The position numbers were made by a program, and so were the translations under genes. Shown piece after piece: positions 1 to 64,000 of a stretch of DNA of 64,000 nucleotides (the first letter of the stretch is position 1; each line of letters opens with the position of its first letter). This DNA comes from Actinacidiphila yanglinensis (GTDB lineage: Bacteria; Actinomycetota; Actinomycetes; Streptomycetales; Streptomycetaceae), in the NCBI RefSeq assembly GCF_900107965.1, contig NZ_FNVU01000002.1, positions 434,001 to 498,000 on the forward strand. The letters run 5' to 3'. Under the pieces are notes generated by a model. The model was not told the DNA's origin. It was given only the letters and a program-made list of their open reading frames with translations, and did no database searches.

Positions 1-468
1 CCCGAGGAGAACGGCGACGGTGGCTTCGAACTCCAGGCGGCCCTGCGCAGCGGCGTCCCCGTCGTGCTGTGGCTGGGCCGGGACGAACTGCCGCCCGGGG
101 ACGCCGGCGCGCGCGCCCCGGAGACCGCCGGACCGGCCGCGGACCCCGGTGCGGACCACGCCACGGAGAGCGGGTCCGGCCCCGGTGGCGCACATTCCCC
201 TGTCGAGGCGGAGGAGCACTTCGAGCGGCTGCTTCGCGACCCTTTAAGGCTTCGTGAGGCCGTGAAAGAATTGAGACTCGAGGCCCAGTCGGACTTCTCG
301 CGGGAACCCCGGGATCCATCGGGAGCCGCGGTGCCGCCGGGCCGTACGCATCACCGCGTCGGACACCGGGTGGTCCTGCTCTGGGACGACCCGACCCGGC
401 CGGTCGAGACGCATGAGCCGCTGTCGGGTCCCGACCGGGGGGACCGGCGAAGGGTGGACGGCCAGTGA
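1..468 (+). CDS. VMAP-C domain protein, C-terminal part (5' end outside window)
   Basis: Only the last 155 codons are visible, open from the first base in frame 1. The segment GVPVVLWLGRDEL near the start of the visible part and VVLLWDDPTRPVE near the end match the C-terminal domain of vWA-MoxR-associated proteins (VMAP-C), thought to act as effector or signalling partners in multi-component vWA/MoxR conflict systems. The central 50 residues are Ala/Pro/Gly-rich and look like a linker. The TGA stop at 466-468 overlaps the GTG start of the MoxR gene, so the two are probably translationally coupled. Codon 244-246 is TTA, which is rare in this genome and normally read by the bldA tRNA. The N-terminal effector domain (often a trypsin-like or TIR-like domain) lies outside, so the activity cannot be stated. 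The FxsC family is an alternative name for such a partner. Confidence 0.75.
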   Translation, partial: PEENGDGGFELQAALRSGVPVVLWLGRDELPPGDAGARAPETAGPAADPGADHATESGSGPGGAHSPVEAEEHFERLLRDPLRLREAVKELRLEAQSDFSREPRDPSGAAVPPGRTHHRVGHRVVLLWDDPTRPVETHEPLSGPDRGDRRRVDGQ

Positions 469-1640
469 CCGACGTGCAGCGCGCAGACACGGGCACCGCC
501 GACTCGGGCCGGGCGCCCAGGCCCTGGTGGGTCTATCGGGGCACCGGGCTGCCCGCCCACGACGTCTCGCTCGACGAGGTGCTGCCGCCCGCGCCGCCCT
601 GGCGGACCTTCGACGGCGTCAGCGCGCACCCGGACCTGGCCGACCGGCCGCGCGAGGACCGTACCGAGCCGGCGCCGCCGGACGAGGACCCGGCCGAGGT
701 GCAGCGCAGGCTCGGCTCCTCGCTGAGCGCACTCGGCCGCAACACCGTCGAGGGCGACATGGTCAACGCGGCGCTGCTGCTGCGGCGTCCGCTGCTGGTC
801 ACCGGCCGCCCCGGCACGGGCAAGTCGACGCTGGCCTACCGGATCAGCCGCGAACTCGGCCTCGGCCGGGTGCTGCGCTGGCCGATCACCAGCCACTCCA
901 CGCTCCGCTCCGGGCTGTACGCGTACGACGCGGTCGGCCGGGTGCACGCCCTCGCCGAGCAGGACCGGGCGGAGGCGCGGGCAGCCGCCTCGGGGAATTC
1001 CGACGCCTCCGGCGCCTCCGACGGCGCGGCCGGTCCCGCGGACACCGCCACCGCCACGGACATCGGGAGCTTCCTCCAACTCGGGCCACTGGGAACCGCG
1101 CTGCTGCCCTACCGGCACCCGCGGGTGCTGCTCGTCGACGAGTTCGACAAGTCCGACATGGACTTCCCCAACGACCTGCTGGACGTGTTCGAGGCCGGCG
1201 AGTACGTGGTGCCCGAACTCGCCCGGCTGCGGCAGCGGTTGGTGGACGTGCAGACCGACGACCCCGGCGGCTCCGCATACGTGGCGGACGGCCGGGTGCG
1301 CTGCCGGGCGTTCCCGGTCGTGGTGATCACCAGCAACGGCGAGCGGGAGTTCCCGCCGGCGTTCCTGCGCCGCTGCCTGCACTTGCAGATGCCCGAGCCG
1401 GATCTCGACCGGCTCACCGACATCGTCACCGCGCACCTCGGCGCGGTGGCCGAGGAGCCGCGGCTGCGCGAGCTGATCCGCGGTTTCGCCGAGCGCAGTA
1501 CGCGTGAACGCGGCCTGGCCGCCGACCAGTTGCTCAACGCGCTGTACCTGGCCTCGTCCGGTGCGCACAGCGAGGGCGCCGAGTGGGAGGAGTTGCTGCA
1601 CGCGGTGTGGCGCCGCCTCGATGGCCCGGGATCGCCATGA
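465..1640 (+). CDS. MoxR-type AAA+ ATPase
   Basis: This is a 391-residue AAA+ ATPase of the MoxR class. The Walker A motif GRPGTGKST is at residues 114-122 and the Walker B motif VLLVDEFDKSD places the Asp-Glu pair at 225-226. A sensor-1-like VVITSNGEREFPPAFLRR follows, including an arginine finger-like end. The first 80 residues are Pro/Asp-rich and probably disordered. MoxR ATPases act as chaperones that remodel vWA-domain partners, and the next gene encodes such a vWA domain. The GTG start at 465 is chosen because it overlaps the upstream stop (GTGA), and the TGA stop at 1638-1640 overlaps the next ATG (ATGA). The three genes should therefore be made in a fixed ratio. I noticed no TTA codon here. 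Confidence 0.9.
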   Translation: MTDVQRADTGTADSGRAPRPWWVYRGTGLPAHDVSLDEVLPPAPPWRTFDGVSAHPDLADRPREDRTEPAPPDEDPAEVQRRLGSSLSALGRNTVEGDMVNAALLLRRPLLVTGRPGTGKSTLAYRISRELGLGRVLRWPITSHSTLRSGLYAYDAVGRVHALAEQDRAEARAAASGNSDASGASDGAAGPADTATATDIGSFLQLGPLGTALLPYRHPRVLLVDEFDKSDMDFPNDLLDVFEAGEYVVPELARLRQRLVDVQTDDPGGSAYVADGRVRCRAFPVVVITSNGEREFPPAFLRRCLHLQMPEPDLDRLTDIVTAHLGAVAEEPRLRELIRGFAERSTRERGLAADQLLNALYLASSGAHSEGAEWEELLHAVWRRLDGPGSP

Positions 1641-4600
1641 GACCCGGCAGTGACGCCGGGCCGCCGTTCCACGAGCCGCCCGGCGCCGAATGGTTCGAGA
1701 TCGCCGACGCGCTCTACCTGGCCGCGCACGGAGCCGGCGCGTCGCCCCAGCGGCACCCCGCACCGGGGCCGGGCCGCACGCCGTCCTCACCCGAGGTGCC
1801 GCAGCCGGCCGGCGGCCGGACGGCCGATCCCGGCGCGCCCGAACCCCGCGAGCCCGACCCGTCACAGGACGCGCCGGAGCCGGGGGCGCCGGCCGCCGGC
1901 GACCCGCCGGGCGGCGCCGAGGGGCGGGGCCCGGCCGGCGCGGCGCCGCGGCCCGCCGGCGACCCGGCCCGCGCACCCGAGCGGGAGGGCGGCGCCGGCC
2001 CGCCGCACCGGCCGGGCGAACCGCCGGGGCACGGCGGAGCCCGACCGCGGGCGGCGGACGGCACCGGCGGTGCCGCCGCGGCAGCGGGAGCCGGAGCCGC
2101 GGCACGCGCGGGCTCGGTGGCGCCGGAGGAGATGTCCGGCGCCGCCGCGCTTCCCGGCACCACCCTGCTGCGCGACCCGCGCGCCCTGGCCCGCGCGCTG
2201 CGCCCGTTCAAACGCCGCTACCCGTCGGGCACCACGTGGGAGCTGGACGAGGACGCCACCGCCGACGCGGCCGCGCAGGGCGGTCGCTGGCTGCCGCTCT
2301 TACGCCCGGCCCGCGAGCGCTGGATGGACGCCGTGCTGGTGGTGGACACCAGCGCGTCGATGACGATCTGGCGCCGCCCGGCCGCCGAGTTCGCCGCGCT
2401 GCTGCGGCGGACCGGGGCGTTCCGCGACGTGCGGGTGCGCCGGGTGGACGGCGACCGGTTCACCGACGCCGACGTGCGCGCCGACCGGGGCTGGCCGGGC
2501 GCCGCGGCCCGGCACGCCGCCGAGCGGCGCCGCGTGGTGATGGTGCTCACCGACGCGGTGGGCGCCGCATGGCAGGACGGCACCGCGCAGCGGGCGTTGC
2601 TGCGCTGGTCGGCGTCCTCCTCGGTGGTCGTGGTGCAGGTGCTGGCGCAGGCGATGTGGTATCGCACCGGGCTGCCGGCGCACCGCGCCGAGATCCGGGT
2701 GCCGGCGCCGGGCGCGCCCACCGCCGCGTGGCGGGTGGCGGGACGGAGCGGCCCCGCCGTGCCGGTCGTGGCGCTCGACGCGGACTGGCTGGCCCGGTGG
2801 TCCCGGCTCGCCGCCGGCCTCGAACCGGTCGCGCCCGGCGTGTGGTCGGCCTTCCCGGGTGATCCGGCCGCCGCGCCGCCCGAACCCGGGCCCGAACCCA
2901 CGCCCCGCGAACGGGTGATGCGGTTCCGCGCCGAGGCCACCCCGGCGGCCTGGAACCTCGCCGCCCGGCTGGCCGCGGTGCCACTCAACATCCCCACCAT
3001 GGAGTACGTCCTGCGGGCCGGCGCCACCAGCGCGGGCCCGGCGGAACTCTCCGAGGTCCTGCTCGGCGGGCTGCTGCGCCGGATCGGCGACGACCCGCTG
3101 GACGCGTCCGAGATCAGCCACGACTTCCACGACGGGGTACGCGAACTCCTGCTGGCCGCCGGCCGCCGCGACGAGAGCCGCTACCTGCTGATGGGCGCGC
3201 TGGAGCGGCAGAGCCGCCGGCTGGCACCGCTGCGCGAACTGCGTTCCGTGGTCGCCGCCGGCACGGTCGGCGGGCTGCGGCTGACCCCGCGCGTCCTGCC
3301 GTACGCGCAGGTCCAGGTCAAGGTGATGAACGCGATCAGCGGCCCCTATCTCGCGCCCGCCCGCGCGCTGGGCGCCCGGCTGGACCAGGCACGGGCCGCG
3401 GACACACCCCGAACGCCCGCGCCCATCGGCCGAACAGACCCGCAGAAAACTGCTATATCAGGACACGGCCGCCCGGCCGTCGAGGTGAGTGACATGGCTG
3501 ATCCGCATCCGACCCGCTCCGCCGAGCCCCTGACCGCCGACGCGGCGCCGGGCGCCGGATCGCCCGATGCCGCGGCAGAACACGTGAGAGGACCTTCGGT
3601 GCCATCAACCCCCGTCCGTGCCGGTTCGAGTCCGGATGCCACCGAGCGCCGGGTGCGCAACCGCCCGAAGGTGTGGAGCGTGCCCACCCGCAACGCCAAC
3701 TTCACCGGCCGCGGGGTCGAACTCGCCGACCTGCACGACTCGCTGTCCGCCGGGGGATCGGCCGCGGTGCTGCCCGAGGCGCTGCACGGTCTGGGCGGCG
3801 TCGGCAAGTCGCAGATCGCCATCGAGTACATCTACCGGCACGCCTCCGAGTACGACGTGGTGTGGTGGATCCCGGCCGAACGCCCGGAGCAGATCAAGCA
3901 GTCGCTCAGCCAGCTCGGCCCGCTGATCGGCATGGACTCGGCGAGCAAAAGCTCCGAACTGGTCGCCAACACCCTCGAGGCGCTGAGCAGCGGCACCCCC
4001 TACCACCGCTGGCTGCTGGTCTTCGACAACGCGGAGGACCCGGAGGTGGTCCGGGAATTCTTCCCGACCGGCGACACCGGCCGGATCATGATCACCTCGC
4101 GCAACGCCCACTGGTCCCGGCTGGCCAGGACCGTCGACGTGGATGTCTTCACCGTCGAGGAGAGCGTGGAACTGCTGCGCCGCCGCGGACCGGAACTCGA
4201 CACCGCGCAGGCGGCGCGGATCGCCGAGGCCCTCGGCAACCTGCCGCTGGCGATCGAGCAGGCCGCCGCCTGGCTGTCGGAGACCGGCATGCCCGTCGAC
4301 GAGTACCTCCAGGTCTTCGAGGAGGAGCGGGCCGACCTCATCCAGCGGCGCAGCGAACTGCTGCGCGCCGGGGTGCCGGTGGACTACCCCGAACCGGTCG
4401 CCGCCGCCTGGAACATGTCGTTGCGTCGGCTCGGCGAGACCAACCCCGGCGCGTTCCAACTCCTGCAGATCTGCTCGTTCTTCGCCCCCGAGCCAATTCC
4501 GCGCCGCTACTTCAGCGGGGTGCGCGGCGTGCAACTCCCGCGCGAACTCACCGAGGTGCTGCGCGACCCGATCAAACTCGGCCACGCCATCCGCGCGATC

Positions 4601-6160
4601 AGCCGCTACGCCCTGATCCGGGTCAACTACCGCGACAGCACCATCCAGATGCACCGGCTGGTGCGGGCCGTGCTGGTCGGCCAGATGTCCGCCACCGAGC
4701 GCTACGACATGCGGCACGGCGCGCACGTCCTGCTGGCCAACAGCGACCCGGGCGGCAGCGGTGCCGCGGGGGACTGGGCCGCGTACGCCGAACTGCTCGT
4801 GCACGCCCGCTTCTCCCGCGCCGTGGAGTGCGACGACCACTGGGTGCGCCAGCTCGTCAGCAACCTCGTCATCTACCTCGGTGGACGCGGCGACTACGCC
4901 ACCTGCCTGGACTACGGCAGGGAGGTGCTGGAGTGGTGGAACGAGCACCTGGGCGCGTCCGACCTCCAGACGCTCACCGTCGCCCGCACCGTGGCCCGGG
5001 TGATGCGGCTGGTGGGTGAGCACGAGGAGGCCGCCGCGATGAACCTGCGCAGCCTGGAGCTGGTGCGCGAGCACCACGGCCCGGACCACCCGGCCACCCT
5101 CTTCACGATGAGCGCGGTCGCCCAGGACGCCCGGATCAAGGGCGACTTCGCGGCGATGCTCGAACTCGAACGCGACCGCTGGCAGCGCGCCGTCCGCGAG
5201 TTCGACGAGGGCGGCCCCGACACCCTCGCCAGCGCCAACGACTACGCGCTGGCGCTGCGCCGCACCGGGGACTTCGCCGCCGCGCTGGCGATCGACTCCG
5301 AGGCGAAGGAACAGGCCGACCTCACGCTCGGCCAGGACTCGATGCTGACGCTGCTGCTCACCAGCAACCTGTCCATCGACATCCGCGAGACCGGCGAGTA
5401 CCTGCGGGCCCGCGACATGCAGGAGCAGACGATGCAGCGGGTGCTGCAGGTGGTCGGCGACGCCGAGGCGCCGCTGTCGCTGGTCGCCGCCCGCAACCTC
5501 GCCACCGCCCGCCGCAAGGCCGGTGACCACCAGGGCTCGGTGGAGGCGCTGGAGTCCACCGTCCACGCGTACCGGCAGCGGCTCAACCGGCACAACACCA
5601 ACCTGTCCTCCGCGGTCCTGGCGATGTCCATGGCGCTGCGGCAGAACGCCGACCTGATGGAGGCCAGGAAGGTCGGCGAGGAGGCCCACACCACCCTGCG
5701 CGACCTGCTCGGGGCGGGCCACCCGTACACCCTCGCCGCGTCGACCGACCTCGCGGTGACCCTGCGGCTGCTCGGGGACGTCGAGACCGCCCGCCGGATG
5801 AACGAGGAGGCGGCCACCCGGCTGACCGAGCGGCTGGGGGCCGGACACCCCACCGCGATGGCTGCCGCGGCCAACCTCGCCAGCGACCGCTACACGCTGG
5901 CCGACTACGCGGAGGCGGAGGAACTCGACTCCCAGGTGGTGGAGTTGTGCCGTGGGCGGCTGGGCCCCGACCACCCCACCACGCTCGCGCTGTCCCTCAA
6001 CCTCTCGCTGGACCTCCGTGCCCTCGGCCGGGCCCAGGAGGCCGCCGACCTGCACACCGCCACCGTGGAGCGGTTCCGTGCGACGCTCGGCGCCGCGCAC
6101 CCGGCCACCGTGGGTGCGGCGCGCGGCATGCGGGCGGACTGCGACGCGGACATCGAGTAG
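1637..6160 (+). CDS. FxSxx-COOH-system-type protein: SAV_2336/vWA + NB-ARC + TPR
   Basis: This is a 1507-residue multidomain protein. Residues 20-165 are low-complexity Pro/Gly/Ala. Residues 170-600 form a SAV_2336-type region with a vWA-like fold and a MIDAS motif DTSAS at 237-241, which should bind a metal and engage the neighbouring MoxR ATPase. A polar linker (about 600-690) leads to an NB-ARC/STAND NTPase with P-loop GLGGVGKS at 718-725 and Walker B-like LLVFDNAED around Asp797. The last 450 residues are tetratricopeptide repeats of the kinesin-light-chain type (recurrent LG..HP.T and LA..L). The architecture matches the TPR component of FxSxx-COOH RiPP systems. The ATG start at 1637 overlaps the upstream stop. 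Codon 2300-2302 (Leu222) is TTA. An in-frame ATG at 3494 (Met620) sits in the linker after an AT-rich patch and could give a shorter NB-ARC/TPR product. Confidence 0.9.
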   Translation: MRPGSDAGPPFHEPPGAEWFEIADALYLAAHGAGASPQRHPAPGPGRTPSSPEVPQPAGGRTADPGAPEPREPDPSQDAPEPGAPAAGDPPGGAEGRGPAGAAPRPAGDPARAPEREGGAGPPHRPGEPPGHGGARPRAADGTGGAAAAAGAGAAARAGSVAPEEMSGAAALPGTTLLRDPRALARALRPFKRRYPSGTTWELDEDATADAAAQGGRWLPLLRPARERWMDAVLVVDTSASMTIWRRPAAEFAALLRRTGAFRDVRVRRVDGDRFTDADVRADRGWPGAAARHAAERRRVVMVLTDAVGAAWQDGTAQRALLRWSASSSVVVVQVLAQAMWYRTGLPAHRAEIRVPAPGAPTAAWRVAGRSGPAVPVVALDADWLARWSRLAAGLEPVAPGVWSAFPGDPAAAPPEPGPEPTPRERVMRFRAEATPAAWNLAARLAAVPLNIPTMEYVLRAGATSAGPAELSEVLLGGLLRRIGDDPLDASEISHDFHDGVRELLLAAGRRDESRYLLMGALERQSRRLAPLRELRSVVAAGTVGGLRLTPRVLPYAQVQVKVMNAISGPYLAPARALGARLDQARAADTPRTPAPIGRTDPQKTAISGHGRPAVEVSDMADPHPTRSAEPLTADAAPGAGSPDAAAEHVRGPSVPSTPVRAGSSPDATERRVRNRPKVWSVPTRNANFTGRGVELADLHDSLSAGGSAAVLPEALHGLGGVGKSQIAIEYIYRHASEYDVVWWIPAERPEQIKQSLSQLGPLIGMDSASKSSELVANTLEALSSGTPYHRWLLVFDNAEDPEVVREFFPTGDTGRIMITSRNAHWSRLARTVDVDVFTVEESVELLRRRGPELDTAQAARIAEALGNLPLAIEQAAAWLSETGMPVDEYLQVFEEERADLIQRRSELLRAGVPVDYPEPVAAAWNMSLRRLGETNPGAFQLLQICSFFAPEPIPRRYFSGVRGVQLPRELTEVLRDPIKLGHAIRAISRYALIRVNYRDSTIQMHRLVRAVLVGQMSATERYDMRHGAHVLLANSDPGGSGAAGDWAAYAELLVHARFSRAVECDDHWVRQLVSNLVIYLGGRGDYATCLDYGREVLEWWNEHLGASDLQTLTVARTVARVMRLVGEHEEAAAMNLRSLELVREHHGPDHPATLFTMSAVAQDARIKGDFAAMLELERDRWQRAVREFDEGGPDTLASANDYALALRRTGDFAAALAIDSEAKEQADLTLGQDSMLTLLLTSNLSIDIRETGEYLRARDMQEQTMQRVLQVVGDAEAPLSLVAARNLATARRKAGDHQGSVEALESTVHAYRQRLNRHNTNLSSAVLAMSMALRQNADLMEARKVGEEAHTTLRDLLGAGHPYTLAASTDLAVTLRLLGDVETARRMNEEAATRLTERLGAGHPTAMAAAANLASDRYTLADYAEAEELDSQVVELCRGRLGPDHPTTLALSLNLSLDLRALGRAQEAADLHTATVERFRATLGAAHPATVGAARGMRADCDADIE

Positions 6161-6175
6161 CCGCCCGCGGGCGGC
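6160..6175. terminator. Short inverted repeat between convergent genes
   Basis: GCCGCCC and GGGCGGC form a 7-base perfect stem with a 2-base loop. It starts on the last base of the TPR gene stop codon and lies 8 bases from the stop of the convergent HExxH gene. The loop is short, so this is only a plausible bidirectional terminator. Confidence 0.35.
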
Positions 6176-6182
6176 GCCCGGC

Positions 6183-8495
6183 CTACGGCGGGTCCGGGGC
6201 CGGTACGGGGGCGGGGACCCGGTCGCCCAGGGCACCTTGGGCGCGGTCAGGGTTGCCCTCCTGGTGCGCGGTGAGCCCGGGGGCCAGCCACGCGGCCACC
6301 TCCTCGGGCGCCGGCGGCGCGCCGTTCCCGGCAAGGGCGCGGGCCGCGGCGTGCACCGCGGCCACCCACTCCGGGGCGGCGCGCAGGGCACGCCGGGCCG
6401 CTCCCGCGGGCACCGTCAGGCCCAGCCCCGCCCACGCGGTGACGTCCCGCGGGTCGCGGTCGATCCGGTCCAGGTAGCCGTCCCGGGCCGCGGCCGTCTC
6501 GCCCGCGGCCCACAGCCGGTCGGCGTGGCGAGTGCCCGCCGGCAGCGCGGGGCTGCTTCCGGCGAGTCGCGCCGGGGCGCTGAAGCGTACCCGGAGCAGC
6601 CCGGCGCGCGGCGACAACACCGGTCGTGCCGGGTGGAGTTCGGCCACCAGCGGCCCGTCCGCGAGCGGCTCGCCGGCCAGCAGCGCGCGGGCGCACCGTT
6701 CGGCCCGCTCACGCGGCGGGCGCAGGTGGCTGAGCCGGTAGAGCATGCGGTGGTCGGCGAGGGCGTCCTGCACCGCGGACTCCGTGGCGGCGGGCACCGG
6801 CGCGCGCAGCAGCGCCCGCAGGGTGTCCTCGACCCGCGCCGTGAACTGCTCGCCCGCCGGGGTCAGCGGTGCGTGCCGCAGCACCGTGGCCAGGCCCTCC
6901 CCGCTTTGGGCCCGGCGCAGCGCGAACTCGAACCGGGCCTCGGCCAGCGGGACTTCAGCGACGGCGGCCGGAGCCTCGGCCGTGACGGCGTGCCAGAACA
7001 GCGCCACCCCGAGGAAGGCGTACGTCCCCTGGAGGATGCCGCGCACCGGGCGCGGATCGGCCCGCCACGGCGAGTGGTGGATCTCGCGGGTGGCGCTGCC
7101 GCGCAGCAACGGCACCAGGTCGTCCAGCGCGCTGAGCTTCACGTGCTGCGATTCGTGCACCAGCGTCGCCGCCAACTGCGCCGCACCCGAAGGGGTGCTC
7201 ATCAGCACCCCGCCGAACGCGTCGGGCGCGCTGCCGCTGAACGCCCGCGCCGTCCCGCGATCCCACAGCGGCGCCAGCGACCGCAGGCAGCCGGCCAGCC
7301 CGGCCGCGTCGACCAGGTCCTGCCCGGCGACCAGTTCCCAGGCGTCGGCGAAGTGTTCCTGCCAGCCGCCGAGCCGGCCGGCCGGCAGCCGCGCGGGCGG
7401 CACCGGCGGGCGCAGGAAGTCGCGCCAGGGGTCGACGTCGTCCACGGTCATCGCGGCCGGGACCTCGCCCGCGGCGCCGTGGCCCGTGGCGTGCAGCCGG
7501 CGCAGTGCCCACCACCCTGGGCCGTCCGCGTCCGGGTCGACCGGTACCGGGTCGCCCCCGCGCCACCTCACCTGGGCGGGAGCACCGTCGAGAAGCCGGA
7601 GGACCTCGGCCGTCTGCCGGTCCGGCAACGGCACCGCGGCCGATCCGGACGTCCCTGCCCGCGGGACGTCCGGATCGGCCGTGCGCCGGCCGGGGCCGGC
7701 CGCGGCCTCCGCGTTCGCGTGGTCGGCCGCCTCCCGCGGTGACGGGACGCGGCCGGTCGCGGGCAGCAGCACGCCGCCGTCCAGTACGGGAACCGGGACG
7801 CGGAAGCGTATCCCCGCCCGGACCGCGGCGGAGGCGGCGAGGGCGAACAGGTAGCCGGCGGCCTCCCAGGGCAGTTCGGGCCGCCCGTTCGCGGCCGGGC
7901 CGTCCGGTCCCGGGCGGCGGTCGGGCCGCCACAGGGCGCGGGAGGCGGTGCCGATCCAGGTGCCCACGTAAGGGTGCATCACCACCTCCTCGACCGCTTG
8001 GGGCGCCACGCGTTCGGCGTCGAGCAGGAGTTGCCAGGCGACCCGCGCGCCGGGCAACGGGGCGAGCAGGTCCGGGCGGTCGAGCAGGCGTACCACCAAG
8101 GCGCGCAGCATGAGCAGGCGGCGGCTGCGCTGGCCCGCGCGCAGGGCGGCGACCGTCGCCGCGTCGCCGCTGCCGCGGGCGAGCTGCCGGAAGTGGTCGG
8201 TGCGGAGCCGGTGTTCGGGCAGCGGCTCCGGGCGGGTGTCCGCCTCACTCGTGCGCGACGGGCCGAACGGAGGTGCCACGTCGCCCGGTCCGGCCGGGCC
8301 GGTGGCGGGGGCGCCCGGATCGGTCGCTGCCACCTGCTGCGGCGGGTCCGTACGGGCGGCGGCGCCGGCGGGGTCTCTCGTGCCTGACCGGGCGGGCGGC
8401 GCGGCCGGGTGCGCCGAACCCGGGGGTCCGGCGGGAAGCCCGCTCACGGAGGGTAACTCGCCGCGCCCCGCGGTGGATCGCCCACCGCGCGTCAT
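6183..8495 (-). CDS. aKG/HExxH-type peptide beta-hydroxylase-like protein
   Basis: This 770-residue protein carries the signature HESQH (HExxH) at residues 447-451 in LVHESQHVKLSALDDL, followed by HHSPWRADPRPVRG and GTYAFLGVALFWH. That arrangement is typical of the HEXXH domain found next to, or fused to, radical SAM FxsB peptide maturases. Members of this group are believed to be iron/2-oxoglutarate-type enzymes that hydroxylate RiPP precursors rather than proteases. The N-terminal 100 residues are Pro/Gly/Ala-rich. No CxxxCxxC radical SAM motif is present, so this is a stand-alone HEXXH protein. The ATG at 8495 is chosen because it overlaps the precursor stop as ATGA. Codon 8456-8454 (Leu14) is TTA. 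The gene converges on the TPR gene with 22 bases between stops. Substrate and chemistry are inferred from family only. Confidence 0.8.
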   Translation of the reverse strand: MTRGGRSTAGRGELPSVSGLPAGPPGSAHPAAPPARSGTRDPAGAAARTDPPQQVAATDPGAPATGPAGPGDVAPPFGPSRTSEADTRPEPLPEHRLRTDHFRQLARGSGDAATVAALRAGQRSRRLLMLRALVVRLLDRPDLLAPLPGARVAWQLLLDAERVAPQAVEEVVMHPYVGTWIGTASRALWRPDRRPGPDGPAANGRPELPWEAAGYLFALAASAAVRAGIRFRVPVPVLDGGVLLPATGRVPSPREAADHANAEAAAGPGRRTADPDVPRAGTSGSAAVPLPDRQTAEVLRLLDGAPAQVRWRGGDPVPVDPDADGPGWWALRRLHATGHGAAGEVPAAMTVDDVDPWRDFLRPPVPPARLPAGRLGGWQEHFADAWELVAGQDLVDAAGLAGCLRSLAPLWDRGTARAFSGSAPDAFGGVLMSTPSGAAQLAATLVHESQHVKLSALDDLVPLLRGSATREIHHSPWRADPRPVRGILQGTYAFLGVALFWHAVTAEAPAAVAEVPLAEARFEFALRRAQSGEGLATVLRHAPLTPAGEQFTARVEDTLRALLRAPVPAATESAVQDALADHRMLYRLSHLRPPRERAERCARALLAGEPLADGPLVAELHPARPVLSPRAGLLRVRFSAPARLAGSSPALPAGTRHADRLWAAGETAAARDGYLDRIDRDPRDVTAWAGLGLTVPAGAARRALRAAPEWVAAVHAAARALAGNGAPPAPEEVAAWLAPGLTAHQEGNPDRAQGALGDRVPAPVPAPDPP

Positions 8496-8698
8496 CCGCG
8501 GGATCCGGTCTCCGGCTCCGCCATGCAGTTGGCGCCGACGTTCTCCGACGAGGCGCCCAGCGTCGGCCGCCGTTCGGTGTCGAGCAGCGTGTCGGTGGCA
8601 CGGTCGAGTACGGCCGCGTCCAGGGAGCCGAGGCCAGCCAGGGTGACACCGGTCAGGTCCACGAGTTCGCAGGCCACTTCGGGTGCCGTCAGATCCAT
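8492..8698 (-). CDS. FxsA-like RiPP precursor peptide, variant core
   Basis: This 68-residue peptide has an FxsA-like leader. The segment ELVDLTGVTLAGLGSLDAAV followed by LDRATDTLLD matches the D-x-L-x-L/LD-x-VL-x-x-A pattern seen upstream of FxSxx-COOH cores. The C-terminal part, SSENVGANCMAEPETGSRG, contains no FxSxx end and no aromatic residue, so a Phe-Ser cyclophane cannot form there. Asn, Asp/Glu and Cys are the obvious modifiable positions for a hydroxylase. A very strong ribosome site (GGAGGAGGGGGAG) stands just before the ATG at 8698, supporting this start over an in-frame ATG at 8740 that would add an Arg-rich leader. The stop overlaps the HExxH start (ATGA), so precursor and enzyme are co-translated. 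That it is a precursor is inferred from size, leader and coupling; it is not shown by similarity search. Confidence 0.7.
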   Translation of the reverse strand: MDLTAPEVACELVDLTGVTLAGLGSLDAAVLDRATDTLLDTERRPTLGASSENVGANCMAEPETGSRG

Positions 8699-8784
8699 GG
8701 CTCTCCCCCTCCTCCGTCGGCGCGCGTCGTCCTCTCTCATGGTGACGCACGGGGCAAGGGTTGCGGAAGACGGACGGCGGACCC

Positions 8785-9324
8785 TCACACGTCGGCGTAC
8801 AGCCAGATCTGCCACGCCAGTACGCCCACGCCGCACAGCTCGAGCACCGACACGACCAGCAGCGCGACCGGGTGATCGGTGTCGGCGCTCCAGTACACGA
8901 CCAGCCCCGCGGCCGCCGTGACGCAGAACGCCAGCAGGTCGACCGCCAGTTGCAGGTACTTGCGGGTGGTGCGGCGCGGGTCGTCGCGGTGCGCGGACTC
9001 CCACCCGAACACCTGGTCCCGGGCGGCCGACAGGGTAGCCAGCCGCGGGGCCAGCCCGGACCGTACGTAGCGGCCGATCGAGGAGATCTTCTCGTCGTTG
9101 ACCAGGTAGGTCCATCCCAGCAGCAGGCACACCGGCGGCAGCACCAGCAGCGCGGCAGGCACTCCCGCCTGCAGCGCGCCCGCCGCGACCGCGGCCACCG
9201 AGGCGAGCATCGCGTACAGCAGGTTGTCCCGGAACCCGATCCGCGCCTGCTGCTCGGCCTTCAGCTGCTGGTACTCCATCAGCAGCAGCTGAGCTTCCGT
9301 CACATCCTGCTCGTCCCGCGCCAT
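8785..9324 (-). CDS. Small integral membrane protein of the FxsA-like locus
   Basis: This 179-residue protein begins with a charged amphipathic segment rich in Gln/Glu (EAQLLLMEYQQLKAEQQARI). It continues with hydrophobic segments at about 33-55 and 56-75, a polar central region with a conserved-looking VFGWESAHRDDPRR stretch, and two more hydrophobic segments at about 128-148 and 153-175. Four membrane spans with both ends in the cytoplasm are likely. It is the first gene of the minus-strand trio, 86 bases upstream of the precursor, so it may export or sense the mature peptide, or give immunity. No transporter or peptidase motif is visible. The start ATG at 9324 is followed by typical GC-biased codons. 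Function unknown. Confidence 0.75.
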   Translation of the reverse strand: MARDEQDVTEAQLLLMEYQQLKAEQQARIGFRDNLLYAMLASVAAVAAGALQAGVPAALLVLPPVCLLLGWTYLVNDEKISSIGRYVRSGLAPRLATLSAARDQVFGWESAHRDDPRRTTRKYLQLAVDLLAFCVTAAAGLVVYWSADTDHPVALLVVSVLELCGVGVLAWQIWLYADV

Positions 9325-9445
9325 CCCGCCCCCGCCGCGCTCGCGCCAGCCCCGTCCACCACGGTAGTGGAGGAGGCCGTCGCGTAGCGGCCGGGCGCCC
9401 GATTCCCGGGCGTCCGGCCGCTGTTGGGGGATCCGGCGTGGAAGG

Positions 9446-10696
9446 TCAGCCGGCCGGGCCCGGCCGCAGGACCACCGGGAGGTGCTGGTGGCCGTTGGTG
9501 ATCAGGGACGGCACCCGGGTCAGGGCGCCGGCCGGCACGGCGAGCCGGGCGTCGGGGAAGCGGGCGAAGAAGGCGCTCAGCGCGACCGATCCCTCCAGCC
9601 GGGCCAGCGGGGCACCCAGGCAGAAGTGCACGCCGTGCCCGAAGGCCAGGTGCTCCGGGCCGGGCGCGGCGCGGGTGATGTCGAAGTCCGCCGCGGTGTC
9701 GCCGTGCCAGTCGGGATGGCGGTTGGCGGCGGCGTAGGCGGCGAGGATCGCGTCGCCGGCCGCGATCACCTGCCCGTCGGACAGCGGGATGTCGCGGACC
9801 GCGAACCGCATCGGCAGGTTCTTCACGGCCGGCTCCAGCCGCAGCGTCTCCTCCACGACGCTCGACCAGTCCGCGCCGCCGGACCGCACCAGCTCCAGCT
9901 GCTCCGGGTGGGTCAGCAGCGCGGTGATCGCCTGGTCCAGCAGGTTGACCGTGGTCTCGTAGCCGGCGCTGATCATCAGCAGCAGCGTGTCGCGCAGTTC
10001 GGTCTCGGACAGCGCCGAGCCGTCGCCCTCGTCGTCGCGTGCGGCGATCAGCAGCGAGGTCATGTCGTCGCCGGGCGCGGTCCGCTTGGCGGCGATGAGG
10101 TCGTCGAGCACCCCGTAGAGGCGGATGGTGTTGGCCATCGCCTCCTCGGGGGTGAGCGTGGTGGAGAACACGCCGTCCACCACGGTGCGGAAGTCCGCCT
10201 GTTGCGCCTCGGGCAGGCCCATCAGGTGGCTGATCACCTGGATCGGGATCGGGTACGCGAACAGCTCCCGCAGGTCCGCGGGCGTGCCGGGAGCGTCGGA
10301 GGCCAGCTCGTCGAGGTGGTCGAGCAGACCGGTGACGATCTGCTCGATCCGCTCGCCGAGCGCGGCTATCCGGCGCGCGCTGAAGGCCGGCGCGACCATC
10401 CGGCGCAGCCTGCGGTGGTCGCCGCCGTAGGCGGTGAACATGTTGTGCACCGACACCCACAGCGCCAGCGGCCAGGTCGCGACCGCCTGGTCGTACGCGG
10501 GCCAGTGCTGCCGGCCGTCCTTGGAGACGTCGGGACCGGTGAGGAGTTGCTTCAGCAGGGTCGGGTCGGTGACGGCCCAGGCCGGCACGCCGAGGATGTC
10601 GACGCGGGCGGCGGGGCCTTGCGCGCGCAGCTTCTCGTGCTCGGAGTCCGGGTCGGAACCGGTGGGGTCCAGGACGAGAGGGGTGGGCTGGGACAC
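9446..10696 (-). CDS. Cytochrome P450, CYP154-like, second P450 of conservon
   Basis: This is a 416-residue bacterial class I P450. The I-helix motif is AGYETT, the K-helix EXXR motif is present as ETLR in VVEETLRLEP, and the heme-binding loop is FGHGVHFCLG with the axial cysteine. Conservons often end with one or two P450 genes (CvnE), and a CYP157-CYP154 pair is a common arrangement. This one fits the intact CYP154-like partner. The GTG start at 10696 lies 16 bases after the stop of the upstream P450, so they form one operon. The natural substrate is unknown; related enzymes hydroxylate steroids and macrolides in vitro. Electron donors are not encoded nearby. Confidence 0.9.
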   Translation of the reverse strand: MSQPTPLVLDPTGSDPDSEHEKLRAQGPAARVDILGVPAWAVTDPTLLKQLLTGPDVSKDGRQHWPAYDQAVATWPLALWVSVHNMFTAYGGDHRRLRRMVAPAFSARRIAALGERIEQIVTGLLDHLDELASDAPGTPADLRELFAYPIPIQVISHLMGLPEAQQADFRTVVDGVFSTTLTPEEAMANTIRLYGVLDDLIAAKRTAPGDDMTSLLIAARDDEGDGSALSETELRDTLLLMISAGYETTVNLLDQAITALLTHPEQLELVRSGGADWSSVVEETLRLEPAVKNLPMRFAVRDIPLSDGQVIAAGDAILAAYAAANRHPDWHGDTAADFDITRAAPGPEHLAFGHGVHFCLGAPLARLEGSVALSAFFARFPDARLAVPAGALTRVPSLITNGHQHLPVVLRPGPAG

Positions 10697-10712
10697 GGCA
10701 GGGGTGCTCCGT

Positions 10713-11954
10713 TCAGCTCTGGGGCGCGGGCGGGACGGGGACGGGGGGAAAGCTGACCGGCAGGGCGGCCAGGGCGCGGTGCCAGGGGCCCGGCCGCCAG
10801 GTCAGCTCCTCGACGGGAACGGCCAGATCCATCTCCGGCAGCGCGTCGACGAGGAAGACCAGGGCGGTCTCGGCGATCAGGTAGGCGTGCGACTTGGCCG
10901 GGCAGGCGTGCGGGCCGTTGCTCCAGGCCAGGTGGGCGCGGTTGCCGATCCGCCGGGACAGGTCGGCGCCGATCGCCGGGTCGTTGTTGGAGGCGGCCAT
11001 GCAGATGACGACCGGCTGGTGCGCGGGCAGCCGCACCCCCTCGATGTCCACCGGGCGCGGCGGGTACGTCACGCAGTACGACGCCAGCGGCGGGTCGGTG
11101 AAGAGCAGTTCGTCCAGCGCGTCGCGCACCGACAGGCTGCCGGCGTGCAGGTTCCCCGAGAAGCGGTCGTCGGTGAGCATCAGCCGCAGCGTGTTGGAGA
11201 TCAGGTTGGTGGTCGGCTCGATGCCGGCGCCGTAGAGCGTGACGAGCTGGTGGTCCATCTCCTCGTCGGTGAGCGCCGCCGGGTGCCCGATCAGCCAGCT
11301 GGTGATGTCCGCGGCGGGGGACTCGCGCTTGAGGGCGGTCAGGTCGCGCAGCGCCTGCCCGAGCATCAGGTTGCCCGCGGCGGCGTCCACCCCCTCGAAG
11401 ATCGCGGCCATGCCGTCGGCGACCCGCTGGCCCACCTCGGGCGGGCAGCCCAGCATCTCGTTGAGCACGCGGAAGGCGATCGGCCAGGCGTACTGCGTGA
11501 GCAGGTCCGCCTGGCCGGTGGGGCTGAACCGCGCGACGGTCTCGGCGGCCACCTGCTCCACGGTCGCCCGCAGCTGGTGCTGGTTGACCTTGTCCAGGCT
11601 CGCGGTGTTCGCCGAGCGGTAGCGGTGGTGCTCCTCGGCCGCGGAGCGCAGCGCGTTCGGCCGCCACTCCATCATCGGCTTGACCGGGCAGTCGTCGGGC
11701 ACGTCGCGCTGCCACATCCGGGGGTCGGCCGGGAAGCGCTGCGGGTCGTTGAGGATGCGCAGCGCCTGCGGGTACCCGATGACGAGGGTGGCGGGGATGC
11801 CGGGCGACAACTCCACCGGCACCAGGGGGCCGTACTCGGCCCGCATCCAGTCGTAGGCGCCGTGCGGGTCGGAGGCGAACTCCTGGGTGTACAGCGGGAC
11901 CCGGCCCGATACGGGGGCGGCGGGCGCGGTGTCGGCGGGGGGCGGAGACGTCAC
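10713..11954 (-). CDS. Cytochrome P450-like protein, CYP157-like, EXXR motif missing
   Basis: This 413-residue P450-fold protein has a degenerate K-helix. Where EXXR is expected it reads LDELLFTDPP, so the invariant Arg is absent. The heme loop is WSNGPHACPAK, retaining the Cys but not the usual Phe and final Gly. The I-helix reads YGAGIEPTTNLI. CYP157 proteins of Streptomyces conservons are known for an altered EXXR motif, and the neighbouring intact P450 is the usual companion. The GTG start at 11954 overlaps the stop of the GTPase gene (GTGA). Whether it is catalytic on its own is uncertain; a role as partner or heme sensor within the conservon complex is possible. Confidence 0.85.
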   Translation of the reverse strand: MTSPPPADTAPAAPVSGRVPLYTQEFASDPHGAYDWMRAEYGPLVPVELSPGIPATLVIGYPQALRILNDPQRFPADPRMWQRDVPDDCPVKPMMEWRPNALRSAAEEHHRYRSANTASLDKVNQHQLRATVEQVAAETVARFSPTGQADLLTQYAWPIAFRVLNEMLGCPPEVGQRVADGMAAIFEGVDAAAGNLMLGQALRDLTALKRESPAADITSWLIGHPAALTDEEMDHQLVTLYGAGIEPTTNLISNTLRLMLTDDRFSGNLHAGSLSVRDALDELLFTDPPLASYCVTYPPRPVDIEGVRLPAHQPVVICMAASNNDPAIGADLSRRIGNRAHLAWSNGPHACPAKSHAYLIAETALVFLVDALPEMDLAVPVEELTWRPGPWHRALAALPVSFPPVPVPPAPQS

Positions 11955-12628
11955 GGGCGGGACTCCAGTTGGCGGGCGGACAGATATTCGACAAGCGTGA
12001 TCAGGGCGCGCACGCACGAGTCCCGGTCGCGGGCGTCGCAGACCGTCAGCGGCGTGGACCCGTCCAGGTCCAGGGCCTGGCGCACCTCGTCCAGCGGGTA
12101 CTCGACCGCGTCGTCGAAGCGGTTGATCGCCACCGCGTACGGCGTGCCGTACTCCTCCAGCAGGTCCAGCACGTCGTGGCTGTGGTCCAGGTCCCGGGTG
12201 TCGACCAGGACCAGCGCGCCGAGCGCCCCGTCGGCCAGCCCCTCCCACAGCGGCCGGAACCGCGCCTGGCCGGGCGTGCCGAACAGGTACAGCACCAGGC
12301 TCTCGTTGAGGTGCAGCCGGCCGAAGTCCATGGCGACGGTGGTGGTGGTCTTCTGCGGGGTGCCGCGCAGGTCGTCCACGCCGACGCTGGCCTCGGTCAT
12401 GGACTCGTCCATCCGCAGCACCAGTGGTGCGACGGCGCCCACCAGCGTGGTCTTGCCGACCCCGAACGGCCCGGTGATCAGCAGCTTCGCCGAGCGGGTG
12501 ACGGTGGGCGGGTGGTACTCGAAGCCGAGGTCGGGAGCCGTGTCGTGCGGGCCGGGCAGGTCCGTCCCGCCGGACAGGGCGGTGCCGCCGCCGGACGGGC
12601 CGGGGTCAGGCGATGGAGCGGAGGCCAT
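11951..12628 (-). CDS. cvnD: Conservon ATP/GTP-binding protein CvnD
   Basis: This is a 225-residue small Ras/Mgl-type GTPase of the conservon class. The P-loop GPFGVGKTT is at residues 53-61, VDTRDLDHSHD gives a switch/G3 region, and AINRFDDAVEYP supplies an NKxD-like specificity motif. The first 40 residues are Gly/Pro-rich. CvnD proteins work at the membrane with CvnA, B and C in a complex resembling a eukaryotic G-protein-coupled switch. The ATG start at 12628 lies inside the end of cvnC (23-base overlap), and the stop overlaps the P450 start, so translation of the cluster is chained. Confidence 0.92.
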   Translation of the reverse strand: MASAPSPDPGPSGGGTALSGGTDLPGPHDTAPDLGFEYHPPTVTRSAKLLITGPFGVGKTTLVGAVAPLVLRMDESMTEASVGVDDLRGTPQKTTTTVAMDFGRLHLNESLVLYLFGTPGQARFRPLWEGLADGALGALVLVDTRDLDHSHDVLDLLEEYGTPYAVAINRFDDAVEYPLDEVRQALDLDGSTPLTVCDARDRDSCVRALITLVEYLSARQLESRP

Positions 12629-12956
12629 GCAGCACTTCCTTCAGCAGGTCGGTGGTCGGCGCGTCGGCGCGGGAGCGGCGGACCGGGGCGGCGAGGTGGC
12701 CGGAGTCCATCAGGCCGGAGACCAGGATGCGGACCACCGAGGCCGGCAGTTCGAGCCCGGCGGCGATCTCGGCCACCGCGAGCACCCCGCCCCGGCACAC
12801 CGCGAACACCCGTCGTGCGTCGGGCTCCAGGCCCTGCAGCGGGGAGTCCGCGGCGATCACCAGGGTCTCCAGGCGCACGTCGCGGGAGGGACGGCTGCGC
12901 CCGCCGGTGCGGACATAGGGCCTGACCACATCCGGGTCACGCCGCGGACCGCTCAC
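12606..12956 (-). CDS. cvnC: Conservon DUF742 protein CvnC
   Basis: This 116-residue protein of the DUF742 family has the features DVVRPYVRTGGR near the N-terminus and EIAAGLELPASVVRILVSGL, followed by SGHLAAP, in the centre. The latter is a winged-helix-like segment typical of DUF742. DUF742 proteins bind the conservon GTPase and probably regulate it. The GTG start at 12956 is chosen from the GTGA overlap with the cvnB stop. A longer upstream reading exists but runs over the cvnB coding region and is not needed. Confidence 0.92.
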   Translation of the reverse strand: MSGPRRDPDVVRPYVRTGGRSRPSRDVRLETLVIAADSPLQGLEPDARRVFAVCRGGVLAVAEIAAGLELPASVVRILVSGLMDSGHLAAPVRRSRADAPTTDLLKEVLHGLRSIA

Positions 12957-13387
12957 CTCGGCCGACCACCCTCGCCGGCCGGCCGCCGCTCCCTGCTGAC
13001 GAGTTCGTGACCCACCCGCTGTGACAGCGCGTTCATCCGCTCGGTGATCATGCCGATGTCGCCGTCGAGGTCGGCACACACCGCCAGCAGCGAGTTCTCC
13101 GCGGCGGCGGAGGTCAGCCCGATCCACTGGTCGGTCTCGATCAGGTGCTGGCGCACCGCGTTGGGCGCCCCCCACGCACCGGTGACCTCGGCCCAGGCCA
13201 GCCCGGCCGCCCGCAGTGCCGCCGTCACGGCCGCCAGCTTGTCGCCGGTGTCCTTGTCGATGGTCTTGGTGTACGAGCTGAGCAGGCCGTCGGAGGTCAT
13301 GTGGACCGCGAACCGCACCCCCGGGCAGTTGCCGAGGTGCTCGTCGAGCAGCCACCCCAGTGCGTTGTCGTCGTGAGCTTTCAACAT
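12953..13387 (-). CDS. cvnB: Conservon roadblock/LC7 protein CvnB
   Basis: This 144-residue roadblock/LC7-domain protein has the sequence LDEHLGNCPGVRFAVHMTSD near the start and SLLAVCADLDGDIGMI in the middle, which follow the family pattern. The C-terminal helix contains the ERMNALSQRV type sequence. Roadblock proteins act as GTPase-activating or scaffolding partners of MglA/CvnD-like GTPases. The ATG start at 13387 is two bases after the cvnA stop; it is preferred to upstream alternatives because those lie within cvnA. Confidence 0.93.
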   Translation of the reverse strand: MLKAHDDNALGWLLDEHLGNCPGVRFAVHMTSDGLLSSYTKTIDKDTGDKLAAVTAALRAAGLAWAEVTGAWGAPNAVRQHLIETDQWIGLTSAAAENSLLAVCADLDGDIGMITERMNALSQRVGHELVSRERRPAGEGGRPR

Positions 13388-13389
13388 GG

Positions 13390-15045
13390 TCAGGAATCGC
13401 CCTTCGAAGTGGCCGACGTGTTCTCCTGCACGTCCGGTGCGCCCGACGTGCCCGGCCGGCCCGAGCCGTTGCCGTGGTCCGTCGCGTCCTGCGGCGCACG
13501 CTCCGCACCCGCGGCCGACCAGCCCTCCGCGGCCGCCGGCGCCGAGGGCGCCCGGCCGCGGCGGGTGCCGTCGGCCCACGCGGCGGCGATGTCCGGCCGG
13601 CCCGGCCGCGCCTCGCCCACCGGCGCCGCCGGGGCGGGGGCGGCGGTCTGCGGCCGGCGCCGGCGCCGGGTCAGCCCGCTGGCCGTGGTGGGCTGACCCG
13701 CGGGAGCCGGACCGTCCTGGCGCGCGTGGTGCGGGCCGTCCTCGCGCCCCTCGTGGCCGTACGCGGGCAGCGCCGTCCAGGGCTGCGGCTCCTGGGCCGT
13801 CCGCACCGGCTGCGCGCTCGGTGCGGCCTGCCCGGAGTGGCCCGAGTCGCCGGGATAGCCCTGCGGGCCGGCGGCGTACCCCTGCCCGGGGCCGTACGCC
13901 TGCTCGCTGCCGGGGGCCGGCACGTGGCCCGCCTGCACGACCGGCGCCGAGGTGAGCAGCGCGGCGGGGACGAACACCAGGGCCCGGGTGCCGCCGAAGA
14001 GGTTGGGCGCTTCGAGGTCGATCCGGAAGCCGTAGCGCGCCGCGAGCTGGGCCGCGACCCGGAATCCGGTCTGCGGGTACGCGCCGAGCGCGTGGATGTC
14101 CAGCGGCTGCTTGCCGGTGAGGATCTCCCGGGCCCGCTCCAGCTGTTCGGGGCTCATCTGCAGGCCGGCGTCGTCCACCAGCATCGTCACGCCGTTGTGC
14201 CCGGTGCGGAAGGACACCTCCGCGTAGGAGGTCGGCGGGGCGTAGCGCACCGCGTTGTCGAGCAGGATCGCGAGGGTGTGCACCAGCGCCTCGACCGCGC
14301 GCGGCACCACGGCCTGGTCCAGCTCCTGCGCCCGCACCCGCTCGTAGTTCTGGATCCGGCCCATCGCGGCGCGCGCGATGTCGGTGAACTCGGTGGCCGG
14401 CAGCCGCCGGCCGAGGGTGCCGCCGGCCAGCACCATGTAGCCCTGGGCGACGCGCAGCATCTGCTGGGAGGTGTGGTCGATCTCCATCAGCGTCGCATAC
14501 GCCTCGTCGCTGTGGTGCCGCCGCACGCCCACGCTGACCTGGTCGGCGAGTTCGGCGCCGAGGTTCACCAGGGCGGAGGCGAAGGTCAGGACGGCGGCGC
14601 GAGTCGCGTCGCGGGCGTCGTCGTGGGCCTGCTCCACCTGGCGGTCGGCCGCGGCCTGGGTGTCGCGGCGGGTCTGCCGGACCAACGCGGTGTGCCCGGC
14701 GACCAGTTCCTCGATGCGCTGCGCGGCGGGGGTGCCGTTCAGCGGCTGGGGCAGCACGAACTCGACCTCGCGGCCCTCGCCCGGCTCCAGCGCCGCGGCG
14801 GCCGCCTCGGCCAGGCCGGTGGAGGCGAGGTAGCCCAGCGCGTCCTCCAACGCCCGCTGCCGGTCGGCGAGTTGGCGCACCCGTTCCTGCTCGGCCAGCA
14901 ACGTGGCCTGGTTCTGCGCGTGTTGCTGCTCGACCTGCCGCTGCCGGGCGTGGGCGATCCGGCGGAAGCGTACGGCCGCGCCGCAGGCGGCCAGAGCGAC
15001 GACCAGCAGCAGGGCAGCGGCCGCCTCCTGTATCAGAGTACTCAT
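13390..15045 (-). CDS. cvnA: Conservon sensor histidine kinase-like protein CvnA
   Basis: This 551-residue membrane sensor has one N-terminal membrane helix at about residues 7-26. It is followed by a long charged coiled-coil rich in Arg/Gln/Glu and a DHp-like region (RIQNYERVRAQELDQA). The HATPase_c domain has an N-box HTLAILLDNAVRYAPP and the segment LVDDAGLQM in the position of a G1 box. No clear phospho-acceptor His in an H-box is visible, as is usual for CvnA proteins. The C-terminal 170 residues are Pro/Gly/Gln-rich and disordered. It is the first gene of the conservon and presumably receives the signal at the membrane that is passed to CvnB, C and D. A sigma70-type promoter lies about 340 bases upstream. 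Confidence 0.92.
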   Translation of the reverse strand: MSTLIQEAAAALLLVVALAACGAAVRFRRIAHARQRQVEQQHAQNQATLLAEQERVRQLADRQRALEDALGYLASTGLAEAAAAALEPGEGREVEFVLPQPLNGTPAAQRIEELVAGHTALVRQTRRDTQAAADRQVEQAHDDARDATRAAVLTFASALVNLGAELADQVSVGVRRHHSDEAYATLMEIDHTSQQMLRVAQGYMVLAGGTLGRRLPATEFTDIARAAMGRIQNYERVRAQELDQAVVPRAVEALVHTLAILLDNAVRYAPPTSYAEVSFRTGHNGVTMLVDDAGLQMSPEQLERAREILTGKQPLDIHALGAYPQTGFRVAAQLAARYGFRIDLEAPNLFGGTRALVFVPAALLTSAPVVQAGHVPAPGSEQAYGPGQGYAAGPQGYPGDSGHSGQAAPSAQPVRTAQEPQPWTALPAYGHEGREDGPHHARQDGPAPAGQPTTASGLTRRRRRPQTAAPAPAAPVGEARPGRPDIAAAWADGTRRGRAPSAPAAAEGWSAAGAERAPQDATDHGNGSGRPGTSGAPDVQENTSATSKGDS

Positions 15046-16725
15046 CAGATCCTCAGGAATCGGGACGCGGCACGACGCCCGTCCGGGGTGGGGGATGACG
15101 GGGAGGCGGCGGCGGAGGGTAACGGCGGCCGGCCCGCGCCGGGGCGGCGGCGTACGGATCGCGGCAACCGGTCCGCTCGCCTGCGGCTGACGGCCGTGGT
15201 CACCTGACTGTCCTCACCGTGGGCGGTGCGGCGACCCACGGGATCGCGCCGAACGGCAACCGGGACGGGCCGGGCACGACGACCCGGACGTCCGGTCGCG
15301 CGGTGCGCGTGCGTCGCGGCGCCGTACCGGAATGGAATTGCGTGGCCGATTCGGAACGGCCCGGGAAACGGCCGCATTCCGATCTTATACAGGCGGCGGG
15401 ACGGCACGCCAAGCCCTGCGCATTGCACGCGGCGCGCGAGTGCGGAAGAACTCGGCGAATTCGGGCGAGCCGTTCGAGCGCACAACCGAAGTGTCCACCC
15501 TTTCGAGGGTCGTGGCGGTCGCGGGTGCGCCGGGCCGGGGCCGTACGCGGCTGCGGCGGGCACGGAGAGCGAGCCTACCTCCGCGCAGGGGTACGGGAGT
15601 CGGGGTCGGACAGGTGCACCGGGAACCCGCTCCGCGGTGCCGGCCGAACGGTGCCGGACCGCTCCGGTGGTCGGCGTGATCTCGTGCATCGCCCGCGCGC
15701 CGGGCCGTGCCGGCGGAGCAGCAGGGCGGTCGCTCGCGGTGCCCGTACGCCCTTTCCGGCGCGGCCCGGTGGCCGTCCGACCTGGTGCTTTCCGGTCGCC
15801 GTTCAGCGTCGGAGCGCCCCCGCCGATGCGGCTGTCCGGCCCGGAAGAAGGCTGCTCCTCCCCGGCCCTCGGCGCCGAAGTCGACTCCGCGCCGGGGCGC
15901 GGCCGGAACGCCCGCGGGCCCGCCGGCTTCCGCACCGAAGCCTCCTCTCCCCGCCGCACCCGGTCCGTGCCGGGTGTGGCCTGATCCCGTCCCTCGGCGG
16001 CGGCGCACCCTGGTCGCCGCCGCCCTCCACGCGAGTCCCGAGTCGACCAGGTGAGGGGCCGTCACCTCTCCCGCAGAGAGGGAATCGACACACTTCCTCC
16101 CCGCTTCCTCACCCGAATCTCCCCGGATGCCGCGCGCCGGATGCCGCCACCACCTGCGCGGGGGGCCACACAGGCCGACCTGTCGGAACTTCCCTTCCAC
16201 GCCGGCGGGTGAGCTCAACTGACCACGTCCACAAAGGAGTTCGCCCACCCTGATCGCGACCTGATCCCCGCATGCACACCGGTCCTCCCCGGATCCCGCG
16301 GCCGGGCACGGTGCCGCACGACCCCAACGCCTGCCGCGGACCGCCCCGTCGGCCGCCCGTCGGGAACCCGGGGCCGTGCCGAGCGACACCTCCCCGGCGT
16401 CATCCCCGACTCCCCGCCGGGGACCTGCGGGCGGCGGAGCGGGCGGAGCGGACCCCGCCCCTTCCGGCCGCGCCGCCGCCTCGTCTGCGGACCCGGTACG
16501 CGACGCCCCGGATCCCCTTCCAGGGAATCCGGGGAACATATCTGCGAATTGGGCGGGTACGGGACACGGTAAACGCCCCGGGCGACACGCACGCACGACC
16601 GATAATCGCGAATTCCCGCCGTGCCCGCGCCCCTTGGATCACGGAATTCCGGGGAACTCCGCGGCCCGCGGCCGGTTCCGCAAAGGCGGCGCTTCGCGCG
16701 GGGATACGGTGCGGGCGCGGGTCCG
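15046..16725. other. Gene-poor stretch upstream of the conservon
   Basis: About 1.7 kb contains no ORF with believable protein composition on either strand. The open frames are Arg/Pro/Gly-rich and have no recognisable domains. Apart from the promoter at 15384-15412, I see only an SD-like AAAGGAG near 16230 without a following ORF. It may be intergenic regulatory DNA or the remains of decayed genes. Confidence 0.5.
15384..15412 (-). promoter_or_regulatory. Candidate sigma70/HrdB-type promoter for the conservon
   Basis: On the minus strand, TTGGCG (15412-15407), a 17-base spacer and TATAAG (15389-15384) form a good vegetative promoter in otherwise very GC-rich DNA. It points toward cvnA, whose start is about 340 bases downstream, which implies a long leader. 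No ORF lies between. The call is by motif and spacing only. Confidence 0.5.
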
Positions 16726-19164
16726 TCAGGCCCGCAGCCGGGCCCGCGGGGCGGTCCGCAGGGCGCGCGCGCTCCGCGCGGCGGCGAGCCGCAGTCCCTC
16801 CGCATAGGCCGCGGCCGCGATCACCCGCGGGAGTTCGGCCCGCCGCTCGTACATCAGATGGCGCAGCGCCCACCGCGGGCGGTACGCCTCGTACGCCTGC
16901 TCGTCCCCGGCCGGGGCGAGGTTGAGCGAGACGCGGACCACGCCGGTCAGGGGAGCCGCGCCGGTGTACGCGCGCAGCAGCACCTCGGTGAGGACGAGGT
17001 CGACCGGACCGTGCCCCGACTCCCGGTCGTGCCGCAGCATCGCCAGGGTCAGGCCGTCCTCGCCCCACGGCACGAACGCCAGCAGCGCGCACGTCCTGCC
17101 GTGCCCGTCGCGGCACTCCGCGACCACGTACCCCGGGTCGGCCGGATCGCCGAGCCGCCCCAGCTGGACCCCGCCGCCGGCCCGGCCGTGCTGCCGCCAC
17201 GCCTCGGCGAGCTGGCGCAGCCGCACCCACTCCTCCTCGGCCAGCTCGTGCTGCCGGCGCACCACCACCGCGTAGCCGGCCGCCGTCATCGTCCGCCGCA
17301 GCTCCACCGGCCCGGCCGGCAGCGCGCCGACCTCGATCACCGGTTCCACGGCCGACTCCAGGCCGTGCAGTCCGGCCGCCGTGTAGACGCCCGCGGCGCC
17401 GTCGCCGGCGTGCGCGACGGCCGCCACCCAGGCGTGACTGCGGGCGGTGTCCAGCCAGTGCGCGACCGCCGCCGGCCAGGCGGAGGGCGGGCCGACCGGG
17501 TCGCCGGCGGCCAGCGTCACGCCGTTCACCACGCGGTGCACGATCGCCGCCTGGCGGCCGGGCGACCAGCACACCGCGCGGTCGCGGCGCAGCGCGAAGT
17601 ACCCGAAGGAGTCCCGCCCTCCGTCGTCCTGCAGCAGGGCCCGCAGCCGCCGCTCGTCGGCGGGCTGCAGCCGGGCCCGGCCGCGCGGCGCGCGCAGGAA
17701 CGCCAGCACCACCAGGAGCAGCAGCGCCACGCTGATCAGGTTGATCGCCAGGTCCGCCCACCACGGCACCCTGATCCCTGGGTGCTTGATCAGCGCCGAC
17801 AGCGTCAGCGTGCGCACCGTGGCGTACCGCGCGCTCGGGCCCCACTGCGCGGGAGGGTCCTGGTCCGTCGCGTACACCAGCAGCGTGCCCGCGCCCACCG
17901 CGACGGCCGCGCCGGCCACCAGGCTGATCAGGCCCACGGCCACGTTGCGCCGCTCGCCGCGCACGTTGAAGACGGGGCGCGACACCAGCAGGGCGGCCAG
18001 CAGCACCGACGTCAGCGCGAGCGAGACCCAGTTGACCGGGTGCCGGTGCGCGCCCGCCACCACGCCCACGGCGATCGCGATCGCCACGGTGTACGCGAAG
18101 GCCGCCACCGTGGTGAGCAGCCAGGCCGCGCGCTTGCGCCGGCGCAGGCTCACCGACAGCACGAACGCCAGCGCGGCGCCGGTGAATCCGGGGCTGACCA
18201 GGAACGCGCTGACGTACTCGCCGCCGGCGGCCGCCCGCGCCCGGTCGCGCAGCGGAGCCACCAGCCCGGTGACGAGGTCCACCACCGCGGCCAGCCGCAG
18301 GTACCACACGGCGACCACCGCGCCCGGCCCGTGCAGCGGGCGCAGGACGCGGTCCAGCAGCAACTCCAGCCGGGACGGCGGCACCTCGACCACCGTCGGC
18401 ACCACCTGTGGCCGCTTCGTCAGCGAGACCGGGTTCGGCGCCCCGGCGACCGCGTCCATCACCGCGGTCTTCGCGGCCATCACCCGCCGCCGGGAGCCCT
18501 CCTCGCGCCGCTCGGCCCGGGCCATCCGGCGCGGCCGGGAGGTGTAGCGCCAGCGGGCCCACGGGCTGTGCGGCCGGGCCAGCCGCACCGCGCCCACCAC
18601 CGCGAGCACCGGCACCATCACGCCCAGCAGCCCGGTCCACACCTTGCCCTTGAGCAGGCACAGCACCACGAAGCCGAGCAGCAGCGCGGCCACGACGTAC
18701 GACCCGGCCGAGGTCCCGCCGACGTACCCGCCGAGCGGCGCCTCACCGGCCAGCAGCAGCCCGATCACGGCGACGGAGAGGATCACCGCGTCGACGGAGC
18801 GGCGGCCCTCCTCCTTCCAGTACACGTCCTCCAGGTGCAGCACGAGCGCGAACTCGTCCAGCACCAGCCCGCAGCCCATCCCGAAGACCACCGCGAGGAT
18901 GTCGTGCGCCAGCGGGCCGCCGCGCACCCCGAAGGCGCCGACCCCGCCGATGATCATCATCACCTGGCCGAACACCACGTGGTGGATGTGCATGCCGCCC
19001 GGCTGCACATTGCCCGGCCACCACGACACCTGCCGCCTGATCATCCGCGTGCTGAAGCGGATGAAGAGGAACGAGCAGACCAGCCCGGCCAGCAGCAGGA
19101 AGAGCTGTACCCGCCCGGTGTCCGAGGTCTGCGCGCCCTGCGCGTCGCCGAGCCAGTGCACCAT
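16726..19164 (-). CDS. Membrane protein with C-terminal DUF2156 (lysyl-PG synthase-like) domain
   Basis: This is an 812-residue protein. The N-terminal part (1-190) is a membrane domain with a histidine-rich GGMHIHHVVFGQVMM segment and an acidic LDEFALVLHLEDVYW segment, suggesting a metal or quinone site. Several more membrane helices run to about residue 470. The C-terminal 330 residues (FGYFALRRDRAVCWSP, AAGDPVGPPSAW, GRTCALLAFVPWGEDGLTLAMLR) match the DUF2156/MprF-type phosphatidylglycerol lysyltransferase domain, which uses aminoacyl-tRNA to modify lipid head groups. The amino acid used cannot be predicted. It stands alone, with the sigma gene upstream in the same direction but more than 200 bases away. 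Aminoacyl-lipid synthesis normally protects against cationic peptides. Confidence 0.82.
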   Translation of the reverse strand: MVHWLGDAQGAQTSDTGRVQLFLLLAGLVCSFLFIRFSTRMIRRQVSWWPGNVQPGGMHIHHVVFGQVMMIIGGVGAFGVRGGPLAHDILAVVFGMGCGLVLDEFALVLHLEDVYWKEEGRRSVDAVILSVAVIGLLLAGEAPLGGYVGGTSAGSYVVAALLLGFVVLCLLKGKVWTGLLGVMVPVLAVVGAVRLARPHSPWARWRYTSRPRRMARAERREEGSRRRVMAAKTAVMDAVAGAPNPVSLTKRPQVVPTVVEVPPSRLELLLDRVLRPLHGPGAVVAVWYLRLAAVVDLVTGLVAPLRDRARAAAGGEYVSAFLVSPGFTGAALAFVLSVSLRRRKRAAWLLTTVAAFAYTVAIAIAVGVVAGAHRHPVNWVSLALTSVLLAALLVSRPVFNVRGERRNVAVGLISLVAGAAVAVGAGTLLVYATDQDPPAQWGPSARYATVRTLTLSALIKHPGIRVPWWADLAINLISVALLLLVVLAFLRAPRGRARLQPADERRLRALLQDDGGRDSFGYFALRRDRAVCWSPGRQAAIVHRVVNGVTLAAGDPVGPPSAWPAAVAHWLDTARSHAWVAAVAHAGDGAAGVYTAAGLHGLESAVEPVIEVGALPAGPVELRRTMTAAGYAVVVRRQHELAEEEWVRLRQLAEAWRQHGRAGGGVQLGRLGDPADPGYVVAECRDGHGRTCALLAFVPWGEDGLTLAMLRHDRESGHGPVDLVLTEVLLRAYTGAAPLTGVVRVSLNLAPAGDEQAYEAYRPRWALRHLMYERRAELPRVIAAAAYAEGLRLAAARSARALRTAPRARLRA

Positions 19165-19263
19165 GGACCAAGGGTGCTGGCCGCCGACCCCGGAGCCGCC
19201 GGGGCGCGCGGAACACGCCGGGCACTTGGGGCATACGGGGGGATTTCGCCGTCAGGGACGCGA

Positions 19264-19307
19264 CCGGCTCCCGACCGTCACCGCCGGGAGCGGGAGTCGG
19301 GAGCCGG
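19264..19307 (-). terminator. Inverted repeat downstream of the SigB-type gene
   Basis: CCGGCTCCCGAC and GTCGGGAGCCGG form a perfect 12-base stem with a 20-base loop about 75 bases after the stop of the sigma factor gene. The stem is strong enough to act as a transcription terminator, although no T-run follows, as is usual in Streptomyces. A run of nine G residues at 19347-19355 lies between stem and gene. Confidence 0.5.
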
Positions 19308-19381
19308 GAGCGTCGTGATCCGGGGCGGCCGCGGGCGGAACGCGGCGGGGGGGGGAGTCCCGCGCCGTCCGCAGCGGACCC

Positions 19382-20299
19382 TCAGCGGTCGGTGAGCATC
19401 CCGCGGCGCAGCTTCGCGAGGGTGCGCGACAGCAGCCGCGAGACGTGCATCTGCGAGCAGCCCAGCTCCGCGCCGATGTCGGCCTGCGTCATCTCGTCGG
19501 CGAAGCGCATCCGGAGGATGCTGCGCTCGCGGTCGTCCAGCCGGCCGAGCAGCGGGGCGAGGGCGTGGAAGTCCTCGAACAGCTCCATGGCCGGGTCGCA
19601 GGAGCCGATCGACTCGGCGTACGACCGGCTGTTGTCGGTGCTCTCCTCGTCGCCGGCGGGCAGGTCGAGCGAGCCGGCGGTGTAGCCGTTCGACGCCACC
19701 AGGCCCTCGATGACGTCCTCCTCGCCGATCTCCAGGTAGGCGGCCAGCTCGGCGACGGACGGCTTGGCGTCCAGCACCGAGGTGAGGTGGTCGCGGGCCT
19801 TCGCCAGCTCCACCCGCAGCTCCTGGAGCCGGCGCGGCACGTGCACGGCCCAGCTGGTGTCGCGGAAGAACCGCTTCATCTCGCCGACGATGTACGGCAC
19901 CGCGAAGGTGGTGAACTCCACCTCGCGGCTCAGGTCGAACCGGTCGATCGCCTTGATCAGCCCGATGGTGCCGACCTGGATGATGTCCTCCATCTCCTCG
20001 GGGCCGCGGCTGCGGAACCTCCGGGCGCTGAAGTGCACCAGGGACATGTTCATCTCGATGAGGGTGTTGCGCGCGTAGCTGTACTCGCGGGTGCCCTCCT
20101 CCAGGTCCTGCAGCCGGTCGAAGAACAGCTTCGACAGCGCCCTCGCGTCCTGCGGCGCGACCTTGGCGGCGTCCTCGATCCAGGGCAGGTCGGCGGCGCC
20201 GGCCTGCGCGCCCGGACCGCTGGTGTCGGGAGAGGCGGCGACGGAACCCGTCACCGCGGTCTGGACGGGCGCTTCTGCGGACTGCGTGGCCACCGTCAT
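19382..20299 (-). CDS. SigB/SigF-type RNA polymerase sigma factor
   Basis: This is a 305-residue group 3 sigma factor of the SigB/SigF/SigG family. Region 2 is visible as EDIIQVGTIGLIKAIDRFDL and FTTFAVPYIVGEMKRFFRD. Region 3 includes VPRRLQELRVELAKARD, and region 4 contains ERSILRMRFADEMTQADIG followed by the helix-turn-helix CSQMHVSRLLSRTLAKLR. The ATG at 20299 is chosen because GGGGAG stands 7 bases upstream; an in-frame ATG 25 codons earlier has no comparable site. Such factors control osmotic, oxidative and developmental stress genes and are usually held by an anti-sigma kinase, which is not adjacent here. The SpoIIE-type phosphatase at 28463-30562 belongs to the class that feeds into such partner-switching networks. 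Confidence 0.92.
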   Translation of the reverse strand: MTVATQSAEAPVQTAVTGSVAASPDTSGPGAQAGAADLPWIEDAAKVAPQDARALSKLFFDRLQDLEEGTREYSYARNTLIEMNMSLVHFSARRFRSRGPEEMEDIIQVGTIGLIKAIDRFDLSREVEFTTFAVPYIVGEMKRFFRDTSWAVHVPRRLQELRVELAKARDHLTSVLDAKPSVAELAAYLEIGEEDVIEGLVASNGYTAGSLDLPAGDEESTDNSRSYAESIGSCDPAMELFEDFHALAPLLGRLDDRERSILRMRFADEMTQADIGAELGCSQMHVSRLLSRTLAKLRRGMLTDR

Positions 20300-20370
20300 G
20301 TCATCTCCCCAGGTCGTCGGAACGGCACATCGCCCTCTTACCCCCGACTTCGCGTCGCACTCCTGCGAAT

Positions 20371-22959
20371 TCACAACTGTTGCCGCGCGGCATCCTTCGG
20401 CGCCGTCACCGCGGCGATCTGCCGCAGGATGTCGGCGTCGGTGAGGCGCGCGTCGTCGGCGAGGAGCAGCACCTTGCTGAGGATCACCGAGGTCGGCGCG
20501 TCGTCGTCGGCGAAGGGGAGGAAGAGGTCGCGGTGCGGCTCCCGCGTCAATCCGGCCGGGACGATGCAGAGGTGACCGCCGGGTTCGACGTGGACGCTGC
20601 CGCTGCCGAGGTGGACGCGGTAGTCGGCGCGGGTGCCGCGCACCCGGGCGAACCGGCCGTCGACGGTGACCCGGTCGAGCCCGAGGTCGGCCACGAGGGC
20701 GGCGAGCAGCGCCGCGCGGGCGCTTGCCGCCGACTCGGAGGGCGACGCGGCGGCCGGCTCCCGCGCGGCCACCGAGACCACCAGGTCGACGTCGCGCATC
20801 GCCTCGGACAGCGCGAGCGCGGGCACCTCGGCGAGCGGCACCGCCGCCCCGAGCGTCCTACGGTGGCCGGGGCCGCCGACCGCGTCGACGAAGCCGGTCG
20901 GCCCGGTCACGGCCGGGCCCTCCGCGAGGAAGTGGCCCAACTCGTCGAAGCGCAGCACCGCGTGGCAGCCGCCGAGGCGCCGGGTGGCGAACGTCTGCCC
21001 CTCGCCCGGCGACACCCGCCAGCCCCGCGCGGCGAGGAGCCTCGACGCGACCGGGCCGTCCACCGTCCGCCCGGCGAACCGCGCCGACCAGGTGCCGCTC
21101 TCCCGCTCCGCGCCGGTGAGGCGGTACCACTCCCGGAAGACCTGCTTGACCGGCTGCCGGATCCGCCGGGCCACGATCTCCCGCTGCCACGCGGCCAGTA
21201 CGCCCCGGGCCACCAGGTCCAGCGGGTGCGCGGCGCCGACGCGGGTCCGCTCCCCACCCTCATCGGCGGCCGGGCCGAGCGGCACCCGCGTCCCGTCGAG
21301 GCCGGCCAGGGCCGGGACGGGTCCGGTGAGGTCCAGCAGGCCGAGGTCGCCGCCGGCGGTGCGCAGCACCAGCGCGGACAGCAGGGACCGGGCGGCGGGC
21401 AGGGCCAGCAGCCGGTCGAAGGCGTCCGCGTCCAGCAGGTCGCCGTCCGCCACCAGCGGTTCGATCAGGCCGCTCCGCAGCCGGCGGACCTGCTCGCGCA
21501 GCCGCTCCTGCACGGTGCGGATCCCGGCGTACGCGGCGTCCTGACGCACCTGCTCGGGTACGGACGCCAGCCGCTTGCCGGCGCGTTCGACGGACAGGGG
21601 CACGGCCGGGTCGGACAGGTCGAGGGCGAGCGCGTACGCACCGAGGGTCCACTGCTGCGGCGTGCCGGTGGCCAGCCGGGCCTCCATGTCCCACTCCAGC
21701 CGGTCGGCCGAGGCGTATCCCGTGGTCTGGGCGAGGTGCCACAGCCCGGCGCGGACCGCGCGCAGGTGGTTGGCGCGGCGCTCGGCGCCGAAGCGGGCCG
21801 CCGCCTTCGCCCGCTCGCGCAGCGCGAGATAGCGGTCGAGTACGGTCTCCCCGCCGGTCAGCGGCAGCAGGCCCAGGCATGCGATCGCCGAGTGGGCGTT
21901 GCGGCGCACCCGTTCGTGCACCCGCTTCCGGTTGAGCCCGTACCGGGCGAGCAGGAGTTCGGGCAGGTCGTCCCCGGCGCCGGCCGACGCGGCGCCCAGG
22001 CCGGCCAGGTCGGCGGTGACCGTCGTCGCGGTGGCGCACAGCAGCGGCAGCAGGTCGGCCGTCCGGTCGGGCGGCAGTTCCACGGCGCGCAGCACGGCGA
22101 GGTCGACGGCGCCGCACTCCGGGTCGACCGGCGGTAGGCCGTCGCGGACCAGCGCGGCGAGCGGCCGCGCGTGGGCGGCGTCCAGCAGGTCCAGCAGGTC
22201 CAGTGGCTCGTCGTGGCGGGCGGTCGCGGCGAGCGCCACGGCCGCCCTCCGCTCGGCGACCGGGCGGGGCTTCAACACGCCGACCAGATCAGCCTGTTCG
22301 GCCGCGGAGAGGCGGGCCGCCGCCAGGTACACCGCGGCGGCACCGCGGGTGCGGTCCCCGGTCGGCGCGGCGGCCTCGGCCCGCCACAGGTCCAGCGCCC
22401 GCAGGAAGAAGCGCGGCCCGCGCGGGTGCCAGCGCGGCAGTTGCTGCACGCTCTCCTCGTCGGGGGCGGCGGTCAGCAGGTCGACCAGGCGGTCGAGGGA
22501 GCCGGCCAGCGCCTCCCGGCACTCCGGCGTGACCTCCTCCCACAGGTGGGGCCCGTGTTCGGGATACGCGAGGGTCCGGTGCTCGTCGGCGGGGTACAGC
22601 CGCCACCGGTAACCGCCCCAGCGCAGCAGGGGGTGCAGCAGGTCGTCGTCCAGCGCCCCGGCGTCGAACACGGCCTGCACGAGCCCGGCCAGCTCCGCCG
22701 GGTCGAAGCCGTAGGGGCCGGCGAGCAGCAGCCCGCGCAGCAGCGGCGTGCGCTCGGGCGTCGTGGGCCGGCGCAGCACGGCGCGCGCCACCGCGTTCCA
22801 GCCGCCGGTGCCGTACCCGAACCGCTCGTCCAGGTACGCCTCCAGCGCGGTCCGGCCGCCCACCCGGATCGTGCTGTCGTGGCGCTGCTCGGGGCCGGGC
22901 GCGGCGGCGAGGAGTTCCGCCAGCCGCCGGGCGACCTCGTCGGTGGCCGGGGCGGTCAT
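20371..22959 (-). CDS. DUF4132 (MolR-like) domain protein
   Basis: This 862-residue protein has a C-terminal half matching DUF4132. The order GGCHAVLRFDELGHFL, ALALSEAMRDVDLVVSVA, RVRGTRADYRVHLGSGSVHV, LFLPFADDDAPTSVILSKVL and LADDARLTDADILRQI is the classic signature. The N-terminal half is alpha-helical and HEAT-like, with RWHPRGPRFFLRALDLWRAE. DUF4132 proteins include E. coli MolR; their biochemical role is unknown. The ATG start at 22959 overlaps the stop of a small ubiquitin-like protein gene (ATGA), so the two act together. The stop lies 71 bases before the sigma factor gene, which probably has its own promoter. Confidence 0.85.
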   Translation of the reverse strand: MTAPATDEVARRLAELLAAAPGPEQRHDSTIRVGGRTALEAYLDERFGYGTGGWNAVARAVLRRPTTPERTPLLRGLLLAGPYGFDPAELAGLVQAVFDAGALDDDLLHPLLRWGGYRWRLYPADEHRTLAYPEHGPHLWEEVTPECREALAGSLDRLVDLLTAAPDEESVQQLPRWHPRGPRFFLRALDLWRAEAAAPTGDRTRGAAAVYLAAARLSAAEQADLVGVLKPRPVAERRAAVALAATARHDEPLDLLDLLDAAHARPLAALVRDGLPPVDPECGAVDLAVLRAVELPPDRTADLLPLLCATATTVTADLAGLGAASAGAGDDLPELLLARYGLNRKRVHERVRRNAHSAIACLGLLPLTGGETVLDRYLALRERAKAAARFGAERRANHLRAVRAGLWHLAQTTGYASADRLEWDMEARLATGTPQQWTLGAYALALDLSDPAVPLSVERAGKRLASVPEQVRQDAAYAGIRTVQERLREQVRRLRSGLIEPLVADGDLLDADAFDRLLALPAARSLLSALVLRTAGGDLGLLDLTGPVPALAGLDGTRVPLGPAADEGGERTRVGAAHPLDLVARGVLAAWQREIVARRIRQPVKQVFREWYRLTGAERESGTWSARFAGRTVDGPVASRLLAARGWRVSPGEGQTFATRRLGGCHAVLRFDELGHFLAEGPAVTGPTGFVDAVGGPGHRRTLGAAVPLAEVPALALSEAMRDVDLVVSVAAREPAAASPSESAASARAALLAALVADLGLDRVTVDGRFARVRGTRADYRVHLGSGSVHVEPGGHLCIVPAGLTREPHRDLFLPFADDDAPTSVILSKVLLLADDARLTDADILRQIAAVTAPKDAARQQL

Positions 22960-23390
22960 CCGCCGGCCAGCGCGGTGAGGCGGAGGAAGGTGATCCGGTC
23001 GCCCTCGCGGACCGGCACCTGCTCGTCCAGGCACTCCAGCCGGCGTCCGCCCATGAAGACGGCGACCAGCCCGCCGCCGACCGCGGCGAGCGCGCGCTCC
23101 TCCTCGGCCGCGGCGTCGCCCACCGGCTCCGCCCGCTCCCGGTCGGCGCGGAACTGCGCGCCCACCGACCGCCGCGCCTCGGACTCTGCCTGCACCCCGC
23201 CGGCGGAGCCGGCCGCCGTGAACTGCGCCCGGACCGCGCGCCGCACGATCTCCCGCAGCGTCAGCGCGTCACCGTCGCCGCCCCCTCCGCCGGCTCCGGT
23301 TTCGGCCGCCGCCACCTCCAGCCACACGGCGGGCACCGCCGGTCCGCCCGGCACCCCCACCGTCCGGCTGCGTACCTCCAGCAGCGCCAT
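22956..23390 (-). CDS. Ubiquitin-like (ThiS/MoaD-fold) protein ending in Gly-Gly
   Basis: This 144-residue protein begins with two probable beta strands (LLEVRSRTVGV and PAVWLEVAA), a Gly-rich turn, and a helix TLREIVRRAVRAQF. A 50-residue charged insertion follows. It ends with AVFMGGRRLECLDEQVPVR and EGDRITFLRLTALAGG, which copies the ThiS/MoaD tail pattern (strand, Gly-Asp-x-hydrophobic strand, terminal Gly-Gly). The di-Gly terminus is the site that E1-like enzymes adenylate. Fold assignment is mine, from pattern. The stop overlaps the DUF4132 start (ATGA), implying a functional pair. The ATG at 23390 has GGGAGGGG about 10 bases upstream; an ATG nine codons earlier is possible. No E1-like enzyme or JAB protease is in the window. 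Confidence 0.65.
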   Translation of the reverse strand: MALLEVRSRTVGVPGGPAVPAVWLEVAAAETGAGGGGGDGDALTLREIVRRAVRAQFTAAGSAGGVQAESEARRSVGAQFRADRERAEPVGDAAAEEERALAAVGGGLVAVFMGGRRLECLDEQVPVREGDRITFLRLTALAGG

Positions 23391-23476
23391 GGCAGCCGCC
23401 CCCTCCCGGATGATCACGTCCCCGCGACCCTACGGCGCCCCACCGACAGTGCCCCCGGACCGCGGGCGCCGTACCG

Positions 23477-25453
23477 TCAGCGCCGCAGCTTGCCGCGCAC
23501 CATCCCCAGCAGCGCGGTCAGTTCCTCGATCCGCATCCGCTTGGCGAGGGCGAGGAACAGCGCGACCTGCACCACCAGCCCGACCAGGAGCGCACCGGCC
23601 GTGCCGAGCAGCCCGCCGCCCAGCATGCCCTCGGTACTGCGGGCGAGCAGGTAGCTCAGCACCGACGGGATGAGGCTCGCCACGATCAGCCGGCCGTAGG
23701 TGCGGCGGATGCGCGGGCCGTCCAGCGTGCCGATCCGCCGCCGCAGCCGGGGCAGCGCGACCATCAGCCCGACGAAGTACGCGACGCCGTAGCCGAACGC
23801 CATCCCGATCACCGCCCGCTGCGGCGGCAGCACCAGGTACGACAGCCCCGCGACGGCGGCGTTGACCAGGGCGATCCACACCGTGTTGTAGAACGGCGTC
23901 CGGGTGTCCTCGTACGCGTAGAAGCCGCGCAGCATGACGTACTGCGCCGAGTAGGGGATCAGGCCGAGGGCGAACGCGGCGAGCATGTAGCCCACCGAGC
24001 GGCCGCCGTTGGCGCCCGTGCCGTAGATCAGCGCGCCGATCCACGGGCCGAGGGACAGGAAGAGGAAGGCGGCCGGCACGATCGCCACCGCCGAGGTGCG
24101 CAGGCCGTGCGAGATGTCGGAGCGGACCGCCGCCGCGTCGCCGTCGGCCGCGGCGCGGGATATCCGGGGCAGCACCGCGCTCATCACCGAGACCGTGATG
24201 ACCGCTTGGGGCAGCTGCCAGATGGTCTGGGCGCTGGTGTACGCGGCCAGGCCGGTGCCGCTGGCGAAGCCGCGCGCCGCCGCGGACTTCTCGGCGGCAG
24301 TGGCGAGTTGGGTGACCACGATCAGCCCGGCCTGGTTGGCCAGCACGAACAGGAAGGTCCAGCGGGCGAGTTTGGCGGCGTGCCCCAGCCCGTGCCCGCG
24401 CCAGTCGAAGCGCGGCCGGAAGTGCAGCCCCGACGCGCGCAGGTAGGGGATCATCGACAGCGCCTGGACCACCAGCCCGAGCAGGGTGCCGACCCCCAGC
24501 AGCCGCACGCCCTGCGGCGAGATGCTGCTCGGGCTCACCGCGGAGTGGCCGAAGCTGCCGAACACCCAGATGTACATCCCGAAGGTGAAGATCACCACGA
24601 CGTTGTTGAGCACCGGGGTCCACATCATCGCCCCGAAGCGCTCGCGGGAGTTGAGTATCTGGCCGGCCACGACGTGCACGCCCATGAAGAAGATCGTCGG
24701 CAGGCAGTAGCGCGCCATGCTCACCGTGACGTGCGCGCCGGCCGGGGTCGACATCAGCGACGGCGACAGCAGGCGCACCAGGAGCGGTGCGGCCGCCACC
24801 ATCACCAGCACCACCGCGCCGAGTGCCGTGATCACCAGCGTCAGCAGGCGGTTGGCGTACGCCTCGCCGCCGTCCGGGTCGTTCTTCATGCTGCGGATGA
24901 GCTGCGGGACGAACACCGCGTTCAGGGCGCCGCCGCCGACCAGGAAGTACACCATCGTGGGCAGCGTGTAGGCGACCTGGTACGAGTCGCCCATCGTGCC
25001 CTGGCCGATGGCCGCGGCGATGGTCATGTTGCGGACGAAGCCCGTGCCCCGCGACACCAGGGTGCCCAGCGCCATCACCGCGCTCGACCCGAGCACCGAG
25101 TCCGCACGCTTCTCCTGCGTACGGGATTTGCGCCGCGTTCCCGGCCGCGGCGCCCGGTCGACGTCGATCACCGGGAAGGTCCCGGTGGCCTCGGCCGTTA
25201 CGTCGCCGCCGGTCCCGCCGTAGACGTTCGGGGCGTAGTAGAGCGTGTAGTCCGCGTCCTCGTCGCGGTACAGGTGGGCGTACGGATCGGGGTCGGCCGG
25301 GGGGACCTGCCGCGGGACGGAGGTGTAGCCGTACGGACCGTGCTGCCGCTCCTGGGGGGCCTGCCCGTACGCCTCCTGCCGCGGGTGCCCGTCCTGCCCG
25401 TACCCGCCGTCCGCACCCTCACGCCGACCACCGCCGCTGCCCGGCGTGCCCAT
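23477..25453 (-). CDS. murJ: Lipid II flippase MurJ
   Basis: This 658-residue polytopic protein of the MOP/MurJ family has a first transmembrane core, SSAVMALGTLVSRGTGFVRN, that is the hallmark of MurJ, followed by 13 or more further hydrophobic helices. The usual arginine-rich cavity residues are spread through the core. MurJ moves lipid-linked peptidoglycan precursors across the membrane and is essential or near-essential. The first 110 residues are a hydrophilic Tyr/Gly/Pro-rich cytoplasmic extension (YAHLYRDEDADYTLYYAP), common in actinobacterial MurJ. The start ATG at 25453 has a GGAGAG site. It is divergent from the ECF sigma factor gene, with 265 bases between starts. Loss of the cytoplasmic kinase-like tail seen in mycobacterial MviN is normal for Streptomyces. 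Confidence 0.93.
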   Translation of the reverse strand: MGTPGSGGGRREGADGGYGQDGHPRQEAYGQAPQERQHGPYGYTSVPRQVPPADPDPYAHLYRDEDADYTLYYAPNVYGGTGGDVTAEATGTFPVIDVDRAPRPGTRRKSRTQEKRADSVLGSSAVMALGTLVSRGTGFVRNMTIAAAIGQGTMGDSYQVAYTLPTMVYFLVGGGALNAVFVPQLIRSMKNDPDGGEAYANRLLTLVITALGAVVLVMVAAAPLLVRLLSPSLMSTPAGAHVTVSMARYCLPTIFFMGVHVVAGQILNSRERFGAMMWTPVLNNVVVIFTFGMYIWVFGSFGHSAVSPSSISPQGVRLLGVGTLLGLVVQALSMIPYLRASGLHFRPRFDWRGHGLGHAAKLARWTFLFVLANQAGLIVVTQLATAAEKSAAARGFASGTGLAAYTSAQTIWQLPQAVITVSVMSAVLPRISRAAADGDAAAVRSDISHGLRTSAVAIVPAAFLFLSLGPWIGALIYGTGANGGRSVGYMLAAFALGLIPYSAQYVMLRGFYAYEDTRTPFYNTVWIALVNAAVAGLSYLVLPPQRAVIGMAFGYGVAYFVGLMVALPRLRRRIGTLDGPRIRRTYGRLIVASLIPSVLSYLLARSTEGMLGGGLLGTAGALLVGLVVQVALFLALAKRMRIEELTALLGMVRGKLRR

Positions 25454-25718
25454 AGCTCTCTCCGCTCCCGCTGCACCGGGTGGCCCCTCGGCGCCACCGC
25501 CACCGCCGCCCGCAACGGATACCTTCTCATCCGCGGCGGCCCGGCACGTCCCCGCGCCCGCCGCGGACGGGAGTGGTGCCACTGGGCGTTCCGGCAAGGC
25601 GAGTTGGGCCGTGGACGCCGCCCGTGAGGTGCCCGGCGCCGGCGTTGCCGAACGCTCGTGCCCCGCGGGCGCAAGTAGGGGGTGAGGCCGGAACGGTCCG
25701 GTCTGCGAGGGAGGGGTG

Positions 25719-26318
25719 ATGAGGTTTCTGCGCAAGGCGGGGGAGGGCGGCGGGCACGAGCCGCCGCAGGGCGACGACGGCGAACTGCTGGCCCGCTCGC
25801 TCCGGGAACCGGCCGCCTTCGAGGGGCTGGTCGCACGGCATTCCACGGCGCTGCACGGCTATCTGGCCCGGCGGGCCCCTGCCGCCGCCGACGACCTGCT
25901 GTCCGAGGTGTGGCTGCGGGCCTTCGCCGGCCGGTCGGGCTACGACCCGGAGCGCGGCACGGTCAGGGGCTGGCTGTTCGGCGTGGCCCGGCACGTGCTG
26001 GCGACGCACTGGCGGGCCGCCGAGACAGCCGGCCCCCTGGGACCCGAACCGGTCGCCGACCCGTGGCACGCCGTGGACCAGCGGCTGGACGCCGCGGCCG
26101 TGGCCCCACTGATCCGCCGCACGCTGGCCGCACTTCCCCATGCCGAACGGGAGTTGCTCCTGCTCGTGGTCTGGGAGCAGCTCACGCCGGCGGAGGCCGC
26201 GGCCGTGGTCGGGGTGCCGCAGGGCACCGCCCGATCCCGGCTGCACCGGGCCCGCACCCGGCTGCGCGAGGCACTCGACCAGCCCTCCCCGACCAGCCTG
26301 ACAGGAGAATCCGCATGA
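25719..26318 (+). CDS. ECF RNA polymerase sigma factor
   Basis: This is a 199-residue ECF sigma factor. Region 2 covers FEGLVARHSTALHGYLARRA with DDLLSEVWLRAF and GWLFGVARHVLATHWR. Region 4 covers LPHAERELLLLVVWEQLTPAEAAAVV with the helix-turn-helix PQGTARSRLHRARTRLREAL. A GGGAGGGG site precedes the ATG at 25719, which I prefer to the GTG one codon earlier. The stop overlaps the ATG of the following membrane protein (ATGA). That partner is the likely regulator of this sigma factor, although it lacks a recognised zinc-binding anti-sigma motif. The C-terminus ends in a short Ser/Pro tail after region 4. Confidence 0.92.
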   Translation: MRFLRKAGEGGGHEPPQGDDGELLARSLREPAAFEGLVARHSTALHGYLARRAPAAADDLLSEVWLRAFAGRSGYDPERGTVRGWLFGVARHVLATHWRAAETAGPLGPEPVADPWHAVDQRLDAAAVAPLIRRTLAALPHAERELLLLVVWEQLTPAEAAAVVGVPQGTARSRLHRARTRLREALDQPSPTSLTGESA

Positions 26319-27223
26319 GCACCGACGCATGGAACCAGTGGCCGGACCGCGCTGTCGACGGCACCGGCCGCCCCGAACTGGACGCGCTGGCCGCCTCCGG
26401 CGAGGTGGCCCCGCCGTCCACCGCGACCGTGGCCGTGGCGCGGGCCGCGCTGCGCGCCGCCGTCGAGCGCGAGGAGCAGGCGGCGGCCGTCCCGGCCGTC
26501 CGGCGCCGGATCGGAAGGCCGCGCCGCTGGATCGCCGCGGGCGTGGCGGTGGCGGCCGTCGCCACCGGAGCGGCCGTGATCCCGGTGGTGGACATCGGCG
26601 GCCGGACCGCGGCACGTGCCTCCGCGGCGACGTTCCTCGACCGGACGGCGGGCCGCGCGGCGGCGGCCGCCCCGCACCAGGGGACGTACTGGAAGGTGGA
26701 GACCGTACTGAACGCCGTCGGCGTCGCCGACCGCCGGACGACCTGGTACATCAACCGGGACACCTCCCGCTTCGTCGCCGAAGTGGGCACGGCGCCGACC
26801 CCGCTCACCGGCTACACCGTCGGGCCGTGGAAGTGGGGTTCCGGCCGGACCGCGGTGACCTGGGACCAGCTGAGCCACCTGCCGACCGGCACGGCGGCGC
26901 TGCGGAAGCGGCTGACCGGCAGCGGAGGCGCCCACGAGCTGTTCCGCACCGTCGGTTCGCTGCTCGCCACCTCGCCGGCGGATCCCGCGTTGCGCGCGGC
27001 GCTGTTCCGGGTGCTGGCCGGCACCCCCGGCATCCACCTCGACGGCACCGCGACGGACAGCCGCGGGCGGAGCGGCACCATGGTCAGCGTCGGCTACACG
27101 ACCGGCGGGAGCGACCGCCTGCTGATCGACCCGCGCACAGCAGCGCTTCTCGAGGGGACGTACAAGCAGGGGAGCCTGCGCACCACGTACGTCTTCGCCG
27201 GCTGGACGAGCAGGATCGGCTGA
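26315..27223 (+). CDS. Single-span membrane protein coupled to ECF sigma factor (CU044_5270-like)
   Basis: This 302-residue protein has residues 1-75 hydrophilic and rich in Ala/Glu/Arg and probably cytoplasmic, one membrane helix at about 73-95 (WIAAGVAVAAVATGAAVIPV), and an exported C-terminal domain. The exported part contains YWKVETVLNAVG, TTWYINRDTSRFV and a repeated Thr/Gly-rich beta pattern. This layout and the place after an ECF gene match the CU044_5270 family of actinobacteria, thought to act as anti-sigma or signal-sensing partners. AGGAGA stands before the ATG, which overlaps the sigma factor stop (ATGA). No zinc-ribbon HxxxCxxC is visible, so classical ZAS anti-sigma function is not supported. 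Confidence 0.75.
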   Translation: MSTDAWNQWPDRAVDGTGRPELDALAASGEVAPPSTATVAVARAALRAAVEREEQAAAVPAVRRRIGRPRRWIAAGVAVAAVATGAAVIPVVDIGGRTAARASAATFLDRTAGRAAAAAPHQGTYWKVETVLNAVGVADRRTTWYINRDTSRFVAEVGTAPTPLTGYTVGPWKWGSGRTAVTWDQLSHLPTGTAALRKRLTGSGGAHELFRTVGSLLATSPADPALRAALFRVLAGTPGIHLDGTATDSRGRSGTMVSVGYTTGGSDRLLIDPRTAALLEGTYKQGSLRTTYVFAGWTSRIG

Positions 27224-27249
27224 CCCGGCACGATCGGCTGTTCCCGCGA

Positions 27250-27284
27250 CGCTCCCGGCGGCGGGTGGGACGCCGCCGGGAGCG
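27250..27284. terminator. Strong hairpin between convergent genes
   Basis: CGCTCCCGGCGGCG and CGCCGCCGGGAGCG form a perfect 14-base stem with a 7-base loop. It lies 26 bases after the membrane protein stop and 34 bases before the stop of the convergent GOLPH3-type gene, so it can serve both strands. Confidence 0.7.
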
Positions 27285-27318
27285 ATCAGGGCCGGGCGGG
27301 CCCGTCGCCGCGCCTTCG

Positions 27319-27948
27319 TCAGCCGCCGCCGTCGGAGGACTCCGCTTCGATGATCCGCCGCACGGCGTGCGCGGACCACGTCTCCCGCGTGAGGGCGCGG
27401 ATCGACCGGCGCAGCTCCTTCTTGTTGCCGGTGTCCGGCACGATCCTGCGGGAGAGGTCGATGGCGCCCGCGAGGGCCGCGAGCGTGCGGCTCCGCGGGT
27501 CGGGGAAGCCCAGTTTGGCGGCGCCCTGGAAGTCCGCCAGCACGTGACGGGCCAGGTCGAGGTCGGTCAGGTGGTAGGAGCGCGAGCGGAAGAGGCCGAG
27601 CACCCGGCGCGACTCGATCCGGAGGACGCCGCGTTGCACCAGCCGCTCGGCGCAGGATTCGCTCACGGCGCCGGCGTGCCGGCTGATCCAGCGCCGCGTC
27701 CGTACCGGCTTGTCGGCGCGCAGCAGCGCCAGGCCCGCGTCGAAGAGGGGGTCGCCGGCCGCGGGCCCGGCGAGCGCCACCACCTTGCCCCGGTTCTCGG
27801 CGACGCGCCCGCGCCACTCCAGCTCGGAGAGCAGCGCGCCGGCCATCCCGTAATGGAGATGGTGGCGCAGGACGAGCCCCTTGGCCCGGCCCGGGTTGAT
27901 CCCGAGGACCATCAACTCCTCGGGCAGGGTCAGCATGTGCGTGTTCAT
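27319..27948 (-). CDS. GOLPH3/VPS74 (GPP34) family phosphoprotein
   Basis: This 209-residue protein of the GPP34 family has the family-typical start (LTLPEELMVLGINPGRAKG), followed by GMAGALLSELEWRGRV, ERLVQRGVLRIESRRVLG and LAALAGAIDLSRRIV with a closing amphipathic helix. Eukaryotic homologues bind phosphatidylinositol-4-phosphate and tether glycosyltransferases. Actinobacterial copies are common, but their role is unknown. The usual beta-hairpin region and a basic phosphate pocket (Arg-rich RTRRWISRH) are present. The ATG at 27948 is used; no better start is visible. It is monocistronic. Confidence 0.9.
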   Translation of the reverse strand: MNTHMLTLPEELMVLGINPGRAKGLVLRHHLHYGMAGALLSELEWRGRVAENRGKVVALAGPAAGDPLFDAGLALLRADKPVRTRRWISRHAGAVSESCAERLVQRGVLRIESRRVLGLFRSRSYHLTDLDLARHVLADFQGAAKLGFPDPRSRTLAALAGAIDLSRRIVPDTGNKKELRRSIRALTRETWSAHAVRRIIEAESSDGGG

Positions 27949-28252
27949 CGGATCGCCCTCCTGCGCGGCGGGACGCGTCCCCGACGCGATCCCGCCGGGT
28001 GACCGCAGCCTACGAGGCGGGCGTACCCGTTCCTTCGCCGTACCGTCCCGACCCCGTCACGGCGCCACCCCGGTACCGGCGTCCCTCTGAGGGCCTCTCC
28101 GGCGGATCCTGCCGGGCCCGCGACGCCCGGTACCGCACCTCCCAGCGTTGTCGAATCATCCATGGACGACCCGGTACGAGGAGGATTCTCCGCCTTGCGA
28201 TGCACGGCACCGGACGCCGCGAGCTCGACCGGCAAGATCCGCCGGACAGGCC

Positions 28253-28369
28253 CTAGTCGGGGTTGTCGGCCCAGGCGATCAGCAGGCTCGGCCCGTAGAG
28301 CTCGGCGAACACCAGGAGCGCGAGCCCCCCGGTCAGCACGACGATCGTGATCTTCGCGCGTCGCGACAC
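28253..28369 (-). CDS. Small membrane protein, 38 residues
   Basis: A GTG-started frame of 38 codons ends with TAG. The product begins with a basic segment (VSRRAK), has one hydrophobic span of about 20 residues with the sequence TIVVLTGGLALLVFAELYG, and closes with a short polar tail ending in AWADNPD. Of 38 third positions, 37 are G or C, which fits genuine coding in this genome. GGAGAGAGGG precedes the start by about 10 bases. It lies alone, 93 bases from the phosphatase gene stop. Single-span peptides of this size are often regulators of larger membrane complexes; no partner can be named. Confidence 0.6.
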   Translation of the reverse strand: MSRRAKITIVVLTGGLALLVFAELYGPSLLIAWADNPD

Positions 28370-28462
28370 GTGGACCACCCTCTCTCCGAATGTCCTTCGT
28401 ACGGTGGTGACTTGAGTCTATGGACCGTGCCCCCCGGCCGCTGCGGTCCGGACCTCCGTACT

Positions 28463-30562
28463 TCACCGGGGCGGCATCCCGGGAGCGTCCGGCGTGTGCG
28501 GCGTCTCCGGTTCGTGCGGGTTGTTCGGGGTGTCCAGGTCGTCCGGGTGCTCGGGGGTGAGCGCCCGAGCCAGCAGGAGCGCGGTGTCGTCGTCGGCCGG
28601 TCCCTCGGGCGCCATCGCAGCGACGACCGATCCGCACAGCTCGTCCAGGGACCGGAACGGCCGGGCCAGCGCGCCGCGCAACCGTTCCAGCCCGTGGTCG
28701 ATGTCGGCGTCCCGCGTCTCGACCAGCCCGTCGGTGTACAGCGCGAGCACGCAGCCCCCCGGGAGTTCCGTCTCGAACGGTTCGAAGGCGCCCAGCCCGA
28801 CCCCGATCGGCGCGCCCGGGGTGACGCCCGCGAAGTGGACGGAGTGGTCCGGGGCGACGACCGCGGGCGGCGGGTGCCCGGCGCTCGCCATGGTGCAGCG
28901 CCCGGTCGCCGGGTCGTACACCGCGTACAGGCAGGTGGCGCCCACGGGCATCGGCGACGGCGCGGCCCGGTCCCGGCCGCCCTGGCCCATCTCCAGGACG
29001 AGTTCGTCGATGTGGGTGAGCAACTCGGCCGGGGGCATCGCCAGTTTGGTCAGCGTGCGGACCATGGTGCGCAGCCGTCCCATGGTGGCCGCCGCGTTGA
29101 TGCCGTGGCCGACCACGTCCCCGACCACCAGGGCGACCCTGCCGTCGGGCATCGGGATGACGTCGAACCAGTCGCCGCCCACACCGGCGTGCGTGTCCGA
29201 CGGCAGGTACCGGGAGGCCACTTCGAGCGCGCCACCGCCCGACAGGCGGTGCGGCAGCAGACCGCGCTGCAGCGCGAGGGCGGCGGTTCGCTCGCGGGTG
29301 TAACTGATCGCGTTCTCCAGGCTGAGCGAGGCCCGCGCCACCAGGTCCTCGGCGAGGACGAGGTCGGGCTCGCTGAACGCGACCGGGTTCTCGCTGCGGA
29401 CGAAGACGGCGACGCCCAGGATCGTGCCCCGCGCCAGCAGCGGGACCACCATCAGGGAGTGCATCCCGGTCTGCCGGACCACCCGTGCCCGGTCCGGGTC
29501 GTGGTCCAGCCAGGTGCCGGGGGAGGTGTCGAGCACCGGCTCGAAATGGGACTGCCGGCTCTCCAGCACCGCGGTGAAGGGCGACGACGGCGGGACGAAG
29601 ACCGGCGTTCCCCGCGCCCACAGCGACTCGCGCAGGTCGGAGTGGACCGAGGCCACGCCGGCCCGGTAGAAGCCGGGGATGCTCTCCCCGGTGGACCTGA
29701 GGTGCTCCAGCGGCTCCTGGCCCAGCGGGATCGCCTCGGAGAGGTCGATCGTGACGTAGTCGGCCAGGTCCGGCACCGCGGTCTCCGCCAGCTCCTGCGC
29801 CGTGTCCATCGGGTCGAGGGTGGTGCCGATGCCCAGCTCCGCCTCGCTCAGGCGTTGCAGGCGCCCGCGTCCGCGCCCGCGGCTGACGCTCATCACCACC
29901 GAGCACAGGCCCAGCGCCCGCCCGTCACGCCCCTCCAGGCGGACGAAGGCGATCCAGCACTCGCGGTCGCCCCGCGCCGCCATCGTCCCCGCCGGCCACA
30001 GCTCGCGACGGAGCAGCGGCCTGCCGCTGTCGAGCACCTGCCGCATCGCGGACACCAGGAAGTCCGGGTGCCGGGTGTCGAGCAGGTCGGTGACGTAGCC
30101 GCCCAGTTCCGGGTCCCGGCGGAAGACCTCGTGGTTGTGCACCGCCTCGTTGAACCAGGTGCAGCGCAGGTCCCGGTCCCACAGCGCCAGGCTGAGCGGC
30201 GCGTGACCCAGCAGGGCCTCCAGCGCCGGCGGGTCCAGCCCGGGGCGTACGGCGGGTCCCGGCACGCACAGCAGCCAGCCGCTGTCCAGCGCGGAGACGG
30301 AGAGGCGCACCTCCTCCTGCCGGCCGTCGCGGCGCCGGATCCGCACTTGGCCCGGCTCTCGGCCGCCGGCGGTGAAGACCCCGGCCGGTGCCGCACCGCC
30401 CTCGGCGAGCAGCCGCGCGACCGGGCGGTGCAGCACTTCCTCCGCGGCGTACCCCCACAGGCGCGATGCGGCCAGGGTCCACACCGCGACCGTCAGATCC
30501 GCGTCGATCACGGCGAGCACGTCGACCGCTTCGGGAGCGGTCCCGTCTCCCCGTAGCGACAT
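28463..30562 (-). CDS. SpoIIE-type PP2C serine phosphatase with PAS and GAF domains
   Basis: This 699-residue protein has two PAS-like domains in the N-terminal 230 residues. The second contains HAPLSLALWDRDLRCTWFNE. A GAF domain at about 260-420 includes MHSLMVVPLLARGTILGVAV, and a PP2C/SpoIIE catalytic domain occupies about 440-670. The metal-binding motifs are visible as VGGDWFDV, VVGDVVGHGINAAATMGRLR, LALYTDGLVE and DDDTALLL. The C-terminus is a short Pro/Asp-rich tail. Such phosphatases dephosphorylate anti-sigma antagonists in SigB/SigF partner switching. The start ATG at 30562 follows a TAGAAT box by only 7 bases, so the mRNA may be leaderless. No HATPase kinase domain is fused. Confidence 0.9.
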   Translation of the reverse strand: MSLRGDGTAPEAVDVLAVIDADLTVAVWTLAASRLWGYAAEEVLHRPVARLLAEGGAAPAGVFTAGGREPGQVRIRRRDGRQEEVRLSVSALDSGWLLCVPGPAVRPGLDPPALEALLGHAPLSLALWDRDLRCTWFNEAVHNHEVFRRDPELGGYVTDLLDTRHPDFLVSAMRQVLDSGRPLLRRELWPAGTMAARGDRECWIAFVRLEGRDGRALGLCSVVMSVSRGRGRGRLQRLSEAELGIGTTLDPMDTAQELAETAVPDLADYVTIDLSEAIPLGQEPLEHLRSTGESIPGFYRAGVASVHSDLRESLWARGTPVFVPPSSPFTAVLESRQSHFEPVLDTSPGTWLDHDPDRARVVRQTGMHSLMVVPLLARGTILGVAVFVRSENPVAFSEPDLVLAEDLVARASLSLENAISYTRERTAALALQRGLLPHRLSGGGALEVASRYLPSDTHAGVGGDWFDVIPMPDGRVALVVGDVVGHGINAAATMGRLRTMVRTLTKLAMPPAELLTHIDELVLEMGQGGRDRAAPSPMPVGATCLYAVYDPATGRCTMASAGHPPPAVVAPDHSVHFAGVTPGAPIGVGLGAFEPFETELPGGCVLALYTDGLVETRDADIDHGLERLRGALARPFRSLDELCGSVVAAMAPEGPADDDTALLLARALTPEHPDDLDTPNNPHEPETPHTPDAPGMPPR

Positions 30563-30569
30563 AACGCCG

Positions 30570-30575
30570 ATTCTA
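30570..30575 (-). promoter_or_regulatory. TAGAAT -10 box giving a likely leaderless transcript
   Basis: On the minus strand the box TAGAAT ends 7 bases before the ATG of the SpoIIE phosphatase gene. The start site should then fall on or next to the A of ATG. No ribosome site lies between. The -35 region is poor, as often for leaderless actinobacterial promoters. Confidence 0.45.
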
Positions 30576-30623
30576 TGACATAGGGGTTGTGGGCCTGGCC
30601 CCTCGGGGTGCCCCCCGTCCGCG

Positions 30624-30828
30624 TGTTGCGGGACCTCGCGGTCCGGCTGTGGTTGCCCGCGCAGTTCTCCCCCTACCTGGCGGCCGGGTGGGGGTGCCCC
30701 CGGCGAAGCCAGGGGGAGTGCCCCCACGCGCCCCTGGTCAGTGACCCTCTTTCCGCGGAAGAAGCCGCACCGACCAAGGGGCGCGGGGAACTGCGCGACA
30801 CGCCACGGCGGACCGCGAGGTCCCGCGA
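30624..30828. repeat. Long imperfect inverted repeat with inner hairpin
   Basis: Arms of about 50 bases at 30624-30673 and 30778-30828 are inverted copies sharing GCGGGACCTCGCGGTCCG and a GCGCAGTT(C/T)(T/C)CCC core. Between them, 30688-30726 folds into a second GTGGGGG/CCCCCAC hairpin. The GGGGCGCGGGGAACTGCGCG core is a sequence I recognise from many Streptomyces intergenic regions, so this is probably a dispersed element. It lies after the stop of the aldo/keto reductase and before the start of the phosphatase, where it may stop transcription. Confidence 0.65.
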
Positions 30829-30854
30829 CGGGCAGGACGGGACACCCTGGAGGG

Positions 30855-31730
30855 TCAGGGCGCCGTCAGCTCCGCGAGCTCCGCGGGGTCGAGCCGCAAC
30901 CCGGCCGCCGCCACGTTCTCCGCGAGGTGCGCGGGTGACCCGGTACCCGGAATGGCGAGCATGTTCGGCGAAGTGGCGAGCAGCCACGCGAGGGCGACCT
31001 GCGACGTCGTCGCGCCGTGCCGCGCGGCGACCGACGCGAGGCGGTCGTGCTCGATCGGATCGAAGCCGCCGCCGAGCGGGAAGAACGGCACGTAGGCGAT
31101 GCCGCGTTCGACGCATCGCGCGAGCACGTCCGCGTCGTCGCCGCGGTGCACGTGGAACTGGTTCTGCACCGCGGCGATGGGGGCGACGCCCAGCGCCTCG
31201 TCGAGCTGCACGACATCGACGTTGCTGACCCCGAGGTGCCGGATCAGCCCCTCCTCGCGGAGAGCGGCCAGTACCGCGAACCGGTCGGCCACGCTCTCGC
31301 CGCCCGGCCCCGACATCCCCCCGACCCGCAGGTAGACGAGCTCGAACCGGTCGAGCCCGAGAGTGCGCAGGTCCTCGGTCACCAGCGCCCGCAGCTGCTC
31401 CGGGCCGGCCTGGCCGCCGGGCCGGCCGTCCACGAGCAGCGGGCCGACCTTCGTCGCGATGAGCAGCTCGTCCGGGTAGGGCGCGAGGGCGGTGCGGATC
31501 AGTTCGTTGGCGGCTACGTCCCCCCGGCGGTAGAAGCCGGCCGTGTCGATGTGGTCGACGCCCGCCTCCACCGCCTGCCGGAGCACCGTGATGCCGGTCT
31601 GCGGATCGCGCGCGGGCCCGGTGAAGCCGCCGGCCGCCAGCCGCATCGCGCCGAAGCCGAGCCGGTGGACGCGGCGGTCGCCGCCGAGCAGGAACTGGCC
31701 GCTCGCGGCGGCCGTGATCTGTGTGGTCAT
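30855..31730 (-). CDS. Aldo/keto reductase
   Basis: This is a 291-residue AKR-fold oxidoreductase. The N-terminal sheet RRVHRLGFGAMRL is followed by the catalytic Asp/Tyr region DHIDTAGFYRRGDVANEL-type (with HIDTAGFY and GDVAANELI), the catalytic Lys in ELLIATKVGP, and the usual HLGVSNVDVVQLDEAL. Near the end, TSQVALAWLLATSPNML and IPGTGSPAHLAEN form the NADPH-binding segment. It should reduce an aldehyde or ketone with NADPH; the substrate is unknown. The ATG at 31730 has GGGGAC upstream. It is divergent from an HTH regulator across a 62-base region with a perfect palindrome, so that regulator probably controls it. Confidence 0.92.
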   Translation of the reverse strand: MTTQITAAASGQFLLGGDRRVHRLGFGAMRLAAGGFTGPARDPQTGITVLRQAVEAGVDHIDTAGFYRRGDVAANELIRTALAPYPDELLIATKVGPLLVDGRPGGQAGPEQLRALVTEDLRTLGLDRFELVYLRVGGMSGPGGESVADRFAVLAALREEGLIRHLGVSNVDVVQLDEALGVAPIAAVQNQFHVHRGDDADVLARCVERGIAYVPFFPLGGGFDPIEHDRLASVAARHGATTSQVALAWLLATSPNMLAIPGTGSPAHLAENVAAAGLRLDPAELAELTAP

Positions 31731-31771
31731 GTCCCCAGCTTCCGGCCGCCGGCACCGCGGGGAGCACCGGA

Positions 31772-31787
31772 TGGCAACCTGTTGCCA
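31772..31787. promoter_or_regulatory. Perfect 16-base palindrome, operator candidate
   Basis: TGGCAACCTGTTGCCA is TGGCAAC and its exact inverse around a 2-base centre. It lies 41 bases before the aldo/keto reductase start and ends 5 bases before the HTH regulator start, so binding there could control both genes. Confidence 0.5.
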
Positions 31788-31792
31788 CGCCG

Positions 31793-32563
31793 GTGAGCGA
31801 GACTGGGAGGGTGACCGACGAGACCACGCTGACGGTGCACGGCGAGCGGGAGCTCGCCGCGCGGACGGCCCGGCTGTTCGGCGAGACGCGGCGCGAGTTC
31901 TTCTGCGCCGCCAACGATCTGCGTACCTGGTACGGCTTCAGGGGCGCGCCCGGCCGCTTCGGCGACGCGGGCGCCGGCGAGCACGGCAACGAGGGGGCCG
32001 GGCTCGGAGCGGGCGAAGGGCTGCACGCCCGAGGCGAGATCGTGCGCCGGCTGCGTGCGAGGGTCGCGGGCGGGGTGACCGTGCGCAAGCTCTACACGCC
32101 CGCCGTCCTGGCCGACGAGCAGCAGCGGCTGCACCTGTTCGACGTCGCCTCCGCCGGCGGGCTGGTGCGCGTCCGCGCCGCGACCCTGCCGCAGGAGGCG
32201 ATCGTCATCGACCGCCGCGTGATGATCGTCGCCGGCCGGCACGGCGCGCGGGGCCGCGCGTTCACGATCACGACCGCCCCGGCCCTCGTCGAGGGCGTGC
32301 ACGCGCTGATGCGTGCCACGTGGGACGCCGGCGTGCCCTTCGCCGACTACCTCGCACGCGAGGACAGCGGTCTGGACGCCCAGGCGCTGGCCGTGCTGCG
32401 GGCGCTCGCCGCCGGACTCACCGACGCCGCCGGCGCCCGCCGGGTCGGCATGTCCGTGCGGACCTACCGCCGGCGGGTCGCCGAGCTGATGTCCGTCCTG
32501 GAGGCCGGCTCGCGCTTCCAGGCCGGGGTCAACGCGAGCCGGCGCGGCCTCACCGGCGCCTGA
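31793..32563 (+). CDS. HTH (LuxR-like) regulator with TrmB-type sensor domain
   Basis: This 256-residue protein has a central region, VTVRKLYTPAVLADEQQRLH followed by VRVRAATLPQEAIVIDRRVM, resembling the sensor module of actinobacterial TrmB/LuxR-type regulators. The C-terminal domain LAAGLTDAAGARRVGMSVRT and YRRRVAELMSVLEAGSRFQA is a LuxR-type winged or HTH DNA-binding domain. The N-terminal 90 residues are acidic with a Gly-rich insert. I chose the GTG at 31793; a second GTG at 31811 is directly abutted by GGGAGG and is less likely. It is divergent from the aldo/keto reductase, with a palindrome between. The ligand is unknown. Confidence 0.8.
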   Translation: MSETGRVTDETTLTVHGERELAARTARLFGETRREFFCAANDLRTWYGFRGAPGRFGDAGAGEHGNEGAGLGAGEGLHARGEIVRRLRARVAGGVTVRKLYTPAVLADEQQRLHLFDVASAGGLVRVRAATLPQEAIVIDRRVMIVAGRHGARGRAFTITTAPALVEGVHALMRATWDAGVPFADYLAREDSGLDAQALAVLRALAAGLTDAAGARRVGMSVRTYRRRVAELMSVLEAGSRFQAGVNASRRGLTGA

Positions 32564-32658
32564 TCCTCCCCGCGCGGGCGGAAAGGGGGACGGGAACGGG
32601 ACGCCCAATTCCCTTTCCTGCCACGAGCGAACGGTCGCCGGTGCGCCCATGACCCCTC

Positions 32659-33408
32659 TCAGTAAGGGCCGTTGACGTTGTCGATGGAGCCGTAGACGTG
32701 GTACGCGTAATTGCACGCGGCGGTGATGTTCGCGACCGGGTCGTAGATGTTCGTCGAGGTGCCCGCCACGTGATAGGCGTCGAACGTCGGCTGGATGACC
32801 TGGAGCAGGCCGATCGACGGGTGGCCGGCGGCCGCGTTGGAATCCCAGAGATTGATGGCGTTGGGATTTCCGGAGGACTCCCGCATGATGTTGCGGTAGA
32901 TCCCGTCGTAACTTCCCGGGATTCCGTCCTGCCCCATGATGGCGAGCGAGTGCTTGATCCAGCCGTCCAGGTCGTCGGTGTACGCCGCCGAGCCGGCGGT
33001 GGACGTGGTCGCCGCGGCGGGGGCCGCGGTCGTGGTGGACGACGACGCCGGGTGGGAGCCGGTGGGCAGCCTCAGCACCTCGTGCGGATGGATGATGTAG
33101 GGGCTGGTGATGTGGTTCTCCCGCGCGATGGCCCGCCAGCCGGCCGTCACCTTCTGGGACCGGGAGATGCCGATCAGGGTGTCGCCGCACTTGACGGTGT
33201 AGGTGGGCGCGGCGGTGGTGGACGTCTTCGCCGCGGTTCCCGGTGCGGTCTGCGGTGCGGTCGACGGCGCGGACGCGGGAGCGCCGGCGGCGTGGGCCGT
33301 CCCGGTCACGGCCGCACAGGTCGCTGCGGTGAACGTGCCGACGACGATGGCGCCGCGGGTGGAGAGCGCGCGCGTTCTGGATGGGCGCTTGGCTGCGTGC
33401 TTGGGCAT
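32659..33408 (-). CDS. Secreted LysM and SLT-type cell-wall protein
   Basis: This is a 249-residue exported protein. A basic start and hydrophobic stretch (TRGAIVVGTFTAATCAAV) end at an AHA-type signal peptidase site near residue 40. A Thr/Ala/Pro linker precedes a LysM domain (YTVKCGDTLIGISR to IIHPHEVLRLP). After another Ser/Thr linker comes a transglycosylase-like domain with IYRNIMRESSGNPNAINLWD, where Glu is the expected catalytic acid, and GHPSIGLLQVIQPTFDAYHV. Such proteins bind and cut peptidoglycan during growth or spore germination. The cysteine in the LysM motif is unusual. The GAGG site before the ATG at 33408 is acceptable. A long AT-rich leader lies upstream. Confidence 0.9.
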   Translation of the reverse strand: MPKHAAKRPSRTRALSTRGAIVVGTFTAATCAAVTGTAHAAGAPASAPSTAPQTAPGTAAKTSTTAAPTYTVKCGDTLIGISRSQKVTAGWRAIARENHITSPYIIHPHEVLRLPTGSHPASSSTTTAAPAAATTSTAGSAAYTDDLDGWIKHSLAIMGQDGIPGSYDGIYRNIMRESSGNPNAINLWDSNAAAGHPSIGLLQVIQPTFDAYHVAGTSTNIYDPVANITAACNYAYHVYGSIDNVNGPY

Positions 33409-33881
33409 GGGGCGGACCTCGCTCTAAGGATTCCAACGATGTGTTTTTCCGCAGCCGTCGGCCCCCCTCGCCTCGATCCGACCCGCAATTCCGTCCGGCG
33501 GTGTGCCGCGGTGGGGCACATTGCTAGCAGCCGGAAAACGTCCCGACAATTACCCTTTTGACTAACCGGAGTAGTAGTCGCCTTTTGCGCCGGCGCCGTC
33601 CGGCGCCATCTCGGCCCATGAAATCGGCTCATGAACGCGCTATTGCCACGGGAGCGCGTACTATCCGGCTTCGTAAGTGATTTACGTCCTATGCCGCGCA
33701 TCACACAGAGAAAGGCGGCTAATTCATCTCGGAATATCCCACGAATCTCCATACATGGGTTATTCCGGCAATTGATACTTTCGGCCTCAACACCGTGAAA
33801 CGGGACAGAAGGCCGCGGCGAACCCCCCGCGGCCGCGCTCCCGCCGGCGGGGCGGCCCTCCGGGCGGTGCCGTCCGGTGCG
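33409..33881. other. AT-rich intergenic region upstream of the LysM gene
   Basis: About 470 bases without a gene, of markedly lower GC than the surroundings. On the minus strand GGGTAA occurs near 33553, a possible -10 of a stress or developmental sigma factor, but no matching -35 is clear. CGTAA and TTACG form a small inverted repeat near 33674. I compared it mentally with the ydaO c-di-AMP riboswitch often found before such genes and did not find the motif. Confidence 0.4.
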
Positions 33882-34490
33882 TCAGCGGGCCGACTCGCCG
33901 CGGGCCGCCGCTGCCTGCGACGTGAGGACGAGCGGGAGGAAGAGGGTGTCGACGATCTCTTCGAGCGCGGCGTCGGAGGCGGGGGAGTCGGAGGTGAGCA
34001 ACTCCTGCCGCAGGAGGTCGAACGGGAGGGACTTCATCCGCTCGGTGACGCGGGCCGGGTCGATCTCGCCCCGCTCGGCGGCGCGCCGGTACATCGCGTC
34101 GATGGCGGCATGGCGTCCCGAGGGGAGCTGGTTGCGCAGGTCGGCGAGAGTGGTGCCGGTCTCCCGGAAGTAGGCGGCGAGCTGGACGCTCACGGCGGTG
34201 ACGAAGTGCGCGCGGGTGGCGTTGGTGTGCCGCAGGAGCGCGAGCACGTCGCCGCGCAGGCTGCCGGTGTCGGGCGCGGAGATCGGGTGGCGCGCGCCGG
34301 CGCGGGCGAGGGCGGCGAGCACCAGCTGCTGCTTGTCGGGCCAGCGCCGGTGGATGACCGGCCGGCTGGTGCCGGCGCGGGCGGCCACTCCGTCCAGGGT
34401 GACGTGGGCGTAGCCGACGTCCAGGAGCTCGTCCCAGGCCGCGTCCAGCAGGGCGCTTTCCAGTTCCGCGCCGCGGCGCCGCTCGCCCAT
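33882..34490 (-). CDS. TetR-family repressor
   Basis: This is a 202-residue TetR regulator. The N-terminal HTH is visible as LDAAWDELLDVGYAHVTLDG followed by VAARAGTSRPVIHRRWPDKQ and QLVLAAL. The ligand-binding half is all-helical, and the last 15 residues are Ala-rich. It is divergent from a DHA2-type efflux gene with 94 bases between starts. The two inverted repeats in that gap carry GCATCTTA-type half-sites, so autoregulation and control of the exporter are likely. The ATG at 34490 is the only good start. Confidence 0.92.
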   Translation of the reverse strand: MGERRRGAELESALLDAAWDELLDVGYAHVTLDGVAARAGTSRPVIHRRWPDKQQLVLAALARAGARHPISAPDTGSLRGDVLALLRHTNATRAHFVTAVSVQLAAYFRETGTTLADLRNQLPSGRHAAIDAMYRRAAERGEIDPARVTERMKSLPFDLLRQELLTSDSPASDAALEEIVDTLFLPLVLTSQAAAARGESAR

Positions 34491-34510
34491 GCCGATCCCT
34501 TTCCTCGTTG

Positions 34511-34575
34511 GATGCGATTGCGCATCTTACCGCCGCGTCCTACACTCGCGGCTTAAGATCCATTCTCGCATCTTA
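34511..34575. promoter_or_regulatory. TetR/MFS intergenic promoter with two operator-like repeats
   Basis: On the plus strand TTGCGC (34518-34523), a 17-base spacer and TACACT (34541-34546) form a promoter for the exporter. Over the -35 box lies the perfect palindrome GATGCG-ATTG-CGCATC (34511-34526). Just after the expected start site lies TAAGAT-10-ATCTTA (34554-34575). Both end in CGCATCTTA on the plus strand, so the same repressor could bind both. The adjacent TetR protein is the obvious candidate. Confidence 0.6.
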
Positions 34576-34584
34576 GGGGCGTGC

Positions 34585-36093
34585 GTGAGTACCTCCACCG
34601 ACCCCGTGTCCGTGCCTCAAGGCGACTCCGGCACGGTGGACCCGGCCGTGTGGCGGCTGGCCTTCACCATCATCGTCGGGGCCATGGCGGTCGTCTTCGA
34701 CACCACCATCCTCAGCGTCGCCCTGCACGACCTGGCGGCCGATCTCCACGCCTCGCTGAGCACCATCCAGTGGGTCAGCACCGGCTACCTGCTGGCCATG
34801 TTCGTCACCATCCCGCTGGCGGGCTGGGCGCAGGCCCGCTTCGGCGGCAAGCGCCTGTGGATCGCCGCTCTGGGCGTCTTCGGCCTCGGATCCGTGCTCT
34901 GCGCGCTGGCCTGGAACGCGCCGAGCCTGATCGGCTTCCGGGTCGTCCAGGGCATCGGCGGCGGCATCATGATGCCGCTGATGACCACGCTGATCATGCA
35001 GGCAGCCAAGGGCCGCAACATCGGCAAGGTCATGGCCACCATCACCCTGCCCGTCGCCCTCGGACCCATCCTCGGTCCGGTGCTGGGCGGCATCATCCTC
35101 GGCCTGGGCGACTGGCACTGGCTGTTCCTCGTCAACATCCCCTTCTGCGCCGTCGGCTTCTGGCTGGCGCTGCGCAACCTGCCCGACGACCGGCCCGCCC
35201 CCGGCGCTCCGCGCCCCCGACTCGACACCGTCGGCCTGCTGCTGCTCTCCCCGGGCGCGGCCGCCGTCATCTACGGGCTCTCCCAGGTCGAAGGGGACGC
35301 CGGGTTCGCCTCCACCCGCGTCCTCGCCCCCCTGGTCGCCGGGCTCCTGCTCGTCACCGCCTTCATCCGCCGGTCCTGGCCGCGCGCCGCGGACGCGATC
35401 GTCGACCTCAAGCTCTTCCGGCACCGCAACGTCAGCGCGTCCGGCGTCCTCGCCTTCCTGTCCGGCGTCACCCTCTACGGAGCGATGCTCCTGCTCCCCC
35501 TGTACTTCCAGCAGGTCGAGGGGCGCGACGCCCTCGACGCCGGACTCCTGCTCGTCCCGCAGGGCGTGGGCACCTTGCTGTCGAGGAGCGTCGCCGGCAA
35601 GTACACCGACACGGTCGGCCCGCGCTGGGTCGCCTTCGCCGGCTTCACCGTGGTCGCGCTGGGCACCGTCCCCTTCGCCTTCGTCACCGGCTCCACCAGC
35701 GACATCCTGCTGATGGCCGTCCTGTTCGTACGCGGCATCGGCATGGGCGGCGCGACCATCCCCCTGACCAGCGCGATGTACGTCGGCCTCAAGCCCGCCG
35801 AGGTGCCGCACGCCAGCATCCTGCAGCGGGTGGTCCAGCAGCTCGGCGGCTCGGTCGGCACCGCCGCCCTCGCCGTCGTCCTCCAGCACGCGCTGGCCGG
35901 CGCCAGGACCCGCGCCGATCTCGCGGACGGCTTCGGCACCGCCTTCTGGTGGGCCACCGCCTTCACCGCCGTCGGCATCCCCCTGACCCTGCTCCTCCCG
36001 GGCCGGACCAGGACACCCGCCGCGCCCGGCGGGAAGTCCGCCGACGCCGGGAACCGGGCCGCCGGCGAAGGGGTGCCCGCGCCGCGCCCGTGA
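34585..36093 (+). CDS. DHA2-type MFS drug/proton antiporter
   Basis: This is a 502-residue major facilitator transporter of the 14-helix DHA2 (EmrB/QacA) group. The motif AVVFDTTILSVALHDLAADL near the start is the DHA2 motif D1, and GWAQARFGGKRLWI with GFRVVQGIGGGIMMP corresponds to motifs A and C regions. ILGPVLGGIILGLGDWHWLF is the motif C proline/glycine signature. It should export hydrophobic drugs or metabolites using the proton gradient. The GTG start at 34585 has only a weak ribosome site (GGGGC). It is divergent from the TetR gene and lies under two operator-like repeats. The 3' end overlaps a tandem duplication that carries the stop codon. Confidence 0.9.
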   Translation: MSTSTDPVSVPQGDSGTVDPAVWRLAFTIIVGAMAVVFDTTILSVALHDLAADLHASLSTIQWVSTGYLLAMFVTIPLAGWAQARFGGKRLWIAALGVFGLGSVLCALAWNAPSLIGFRVVQGIGGGIMMPLMTTLIMQAAKGRNIGKVMATITLPVALGPILGPVLGGIILGLGDWHWLFLVNIPFCAVGFWLALRNLPDDRPAPGAPRPRLDTVGLLLLSPGAAAVIYGLSQVEGDAGFASTRVLAPLVAGLLLVTAFIRRSWPRAADAIVDLKLFRHRNVSASGVLAFLSGVTLYGAMLLLPLYFQQVEGRDALDAGLLLVPQGVGTLLSRSVAGKYTDTVGPRWVAFAGFTVVALGTVPFAFVTGSTSDILLMAVLFVRGIGMGGATIPLTSAMYVGLKPAEVPHASILQRVVQQLGGSVGTAALAVVLQHALAGARTRADLADGFGTAFWWATAFTAVGIPLTLLLPGRTRTPAAPGGKSADAGNRAAGEGVPAPRP

Positions 36094-36137
36094 CCGCCGG
36101 CGATCCCGGGGTGCCCGCGCCGCGCGCCTGACCGCCG
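36070..36137 (+). repeat. Two-copy tandem repeat over the MFS stop codon
   Basis: A 30-base segment beginning GGGGTGCCCGCGCCGCGC and ending TGACCGCCG is repeated with a period of 38 bases (36070-36099 and 36108-36137), with two mismatches. The first copy holds the stop codon of the exporter gene; the second lies just after it. Confidence 0.6.
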
Positions 36138-36223
36138 TCTCGCGCGCTCCGGTCCTCCGAAACGGGCGGCCCGCACGGCACGTTGAGGTGCCGAGATGCG
36201 ACGTCGTGCGCCCGCCCGGCGTC

Positions 36224-36253
36224 TTGACGCCGCCCTCTGTGAGCGCTAACAAT
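36224..36253 (+). promoter_or_regulatory. Promoter and operator 1 of the arabinose regulon
   Basis: TTGACG (36224-36229), a 17-base spacer and TAACAAT form a promoter for the LacI-type gene. TGTGAGCGCTAACA at 36238-36251 covers the spacer and -10 box; it is a LacI/GalR-type palindrome with the central AGCGCT. Repressor binding would block RNA polymerase, giving autoregulation and arabinose-dependent expression of the operon that begins here. Confidence 0.75.
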
Positions 36254-36276
36254 ACCCGGAAGGTGATCGGAGGAGC

Positions 36277-37335
36277 ATGTCGCAGACCGCGAGGAACGAC
36301 CAGACCCGGCGCGCGCCCACGATGGCGGACGTCGCGCAGGTGGCGGGGGTGTCCCACCAGACGGTCTCCCGCGTGCTGAGCAACCATCCCAACGTGCGGG
36401 AGTCCACCCGGGCCGAAGTACAGCGCGCCATCGAGCAGTTGGGCTACCGGCGCAACTCGTCGGCCCGCGCCCTGGTGACGCGGCGGACCCTGGCGCTGGG
36501 CGTCGTGGCGTGCAACCCGACGCTCTTCGGGCCGTCCAGCACCATGTTCGGCCTGGAGGAGGCGGCCCGCGACGAGGGCTACATGGTCTCCTCCGTCACC
36601 CTGCGCACGTACACCGCCCCCGCGCTGAAGGACGCGATCGACCAGCTCAGCGACTGGGGGGTGGAGGGGATCGTCGTGATAGTGCCGCACCGCGCGGCGG
36701 TCGGGGCCCTCGCCGAGCTGAAACTGCCCTTCCCGGTGGTCACGGTGGAAGGGGGCCACTCGCTGCCGATCGCCGGTGTCTCGGTGGACCAGGAACTCGG
36801 CGCCCGCCTGGTGACCGGCCACCTGCTGGAGGCCGGGCACCGGACCGTGTGGCACGTGGCCGGACCGCCGGACTGGCTGGAGGCCGGGGCCCGCACCCAG
36901 GGATGGCGGGCGACCCTGGAGGAGGCCGGGGCGGAGGTACCGCCGCCGCTGGCCGGCGACTGGACGCCGCTGTCGGGCTACCGCGCCGGCCAGGAACTCG
37001 TCGGCCGGATGACGGGGGTGGGCGCGCGCGGTGGCGCGCTGCCGGTGACCGCGGTGTTCGTGGCCAACGACCAGATGGCGCTGGGCGTGCTGCGCGCCTT
37101 CCGGGAGGCGGGCCTGTCCGTGCCCGGCAAGGTCGCGATAGCGGGCTTCGACGACATTCCGGAGGCGGAGTTCTTCGCACCGCCGCTCACCACGGTCCGG
37201 CAGGACTTCGCCGCGGTCGGCCAGGCCAGCATCCGCATGCTCATCGACCAGCTGGAGTCCGGTGTCGTCCGCCCGGACGAACGCGTGGTGATCGAACCGC
37301 GGTTGATCGTCCGCGGCAGCAGCACCCCGACCTGA
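36277..37335 (+). CDS. LacI/GalR-family repressor of L-arabinose genes
   Basis: This 352-residue protein has the N-terminal HTH MADVAQVAGVSHQTVSRVLS at residues 16-35 with the hinge helix SSARALVTRRT. A periplasmic-binding-type effector domain follows, with GLEEAARDEGYMVSS, VFVANDQMALGVLRAF and IAGFDDIPEAEFFAPPLTTV. The effector is most likely L-arabinose or a derivative, by context with araB, araD, araA and a sugar ABC transporter. GGAGGAG precedes the ATG at 36277. A matching operator overlaps its own promoter, and three more copies lie before araD and before the transporter. The stop codon sits in a 23-base tandem duplication. It plays the role of AraR of other actinobacteria, but the symbol is not certain. 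Confidence 0.9.
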   Translation: MSQTARNDQTRRAPTMADVAQVAGVSHQTVSRVLSNHPNVRESTRAEVQRAIEQLGYRRNSSARALVTRRTLALGVVACNPTLFGPSSTMFGLEEAARDEGYMVSSVTLRTYTAPALKDAIDQLSDWGVEGIVVIVPHRAAVGALAELKLPFPVVTVEGGHSLPIAGVSVDQELGARLVTGHLLEAGHRTVWHVAGPPDWLEAGARTQGWRATLEEAGAEVPPPLAGDWTPLSGYRAGQELVGRMTGVGARGGALPVTAVFVANDQMALGVLRAFREAGLSVPGKVAIAGFDDIPEAEFFAPPLTTVRQDFAAVGQASIRMLIDQLESGVVRPDERVVIEPRLIVRGSSTPT

Positions 37336-37373
37336 ACGGACACGGCAGCTCCCCGACCCGAACGGACACGGCA
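37325..37373 (+). repeat. Two-copy tandem repeat over the LacI-gene stop codon
   Basis: The 23-base sequence beginning CCCCGACC(T/C)GAACGG and ending CACGGCA occurs at 37325-37347 and 37351-37373 with one mismatch (period 26). The first copy contains the TGA stop, which is CGA in the second. This is a small duplication at a gene end, like the one after the MFS gene. Confidence 0.65.
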
Positions 37374-37549
37374 ACCCGCACGTCAGTCCCGCCGGCCCAC
37401 GCCGGTCGGCCCCGTCCCCTCGTCCTCCCAGCGATCCCCGCGACATCAGCGACCTCGGCGGACGTCCCGCACGGGCGCCCGGCACGAGATGCCGGCTCCG
37501 GCGGTCCTCCGGCCCGGGAGCCACCAACGGCCGTACGTCTGGAGACCAC

Positions 37550-39220
37550 ATGACAACCGATCCGCCCGCCGTCACCGTCGGTGTCGACTTCGGCACGCTG
37601 TCCGGGCGCGCCCTCGTCGTCGCGGTCGAGGACGGCCGGGAGCTGGGCAGCGCCGTGCACGAGTACCCCCACGGCGTGGTCGAGCACCGCCTGCCGGGCG
37701 GGCCGGAGCTGCCCGCCGACTGGGCGCTGCAGGTGCCGCAGGACTGGCGCGAGGTGCTGCGCCGGGCCGTCCCGGAGGCCCTGGCCGCAGCCGGTGTGAT
37801 GCCCCGTCAGGTCGTCGGCGTCGGCACCGACTTCACCGCCTGCACCGTCCTGCCCGCGACGTGGGACGGCACCCCGCTGTGCGAACTGCCCGCGTACGCC
37901 GCCCGGCCGCACGCCTATCCCAAACTGTGGCGCCACCACGCCGCCCAGCCCGAGGCCGACCTGATCGTGCGCCGGGCCGAGGAGTCCGGGCAGCCGTGGT
38001 TGGCCCGCTACGGCGGGCGGATCTCCAGCGAGTGGCAGTACGCCAAGGCGCTCCAGGTGCTGCACGAGGACCGGGAGGTCTACGACGCCGCCGACCGGTG
38101 GATCGAGGCCGCCGACTGGATCGTCTGGCAGCTGACCGGCGCCGAGAACCGGAACATGTGCACGGCCGGCTACAAGGGCATCCACCAGGACGGCGGTTAC
38201 CCTGACGCGGACTTCCTCGCCTCGCTGCACCCGGACTTCGCCGGCTTCACCGCCAAACTGGAGCACCCGCTGTCGCCCCTGGGGGCCGCCGCGGGCCGGC
38301 TCACCGCCCGTGCCGCCGAACTGACCGGCCTGCCCGAGGGGATCCCGGTCGCGGTCGGCAACGTCGACGCCCACGTCACCAGTGCCGCCGCCCGGGCCCT
38401 GGACCCCGGACACATGCTGGCGATCATGGGCACCTCGACCTGCCACATCATGAACGCGGAGGTCCTGGCCGAGGTGCCGGGCATGTGCGGCGTCGTCGAC
38501 GGCGGCGTGGTCCCGGGACTGTGGGGCTACGAGGCCGGCCAGAGCGGCGTCGGCGACCTCTTCGCCTGGGCGGTGCGCACCACCACCTCACCCGAGTACG
38601 CCGCCGAGGCGCGCGACCGCGGGGTGTCGGTGCACGAGGTGCTCACCGAGCGGGCCGCGGCCCAACCGGTCGGCGGGCACGGCCTGCTGGCGCTGGACTG
38701 GCACAGCGGCAACCGCTCGGTGCTCGTCGACCACCACCTGTCCGGCCTGCTGGTGGGCCTGACCCTGGACACCCGGCCGGAGGACGTCTACCGCGCGCTC
38801 ATCGAGGCGACCGCCTTCGGCGCCCGCACCATCGTGGAGGCGTTCGGCGCCGCCGGGGTGCCGGTAACCGAATTCACCGCGGCCGGCGGCCTGTTGAGGA
38901 ACGAGTTCCTGATGCAGACCTACAGTGACGTCCTCGGCCGCCCGGTCCACGCGCTCGCCAGCGAGCAGGGCCCCGCCCTCGGGGCCGCCATCCACGCCGC
39001 GGTCGCCGCCGGGGCCCACCCGGACATCCGGGCCGCGTCGGCGGCGATGGGCCGGATCAGGCACCGCGCCTGGGTTCCCGACCCGGCCCGCGCCGCCGCC
39101 TACGACCTCCTGTACGCCGAATACCTCGCCCTGCACGACCACTTCGGGCGTGGCGGCAGCGAGGTGATGCACCGCCTCCGAGAGCTCCGCCCCCGCACCG
39201 GACGTCCGCACGCCGAATGA
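37550..39220 (+). CDS. araB: Ribulokinase AraB
   Basis: This is a 556-residue FGGY-family kinase. The N-terminal ATPase fold starts GVDFGTLSGRALVVAV, typical of AraB. GVGTDFTACTVLPATWDGTP and WEAADWIVWQLTG-type (EAADWIVWQLTG) segments define the ribulokinase subfamily, and GNVDAHVTSAAARAL and MGTSTCHIM lie in the nucleotide-binding core. GLWGYEAGQSGVGDLFAWAV is a ribulokinase hallmark. It phosphorylates L-ribulose to L-ribulose-5-phosphate, the second step of bacterial arabinose breakdown. It follows the regulator gene by 214 bases without a visible operator, so it is probably read from the regulator promoter. The stop codon directly abuts operator 2. Confidence 0.95.
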   Translation: MTTDPPAVTVGVDFGTLSGRALVVAVEDGRELGSAVHEYPHGVVEHRLPGGPELPADWALQVPQDWREVLRRAVPEALAAAGVMPRQVVGVGTDFTACTVLPATWDGTPLCELPAYAARPHAYPKLWRHHAAQPEADLIVRRAEESGQPWLARYGGRISSEWQYAKALQVLHEDREVYDAADRWIEAADWIVWQLTGAENRNMCTAGYKGIHQDGGYPDADFLASLHPDFAGFTAKLEHPLSPLGAAAGRLTARAAELTGLPEGIPVAVGNVDAHVTSAAARALDPGHMLAIMGTSTCHIMNAEVLAEVPGMCGVVDGGVVPGLWGYEAGQSGVGDLFAWAVRTTTSPEYAAEARDRGVSVHEVLTERAAAQPVGGHGLLALDWHSGNRSVLVDHHLSGLLVGLTLDTRPEDVYRALIEATAFGARTIVEAFGAAGVPVTEFTAAGGLLRNEFLMQTYSDVLGRPVHALASEQGPALGAAIHAAVAAGAHPDIRAASAAMGRIRHRAWVPDPARAAAYDLLYAEYLALHDHFGRGGSEVMHRLRELRPRTGRPHAE

Positions 39221-39234
39221 TGTGAGCGCTCACA
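39221..39234. promoter_or_regulatory. Operator 2 of the arabinose regulon (perfect palindrome)
   Basis: TGTGAGCGCTCACA is an exact palindrome. It begins on the base after the araB stop codon and lies 36 bases before the araD start. It matches the LacI-type operators before the regulator and transporter genes. Binding here could act as a roadblock or control an internal promoter. Confidence 0.75.
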
Positions 39235-39269
39235 AAATACGACCGCACCCGATCCCGCGAGGACACCGC

Positions 39270-39977
39270 ATGGCCAGTGCCGCTCCGCCTCCCGCCGACA
39301 ACCCCCTCCCGTCGATACGCCGGCAGGTCAGCGACCTGCACCAGGAACTGGTCCGCTACCAGCTGGTCGTGTGGACCGCCGGCAACGTCTCCGCCCGCGT
39401 CCCCGGGCGGGACCTGTTCGTCATCAAACCGAGCGGCGTCGACTACGACGGCCTCTCCCCGCAGAACATGATCGTGTGCGACCTGGACGGCGACGTGGTC
39501 GAAGGGGAGCTGGCGCCCTCCTCCGACACCGCCGCGCACGCCTACGTCTACCGGCACATGCCCACCGTCGGGGGAGTGGTGCACACCCACTCGACCTACG
39601 CCTGCGCCTGGGCCGCCCGGGGCGAGCCGGTCCCGTGCGTGCTGACCGCGATGGCCGACGAGTTCGGCGCCGAGATCCCCGTCGGGCCGTTCGCCCTGAT
39701 CGGCGACGACTCGATCGGCAAGGGCATCGTCGAGACGCTGGCGCAGCACCGCTCGCCCGCCGTACTGATGCGCAGCCACGGGGTGTTCACCGTCGGCAGG
39801 GACGCGCGCGCCGCCGTCAAGGCGGCGGTCATGTGCGAGGACGTCGCCCGGACCGTGCACATCTCGCGCCAGCTCGGCGAGCCGCTGCCGCTGGACCCGG
39901 CGGACATCGACCGTCTCCACGACCGCTACCAGAACGTCTACGGCCAGACCGGGCCGTCCGCCTCCCGAGGAGCCTGA
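39270..39977 (+). CDS. araD: L-ribulose-5-phosphate 4-epimerase AraD
   Basis: This is a 235-residue class II aldolase/epimerase. The opening VSDLHQELVRYQLVVWTAGN followed by VSARVPGRDLFVIKPSGVDY is typical of AraD. Metal-binding histidines are visible in VVHTHSTYACAWAA and in LMRSHGVFTVG. It converts L-ribulose-5-phosphate to D-xylulose-5-phosphate, the last arabinose-specific step. The ATG at 39270, with GAGGAC upstream, is chosen over a GTG 16 codons earlier that lies inside operator 2. The stop is 3 bases before araA, so they are co-translated. Confidence 0.94.
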   Translation: MASAAPPPADNPLPSIRRQVSDLHQELVRYQLVVWTAGNVSARVPGRDLFVIKPSGVDYDGLSPQNMIVCDLDGDVVEGELAPSSDTAAHAYVYRHMPTVGGVVHTHSTYACAWAARGEPVPCVLTAMADEFGAEIPVGPFALIGDDSIGKGIVETLAQHRSPAVLMRSHGVFTVGRDARAAVKAAVMCEDVARTVHISRQLGEPLPLDPADIDRLHDRYQNVYGQTGPSASRGA

Positions 39978-39980
39978 GCC

Positions 39981-41486
39981 ATGACATCGTCCGACGCGCG
40001 CGAGGTGTGGTTCCTCACCGGCAGCCAGGGGCTCTACGGCGAGGAGACGTTGCGGCAGGTCGCCGAGCAGTCCCGAGGGATCGCCGGGCAGCTCGCCGAG
40101 CAGCCCGGCTCCCCGGTCCGCGTGGTGTGGAAGCCGGTGCTCACCGGGGCCGACGCGATCCGCGACGCGATGGCCGGCGCGAACGCCGATCCGGCGTGCG
40201 TGGGCCTGATCGCGTGGATGCACACCTTCTCCCCGGCGAAGATGTGGATAGCCGGCCTGGACCTGCTGCGCAAGCCGCTGCTGCACCTGCACACCCAGGT
40301 GAACGTGGACCTGCCCTGGTCCACCATCGACATGGACTTCATGAACCTCAACCAGGCCGCCCACGGCGACCGGGAGTTCGGCTACGTGCAGGCCCGGATC
40401 GGGGTCGCCCGCAAGACGGTGGCCGGGCACGTCAGCGACCCGGCCGTGGTCGCGCGGGTGCACGCCTGGATGCGCGCGGCCATCGGCCACCACACCCTCC
40501 GGCACCTGAAACTCGCCCGGTTCGGCGACAACATGCGCGATGTCGCGGTCACCGAGGGGGACAAGGTGGAGGCGCAGCTGCGGTTCGGGGTGTCGGTCAA
40601 CACCTACGGCGTCAACGACCTGGTCGCGCGGGTGGACCAGGTGGCGGACGCGGCCGTCACCGACCTGGTGAAGGAGTACGCCGGCGCCTACCGGCTGGCG
40701 CCCGAACTCGCCGCGGGCGGCGAGCGCCACGCCTCCCTGCGCTACGCGGCGCGGATCGAGCTGGGGCTGCGCGACTTCCTCACCGAGGGCGGCTTCGGGG
40801 CGTTCACCACCAACTTCGAGGACCTGGGCGGGCTGCGCCAGCTGCCCGGCCTCGCCGTGCAGCGGCTGATGGCCGACGGCTACGGGTTCGGCGGGGAGGG
40901 CGACTGGAAGACCGCGGCCCTGCTGCGCACGCTGAAGGCGGCGGGTGCGGGACTGCCGGGCGGCACCTCGTTCATGGAGGACTACACCTACCACCTGGCG
41001 CCCGGCCGGGAGCTGATCCTCGGTGCCCACATGCTGGAGGTCTGCCCCAGCATCGCGGCGCAGCGCCCGAGTTGCGAGATCCATCCGCTGGGCATAGGCG
41101 ACCGGGAGGACCCGGTCCGGCTGGTCTTCGACGCCCGTCCCGGGCCGGCGGTGGTGGTGGGGCTGGCCGACATGGGCGACCGCTTCCGGCTGGTCGCCAA
41201 CCAGATCGAGGTGGTGCGGCCCGTCGAGCCGCTGCCGCGACTGCCGGTCGCGCGGGCGGTGTGGAAGCCGGCGCCTGACCTGCGCACCTCCACGGAGGCC
41301 TGGCTGACGGCCGGCGGCCCGCACCACACGGTCCTGTCAGGCCAGGTCGGCGGCGAGGAGCTGGGCGACCTCGCGGACATGCTCGCCACGGAGTTGCTGC
41401 TGATCGACGCCGACACCACGGTGCGCCAGTTCGCGAAGGAGATCCGCTGGAACCAGGCGTACCACCGGCTGGCCGGCGGCCTCTGA
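39981..41486 (+). CDS. araA: L-arabinose isomerase AraA
   Basis: This 501-residue enzyme is the normal length for AraA. The start [20 protein letters not shown] is the family signature, and [20 protein letters not shown] contains part of the active site. Glu and His metal ligands occur around [15 protein letters not shown] and [14 protein letters not shown], with the downstream [10 protein letters not shown]. It converts L-arabinose to L-ribulose. The ATG at 39981 follows the araD stop by 3 bases. Two strong hairpins follow the stop. Confidence 0.96.
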
Positions 41487-41493
41487 GTGGCCG

Positions 41494-41552
41494 TCGTACG
41501 GGCGCGGCGGCCCGTACGAGGGAACGCACCTGTCCCGGCCCGGACAGGTGCG
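41494..41552 (+). terminator. Double hairpin terminator after araA
   Basis: TCGTACGGGC and GCCCGTACGA (41494-41519) form a 10-base perfect stem. CGCACCTGTCC and GGACAGGTGCG (41525-41552) form an 11-base perfect stem right behind it. Two such hairpins 8 bases after araA should end transcription before the transporter promoter. Confidence 0.75.
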
Positions 41553-41619
41553 GCGCGGCCGCGCGTCCGCCCGTGGAACGCCGCCCCGAAGGGCGGGCAA
41601 AATTCCGCTGCGGGACACC

Positions 41620-41648
41620 TTGACGGGCTATCAGTGAGCGCTAACAAT
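41620..41648 (+). promoter_or_regulatory. Promoter and operator 3 of the arabinose transporter
   Basis: TTGACG (41620-41625) and a TAACAAT -10 (from 41642) form a promoter nearly identical to that of the regulator gene. AGTGAGCGCTAACA (41633-41646) overlaps the -10 box and differs from the consensus operator only in its first base. It faces the ABC transporter genes, whose first start is 290 bases further on. Confidence 0.7.
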
Positions 41649-41901
41649 CACTTCCCAAGAGATGCCGGAGTCAAGGAGACAGGCATGGTCGTCGGTCGTA
41701 CACCGGCACAACCTCCCACCCCCACCTGAGGTCAGCGGCAGTGCCGCACTGCATCGTCGCGCGCCAGGCGCGCTGAGAAGGGGAACCCGCCGGCTCCGGT
41801 GCGGCGTCCGGCGTGGACGCCGCACCGAGGCGGGCGGGCGCACCCGCCGGAACCGCGGCCCGATCCAGGGGCCATTCGCAGGAGTACACGGCGCTGCATT
41901 T

Positions 41902-41915
41902 TGTGAGCGCTAACA
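41902..41915. promoter_or_regulatory. Operator 4 of the arabinose regulon
   Basis: TGTGAGCGCTAACA repeats the operator of the LacI-type regulator exactly. It lies 21 bases before the first possible start of the binding-protein gene and 269 bases (centre to centre) after operator 3. The pair could form a repression loop. I see no -35/-10 pair of its own. Confidence 0.7.
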
Positions 41916-41935
41916 CATCGGCCGCGAGGCCCTCC

Positions 41936-43105
41936 GTGAACAGGATGATCAGCATGCGCACAAGCCGATCCGCTTCGGTCACAGTCGGACGCTGGGGAGC
42001 CGCCGCGCTAACGGTGGCGTTGATCGCGACCCTCGGCGCGTGCAGCAAGAACGGGGCGGGCGGGTCCTCCACGGACAGCGCCAACGCGAAGGACACCTCG
42101 GCCGCACCGGCGATCAAGGGCGACATCGCCTTCAACGACGCGAACCTGGCCAAGCTGAACGCAGCGTTGAAGACGGCGCTCGCCGGCAAGGACCTGTCGA
42201 AGCTGGACGAGGCGATGGTGGTGAACATCGCCACCGACTACTGGAACGCCGGCAAGTCCGGGTTCACCAAGGGACTGAAGGACCTCGGCGTGAAGGGCAC
42301 CTACCAGGCGCCCGCCAACGGCCGGCTGGACCAGCAGCTGTCGATCATCCAGACGCTGCGCGGGCAGGGCATCACCGGGATGAGCGTCTCGGCGATCGAC
42401 CCGACCGCGATCAAGGCCCCCATCGCGTCGGCGAACAAGGCCGGCATCCCGGTGCTGGCGATCGACTCGCCGCTGCCCAAGGACGACGGCGCGGCGCTCT
42501 ACCTCGGCACCCCGAACTACCAGGCCGGCCAGAAGGCGGGCGAGGCGATGAAGCAGGCGCTCGGCGGCAAGGGCCAGGTGGTCGTGCTCGTCGGCTCGCT
42601 GACCGCCTCCAATGCCGTCGAGCGGATCCAGGGCTTCGAGGACGCGATCAAGGGCTCGGGCGTCAAGGTCGTGCAGAAGCTCAGCGACAGCATGGACGCC
42701 TCCAAGGCGCTGTCCAACGCCGAGACCGCGATCCAGACCAACCCGAACGTCAACGGCATCTACGGCGTGTACTCCTACGACGGCCCGTCCGCGGGCCAGG
42801 CGATCCAGTCCGCGGGCAAGAGCGGAAAGATCAAGGTCGTCTCGGACGACAGCGACCCGCAGACGCTGAAGTTCATCCAGTCCGGCGTCATCCAGGCCAC
42901 GGTGCTCCAGCAGCCGTACCAGCAGGGCTACACCGGCGCGTACCTGCTGGCCGCGCTGAAGGTGCTCGGCAAGGACGCCACGCTGCAGCTGGTCAAGCCG
43001 TACCTGGAGAGCGACGGCACCACGCTCAGCTCCGGTGTCGGCCTGGTGACACAGGCCAACCTGTCGGCGTACCAGGCCAAGTTGAAGCAGATGGGCATCA
43101 GCTGA
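41936..43105 (+). CDS. Sugar ABC transporter binding lipoprotein (RbsB-like, L-arabinose)
   Basis: This 389-residue lipoprotein has a signal helix and lipobox LGAC with Cys at residue 36 (counting from 41936). The mature part is a type I periplasmic-binding fold: SIIQTLRGQGITGMSVSAID, PVLAIDSPLPKDDGAALYLG, GSLTASNAVERIQGFEDAIK and VVSDDSDPQTLKFIQSGVI. It binds a pentose or hexose; arabinose is inferred from araBDA next door and shared operators. Three starts are possible (GTG 41936, ATG 41945, ATG 41954); the GAGG site supports 41936, and an AGGA site supports 41954 about as well. The stop overlaps the ATPase start by one base (TGATG). Confidence 0.9.
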   Translation: MNRMISMRTSRSASVTVGRWGAAALTVALIATLGACSKNGAGGSSTDSANAKDTSAAPAIKGDIAFNDANLAKLNAALKTALAGKDLSKLDEAMVVNIATDYWNAGKSGFTKGLKDLGVKGTYQAPANGRLDQQLSIIQTLRGQGITGMSVSAIDPTAIKAPIASANKAGIPVLAIDSPLPKDDGAALYLGTPNYQAGQKAGEAMKQALGGKGQVVVLVGSLTASNAVERIQGFEDAIKGSGVKVVQKLSDSMDASKALSNAETAIQTNPNVNGIYGVYSYDGPSAGQAIQSAGKSGKIKVVSDDSDPQTLKFIQSGVIQATVLQQPYQQGYTGAYLLAALKVLGKDATLQLVKPYLESDGTTLSSGVGLVTQANLSAYQAKLKQMGIS

Positions 43106-44661
43106 TGGCCTCCGCCACCGAGGTGGCCGTGTCGCTGCGGGACGTCAGCAAGTCCTACGGGCCGGTGAAGGTGCTGAACATCCCCGCCCTGGAACTGGCG
43201 CGCGGTCAGATCGCCGCGGTGGTCGGGGAGAACGGTGCCGGCAAGTCCACCCTGATGGGCGTGCTGTCGGGCACCGTCACCCCGACCACCGGCTCCATCG
43301 AGATCGCCGGGCAGCCGCTGCATCCCGGCCGGCCGGACCACTCCCGCGAGCGCGGAGTGGCCCTGGTCGCCCAGGAGTTCCCGCTGGTGGGCCAGCTCAG
43401 CGTCGCGGAGAACCTGCTGCTGGGGCGCCGGCCGCAGCGGGCCCGGTCCGGTCCGGCCGGCCGCGTGGTCTTCGACCGCGCGGGCACCCGGGCCGAGGCG
43501 CGGGCGCTGCTGGCCGAGGTGGGCGTGACCTCCGTGGACGTCAACCGTCCGGTGGAGCGGTACCCGGTGCCGGTCCGGCAGATGATCGAGATCGCGAAGG
43601 CGTGGGGTCACCGCCCGGTGGTGCTCATCCTGGACGAGCCGACGTCGTCGCTCGGTCCGGTCGAGGCCGAGCGGGTGCTCGAACTCGCCCGCCGCCACGC
43701 GGCGGGCGGGGGCGCGGTGCTCTTCATCGGGCACCGGCTGGACGAGGTGCGGGCGATCGCGGACCGGGTGGTGGTGCTGCGCAGCGGGAAGCTGGTCGCG
43801 GACCTCACCCCCGCGGAGGCGACCGAGGAGCGGATGATCCGCGAGATGGTCGGCAGCGAGCTGGCCCGCGCGAAGCTGGCCCCGCCGGGTTCGGTGGAAC
43901 GCGCCACGGTGCTGGCGGTGCGCGGCCTGACCGCGGACGGGCTCGGTCCGGTCGACCTGGACGTCAGGGCCGGCGAGATCGTCGGGGTGGCGGGGCTGAT
44001 GGGCTCCGGCCGCAGCAGGTTGCTGCACACCGTGATGGGTGCCCAGCCGCGCACGGGGGGCGAGGTGGCCTTCGAGGGCCGGGACTTCCGGCCGCGCCAT
44101 CCGGCCGACGCGGTGGCGGCCGGCGTCGGCCTGGTCCCGGAGGACCGCAAGGTCCAGTCGTTGCTGCCCGCGCACTCGGTGCGGTGGAACGTCACGCTCA
44201 GCACGCTGCGCCGGATCAGCCGGCGCGGGGTGCTGTGGCCCGGCGCGGACAAGGCGCACGCGGCCGGGATCATCGACGACCTGGGAGTGCGGCTGCACAG
44301 CCAGGAACAGCTGATCAGCGACCTGTCGGGCGGCAACCAGCAGAAGGCCGTCTTCGGCCGCTGGCTCGCCGCGCAGCCCAAGCTGCTGCTGCTGGACGAG
44401 CCCACCCGCGGCGTCGACGTCGGCGCGAAGGCCGAGATCTACGGGCTGATCGACGCGGCCGCCGAGCGGGGGATGGCGGTGCTGGTGGCCTCCTCCGAGC
44501 TGGAGGAACTGATGTGGATCTGCCACCGGATCGTGGTGATGGCGCACGGCAGGGCGGTGGCCGACGTCCCGCGCGAACGGTTCGGCAAGGAAGCGATCAT
44601 GACCGCGGCGGCGGGTACGCAGCCGCCCGTGGTCGTCGGGGAAGGGAAGGCGGGCGCATGA
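43105..44661 (+). CDS. Sugar ABC transporter, double ATPase subunit (RbsA/AraG-like)
   Basis: This is a 518-residue ATPase with two nucleotide-binding domains. The first has P-loop VGENGAGKSTLMGVLSGTV, a Q-loop region ALVAQEFPLVGQLS and Walker B VVLILDEPTSSLG. The second has the degenerate P-loop GLMGSGRSRLLHTVMGA, signature LSGGNQQKAVFGRWLA and Walker B LLLDEPTRGVDVGAKAEIYG. This is the standard carbohydrate-uptake type 2 arrangement. Start ATG 43105 overlaps the upstream stop by one base. The stop forms an ATGA junction with a 22-codon ORF, which itself ends in ATGA at the permease start. Confidence 0.94.
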   Translation: MASATEVAVSLRDVSKSYGPVKVLNIPALELARGQIAAVVGENGAGKSTLMGVLSGTVTPTTGSIEIAGQPLHPGRPDHSRERGVALVAQEFPLVGQLSVAENLLLGRRPQRARSGPAGRVVFDRAGTRAEARALLAEVGVTSVDVNRPVERYPVPVRQMIEIAKAWGHRPVVLILDEPTSSLGPVEAERVLELARRHAAGGGAVLFIGHRLDEVRAIADRVVVLRSGKLVADLTPAEATEERMIREMVGSELARAKLAPPGSVERATVLAVRGLTADGLGPVDLDVRAGEIVGVAGLMGSGRSRLLHTVMGAQPRTGGEVAFEGRDFRPRHPADAVAAGVGLVPEDRKVQSLLPAHSVRWNVTLSTLRRISRRGVLWPGADKAHAAGIIDDLGVRLHSQEQLISDLSGGNQQKAVFGRWLAAQPKLLLLDEPTRGVDVGAKAEIYGLIDAAAERGMAVLVASSELEELMWICHRIVVMAHGRAVADVPRERFGKEAIMTAAAGTQPPVVVGEGKAGA

Positions 44662-44726
44662 AGATGACAGTGGCTCAGGTCCCGGCCGGCACCACGGCCG
44701 GCACGCGCGGGGAGGCGGGCCGATGA
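44658..44726 (+). CDS. 22-codon coupling ORF between ATPase and permease
   Basis: A short frame begins ATG at 44658, inside the ATPase stop (ATGA), and ends TGA at 44724-44726, overlapping the permease ATG (ATGA). It encodes MKMTVAQVPAGTTAGTRGEA followed by two residues. It contains the GGGGAGG ribosome site of the permease, so ribosomes translating it would deliver to the permease start. It could equally be a chance frame. No function of the peptide is proposed. Confidence 0.3.
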   Translation: MKMTVAQVPAGTTAGTRGEAGR

Positions 44727-45739
44727 ACACCAGCACCGCGGCGGCCCCGCCCGAGACGTACGTGGACACCGAGCAGCGCCGGTCGCTGCTGCGGCGGATG
44801 GGCGAGACGCCGGAGGTCGGCGTCGTCGCCGCGTGCGTCGTGGTGTTCGTCGCCCTGGCCGTGGACAAGTCGTCGTTCGCCGGTGCGGTCAACCTCCAGG
44901 GCATGGGCTTCGACCTCGCCCAGTACGGGCTGATCGCGATCGGCGAGTCCCTGGTCATCCTGACCGGCGGCATCGACCTGTCGGTCGGCGCGCTGCTCGG
45001 CACCAGCGTGATCCTGATGTCCTGGTTCAACGTGCGCGCCGGCCTGCCGGCCGGGCTGGCGATCCTGATCACGCTGGCCATCGCCGGCACCGTCGGCCTG
45101 CTGCACGGACTGGCCGTCACCCGGCTGAAGATGGCCCCGTTCGTGGTGACCCTGGTGACGTACACCGTCGCCCAGGGCGTCACCCTCGCCATCACCTCGG
45201 GCACCTCGATCACCGGCATCTCGGGGGTGTTCGCGGACGTCGGCCAGACCTACGTCGCCCAGATCCCGCTGCCGCTGGTGCTGTTCGCGGTCGTGGCGGT
45301 GGTGGCCTGGTTCTTCCTGGAGCGCACCTACGCCGGGCGGCAGGTCTACGCGGTCGGCGGGAACGCCGAGGCGGCCCGGCTGGCCGGTATCCGCGGCGAG
45401 CGGCGGATCGTGTCGATGTACGTCACCAGTTCGCTGCTGTCGGCGTTCGCCGGGATCATGGTGCTGGGCCGGATCGGTGTCGGCTCGGCCAGCGGTGTGG
45501 GCGTCGGCTGGGAGCTGTCGGCGATCGCGGCCGCCGTGATCGGCGGGGTGAGCCTGGTCGGCGGCCAGGGGCGCATCCTCGGCATCGTGGCCGGCACGAT
45601 CCTGCTGGAGCTGATCAACAACGGCCTGACGACCCTGCAGATCAACTCCAACTACACCAACATCGTGCTGGGTTGCGTGCTCGGCCTGGCCATCACCGCC
45701 GACCGGCTGAGAGCCAGGAGCATCGCGAAACGCGGCTGA
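44723..45739 (+). CDS. Sugar ABC transporter permease (RbsC-like)
   Basis: This 338-residue membrane permease of the carbohydrate-uptake type 2 group has eight to ten hydrophobic segments starting at about residue 34. The sequence GESLVILTGGIDLSVGALLG is the RbsC-family signature, and GNAEAARLAGIRGERRIVSM contains the EAA-like loop that contacts the ATPase. GGVSLVGGQGRILGIVAGTI is another family-conserved stretch. GGGGAGG precedes the ATG at 44723. It completes the arabinose-type importer, with the energy-coupling ATPase one gene upstream. A large hairpin follows the stop by 1 base. Confidence 0.94.
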   Translation: MNTSTAAAPPETYVDTEQRRSLLRRMGETPEVGVVAACVVVFVALAVDKSSFAGAVNLQGMGFDLAQYGLIAIGESLVILTGGIDLSVGALLGTSVILMSWFNVRAGLPAGLAILITLAIAGTVGLLHGLAVTRLKMAPFVVTLVTYTVAQGVTLAITSGTSITGISGVFADVGQTYVAQIPLPLVLFAVVAVVAWFFLERTYAGRQVYAVGGNAEAARLAGIRGERRIVSMYVTSSLLSAFAGIMVLGRIGVGSASGVGVGWELSAIAAAVIGGVSLVGGQGRILGIVAGTILLELINNGLTTLQINSNYTNIVLGCVLGLAITADRLRARSIAKRG

Positions 45740-45740
45740 G

Positions 45741-45782
45741 CCCGGGTGGCGGCGGTCCGCGAACCGCCGCCGCCCGCCCGGG
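45741..45782 (+). terminator. Hairpin terminator of the transporter operon
   Basis: GGCGGCGGT and ACCGCCGCC form a 9-base inner stem, extended outward by CCCGGG on each side with small bulges. It begins right after the permease stop. No further gene is on this transcript until 46018. Confidence 0.65.
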
Positions 45783-46017
45783 GAGCCGACCCGTCACCGG
45801 GCCACCGAGCCGCCGGGCCCACCGCGGCGGGGCCGATCGGGTATCGCGAAATCACAGGAACCACCCGACCGGGCGGGACCCGCGCGGCCCGGCCGTGGCG
45901 GAGAAGCCCTGCTCAGCCGAGCTGTGCGATGTTGTGGACGGTGGCCGGACCGGTGGTTCCCGATGCACCGGGACGCCTGGGCCACGGCGGAACGACGCCC
46001 AGTCCACGGGAGGTTCG

Positions 46018-47760
46018 GTGCGAGTCCTGCTCATCGCGAGCGCGTTCAACAGCCTCACCCAGCGGGTGCAGGTCGAGCTGCGCGACCGGGGCCACGCCGT
46101 GGCCGTCGCGCTGGTTCACGACGCCGCCACGGTGCGCGCGGCGGCCGGCGGGTACGACCCGGAACTGATCATCGCCCCCATGCTCACCACCGCCGTCCCC
46201 GAGGACGTCTGGTCCCGGTACACCTGCCTGATCGTGCATCCCGGCCCGCCCGGCGACCGCGGCCCCTCCTCGCTGGACCGGGCGATCCAGGAAGGGCAGA
46301 CCACCTGGGGGGTGACGGTCCTCCAGGCCGTCGCCGAGATGGACGCCGGGGACGTGTGGGCGTCCGCCTCCTTCGACCTGCCTCCCGCCGGCAAGAGCGA
46401 CGTCTACCGCGGGGAGCTGGCCGACGCGGCCGTGGCCGCGGTGCTGCGCGCGGTGGAGCGGTTCGCCTCCGGCGACCAGCGGGCCGCGCCGCAGCCCGCG
46501 GACGGCCGCGGCGCCAGGCCGTACCTGCCGCAGAGCGAGCGCCGCATCGACTGGTACGCGGACACCACCGCCCAGATCCTGCGCACGCTGCGGGCGGCGG
46601 ACTCCCGGCCCGGCGTCCTCGACGAGCTGGCCGGCGGGGAGTGGTTCCTGCACGGCGGCCACCCGGAGGACCGGCTGTGCGGGGAACCGGGCCGGATCAT
46701 CGCCACCCGCGCGCAGGCGATCTGCCGGGCCACGGTCGACGGCGCGGTGTGGATCCCGCAGTTGCGCGCCCGCCGGACCCCGGGCGGGCCGGCCGGGGTC
46801 AAGCTGCCCGCCGCCCTCGCGCTCGGCGCCGCCCTGCCACGGGTCCCCGACCTGCCCGCGCCGCTGCGGCTGCCCCCGGGCCGCAGCACGTTCAGCGACA
46901 TCCGCTACCGCGAGCGGGACGGCGTGGGCCTGGTCGGGTTCTCCTTCCCGGGCGGCGCCATGAGCGCCGGCACGTGCCGGCGGCTGCTGGCCGCCTACCG
47001 CTACGCGTGCACGCGGCCGACCGCCGTGGTCGTGCTGGGCGGCTCGCGGGACTTCTTCTCCAACGGCATCGACCTGAACGTCATCGAGGCCGCGGCCGAT
47101 CCGGCCGCCGAGTCCTGGGCGAACATCCACGCGATGAACGACCTCGTGGAGGCGGTGCTCACCACCACCGACCGGCTCGTGGTCTCCGCGCTGGGCGGCA
47201 ACGCGGCGGCCGGCGGGGTGATGCTGGCGATCGCCGCCGACGAGGTGTGGTGCAGGAGCGGTGCCGTCCTCAACCCGCACTACCGGCTGATGGGGCTGCC
47301 CGGTTCGGAGTACTGGACCTACTCGCTGCCCCGCCGGGTCGGCCCGGAGGCCGCCGAGACGCTGACCCGCGTCCCCGAGCCGCTGGGCGCCGCGTCCGCG
47401 CAACGGGCCGGCCTGGTGGACCGGGTGCTGCCGAGCACGCCGCGGGGCTTCACCGAGCACGTCATGGCGCTGGCCGCCGGCCTGGCGGGAGATCCCACGA
47501 CCCATCAGCGCCTGGCCGACAAGAAGGCGGCGCGCGCCCGCGACGAGGCGGCCCGGCCGCTGGCGGCCTACCGGGCGGAGGAACTCGCGCTGATGCAGCG
47601 GGTCTTCTTCGACCCGGCCGCCGCCTACCACGCCCTGCGCCGCGCCTTCGTCCGCAAGGAGCCCCGGCCGGCGGCGGAAGCGGAGGCGGGCGTACGGGTG
47701 GAACCGGAGGCGGTTCCCCCGGGGCAGCGGGTACGGCAGGCGGCCCTCCCTTCGACGTGA
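46018..47760 (+). CDS. hypX: HypX/HoxX-type hydrogenase maturation protein
   Basis: This is a 580-residue two-domain protein. The N-terminal half resembles formyltransferases, with LLIASAFNSLTQRVQVELRD and the HypX-specific IVHPGPPGDRGPSSLDRAI; this domain takes the formyl group from formyl-tetrahydrofolate. The C-terminal half (from about 300) is enoyl-CoA hydratase-like, with GSRDFFSNGIDLNVIEAA, ALGGNAAAGGVMLAIAADEV and NPHYRLMGLPGSEYW, and converts formyl-CoA into the CO ligand of [NiFe]-hydrogenase. GGGAGG precedes the GTG at 46018. No hydrogenase or hyp gene is in the window, so its partners must be elsewhere. The C-terminus adds a short acidic tail. Confidence 0.88.
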   Translation: MRVLLIASAFNSLTQRVQVELRDRGHAVAVALVHDAATVRAAAGGYDPELIIAPMLTTAVPEDVWSRYTCLIVHPGPPGDRGPSSLDRAIQEGQTTWGVTVLQAVAEMDAGDVWASASFDLPPAGKSDVYRGELADAAVAAVLRAVERFASGDQRAAPQPADGRGARPYLPQSERRIDWYADTTAQILRTLRAADSRPGVLDELAGGEWFLHGGHPEDRLCGEPGRIIATRAQAICRATVDGAVWIPQLRARRTPGGPAGVKLPAALALGAALPRVPDLPAPLRLPPGRSTFSDIRYRERDGVGLVGFSFPGGAMSAGTCRRLLAAYRYACTRPTAVVVLGGSRDFFSNGIDLNVIEAAADPAAESWANIHAMNDLVEAVLTTTDRLVVSALGGNAAAGGVMLAIAADEVWCRSGAVLNPHYRLMGLPGSEYWTYSLPRRVGPEAAETLTRVPEPLGAASAQRAGLVDRVLPSTPRGFTEHVMALAAGLAGDPTTHQRLADKKAARARDEAARPLAAYRAEELALMQRVFFDPAAAYHALRRAFVRKEPRPAAEAEAGVRVEPEAVPPGQRVRQAALPST

Positions 47761-47861
47761 GCGCCGTCCGGCACGGCGCGGCGCGCGCCCGCGCCGCCCA
47801 TCCGGAAGAGGAATATCTCCCTCCGGGGAACAGGATCGAGCCGTAGGAGGTTGGCGCACGC

Positions 47862-48545
47862 ATGGCGACACTCGGACTCATCGGCAGTGGAAACATCGGG
47901 AGCACCCTCGCCCGCCTGGCGGTCGACGCCGGGCTGGACGTGGTGCTCAGCAACTCGCGCGGGCCGCAGACCCTCTCCGACCTCGTGGCGGAACTCGGCC
48001 CGCGGGCCCGGGCGGCGACCGCCGCGGAGGCGGCGGCCGCGGGGGACTGGGTCGTCGTGACGATCCCGTTCCACGCGCTCGGCACGGTGCCGGTCGAGCC
48101 CCTGGTGGGCAAGACCGTCCTCGACACCGGCAACTACTACCCGCAGCGCGACGGCGTGATCCCCGAACTCGAGGAGGGCAAGGCGACCGAGAGCCAGCTG
48201 CTCCAGCGCCACCTCCCCAGGGCGCACGTCGTCAAGGCGTTCAACAACATCCTCTACCGGCACCTGGGCGAGCTGTCCCGGCCGGCGGGCGCGGCGGACC
48301 GCAGCGCCCTGCCGATCGCGGGCGACGACCAGGACGCGAAGAAGCACGCCGCCGAGCTGCTGTCGCTGCTCGGGTACGACACGGTGGACATCGGCCCGCT
48401 CGCCGAGAGCTGGCGCTCGCAGCCGGGCACCCCGGTCTACGGCAAGCCCTACGCGGTGAGCAAGGACGGCGAGTTCGGGACCGCGGCGGCCGCGCCGGCC
48501 CCCGCCGACGAGATCAGCGCGGCGCTGGCGGCGGCCACGCGCTGA
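47862..48545 (+). CDS. F420-dependent NADP reductase-like protein
   Basis: This is a 227-residue Rossmann-fold protein. GLIGSGNIGSTLARLAVDAG is the dinucleotide-binding motif, followed by VVLSNSRGP, whose Asn-Ser-Arg favours NADP over NAD. DWVVVTIPFHAL, VLDTGNYYPQRDG and VVKAFNNILYRHL match the FNO/F420-NADP reductase-like family. Members move hydride between F420 and NADP, although many actinobacterial members are untested. GTAGGAGG stands before the ATG at 47862. It is separated by 101 bases from HypX, so they may not be co-regulated. A bidirectional hairpin follows. Confidence 0.85.
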   Translation: MATLGLIGSGNIGSTLARLAVDAGLDVVLSNSRGPQTLSDLVAELGPRARAATAAEAAAAGDWVVVTIPFHALGTVPVEPLVGKTVLDTGNYYPQRDGVIPELEEGKATESQLLQRHLPRAHVVKAFNNILYRHLGELSRPAGAADRSALPIAGDDQDAKKHAAELLSLLGYDTVDIGPLAESWRSQPGTPVYGKPYAVSKDGEFGTAAAAPAPADEISAALAAATR

Positions 48546-48555
48546 TCCGGTCCGC

Positions 48556-48604
48556 CCGCCGAGGGGCCGGTCCGGGCGACGGATCCGGGCCGGCCCCTCG
48601 GCGG
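48556..48604. terminator. Strong bidirectional hairpin
   Basis: CCGCCGAGGGGCCGG and CCGGCCCCTCGGCGG form a perfect 15-base stem with a 19-base loop between the convergent reductase-like gene and the MFS gene. Confidence 0.75.
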
Positions 48605-48627
48605 GGCAGCGTCGGCAGCCGGCCCGA

Positions 48628-50136
48628 TCAGCGTTCGATGTCGCCCTCGCGGACCAGCCAGACAGCCAGCACCGCCCCGGCGAAGCAGACCAGCGAGCCG
48701 AGGTAGACCACCTCGTTGAAGCCGTCGAGGAACCCGTCCCGGGCCGCTTTGGCGACCGCCTGCCGGGACTGCGGGGGGAAGGCGGCGAGCACCTGGTTCA
48801 GGTTCCCCGACGAGGCGGCCTCGACCAGCTCGTGCGGATGGCTGCCGTCGGCCGCGGGCGTTCCCGCGGCCGCCTTGCGGACCTCCGCGGAGCCCCTGCC
48901 GACGAAGATCGCCCCCCAGACGGCGACGCCCACCGCGATCCCGACCTGGCGGAACGTGTCGTTGATGCCCGCCGCCATCCCGCTCTGCTGTTTGGGCACC
49001 ACGCTCACGGCGACGTCCGCGATCACCGGGTTGATCAGGCCCACCCCCGCGCCCGCGATCACGAAGCCGGGCAGCAGCGTCGTCCACTCGTCGTCGGGTG
49101 AGATGCCGCCCATGAGGTACAGGCCGAGCCCGACCGCGCCCAGGCCGGTGCCGAGCAGCACCCGGGCCGGCACCCGCGACAGCAGCAGCCCGGCGATCGG
49201 CGCGAAGAGGAAGCTCACCACGGTGACCGGCAGGTAGCGCAGGCCGGTGCCGAAGGGCGTGAGCCCGAGGTAGTTCTGCATGTAGAGGGTGAGGTAGAGG
49301 AACAGCGCGAACAGCGAGCTGGACACCCCGAACGCCGCCAACTGCACGCCGGTGAAGGCGCGTCGCCGGAAGAGCGGCATCGGGAGCATCGGCTCGGACA
49401 CCCGGAACTCGATCCAGACGAACGCCAGCATCAGCGCCGCGGACGCCGACAGCAACGACAGGATCAGCGTGCTCGTCCAGCCCTCGTCGTTCCCCCGCAC
49501 CAGGGCCAGCACCAGCAGGAACAGGGAGCCGCTGAAGGCCGCCACGCCCGGCCAGTCGACCCGCGTCGCATGCGGATCGCGGCTCTCCCGCAGCCGCGCG
49601 AAGGTCACCACCAGCGTGAGCGCGCCGATCGGCACGTTCAGGTAGAAGATCGACTCCCAGCCCAGCGAGTCCGTCAGCGCCCCGCCGATCAGCGGTCCCA
49701 CCGCGACCGCCACGCCGATCGTCGAGCCGTAGAGCCCCATCGCCACCCCGCGCTCCCGGCCCGCGGCGAACTCCTGGGCCACCAGCGCCAGCGAGACCGC
49801 GAACATCGCGGCGCCGCCGACGCCCTGGATCGCCCGCGCCACGTTGAGGAAGGTCGGGTCCGGCGCGAGCGCGCACAGCAGCGAGGCCGCCGAGAAGATC
49901 GCCAGCCCCCAGGCGAACACCTTGCGCCGGCCCAGCCGGTCGGCCAGCGAGCCCGCGGTCAGCACCAGCGCGGCCAGCGTCAGCGCGTACGCGTCCAGCA
50001 CCCACTGCAGGTCGGTGAAGCTGGCGTTCAGGTCCTTCCGGATCGACGGCAGCGCCACGTTCACCACCGTGATGTCGAGCAGGAGCATGAACGTCGCGAC
50101 CGACACCGCGATCAGAGTCCACCACTTGCGATCCAC
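48628..50136 (-). CDS. DHA2-type MFS drug/proton antiporter
   Basis: This is a 502-residue, 14-helix major facilitator transporter. MLLLDITVVNVALPSIRKDL is motif D1; GSLADRLGRRKVFAWGLAIF is motif A; VARAIQGVGGAAMFAVSLAL and GVAVAVGPLIGGALTDSLGW are the later signatures, the last being motif C. It should export drugs or small metabolites. The GTG at 50136 has AAGGAG about 9 bases upstream. The C-terminal 60 residues include a polar stretch (AADGSHPHELVEAASSGNLN) between the last helices. No regulator gene is adjacent; the nearest gene upstream is divergent and unrelated. Confidence 0.9.
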   Translation of the reverse strand: MDRKWWTLIAVSVATFMLLLDITVVNVALPSIRKDLNASFTDLQWVLDAYALTLAALVLTAGSLADRLGRRKVFAWGLAIFSAASLLCALAPDPTFLNVARAIQGVGGAAMFAVSLALVAQEFAAGRERGVAMGLYGSTIGVAVAVGPLIGGALTDSLGWESIFYLNVPIGALTLVVTFARLRESRDPHATRVDWPGVAAFSGSLFLLVLALVRGNDEGWTSTLILSLLSASAALMLAFVWIEFRVSEPMLPMPLFRRRAFTGVQLAAFGVSSSLFALFLYLTLYMQNYLGLTPFGTGLRYLPVTVVSFLFAPIAGLLLSRVPARVLLGTGLGAVGLGLYLMGGISPDDEWTTLLPGFVIAGAGVGLINPVIADVAVSVVPKQQSGMAAGINDTFRQVGIAVGVAVWGAIFVGRGSAEVRKAAAGTPAADGSHPHELVEAASSGNLNQVLAAFPPQSRQAVAKAARDGFLDGFNEVVYLGSLVCFAGAVLAVWLVREGDIER

Positions 50137-50394
50137 GCCCGTTCGCTCCTTATGTCGCGTACATCCTGATTCGCACGCCCACGCTAAGCCGTCCCGCCCC
50201 GGAGCGGGTGGAGGTGCGGCGGCAGGGCGCCGGGCGGGGCGGAGCTGTACGACAGTTGGCCGGTTGTTCGCGTGATCTCCACCTGGGCGTGCGGGGTCGG
50301 CCGCGTCCCCGAACAAAGGTTCCGTTCGGCCTCCCGCCCGCCGCACCGGACGAGCGGGCCCGCCGCCCCTGCCCCGCGACAGCCGTGAGGACCC

Positions 50395-52059
50395 ATGAAC
50401 CGCAGCAAGACCACCGCGCCTGACGGAGCCGGCACCTCGCCGGCCCCCATCCGGCGGCGCGCCGCGCGTGCCCGCACCGTGCCGCTCGCCGCCGCCGTGC
50501 TGGCCGCCGTCACGCCGTTCGCGCTGGCCGGGACGGCGTCGGCCAGTTCCGCGGCACCCGCCGCCCGCGGACCGGTCACCGCGCAGTGGACGACGCAGAC
50601 CGTCGCCCGCGGCGTCCAGGTGCGCACCGGCACGATCCGCGACACCGCCGCCGCGCCGTCCTGGACCGTCACGGTGCAGGCCCCGGCGACCAGCCGGCTG
50701 ACCGGCGCGGCGACCTGGGCCGAGGTGGGCGCGCAGTCCTGGGCCGACAGCACCGCCGCGCGGCTGCGCACGGCCGGGTTCACCCCCCGCACGGAGACCG
50801 TGCGGTGGCCGGACTACACCGACACCCCGCACGGCACCATGGGCCTGCGCGTGCGCATCGGCTCCTACGCCGACCAGGCCGCGGCGCAGGCCGCCGCCGC
50901 GACCGTCACCGCCGCGGGCTTCCATGCCGTCGCCGAGTGGACGGGCTACGACGCCCAGCAGCCCGCGGACGTGGAGAACATCCACGTCGCAGTGATCGAC
51001 CCGCGGACGTTCACCGGCACCGTCGAGGGCACCCACGACGGCGACGTGGCGCAGCGCGAGACCACCTCGTCGGTGGCCGCGAAGCTCGGCTCGCTCGTCG
51101 GCGTCAACGCCGGCTTCTTCGTCACCGCCGACGCCGACGGCGTCCAGGGCATCCAGTCCGGCATCGCCGCTTACGACGGCGAGTTGGAGTCGATGGCGTC
51201 GGGGTCCCGCGCGGCCCTGATCATCGGCGACGGCGGGCGGCAGGTCCGGGTCGCCGACTTGACGTCCACGGTCACCGCCCGCGCCGGCGCGTCGACCTAC
51301 GCCGTGCAGGGCATCAACCGGGTGCCCGGCACCGTTCGGGACTGCGGGCGCCCCGGCCTGACGCCGAGTGCGCTGCCCTGGCAGGACGTCACCTGCCACA
51401 CCACGGACGACCTGGTGCGGTTCACGTCCGCCTTCGGCGCGGACCTGCCGACCGGCGCCGGCACCCAGGTGGTGCTCGACGCCGCGGGCCGGGTCGTGTC
51501 CACCGGCGCGCGCGGCGGCCGCGTCCCGGCCGGCGGCACCGTCCTGCAGGGCATCGGCACCGCGGCGGCGTGGCTGGACGCGCACGCCACGGCCGGGCAG
51601 CGGGTCCAGGTCAGCGAGGAGGTGCGGGACACCGCGGGCCGGCGCGTCCCGCTCGGCAAGGGCGACAGCATCGTCAGCGCCGCGCCCACCCTGGTGAAGG
51701 ACGGCCGGGTCAGCATCGACGCGGCGAGCGAGGGCACGGTCGACCCGTCGGACCTGTCGTTCGGCTATGCCTGGGCGAACACCCGCCAGCCGCGCACCCT
51801 GGCCGGCGTCGACGCGAAGGGCCGGCTGCTGCTGGTCACCGTCGACGGCCGCCTGTCCGGCGGCAGCGAGGGCTTCACCCTTCAGGAGGGCGCCGCGTTC
51901 ATGCGCTCGCTCGGCGCGGTCCAGGCGCTCAACCTCGACGGCGGCGGCTCGACGGCGATGGCGGTGGACGGCCGGCTCGTCAACTCCACCTCGGACGCCA
52001 CCGGGGAGCGCCCGGTCGGCGACACGCTCCAGATCCTGCCGGGCCGGCGCAACTCCTAG
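50395..52059 (+). CDS. Secreted phosphodiester glycosidase-family protein
   Basis: This 554-residue exported protein has a twin-Arg-like start (RRRAARARTVPLAAAVLAAV) and a signal cleavage near ASA at residues 48-50. A SPOR-like repeat domain at about 95-190 (SWADSTAARLRTAGFTPRTE and GSYADQAAAQAAAATVTAAG) could bind peptidoglycan. The NAGPA/phosphodiester glycosidase domain spans about 220-550, with VGVNAGFFVTADADG and LNLDGGGSTAMAVDGRLV (catalytic-site signature DGGGSTAM), plus NSTSDATGERPVGDTLQI. It would cleave a sugar phosphodiester or N-acetylglucosamine phosphodiester linkage outside the cell. The ATG at 50395 follows an AGGACC site. Confidence 0.9.
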   Translation: MNRSKTTAPDGAGTSPAPIRRRAARARTVPLAAAVLAAVTPFALAGTASASSAAPAARGPVTAQWTTQTVARGVQVRTGTIRDTAAAPSWTVTVQAPATSRLTGAATWAEVGAQSWADSTAARLRTAGFTPRTETVRWPDYTDTPHGTMGLRVRIGSYADQAAAQAAAATVTAAGFHAVAEWTGYDAQQPADVENIHVAVIDPRTFTGTVEGTHDGDVAQRETTSSVAAKLGSLVGVNAGFFVTADADGVQGIQSGIAAYDGELESMASGSRAALIIGDGGRQVRVADLTSTVTARAGASTYAVQGINRVPGTVRDCGRPGLTPSALPWQDVTCHTTDDLVRFTSAFGADLPTGAGTQVVLDAAGRVVSTGARGGRVPAGGTVLQGIGTAAAWLDAHATAGQRVQVSEEVRDTAGRRVPLGKGDSIVSAAPTLVKDGRVSIDAASEGTVDPSDLSFGYAWANTRQPRTLAGVDAKGRLLLVTVDGRLSGGSEGFTLQEGAAFMRSLGAVQALNLDGGGSTAMAVDGRLVNSTSDATGERPVGDTLQILPGRRNS

Positions 52060-52093
52060 GGCCCGTCCGCCCCGTCAGGGGACCGCGACCGCG

Positions 52094-52124
52094 ACCGCCC
52101 GGCTCCGCACAGGGGCCGGGCGGT
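52094..52124. terminator. Hairpin between convergent glycosidase and GNAT genes
   Basis: ACCGCCCGGC and GCCGGGCGGT form a perfect 10-base stem with an 11-base loop. Its right end touches the stop of the GNAT gene at 52125. Confidence 0.65.
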
Positions 52125-52661
52125 TCACGTCGCGGGCGTCCACTCGTCCACGAGGAGGCCGAGGACGGCCTCGTCCGCGAACGCGCCGTACACCCAGGCC
52201 GAGCGCCGCAGGGTGCCCTCGCGCGTGAAGCCGGCCCGGGTCGCCGCCGTGATCATCGCCGCGTTGTCGGCGAGGGTCTCGATCTGGAGGCGGTGCAGCC
52301 CGCGCACGGCGAAGCCGTACGTGCACAGCACCCGCAGGACGTCGACGGACAGCCCGCGGCCACGGAACGCGGGGCGCAGGGAGATCCCGATGTGGGCGGC
52401 CCTCTGGTGCTGGTCGATGCCCCACAGCAGGGCCTCGCCGGCCAGTTCGTCCGACGCCAGCTCCACCACGGAGAAGCAGGCCGCCTCGTCCGACGGCTCG
52501 GGCACCGCGTACGGCGAGCGGGCCGAGCCCGGCGGAACGGGCCGCCAGGGGCGGGAGTCGGCGCGCGACCGGGTGGCCACGTCGTCGTACAGCTCGGAGT
52601 GCAGGACCGGGACGTCGCTCTCGTGCCGGGCGCGCAGCCCGGTCTTCTCGCCGTGTATCAC
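52125..52661 (-). CDS. GNAT-family N-acetyltransferase (RimJ/RimL-like)
   Basis: This is a 178-residue acetyltransferase. The start GLRARHESDVPVLHSELYDD matches the RimJ/RimL subgroup. Motif A appears as AHIGISLRPAFRGRGLSVDV with the Arg-x-x-Gly-x-Gly acetyl-CoA loop, followed by LQIETLADNAAMITAATRAG with FTREGTLRRS. It probably acetylates an amino-terminal or small-molecule amine; the substrate is unknown. The GTG at 52661 is used; the upstream sequence has only a weak ribosome site. Confidence 0.9.
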   Translation of the reverse strand: MIHGEKTGLRARHESDVPVLHSELYDDVATRSRADSRPWRPVPPGSARSPYAVPEPSDEAACFSVVELASDELAGEALLWGIDQHQRAAHIGISLRPAFRGRGLSVDVLRVLCTYGFAVRGLHRLQIETLADNAAMITAATRAGFTREGTLRRSAWVYGAFADEAVLGLLVDEWTPAT

Positions 52662-52769
52662 GGGCCATTGCTATCCGAGCCCGGCGGTGCGATCAACCGG
52701 ATTGTCGCGCCGACCCCCGTGCGGTGGTACGGCGCGCGGGCCGGGGACGGGTGGGCGGCGGCGTGCCGC

Positions 52770-52801
52770 GGCCCCGGGCACGGAGGACCGTGCCCGGGGC
52801 C
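52770..52801 (-). terminator. Strong hairpin after the S53 peptidase gene
   Basis: GGCCCCGGGCACGG and CCGTGCCCGGGGCC form a perfect 14-base stem with a 4-base loop, 54 bases after the peptidase stop. It closes the minus-strand operon. Confidence 0.75.
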
Positions 52802-52855
52802 GGGTGGCGCGGGGCCTTGGCCGTCACGGACGGCGGTGGACCCGCAGGGAGCGGG

Positions 52856-54178
52856 TCAGTGGCGCAGTGCCGCCAGACCGTCGGGCGAGCCGAGCCCGGT
52901 GGGGGCGTCGTAGCCCTTGAGCGCGGCGCACATCGAGGTGGTGGCGGGGCACTCCTGGCCGCTGCCGGGGATGCTGACGGCCGGACCGCCCACGACGTCG
53001 TTGAGCTCGTCGCTGTGGGCGTACAGGCCCGAGGCGTCCTTGATGCCCGCCGCGGGGCCGGCCATCACGTACATGGCCGCGACCAGCGGGGTGGCGGCGC
53101 TGGTCCCGCCGGCGTGCAGCCAGCCGCCGGGCAGGCCGTCGCCGGGGTCGGGGGTGCTGTCGTAGACGGCCAGCCCGGTGTAGGGGTCGGCGACGGCGGA
53201 GACGTCGGCGACCGTTCGGCCGGGACAGGCGGCGTCATGCTGCCAGGCCGGCTTGTCGATGTGCGCCGAGCAGGCCGCGCCGGCGCCGGAGGGGCGCTGG
53301 GTCGGGCCCCAGGCGGTCTCGGTCCAGCCGCGGGTGGTGTCGCTGCGGCTGAGCGAGGTGCCGCCGACCGCGATGACGGACGTGAGGTCCGCCGGGTAGG
53401 GCGCGTCCAGCTGGAAGCCGGAGTCGCCGGACGCGGCGAGGATCGGCACGCCGGGGTGGTTGTAGGAGGAACGGCGGGGCGGCAGGCCGCCCTTGGCCGT
53501 GATGTCGTTGTCGGTGACCGTGCTCTCCGGCGCGCTGTAGCTGTTGGACACGGCGTCGGCGCCGAGCCGGACCGCGGTGTCGGCGCTGTCGGCGAGGGCG
53601 TCCACCGCCGCTCCGTCACCCTCGACCAGGAGGATGTCGCAGTCGGGGCAGGCCGCCGAGACGGCCTCCACGTCGAGGCTGGTCTCCACCGCCCAGCTGA
53701 CGTTGACAGCCGGCAGCGGGGCCGCGTCGCCGCGCTGGTTGACCTTGCGGAAGCAGCCGTTGGCGGTGGTGCAGGCCGGCAGCCCGTAGGTGGAGCGGTA
53801 GACCGCGAGGTCGGCCTCGACGGTGGGCGCGTCGTAGGCGTCGACGATGCCGACGGTGCGGTTCCTGCCGGCGTGCGCCTCGACCGCGGAGGCGAGGGCA
53901 TACGCGGATTGGAGGTCGGCCGGGCCGTAACCGCCGGGGAGGGTGGCGCTGTTCTTGGCGCCGAACGTCCGGGCGCCCGTCGAGCTGTCCGGCGTCACCT
54001 CGGCCTGGCAGGCGAGTTGGCCGGGGGGCGGGGCGGAGCACACGGCCACCGGGGCGGTGGCGGTGTCCGTGCCGTCGGCTCCCGAGGAGGACGGCGAGGT
54101 GGCGGTGATCAGGCCGAGGACGGTCGCGGCGACCCCGGCCGCGGCCACCACGGGCCGGATGAGGCGGGTCTTCGTCAC
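52856..54178 (-). CDS. Secreted S53 (sedolisin-type) serine-carboxyl peptidase
   Basis: This 440-residue exported protease has a signal helix at residues 8-27. Catalytic residues fit the S53 family: Glu165 and Asp169 in SWAVETSLDVEAV, Asp252 in ASGDSGF, and Ser360 in HAGGTSAATPLVAAM. There is no large pro-domain, so the mature domain begins soon after the signal (GYGPADLQSAYAL). The GTG at 54178 is chosen because AGGAG stands 7 bases before it; an ATG eight codons earlier is possible. S53 enzymes work at acidic pH on extracellular proteins. The gene follows the 661-residue secreted protein by 32 bases, so they are co-expressed. Confidence 0.88.
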   Translation of the reverse strand: MTKTRLIRPVVAAAGVAATVLGLITATSPSSSGADGTDTATAPVAVCSAPPPGQLACQAEVTPDSSTGARTFGAKNSATLPGGYGPADLQSAYALASAVEAHAGRNRTVGIVDAYDAPTVEADLAVYRSTYGLPACTTANGCFRKVNQRGDAAPLPAVNVSWAVETSLDVEAVSAACPDCDILLVEGDGAAVDALADSADTAVRLGADAVSNSYSAPESTVTDNDITAKGGLPPRRSSYNHPGVPILAASGDSGFQLDAPYPADLTSVIAVGGTSLSRSDTTRGWTETAWGPTQRPSGAGAACSAHIDKPAWQHDAACPGRTVADVSAVADPYTGLAVYDSTPDPGDGLPGGWLHAGGTSAATPLVAAMYVMAGPAAGIKDASGLYAHSDELNDVVGGPAVSIPGSGQECPATTSMCAALKGYDAPTGLGSPDGLAALRH

Positions 54179-54210
54179 GGAGGACTCCTGAGAGGCTGTC
54201 ATGGTCGCGG

Positions 54211-56196
54211 TCACCGCACCCGGTAGGCGCTCGGCAGCACCTGGTCGATCCGGTTGCCCTGGCTGTCCCAGGCGGCGAGTTTGAAGGAGACGGTGCCGCC
54301 ACTGGCACTCGCCGGAACGCTGTAGCCGGCCCGGTAGTCGCCATGGGTGCCGGTCAGGTGCAGGTCCTGCCAGCTCTTGCCGTCGTCGTAGGACACCTGG
54401 AGGCGGGCGCCGGAGACCGCGGGAGCGGTGGCGTACTGCTGGCGGGTCACGTCGAGGTCGACGGTGTGGCGGCCGGTGGTGAGCTGGTGCTGGAGGTCGG
54501 CGTCGGTGTCGGTGGAGGCGAACAGCAGCGGCAGCGCGGCGCAGGAGTCGACCGGCCCGGCGCAGTGCACGTGGTCCGGCAGCGCCCTGCCCTGGCCCGG
54601 GTCGGCGGTGAACGTCCACGTCGTGTCGGTGCTGGGCGACAGGCTCACCCCGTCGCGGACGGTGTGCTGCGCCAGCTGGTAGGTGGCGCGGCCGGCCGGG
54701 ACCGGCACGCTGGCCTCGAACAGGCCGTCGGAGCCGGTGGCCTGCAGCTCGCCGTTGCGGCTCAGGGTGACCGTGCTGGTCTGGTCGAAGCCCAGGCCGA
54801 GGGTGCCGGGCGAGGTGTCGCCGGAGTCACCGATGGCGAACACCATGGTGTCCGCGCTCGCGCAGGCGCCGCAGTACACCGCCGAGGTGCCCCGGTCCAG
54901 CTGGACGCTCGGGTGCGGTGCGCCCGCCTCCCAGGTCTCGGCGAGCCGGCTGCCGGGGCGGTAGACGGTGTCCGCTCCGTAGAGGGTGTCGGAGGTCTGC
55001 TCGTCCTCGACCGCGGTACGCCAGTTGAGGTCGGCGGGCGAGCCGACGTACTCGGTGCGGACCGTGCCGGGGGTGAGGAACTCGAACCCGGTGGCGGTCT
55101 GCGTGCCGGCGGTGGCCGCCCACACCGGCGTCACGTCGTTGACCAGCAGGTCGGTACCGGTCGCTCCGGCGGGCGCGGAGTAGGTCCGGGTGACCGTCGC
55201 CAGCGAGGACGCCTTGACCGAGGTCGGGTACGAACCCGGCAGCGCCTGGTAGGAGTTGGCGATGTGGTACGCGTAGGGCCGGGCGGTGCCGGCCGGCGAG
55301 GCGAGGTCGGCGGTGGTCACCACCTCGAACCGGCCGTGCTTGACCGGCGCGGTGGTGTTCAGCATGCTGCCGAGCGGGGACGAGCCCATGTCCTGGATCT
55401 GGAAGACCGGGCCCGCGGCGTCGCTGGAGGTCGTGCCGTCGCTGCGGTAGAGGGAGATCTCGGTGTTGGTGAGCGTCGCCGGGCGGGGCGTGGCCGGCAC
55501 CTGCACCTGGTGCGTCGCGGTGCGGGCGTCCAGGGTGATGCTCGTGCCGTCGCCGACCGTGACCTCGGGCGCGACGGTGATGTGCGAGCCGTCGAGGTAG
55601 ACCGCCGTGTAGTGGCCGGTGGGCACGGCCATCTTCAGGACGCCATTGGTGACGGCGAACAGCTGGTCGGCGTAGGTGGTGTGGTCCGCGTCGACGAGGA
55701 AGAGCAGTCCCTGGAAGGCGGGTTGCCCGTCGCCGTCGATCAGGTGCGTGGTGAGCCGGCCCATGGTGTACGTGTCGTGGCCGGCCGGCTTCGCGCTCTG
55801 CCCGGCCTGTGCGAACTCCGGGGCGGAGCAGGTCTGCTGGGCCAGCGCGGTGGTGTCGTACCCGGCCAGACCGCTGGGTCCGGTCCGTCCCGCGACGTCC
55901 TCGGGGACGAGGTACCGGTGGCCGTTGCTGCGGAAGCTGAGCATGGCCCGCCCGGCCGCCGCGGCCGGGTCGGAGAGGCGGGCGCCGCCGGGGGTGACGG
56001 TGGCCCGGAGACCGCCGGGGAGGGTGACCTGGCAGTCCGCGGCGGCGGCCTGGGCACCGGGCGCCTGGCTGAAGGCGGCCGGCGGGCTGCCCTGCGCGGC
56101 GGACGAGGGCACGAAGAACAGGCCGCAGGCCGCGGTGAGCGCCAGGGCCCACGTCGCGCTTCTGCGGAGCCCGGCCGGGGCTATGGGTCGTTTCAA
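54211..56196 (-). CDS. Large secreted protein of unknown function
   Basis: This 661-residue exported protein has a hydrophobic signal (WALALTAACGLFFVPSSAAQ) with an A-x-A site near residue 34. The rest is beta-rich with Ig/PKD-like patterns (SFRSNGHRYLVPEDVAGRTG, YTAVYLDGSHITVAPEVTV, VSYDDGKSWQDLHLTGTHGD) and a C-terminal KLAAWDSQGNRIDQVL segment. I recognise similar segments as the non-catalytic C-terminal regions of Streptomyces subtilisin-like exoproteases. Cysteines are few and paired (CGACAS; HCAGPVDSCAA). It lies between a 53-residue peptide gene and an S53 peptidase gene and may be the substrate, inhibitor or partner of the protease. No enzyme motif is visible. The ATG at 56196 has GGAGG-type upstream sequence (AGGTGACC-like). 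Confidence 0.8.
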   Translation of the reverse strand: MKRPIAPAGLRRSATWALALTAACGLFFVPSSAAQGSPPAAFSQAPGAQAAAADCQVTLPGGLRATVTPGGARLSDPAAAAGRAMLSFRSNGHRYLVPEDVAGRTGPSGLAGYDTTALAQQTCSAPEFAQAGQSAKPAGHDTYTMGRLTTHLIDGDGQPAFQGLLFLVDADHTTYADQLFAVTNGVLKMAVPTGHYTAVYLDGSHITVAPEVTVGDGTSITLDARTATHQVQVPATPRPATLTNTEISLYRSDGTTSSDAAGPVFQIQDMGSSPLGSMLNTTAPVKHGRFEVVTTADLASPAGTARPYAYHIANSYQALPGSYPTSVKASSLATVTRTYSAPAGATGTDLLVNDVTPVWAATAGTQTATGFEFLTPGTVRTEYVGSPADLNWRTAVEDEQTSDTLYGADTVYRPGSRLAETWEAGAPHPSVQLDRGTSAVYCGACASADTMVFAIGDSGDTSPGTLGLGFDQTSTVTLSRNGELQATGSDGLFEASVPVPAGRATYQLAQHTVRDGVSLSPSTDTTWTFTADPGQGRALPDHVHCAGPVDSCAALPLLFASTDTDADLQHQLTTGRHTVDLDVTRQQYATAPAVSGARLQVSYDDGKSWQDLHLTGTHGDYRAGYSVPASASGGTVSFKLAAWDSQGNRIDQVLPSAYRVR

Positions 56197-56238
56197 GGGG
56201 AGGTCACCTTTCGGTGGGCGGGGTCACGGGCCGGTACG

Positions 56239-56400
56239 TCAGAGGGGTTCGTAGCCCGTGCAGGAGTGGTCGTCCGGGTCCTCGGGGGCCCCGGTGGCTG
56301 CGGGTCCGGCCGGTTCCCCCTCGGGGAGCGGCGGGTCGTCCGACGGTTCGGGTCCGGCCGGGCGCCCCTCGATCGGGACGTCCTCACCAGAGCGGCTCAT
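56239..56400 (-). CDS. 53-residue acidic peptide upstream of secreted protein and S53 peptidase
   Basis: A 53-codon frame, too short for most gene callers, starts ATG at 56400 with GGAG 10 bases upstream. The product is Pro/Glu/Asp/Gly-rich, carries a near repeat (EGRPAGPEPSDDP and EGEPAGPAATGAPEDP) and ends in DDHSCTGYEPL. Third positions are strongly G/C. It lacks a signal peptide. Size, acidity and a Cys/Tyr-containing tail resemble a precursor peptide or a small inhibitor, but no modifying enzyme is adjacent. It is 42 bases before the secreted protein gene and 186 bases after the LAL regulator gene, in the same direction. Confidence 0.5.
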   Translation of the reverse strand: MSRSGEDVPIEGRPAGPEPSDDPPLPEGEPAGPAATGAPEDPDDHSCTGYEPL

Positions 56401-56586
56401 TGGCGCTGAACTCCGTTTGCTGTCGTGGGAAGTGCGGTACGCGAGGTGAGTATGGCCACCGGCGTGAGCGCTGAGCGATGAGTCAAGTGACCTAAAGTTC
56501 GGCGCCGGTGCGCGAACCGTTCGCCCGGCGTTGGGCGAGGTGCCCAGGCGACCCGCCGCGACGAACCGGGTGACGCGCCGCTGGTG

Positions 56587-59535
<2,949 letters not shown>

Positions 59536-59835
59536 GGCCGTGCCTCTCCTCCCAGGGGCTTGCTCGGGCGGCCGCCGGGTCCCCTCCCGGTGCCGGTCCC
59601 GTGCCGGGTGGTCGGTCCGACGCCGGACCATTCTGTCCCGCCGGGCCGCCCCTGGCCAGGGGTTCCGCCGCCGCGCGCGGGCGGGCGGACCGGGGGCGGA
59701 GCCGCGGCCGGCCCGCGGTCCGGCCGCACGCGGGATCGACGGGCGGGATCGGCCGGCCGGTGCCGCGCCGGGCACGAGGGGGACAAAGGGGACAGCGGGG
59801 GCGGTCTGCTATATCGTTCGGACCCGGAGGGCACT

Positions 59836-62739
59836 GTGGCGTCGGACGGGTTGCGCGAGGAACTGCGGCGGGCCGGGGTGGACGAGGTCGACACCGGCGG
59901 CCGCCGGCGGGCCGAGTACTCCTCCGACGCCTCCAACTACCGTGTGGTGCCGCGGGCGGTGGTCTTCCCGCGCGACGCCGACGAGGTGCTGGCGACACTC
60001 GATGTCTGCCGGCGCACGGGGGTGCCGCTGGTGCCACGGGGCGCGGGCACGTCGATCGCCGGGAACGCCGTCGGCGAAGGGGTCGTGCTCGACTTCTCCC
60101 GGCACATGAACCGGGTGCTGCGGGTCGACCCCGAGGCGCGGACCGCGGTCGTCCAGCCGGGCGCCGTCCTCGACGCCGTCAGCGCCGCGGGCGCGCCGCA
60201 CGGACTGCGCTTCGGCCCCGACCCCTCCACGCACGCGCGGGCGACGATCGGCGGCGCGCTGGGCAACAACGCCTGCGGCGCGCGGGCACTTGCGTACGGA
60301 CGCAGCTCGGACAACGCGCTGGAGCTGGACGTGGTCACCGGCGGCGGGGCGCGGTTCACCGCGGGACGGGGTGGGCACGGCGGCCTCGCCGCGGCGATGA
60401 CCGGGCCGGGCGCCGGGCCTGCCGGCGGGCCGCCGCACGAACAGGCAGCCGCGCTCGACGCCGTAGTACGCCGCGATCTCGCCCTGATCCGGACTGAGTT
60501 CGGCCGCTTCACCCGCCAGGTCTCCGGCTACTCGATGCAGCACCTGCTGCCGGAGCACGGCGCCGACCTGGCGAAGTTCCTGGTCGGCACCGAGGGCACG
60601 CTCGCGGTGCTGCTCCAGGCGACCGTACGTCTCGTCGAGGCGCCGCGGCACACCGCTCTCGCCGTGCTCGGCTACCCGGACATGGCCGCGGCCGCCGACG
60701 CCGTGCCGGGGCTGCTGCCGCACCGGCCGGTCGCGATGGAGGGCATGAGCGCGCGGCTGCTCGACGTCCTGCGGGACCGGCGCGGCCAGGCGGCGGTGCC
60801 CGACGTGCTGCCGGCCGGCGCCGGCTGGATCTTCGCCGAGACCGCGGGGGAGAGCGGGGCGGAGGCGGAGGCCGCCGCCCGCGCGCTGGCGGCCGACGGC
60901 GGCTGCCTGGACTCCGCGGTGGTCACCGGCGCCGCGGCCGCCGCGCTGTGGCGCATCCGGGAGGACGGCGCCGGCCTCGGCGGGCGCACGCCGGCGGGCG
61001 CGCCGGCCTGGCCCGGCTGGGAGGACTCCGCCGTGCCGCCCGAGCGGCTGGGCGCCTACCTGCGCGACCTGTCCGCCCTGATGCGCGGCTTCGGTCTGGA
61101 CGGCCTGATGTACGGGCACTTCGGCGAGGGCTGCGTGCACGTCCGGATCGACTTCCCGCTCGCCGAACGCCCCGCCGTCCTCGGCGACTTCCTCCAGGAG
61201 GCGGCCGCGCTGGCCGGCGGCTACGGGGGTTCGGTCTCCGGCGAGCACGGCGACGGGCGGGCCCGCGGCGCGCTGCTGCACCACATGTACTCGCCGCGGG
61301 CGCTGGAGATGTTCGCGGCCGTCAAGGGGCTGTTCGACCCGGACGACCTTCTCAACCCCGGCGTCATCGTGCGGCCCCGGCCGGTCGACGCCGACCTGCG
61401 CCTGCCCGCCGCCAAGGCGCCGCCCGGCCGGCTCGCCTTCGCCTACCCGCACGACCGGGGCGACTTCACCGCGGCCGTGCACCGCTGCGTCGGGGTCGGC
61501 AAGTGCCGGGCCGACGGCACCGGTTCCGGCGGCGTGATGTGCCCGTCCTACCTCGCCACCCGGGACGAGAAGGACTCCACCCGCGGCCGGGCCCGGGTGC
61601 TGCAGGAGCTCGCCAACGGCACGCTGGTGGACCGCGGTTGGCAGTCGCCGGAGATCGCCGAGTCGCTGGACCTGTGCCTGTCCTGCAAGGGCTGCGCCAG
61701 TGACTGCCCCGCCGGGGTGGACATGGCCACGTACAAGGCGGAGGCGCTGCACCAGCGGTACCGGCGCCGGCTGCGCCCGCCCGCGCACTACGCCCTGGGG
61801 TGGCTGCCGCGCTGGGCCAGGGCGGCGGCGGTGGCGCCGCGGCTGGTCAACGCGGTGCTGGGGGTTCCCGCGCTGGCCGCGCTCGCCCGGCGTGCCGGCG
61901 GCATCGACGCGCGCCGTCCGCTGCCGCGCTTCGCGGCCGGGACGTTCCGCCGCTGGTTCACCGCCCGCCCGGCATCCGCCGCCCGCCCGGCGGGAACTCC
62001 GGTGCTGCTGTGGGCCGACACCTTCACCGACCACTTCACCCCGGCCGTCGGCCGGGCCGCGGTGCGCGTCCTGGAGGACGCCGGATACGACGTCCGGCTC
62101 ACCGGGCGCGCGGTGTGCTGCGGGCTGACCTGGATCTCGACCGGCCAACTCGACGGCGCGAAGCGTCAGTTGACCCGCACGCTGGACGCGCTCGGTCCGG
62201 CGCTCGACGGCGGCTGGCCGATCGTCGGTCTCGAGCCCTCCTGCACCGCTGTGCTCCGGGGCGAGTTGACCGAGCTGCTCCCGGACGACCCGCGCGCCGC
62301 GCGTGCGGCCGCGGCCACCCGCACCCTCGCCGAGCTCCTCACGGCCACCCCCGGCTGGACGCCTCCGGACCTCGGCGACGTGCGGGCGGTCGCCCAGCCG
62401 CACTGCCACCAGCACGCGGTCCTCGGCTGGGCGCCCGACGCCGCGTTGCTGCGGGCCGCGGGCGCGGAGGTGCGCGCGGTCGGCGGCTGCTGCGGACTGG
62501 CGGGCAACTTCGGCGTGGAGAAGGGCCATTACGACGTCTCGGTGGCCGTGGCCGAGACCGCGCTGCTGCCCGCCGTGCGCGCGGCGGGCCCGGACGCGGT
62601 GGTGCTCGCCGACGGGTTCTCCTGCCGCACCCAACTCGACCAGCTCGCCGACCGCGAGGGCGTCCACCTCGCCGAACTGCTCGCCTCCCGCCTCCCGACG
62701 ACGGGCGAGGCCCCTCCCGGCGGCACCCTCTCGCCGTAG
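59836..62739 (+). CDS. FAD-linked oxidase / Fe-S (GlcD-GlcF or D-lactate dehydrogenase-like) fusion
   Basis: This 967-residue fusion has an N-terminal FAD_binding_4 domain (about 35-480) with VPLVPRGAGTSIAGNAVGEG and DPSTHARATIGGALGNNACG, as in D-lactate and glycolate dehydrogenases. A helical C-terminal FAD-oxidase region contains YGHFGEGCVHVRIDFPL and SVSGEHGDGRARGALLHHM. Then come two 4Fe-4S clusters (CVGVGKC..., CLSCKGCASDCP) and CCG domains (AVCCGLTWISTGQLDG and GGCCGLAGNFGVEKG). It should oxidise D-lactate or another 2-hydroxyacid and pass electrons to quinone. GGAGG stands 6 bases before the GTG at 59836. A TATATC box lies 20 bases upstream of the start. The stop codon lies in the first unit of a hexamer repeat. 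Confidence 0.92.
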   Translation: MASDGLREELRRAGVDEVDTGGRRRAEYSSDASNYRVVPRAVVFPRDADEVLATLDVCRRTGVPLVPRGAGTSIAGNAVGEGVVLDFSRHMNRVLRVDPEARTAVVQPGAVLDAVSAAGAPHGLRFGPDPSTHARATIGGALGNNACGARALAYGRSSDNALELDVVTGGGARFTAGRGGHGGLAAAMTGPGAGPAGGPPHEQAAALDAVVRRDLALIRTEFGRFTRQVSGYSMQHLLPEHGADLAKFLVGTEGTLAVLLQATVRLVEAPRHTALAVLGYPDMAAAADAVPGLLPHRPVAMEGMSARLLDVLRDRRGQAAVPDVLPAGAGWIFAETAGESGAEAEAAARALAADGGCLDSAVVTGAAAAALWRIREDGAGLGGRTPAGAPAWPGWEDSAVPPERLGAYLRDLSALMRGFGLDGLMYGHFGEGCVHVRIDFPLAERPAVLGDFLQEAAALAGGYGGSVSGEHGDGRARGALLHHMYSPRALEMFAAVKGLFDPDDLLNPGVIVRPRPVDADLRLPAAKAPPGRLAFAYPHDRGDFTAAVHRCVGVGKCRADGTGSGGVMCPSYLATRDEKDSTRGRARVLQELANGTLVDRGWQSPEIAESLDLCLSCKGCASDCPAGVDMATYKAEALHQRYRRRLRPPAHYALGWLPRWARAAAVAPRLVNAVLGVPALAALARRAGGIDARRPLPRFAAGTFRRWFTARPASAARPAGTPVLLWADTFTDHFTPAVGRAAVRVLEDAGYDVRLTGRAVCCGLTWISTGQLDGAKRQLTRTLDALGPALDGGWPIVGLEPSCTAVLRGELTELLPDDPRAARAAAATRTLAELLTATPGWTPPDLGDVRAVAQPHCHQHAVLGWAPDAALLRAAGAEVRAVGGCCGLAGNFGVEKGHYDVSVAVAETALLPAVRAAGPDAVVLADGFSCRTQLDQLADREGVHLAELLASRLPTTGEAPPGGTLSP

Positions 62740-62805
62740 CCGTAGCCGTAGCCGTAGCCGTAGCCGTAGCCGTAGCCGTAGCCGTAGCCGTAGCCGTAGC
62801 CGTAG
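62734..62805. repeat. Twelve-copy CCGTAG hexanucleotide repeat
   Basis: CCGTAG is repeated 12 times without interruption (72 bases) and is followed by CCGTG. The first unit supplies the TAG stop of the flavin/Fe-S gene. The array fills the gap before the stop of the convergent hydrolase at 62819. On the minus strand one frame would read Gly-Tyr repeats if the hydrolase stop were lost. Such arrays are prone to slippage, so copy number may vary among strains. Confidence 0.9.
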
Positions 62806-62818
62806 CCGTGCCCGGGGC

Positions 62819-63739
62819 TCAGCGGGCCAGCAGGTCGCCGCAGAAGGAACGGATGGCGCGGTTGACCAGGACAGGCCGCTCCCACGGCATGAAGTGGCCG
62901 GCGCCCTTGACCCAGAAGGGGCCCACCGCTTCGGGGAGGGCGAGCGCGCACCGCTGCTCGACGTGGTCGCCGAGCGTCACCTGGTCCTCGCCGATCAGCA
63001 GCAGGGCCCGCTGGCGCACGGGCCGGTCGATCATCTCGGGCGCCGACAGCCCCCGGGTGCCCATCACCACCTCGTAGTCGGCGAAGGCGGCACGCAGCCG
63101 GGCCGCGTCGCCGTACGGCTCGGTGAGGAAGTCCAGGTCCTCGCTGTCGAAGGCGTCGGGCGGGCACCACATGCGGTGCCCGTAGAACTCGCTCACGTAA
63201 CGCCGCCGCCGCTCGGGGGTGTTCAGCTCCGCGACGAGCTCGTCGGCGTGGTGCCCCTGGCGGAGCTGGTAGTCGTGGATCGCGGATCGGGGCCGGCCCG
63301 GCGGTATGCCCGCCGCGGTGAACGCCTCGCCCAGGTCGGGCATCGAGTCGTCCAGGATCACCAGGCGGTCCACCCGGCCGGGGTACCGGTTGGCCATGTC
63401 GACGGCGACCATCGCGCCCAGGTCGTGCCCCGCGACGACCGCACGGTCCCAGCCGAGCGCGTCGAACAGGCCCGTCAGGTCGGCGTTGAAGGCGTTGAGG
63501 TCGTAGTGGCCGTCCGGTGCGAAGTCGGAGTCGCCGTAGCCGCGCAGGTCCGGCGCGACCACGTCGAACCCCGCCTCGGCCAGCGGGAGCAGGTTGTGCG
63601 ACCAGATCCGGCTGGTGCAGGGGAACCCGTGGACGAGCAGCAGCGGCACGCCGCCTTCGCCCCGGCGCCGCACCGCCAGGCGGTGGCCCGCCCGGACCTC
63701 GATCCGGACGGGCGCGACGACTTCTGCGGGAAGGGCCAT
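62819..63739 (-). CDS. Alpha/beta hydrolase, haloacetate dehalogenase-like
   Basis: This is a 306-residue alpha/beta hydrolase. HGFPCTSRIW carries the oxyanion loop, DLRGYGDSD follows, and the nucleophile elbow is GHDLGAM with Asp106 instead of Ser, which is the haloacetate dehalogenase/epoxide hydrolase type. FYGHRMWCPPDAFDSEDL may supply substrate-binding His/Trp, and the catalytic His is in GAGHFMPWERP. It may hydrolyse a C-halogen bond or an epoxide; the substrate is not known. The ATG at 63739 has GGGAAGGG upstream. It is convergent with the flavin/Fe-S gene across the hexamer repeat. Confidence 0.88.
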   Translation of the reverse strand: MALPAEVVAPVRIEVRAGHRLAVRRRGEGGVPLLLVHGFPCTSRIWSHNLLPLAEAGFDVVAPDLRGYGDSDFAPDGHYDLNAFNADLTGLFDALGWDRAVVAGHDLGAMVAVDMANRYPGRVDRLVILDDSMPDLGEAFTAAGIPPGRPRSAIHDYQLRQGHHADELVAELNTPERRRRYVSEFYGHRMWCPPDAFDSEDLDFLTEPYGDAARLRAAFADYEVVMGTRGLSAPEMIDRPVRQRALLLIGEDQVTLGDHVEQRCALALPEAVGPFWVKGAGHFMPWERPVLVNRAIRSFCGDLLAR

Positions 63740-63922
63740 GCCCCCGGTCTACCCGATCTCCGCGCCGGGCGGGCCCGCATCGCGCATGCGCCCGCTTCGG
63801 TGCGGGCCACGGCCCGGTCGGTGCCGCCGCGGGGGGACGCACCGCGGGCCCGCGCGCGACGGAGAGGTCCGCCGCACGCAGGCCCGCGCGATGACGACGC
63901 GTCAGCAGCCGTCCACCGGGGT

Positions 63923-64000
63923 TCAGCCGGCCGCCGCGTTGTCGACCTCGATCCCGTCGAAGGTCGCGTAGGAACCGGAGAGCTTGGTGACAACCACGGT
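63923..64000 (-). CDS. C-terminal fragment of an unidentified gene (runs off the window)
   Basis: The last 25 codons of a minus-strand frame end in TGA at 63925-63923. They read TVVVTKLSGSYATFDGIEV followed by DNAAAG, with GC-rich third positions. The composition suggests an end of a beta-rich, possibly secreted protein. The 5' part is outside the window, so no family can be named. Confidence 0.45.
   Translation of the reverse strand, partial: TVVVTKLSGSYATFDGIEVDNAAAG

Follow-up and report, generated by a model that had tools for sequence, protein, structure and literature searches.

A predicted alpha-KG-HExxH oxygenase beside a Cys-ended, FxsA-like precursor in a VMAP-MoxR-vWA locus of Actinacidiphila yanglinensis

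Gene content of the locus

The window, i.e. the whole 64,000-nucleotide stretch of DNA analysed here, belongs to a genome of 9.59 Mb in 43 contigs (99.99% complete). Near its beginning lie a small precursor peptide gene and the gene of a HExxH enzyme on the minus strand, facing a VMAP gene, a MoxR-type ATPase gene and a vWA-NB-ARC-TPR gene on the plus strand (Table 1). Both minus-strand frames are found where the preliminary description had placed them, with the lengths and the HESQH motif given there, and the two genes overlap by ATGA. The precursor gene is preceded by a strong ribosome-binding stretch and is coding-like in its GC content by codon position, as GC3 climbs from 0.73 to 0.95. 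The start of the enzyme is uncertain. The public gene call for the same protein (P0001) comprises 716 amino acids and begins at residue 55, and the structure model shows residues 4-86 as unstructured. In the nearest named relative, Actinacidiphila guanduensis (L038), the enzyme start overlaps the precursor stop as GTGA. This relative keeps the same overlap, which tends to favour the ATGA start.

Table 1. Features of the locus, with positions in the window and the basis of each assignment.
Feature	Position	Strand	Basis
VMAP gene, 3' end	1..468 (whole gene L003:2789-4468, genome C25:432789-434468)	+	VMAP-C 138.8, VMAP-M0 104.3, EAD2 31.1 bits
MoxR-type AAA+ ATPase, 391 aa	465..1640	+	AAA_5 23.7 bits, cut-off 22
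vWA (SAV_2336)-NB-ARC-TPR fusion (1525 aa), convergent with the HExxH gene	1583..6160	+	NF041121 345.2 bits, NF040586 807.5 bits; NB-ARC, TPR_12
Predicted alpha-KG-HExxH oxygenase, up to 770 aa	6183..8495	-	Start uncertain: 8495, 8333 or 8279
HESQH motif, enzyme residues 447-451	7143..7157	-	H447, E448, H451 identical across rows
Precursor peptide gene, 68 aa, FxsA-like leader and Cys-ended core	8492..8698	-	ORF, RBS and conservation
Predicted leader, residues 1-43	8570..8698	-	ELVDLTGVTLAGL block common to relatives; leader profile ranking
Predicted core RPTLGASSENVGANC, residues 44-58, without aromatic residue	8525..8569	-	PPT/RPT...Cys type as in 22 relatives
10-residue tail behind Cys, possible follower	8495..8524	-	Tail length 0 to 10 across 23 Cys rows
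Ribosome-binding stretch ggaggagggggag ahead of the precursor	8702..8714	-	Read directly, by eye
179-aa protein, by eye a membrane protein, on the precursor strand	8785..9324	-	tblastn linkage in 13/78 loci

The vWA/MoxR/TPR setting proposed in the preliminary description was likewise recovered, with the SAV_2336 vWA-NB-ARC-TPR fusion and a MoxR ATPase whose AAA_5 match exceeds the cut-off, and VMAP adds to it. The vWA nature of the SAV_2336 domain was read by eye from the sequence DTSAS and from the available text of Kaur et al. 2020 (PMC7159879), and the N-terminal stretches WWVYRG and PPWRTF of MoxR agree with VMAP-MoxR motifs given in that text. By domain assignment the locus has all three VMAP ternary components as defined there (VMAP, MoxR and vWA) as well as the HExxH enzyme, small peptide and AP-ATPase-TPR protein that mark a VMAP peptide-processing unit. 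The locus is a predicted bacterial conflict system, likely with an immune role. None of the PADLOC models matched the HExxH protein, the precursor, the vWA-NB-ARC-TPR protein, the 179-aa protein or VMAP, and MoxR gave weak AAA matches.

Further genes surround this set. Upstream of the EAD2-VMAP gene lies a gene for a phosphorylase-superfamily protein fused to EAD2 (L003:1279-2493, genome C25:431279-432493), which matches PADLOC effector models. The 179-aa protein has no family match and shows hydrophobic stretches by eye. Thirteen of 78 related loci link it to the Cys-type system, with its gene beside either the precursor or the phosphorylase-EAD2 gene. On the other side, window positions 9446-15045 appear by eye to contain two P450 genes, a small GTPase gene, DUF742-like and roadblock-like genes and a sensor-kinase-like gene, an arrangement that resembles an actinobacterial conservon.

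The HExxH enzyme and its putative substrate

The enzyme matches the alpha-KG-HExxH peptide beta-hydroxylase profile TIGR04267 with 146.1 bits against a cut-off of 40. The preliminary description had counted on a member of this family and not on an ordinary metalloprotease, and the profile search agrees. H447, E448 and H451 are identical in all 76 rows of the system and in all four FxsBH/FxsH rows, and a WRxDxRP block common to SjiH and ChlH is kept in nearly all of the 76. This is further supported by the structure model, in which the predicted fold and active-site residues match those of ChlBHExxH (8s5f) and SjiH (22nu/22ob, entries in which the molecule is named radical SAM core domain-containing protein; our literature search turned up no paper naming SjiH). 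The window enzyme differs from both in being free-standing and in an added C-terminal helical part, at about residues 595-747 of the model. It scores 68.3 bits with NF040587, the NCBIfam model of an inactivated FxsBH form, far under the cut-off of 225. The TIGR04267 match, the retained HExxH and WRxDxRP residues and the oxygenase fold led us to rank a plain metalloprotease below an oxygenase. The enzyme's membership in the alpha-KG-HExxH hydroxylase family is thus supported by profile and model, and hydroxylation itself is predicted. At residue 494 the four FxsBH/FxsH rows have His (YAH), 72 of the 76 system rows have Phe (YAF), and ChlH also has Phe.

The FxsA-like character that had been claimed for the precursor holds for its leader, at the level of the family, while a TIGR04268 match and an FxSxx end are absent. 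With this FxSxx profile neither the window precursor nor those of L038, L042 and L048 gave a match at E values up to 10; two relatives with RxD ends reached 17.5 bits (L080) and 13.8 bits (L065), both below the cut-off of 28, and the canonical FxsA of the same genome 39.3 bits. The window precursor ends in ...NCMAEPETGSRG. A profile built from 77 system precursors, when run against canonical FxsA sequences (the same genome's own and eight picked by pattern from 25 genus loci), placed all nine above 2000 shuffles, with 14.6-23.9 bits against 9.1 for the best shuffle. In an earlier draw with eight canonical FxsA sequences the best of 2000 shuffles reached 14.4 bits, within 0.2 bits of the weakest FxsA. 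The comparison suggests that the leader of the system precursors is related to the FxsA leader, for the family and not for the window precursor alone. In 13 Cys precursors pN/pS is 0.50 over the first 42 residues and 0.67 over the rest, which points to modest constraint.

By core types that we defined ourselves, the 77 intact precursors (window included) divide into 33 RxD, 23 Cys, 3 YNGSFP, 3 GGxxS and 3 LITC precursors and 12 others. We had first counted 24 Cys rows; the wrongly joined row L057 was dropped, leaving 23 with the window. Cys-type cores open with PPT (or RPT, PAT, PPM, PVPL or PEPL), extend over 12-15 residues through the Cys and consist mainly of Ser, Ala, Gly, Asn and Thr, in a composition count that took in L057. 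Behind the Cys follow 0-10 residues, and 11 of the 23 rows have no tail at all. Phe, Trp or Tyr occurs in none of the 23 Cys-type cores and in the last 14 residues of 17 of the 33 RxD ends. As far as is known, FxsB-type cyclophanes require an aromatic residue. The Cys-ended, aromatic-free core type is new here: among literature titles and abstract openings we found no description of it (supplements and most subscription papers lay outside the reach of this search), and it is not among the four peptide types named in the available text of PMC7159879.

In the enzyme tree 21 Cys rows (the window included, and L057, whose Cys label rests on the wrongly joined precursor row) form a single clade together with one untestable row (SH-aLRT 100), and the Cys rows L060, L077 and L110 form a second one.

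Conservation of the pair and distribution of FxsB

Searching genome contigs with the single HExxH protein returned no relative, and among plasmids there were only partial matches, in four records. With the alignment A1 as query, the best 80 of 242 relatives yielded 78 loci in named actinobacteria; a genus-level genome search covered 35 genomes. An intact precursor with the same leader pattern is present in 76 of the 77 testable related loci, where the pattern for choosing reading frames was written after the first examples had been seen and a few rows were hand-picked from candidates. It lies no more than 0.6 kb upstream of the HExxH gene in 73 loci; in three others (L076, L088, L103) it is on that same strand but at another place in the locus. 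Since intact precursors are conserved to this extent, a chance pairing of open reading frames is excluded. The untestable locus, L056, is cut by a contig end. The one exception, L057 (Streptomyces violaceusniger NBRC 13459), has, in the deposited contig, a broken precursor frame and a HExxH frame that looks short (426 residues), by sequencing error or real decay.

The setting is conserved as well. Across the 78 loci, each taken with at most 10 kb of flanking sequence (less where a contig ends), we found the NB-ARC-TPR part in 75, the vWA part in 68 and MoxR in 58. Besides the window there are 23 Cys-type loci (L057 counted), all with the vWA-NB-ARC-TPR gene on the strand opposite to the enzyme, 21 with MoxR, 21 with VMAP and none with FxsB.

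In the source genome PF04055 gives 22 matches, 21 of them over the cut-off, and this contig has a single one, which lies about 91 kb ahead of the window. This match is FxsB (425.9 bits, cut-off 370), some 97 kb from the HExxH gene, and the PF04055 search revealed no radical SAM gene within 90 kb of the precursor-enzyme pair. The preliminary description had asked whether such a gene lies just outside the window; this test proved negative, as the contig's only match is the distant FxsB. The latter is part of a canonical fxs locus about 95-100 kb upstream (L002, genome C25:338001-348000), which also encodes a SAV_2336 protein, an FxsA variant ending in WGFDNDTP and a separate HExxH enzyme, the second of two in the genome. 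A protein further downstream aligns to the NB-ARC-TPR part of the window fusion; its N-terminus reads by eye as a TIR-like candidate.

Among the relatives FxsB is found within these same flanks in two of the 78 loci, about 4 kb (L074) and about 8 kb (L081) from the HExxH gene. We also queried the loci with 22 frames (21 with CxxxCxxC) taken from the radical SAM genes of the source genome, and 76 of the 78 gave no match at E 1e-6. In whole genomes, whose completeness is not given, FxsB exceeds the cut-off in 17 of 75 carriers (6/40 and 11/35; L056 and L093 not included). It was not found over the cut-off in the other 58, and carriers of this kind contain weak matches to other radical SAM proteins. 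For the 23 Cys-type relatives (L057 counted), FxsB over the cut-off is present elsewhere in the genome in three (L038, L047, L060), and L053 has only a partial match. Streptomyces cellostaticus (L054) is one of the Cys-type carriers in which no FxsB exceeds the cut-off.

Comparison with known systems and interpretation

Units of this general kind have been described before. According to the available text of PMC7159879, about 20% of actinobacterial VMAP systems, and likewise most FtsH systems, carry a zincin-like metallopeptidase with a small variable protein. The FxSxx type has a SPASM radical SAM gene and the FtsH type another radical SAM gene, and in the RxD and acidic types the AP-ATPase-TPR protein is fused to vWA. 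In layout the window follows this rule, with no radical SAM gene and a fused vWA-NB-ARC-TPR protein, and the fxs locus of the same genome resembles the FxSxx layout. The window shares with the RxD and acidic units described there a HExxH enzyme with a small variable peptide, the lack of a radical SAM gene, the vWA-AP-ATPase(NB-ARC)-TPR fusion and the adjoining VMAP and MoxR genes; it differs in its RPT...Cys core, which is not FxSxx, RxD or acidic, and in its enzyme, which is called a metallopeptidase there. The setting of the genes, together with the link to FxSxx, suggests to us that the zincin-like enzyme of that survey belongs to the family of the window enzyme. Since then, members of this HExxH family have proved to be oxygenases that depend on iron and alpha-KG, as stated in the available parts of PMC12636437 and PMC13060819. 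The enzyme called a peptidase in 2020 is therefore more likely an oxygenase, a likely reassignment that is new here.

Compared with the FxsA-FxsB-FxsH loci, the window has an FxsA-like leader, a HExxH enzyme and SAV_2336 vWA and NB-ARC-TPR proteins in common, whereas FxsB, the core aromatic residue and the FxSxx end are missing and NB-ARC is fused to vWA instead of being separate. Fused radical SAM/alpha-KG-HExxH proteins are reportedly the subject of a Nature Chemistry paper of 2024. Free-standing alpha-KG-HExxH RiPP enzymes are in print with PflC/PosC, PesO and BipH (PMC12636437, PMC13060819, PMC12707348). Like the window enzyme these are HExxH oxygenases encoded apart from a radical SAM domain, with RiPP precursors as substrates, but their clusters have MNIO or other tailoring enzymes, and the available text of these papers does not mention a VMAP-MoxR-vWA setting. 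The preliminary description had suggested a stripped-down RiPP class. That this would be a new class confined to the present locus is not supported, in view of the free-standing enzymes just named, of the canonical fxs locus in the same genome and of the radical-SAM-free HExxH-plus-peptide units in VMAP-MoxR-vWA systems reported in 2020, in section 24 of PMC7159879 as far as its text is available.

The genes, the enzyme family, the predicted fold, the conservation of pair and setting, the failure to find FxsB over the cut-off in most of the carrier genomes searched and the aromatic-free core are what was computed. On this basis we regard the pair, with moderate confidence, as a radical-SAM-free unit in which the alpha-KG-HExxH enzyme would oxidise the FxsA-like peptide of the upstream gene in its Cys-ended core, within a VMAP-MoxR-vWA-NB-ARC-TPR system. 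The leader (residues 1-43) would dock on the oxygenase, in which H447 and H451 may hold the iron, with D480 as a candidate third ligand, and R478 and R482 the alpha-KG. The predicted reaction is beta-hydroxylation of a core residue, either the Pro or Thr of RPT or an Asn or Ser ahead of the Cys, possibly along with oxidative removal of the tail. Published enzymes of the family are described as hydroxylating Asp, His, Phe, Gln and Pro (available text of PMC13060819) and as able to cleave the backbone at Ala or Gly (likewise PMC12636437), so candidate sites include the Pro-Thr, the run of Asn and Ser and the positions with Ala or Gly. Judging by the setting, the modified peptide may then be a signal or effector connected with the NB-ARC-TPR protein, which MoxR and VMAP would gate. 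Cyclophane formation is not expected.

Other activities have to be weighed against this oxidation of the core. The 2020 proposal, as worded in section 24 of PMC7159879, has a zincin-like peptidase cleave the precursor and free a C-terminal peptide as toxin or signal. It accords with the variable length of the tail behind the Cys and with the proteolysis by PflC when the leader is missing (available text of PMC12636437), but by family and predicted fold the enzyme groups with the alpha-KG oxygenases, and the WRxDxRP block is common to SjiH and ChlH and so widely kept that we consider a peptidase unlikely. In another alternative, alpha-hydroxylation at a small residue would cleave the backbone oxidatively and so trim the core or the follower after the Cys, either in place of side-chain hydroxylation or in addition to it. 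PflC and PosC provide a parallel; the latter, in the available text of PMC12636437, cleaves at Ala/Gly and beta-hydroxylates larger residues. The cores rich in Ala, Gly and Ser and the tails of 0 to 10 residues would suit such a reaction. It is nevertheless improbable in our judgement, as nearly half of the Cys rows (11/23) have no tail to remove and an ARMD-like motif was not seen in the precursor rows inspected.

It is conceivable too that the FxsB of the canonical locus modifies the peptide in trans, so that the unit would not be radical-SAM-free in function. One FxsB is indeed encoded about 97 kb away, and 17 of 75 carrier genomes have one, but its absence over the cut-off from the remaining 58, its presence in just three of 23 Cys-type relatives with a partial match in L053, and the lack of an aromatic residue in all 23 cores make this highly improbable. 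Nor do we give much credence to a non-catalytic enzyme that binds the peptide as a sensor or chaperone of the ternary system: NCBIfam does hold an inactivated FxsBH form, NF040587, which the window enzyme matches below its cut-off, but here the HExxH and WRxDxRP residues are kept.

Beyond the oxidation of the core, the setting allows a broader reading, which we put forward as tentative. The system may represent a hydroxylation-only, FxsA-leader-guided RiPP class, whose Cys-ended oxidised peptides would be dedicated intracellular signals or effectors that turn an NB-ARC-TPR immune protein, gated by MoxR and VMAP, on or off. If true, an NLR-like immune circuit of bacteria would have taken in a RiPP enzyme. 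The pair, in which an FxsA-type leader and a HExxH oxygenase are separated from radical SAM chemistry, seems to be a pared-down relative of a peptide-tailoring pathway that is already known. As a small two-gene pair of substrate and enzyme, of which named actinobacteria supply dozens of natural variants, it also offers a means to probe the role of the VMAP-MoxR-vWA peptide units. In a form that can be tested, it would connect RiPP chemistry with the plant-NLR-like NB-ARC immunity of bacteria. A separate precursor type, which ends in PLITC with a second Cys before it, occurs in L070, L106 and L112 (Nocardia, Lentzea), linked to HExxH and vWA-NB-ARC-TPR genes.
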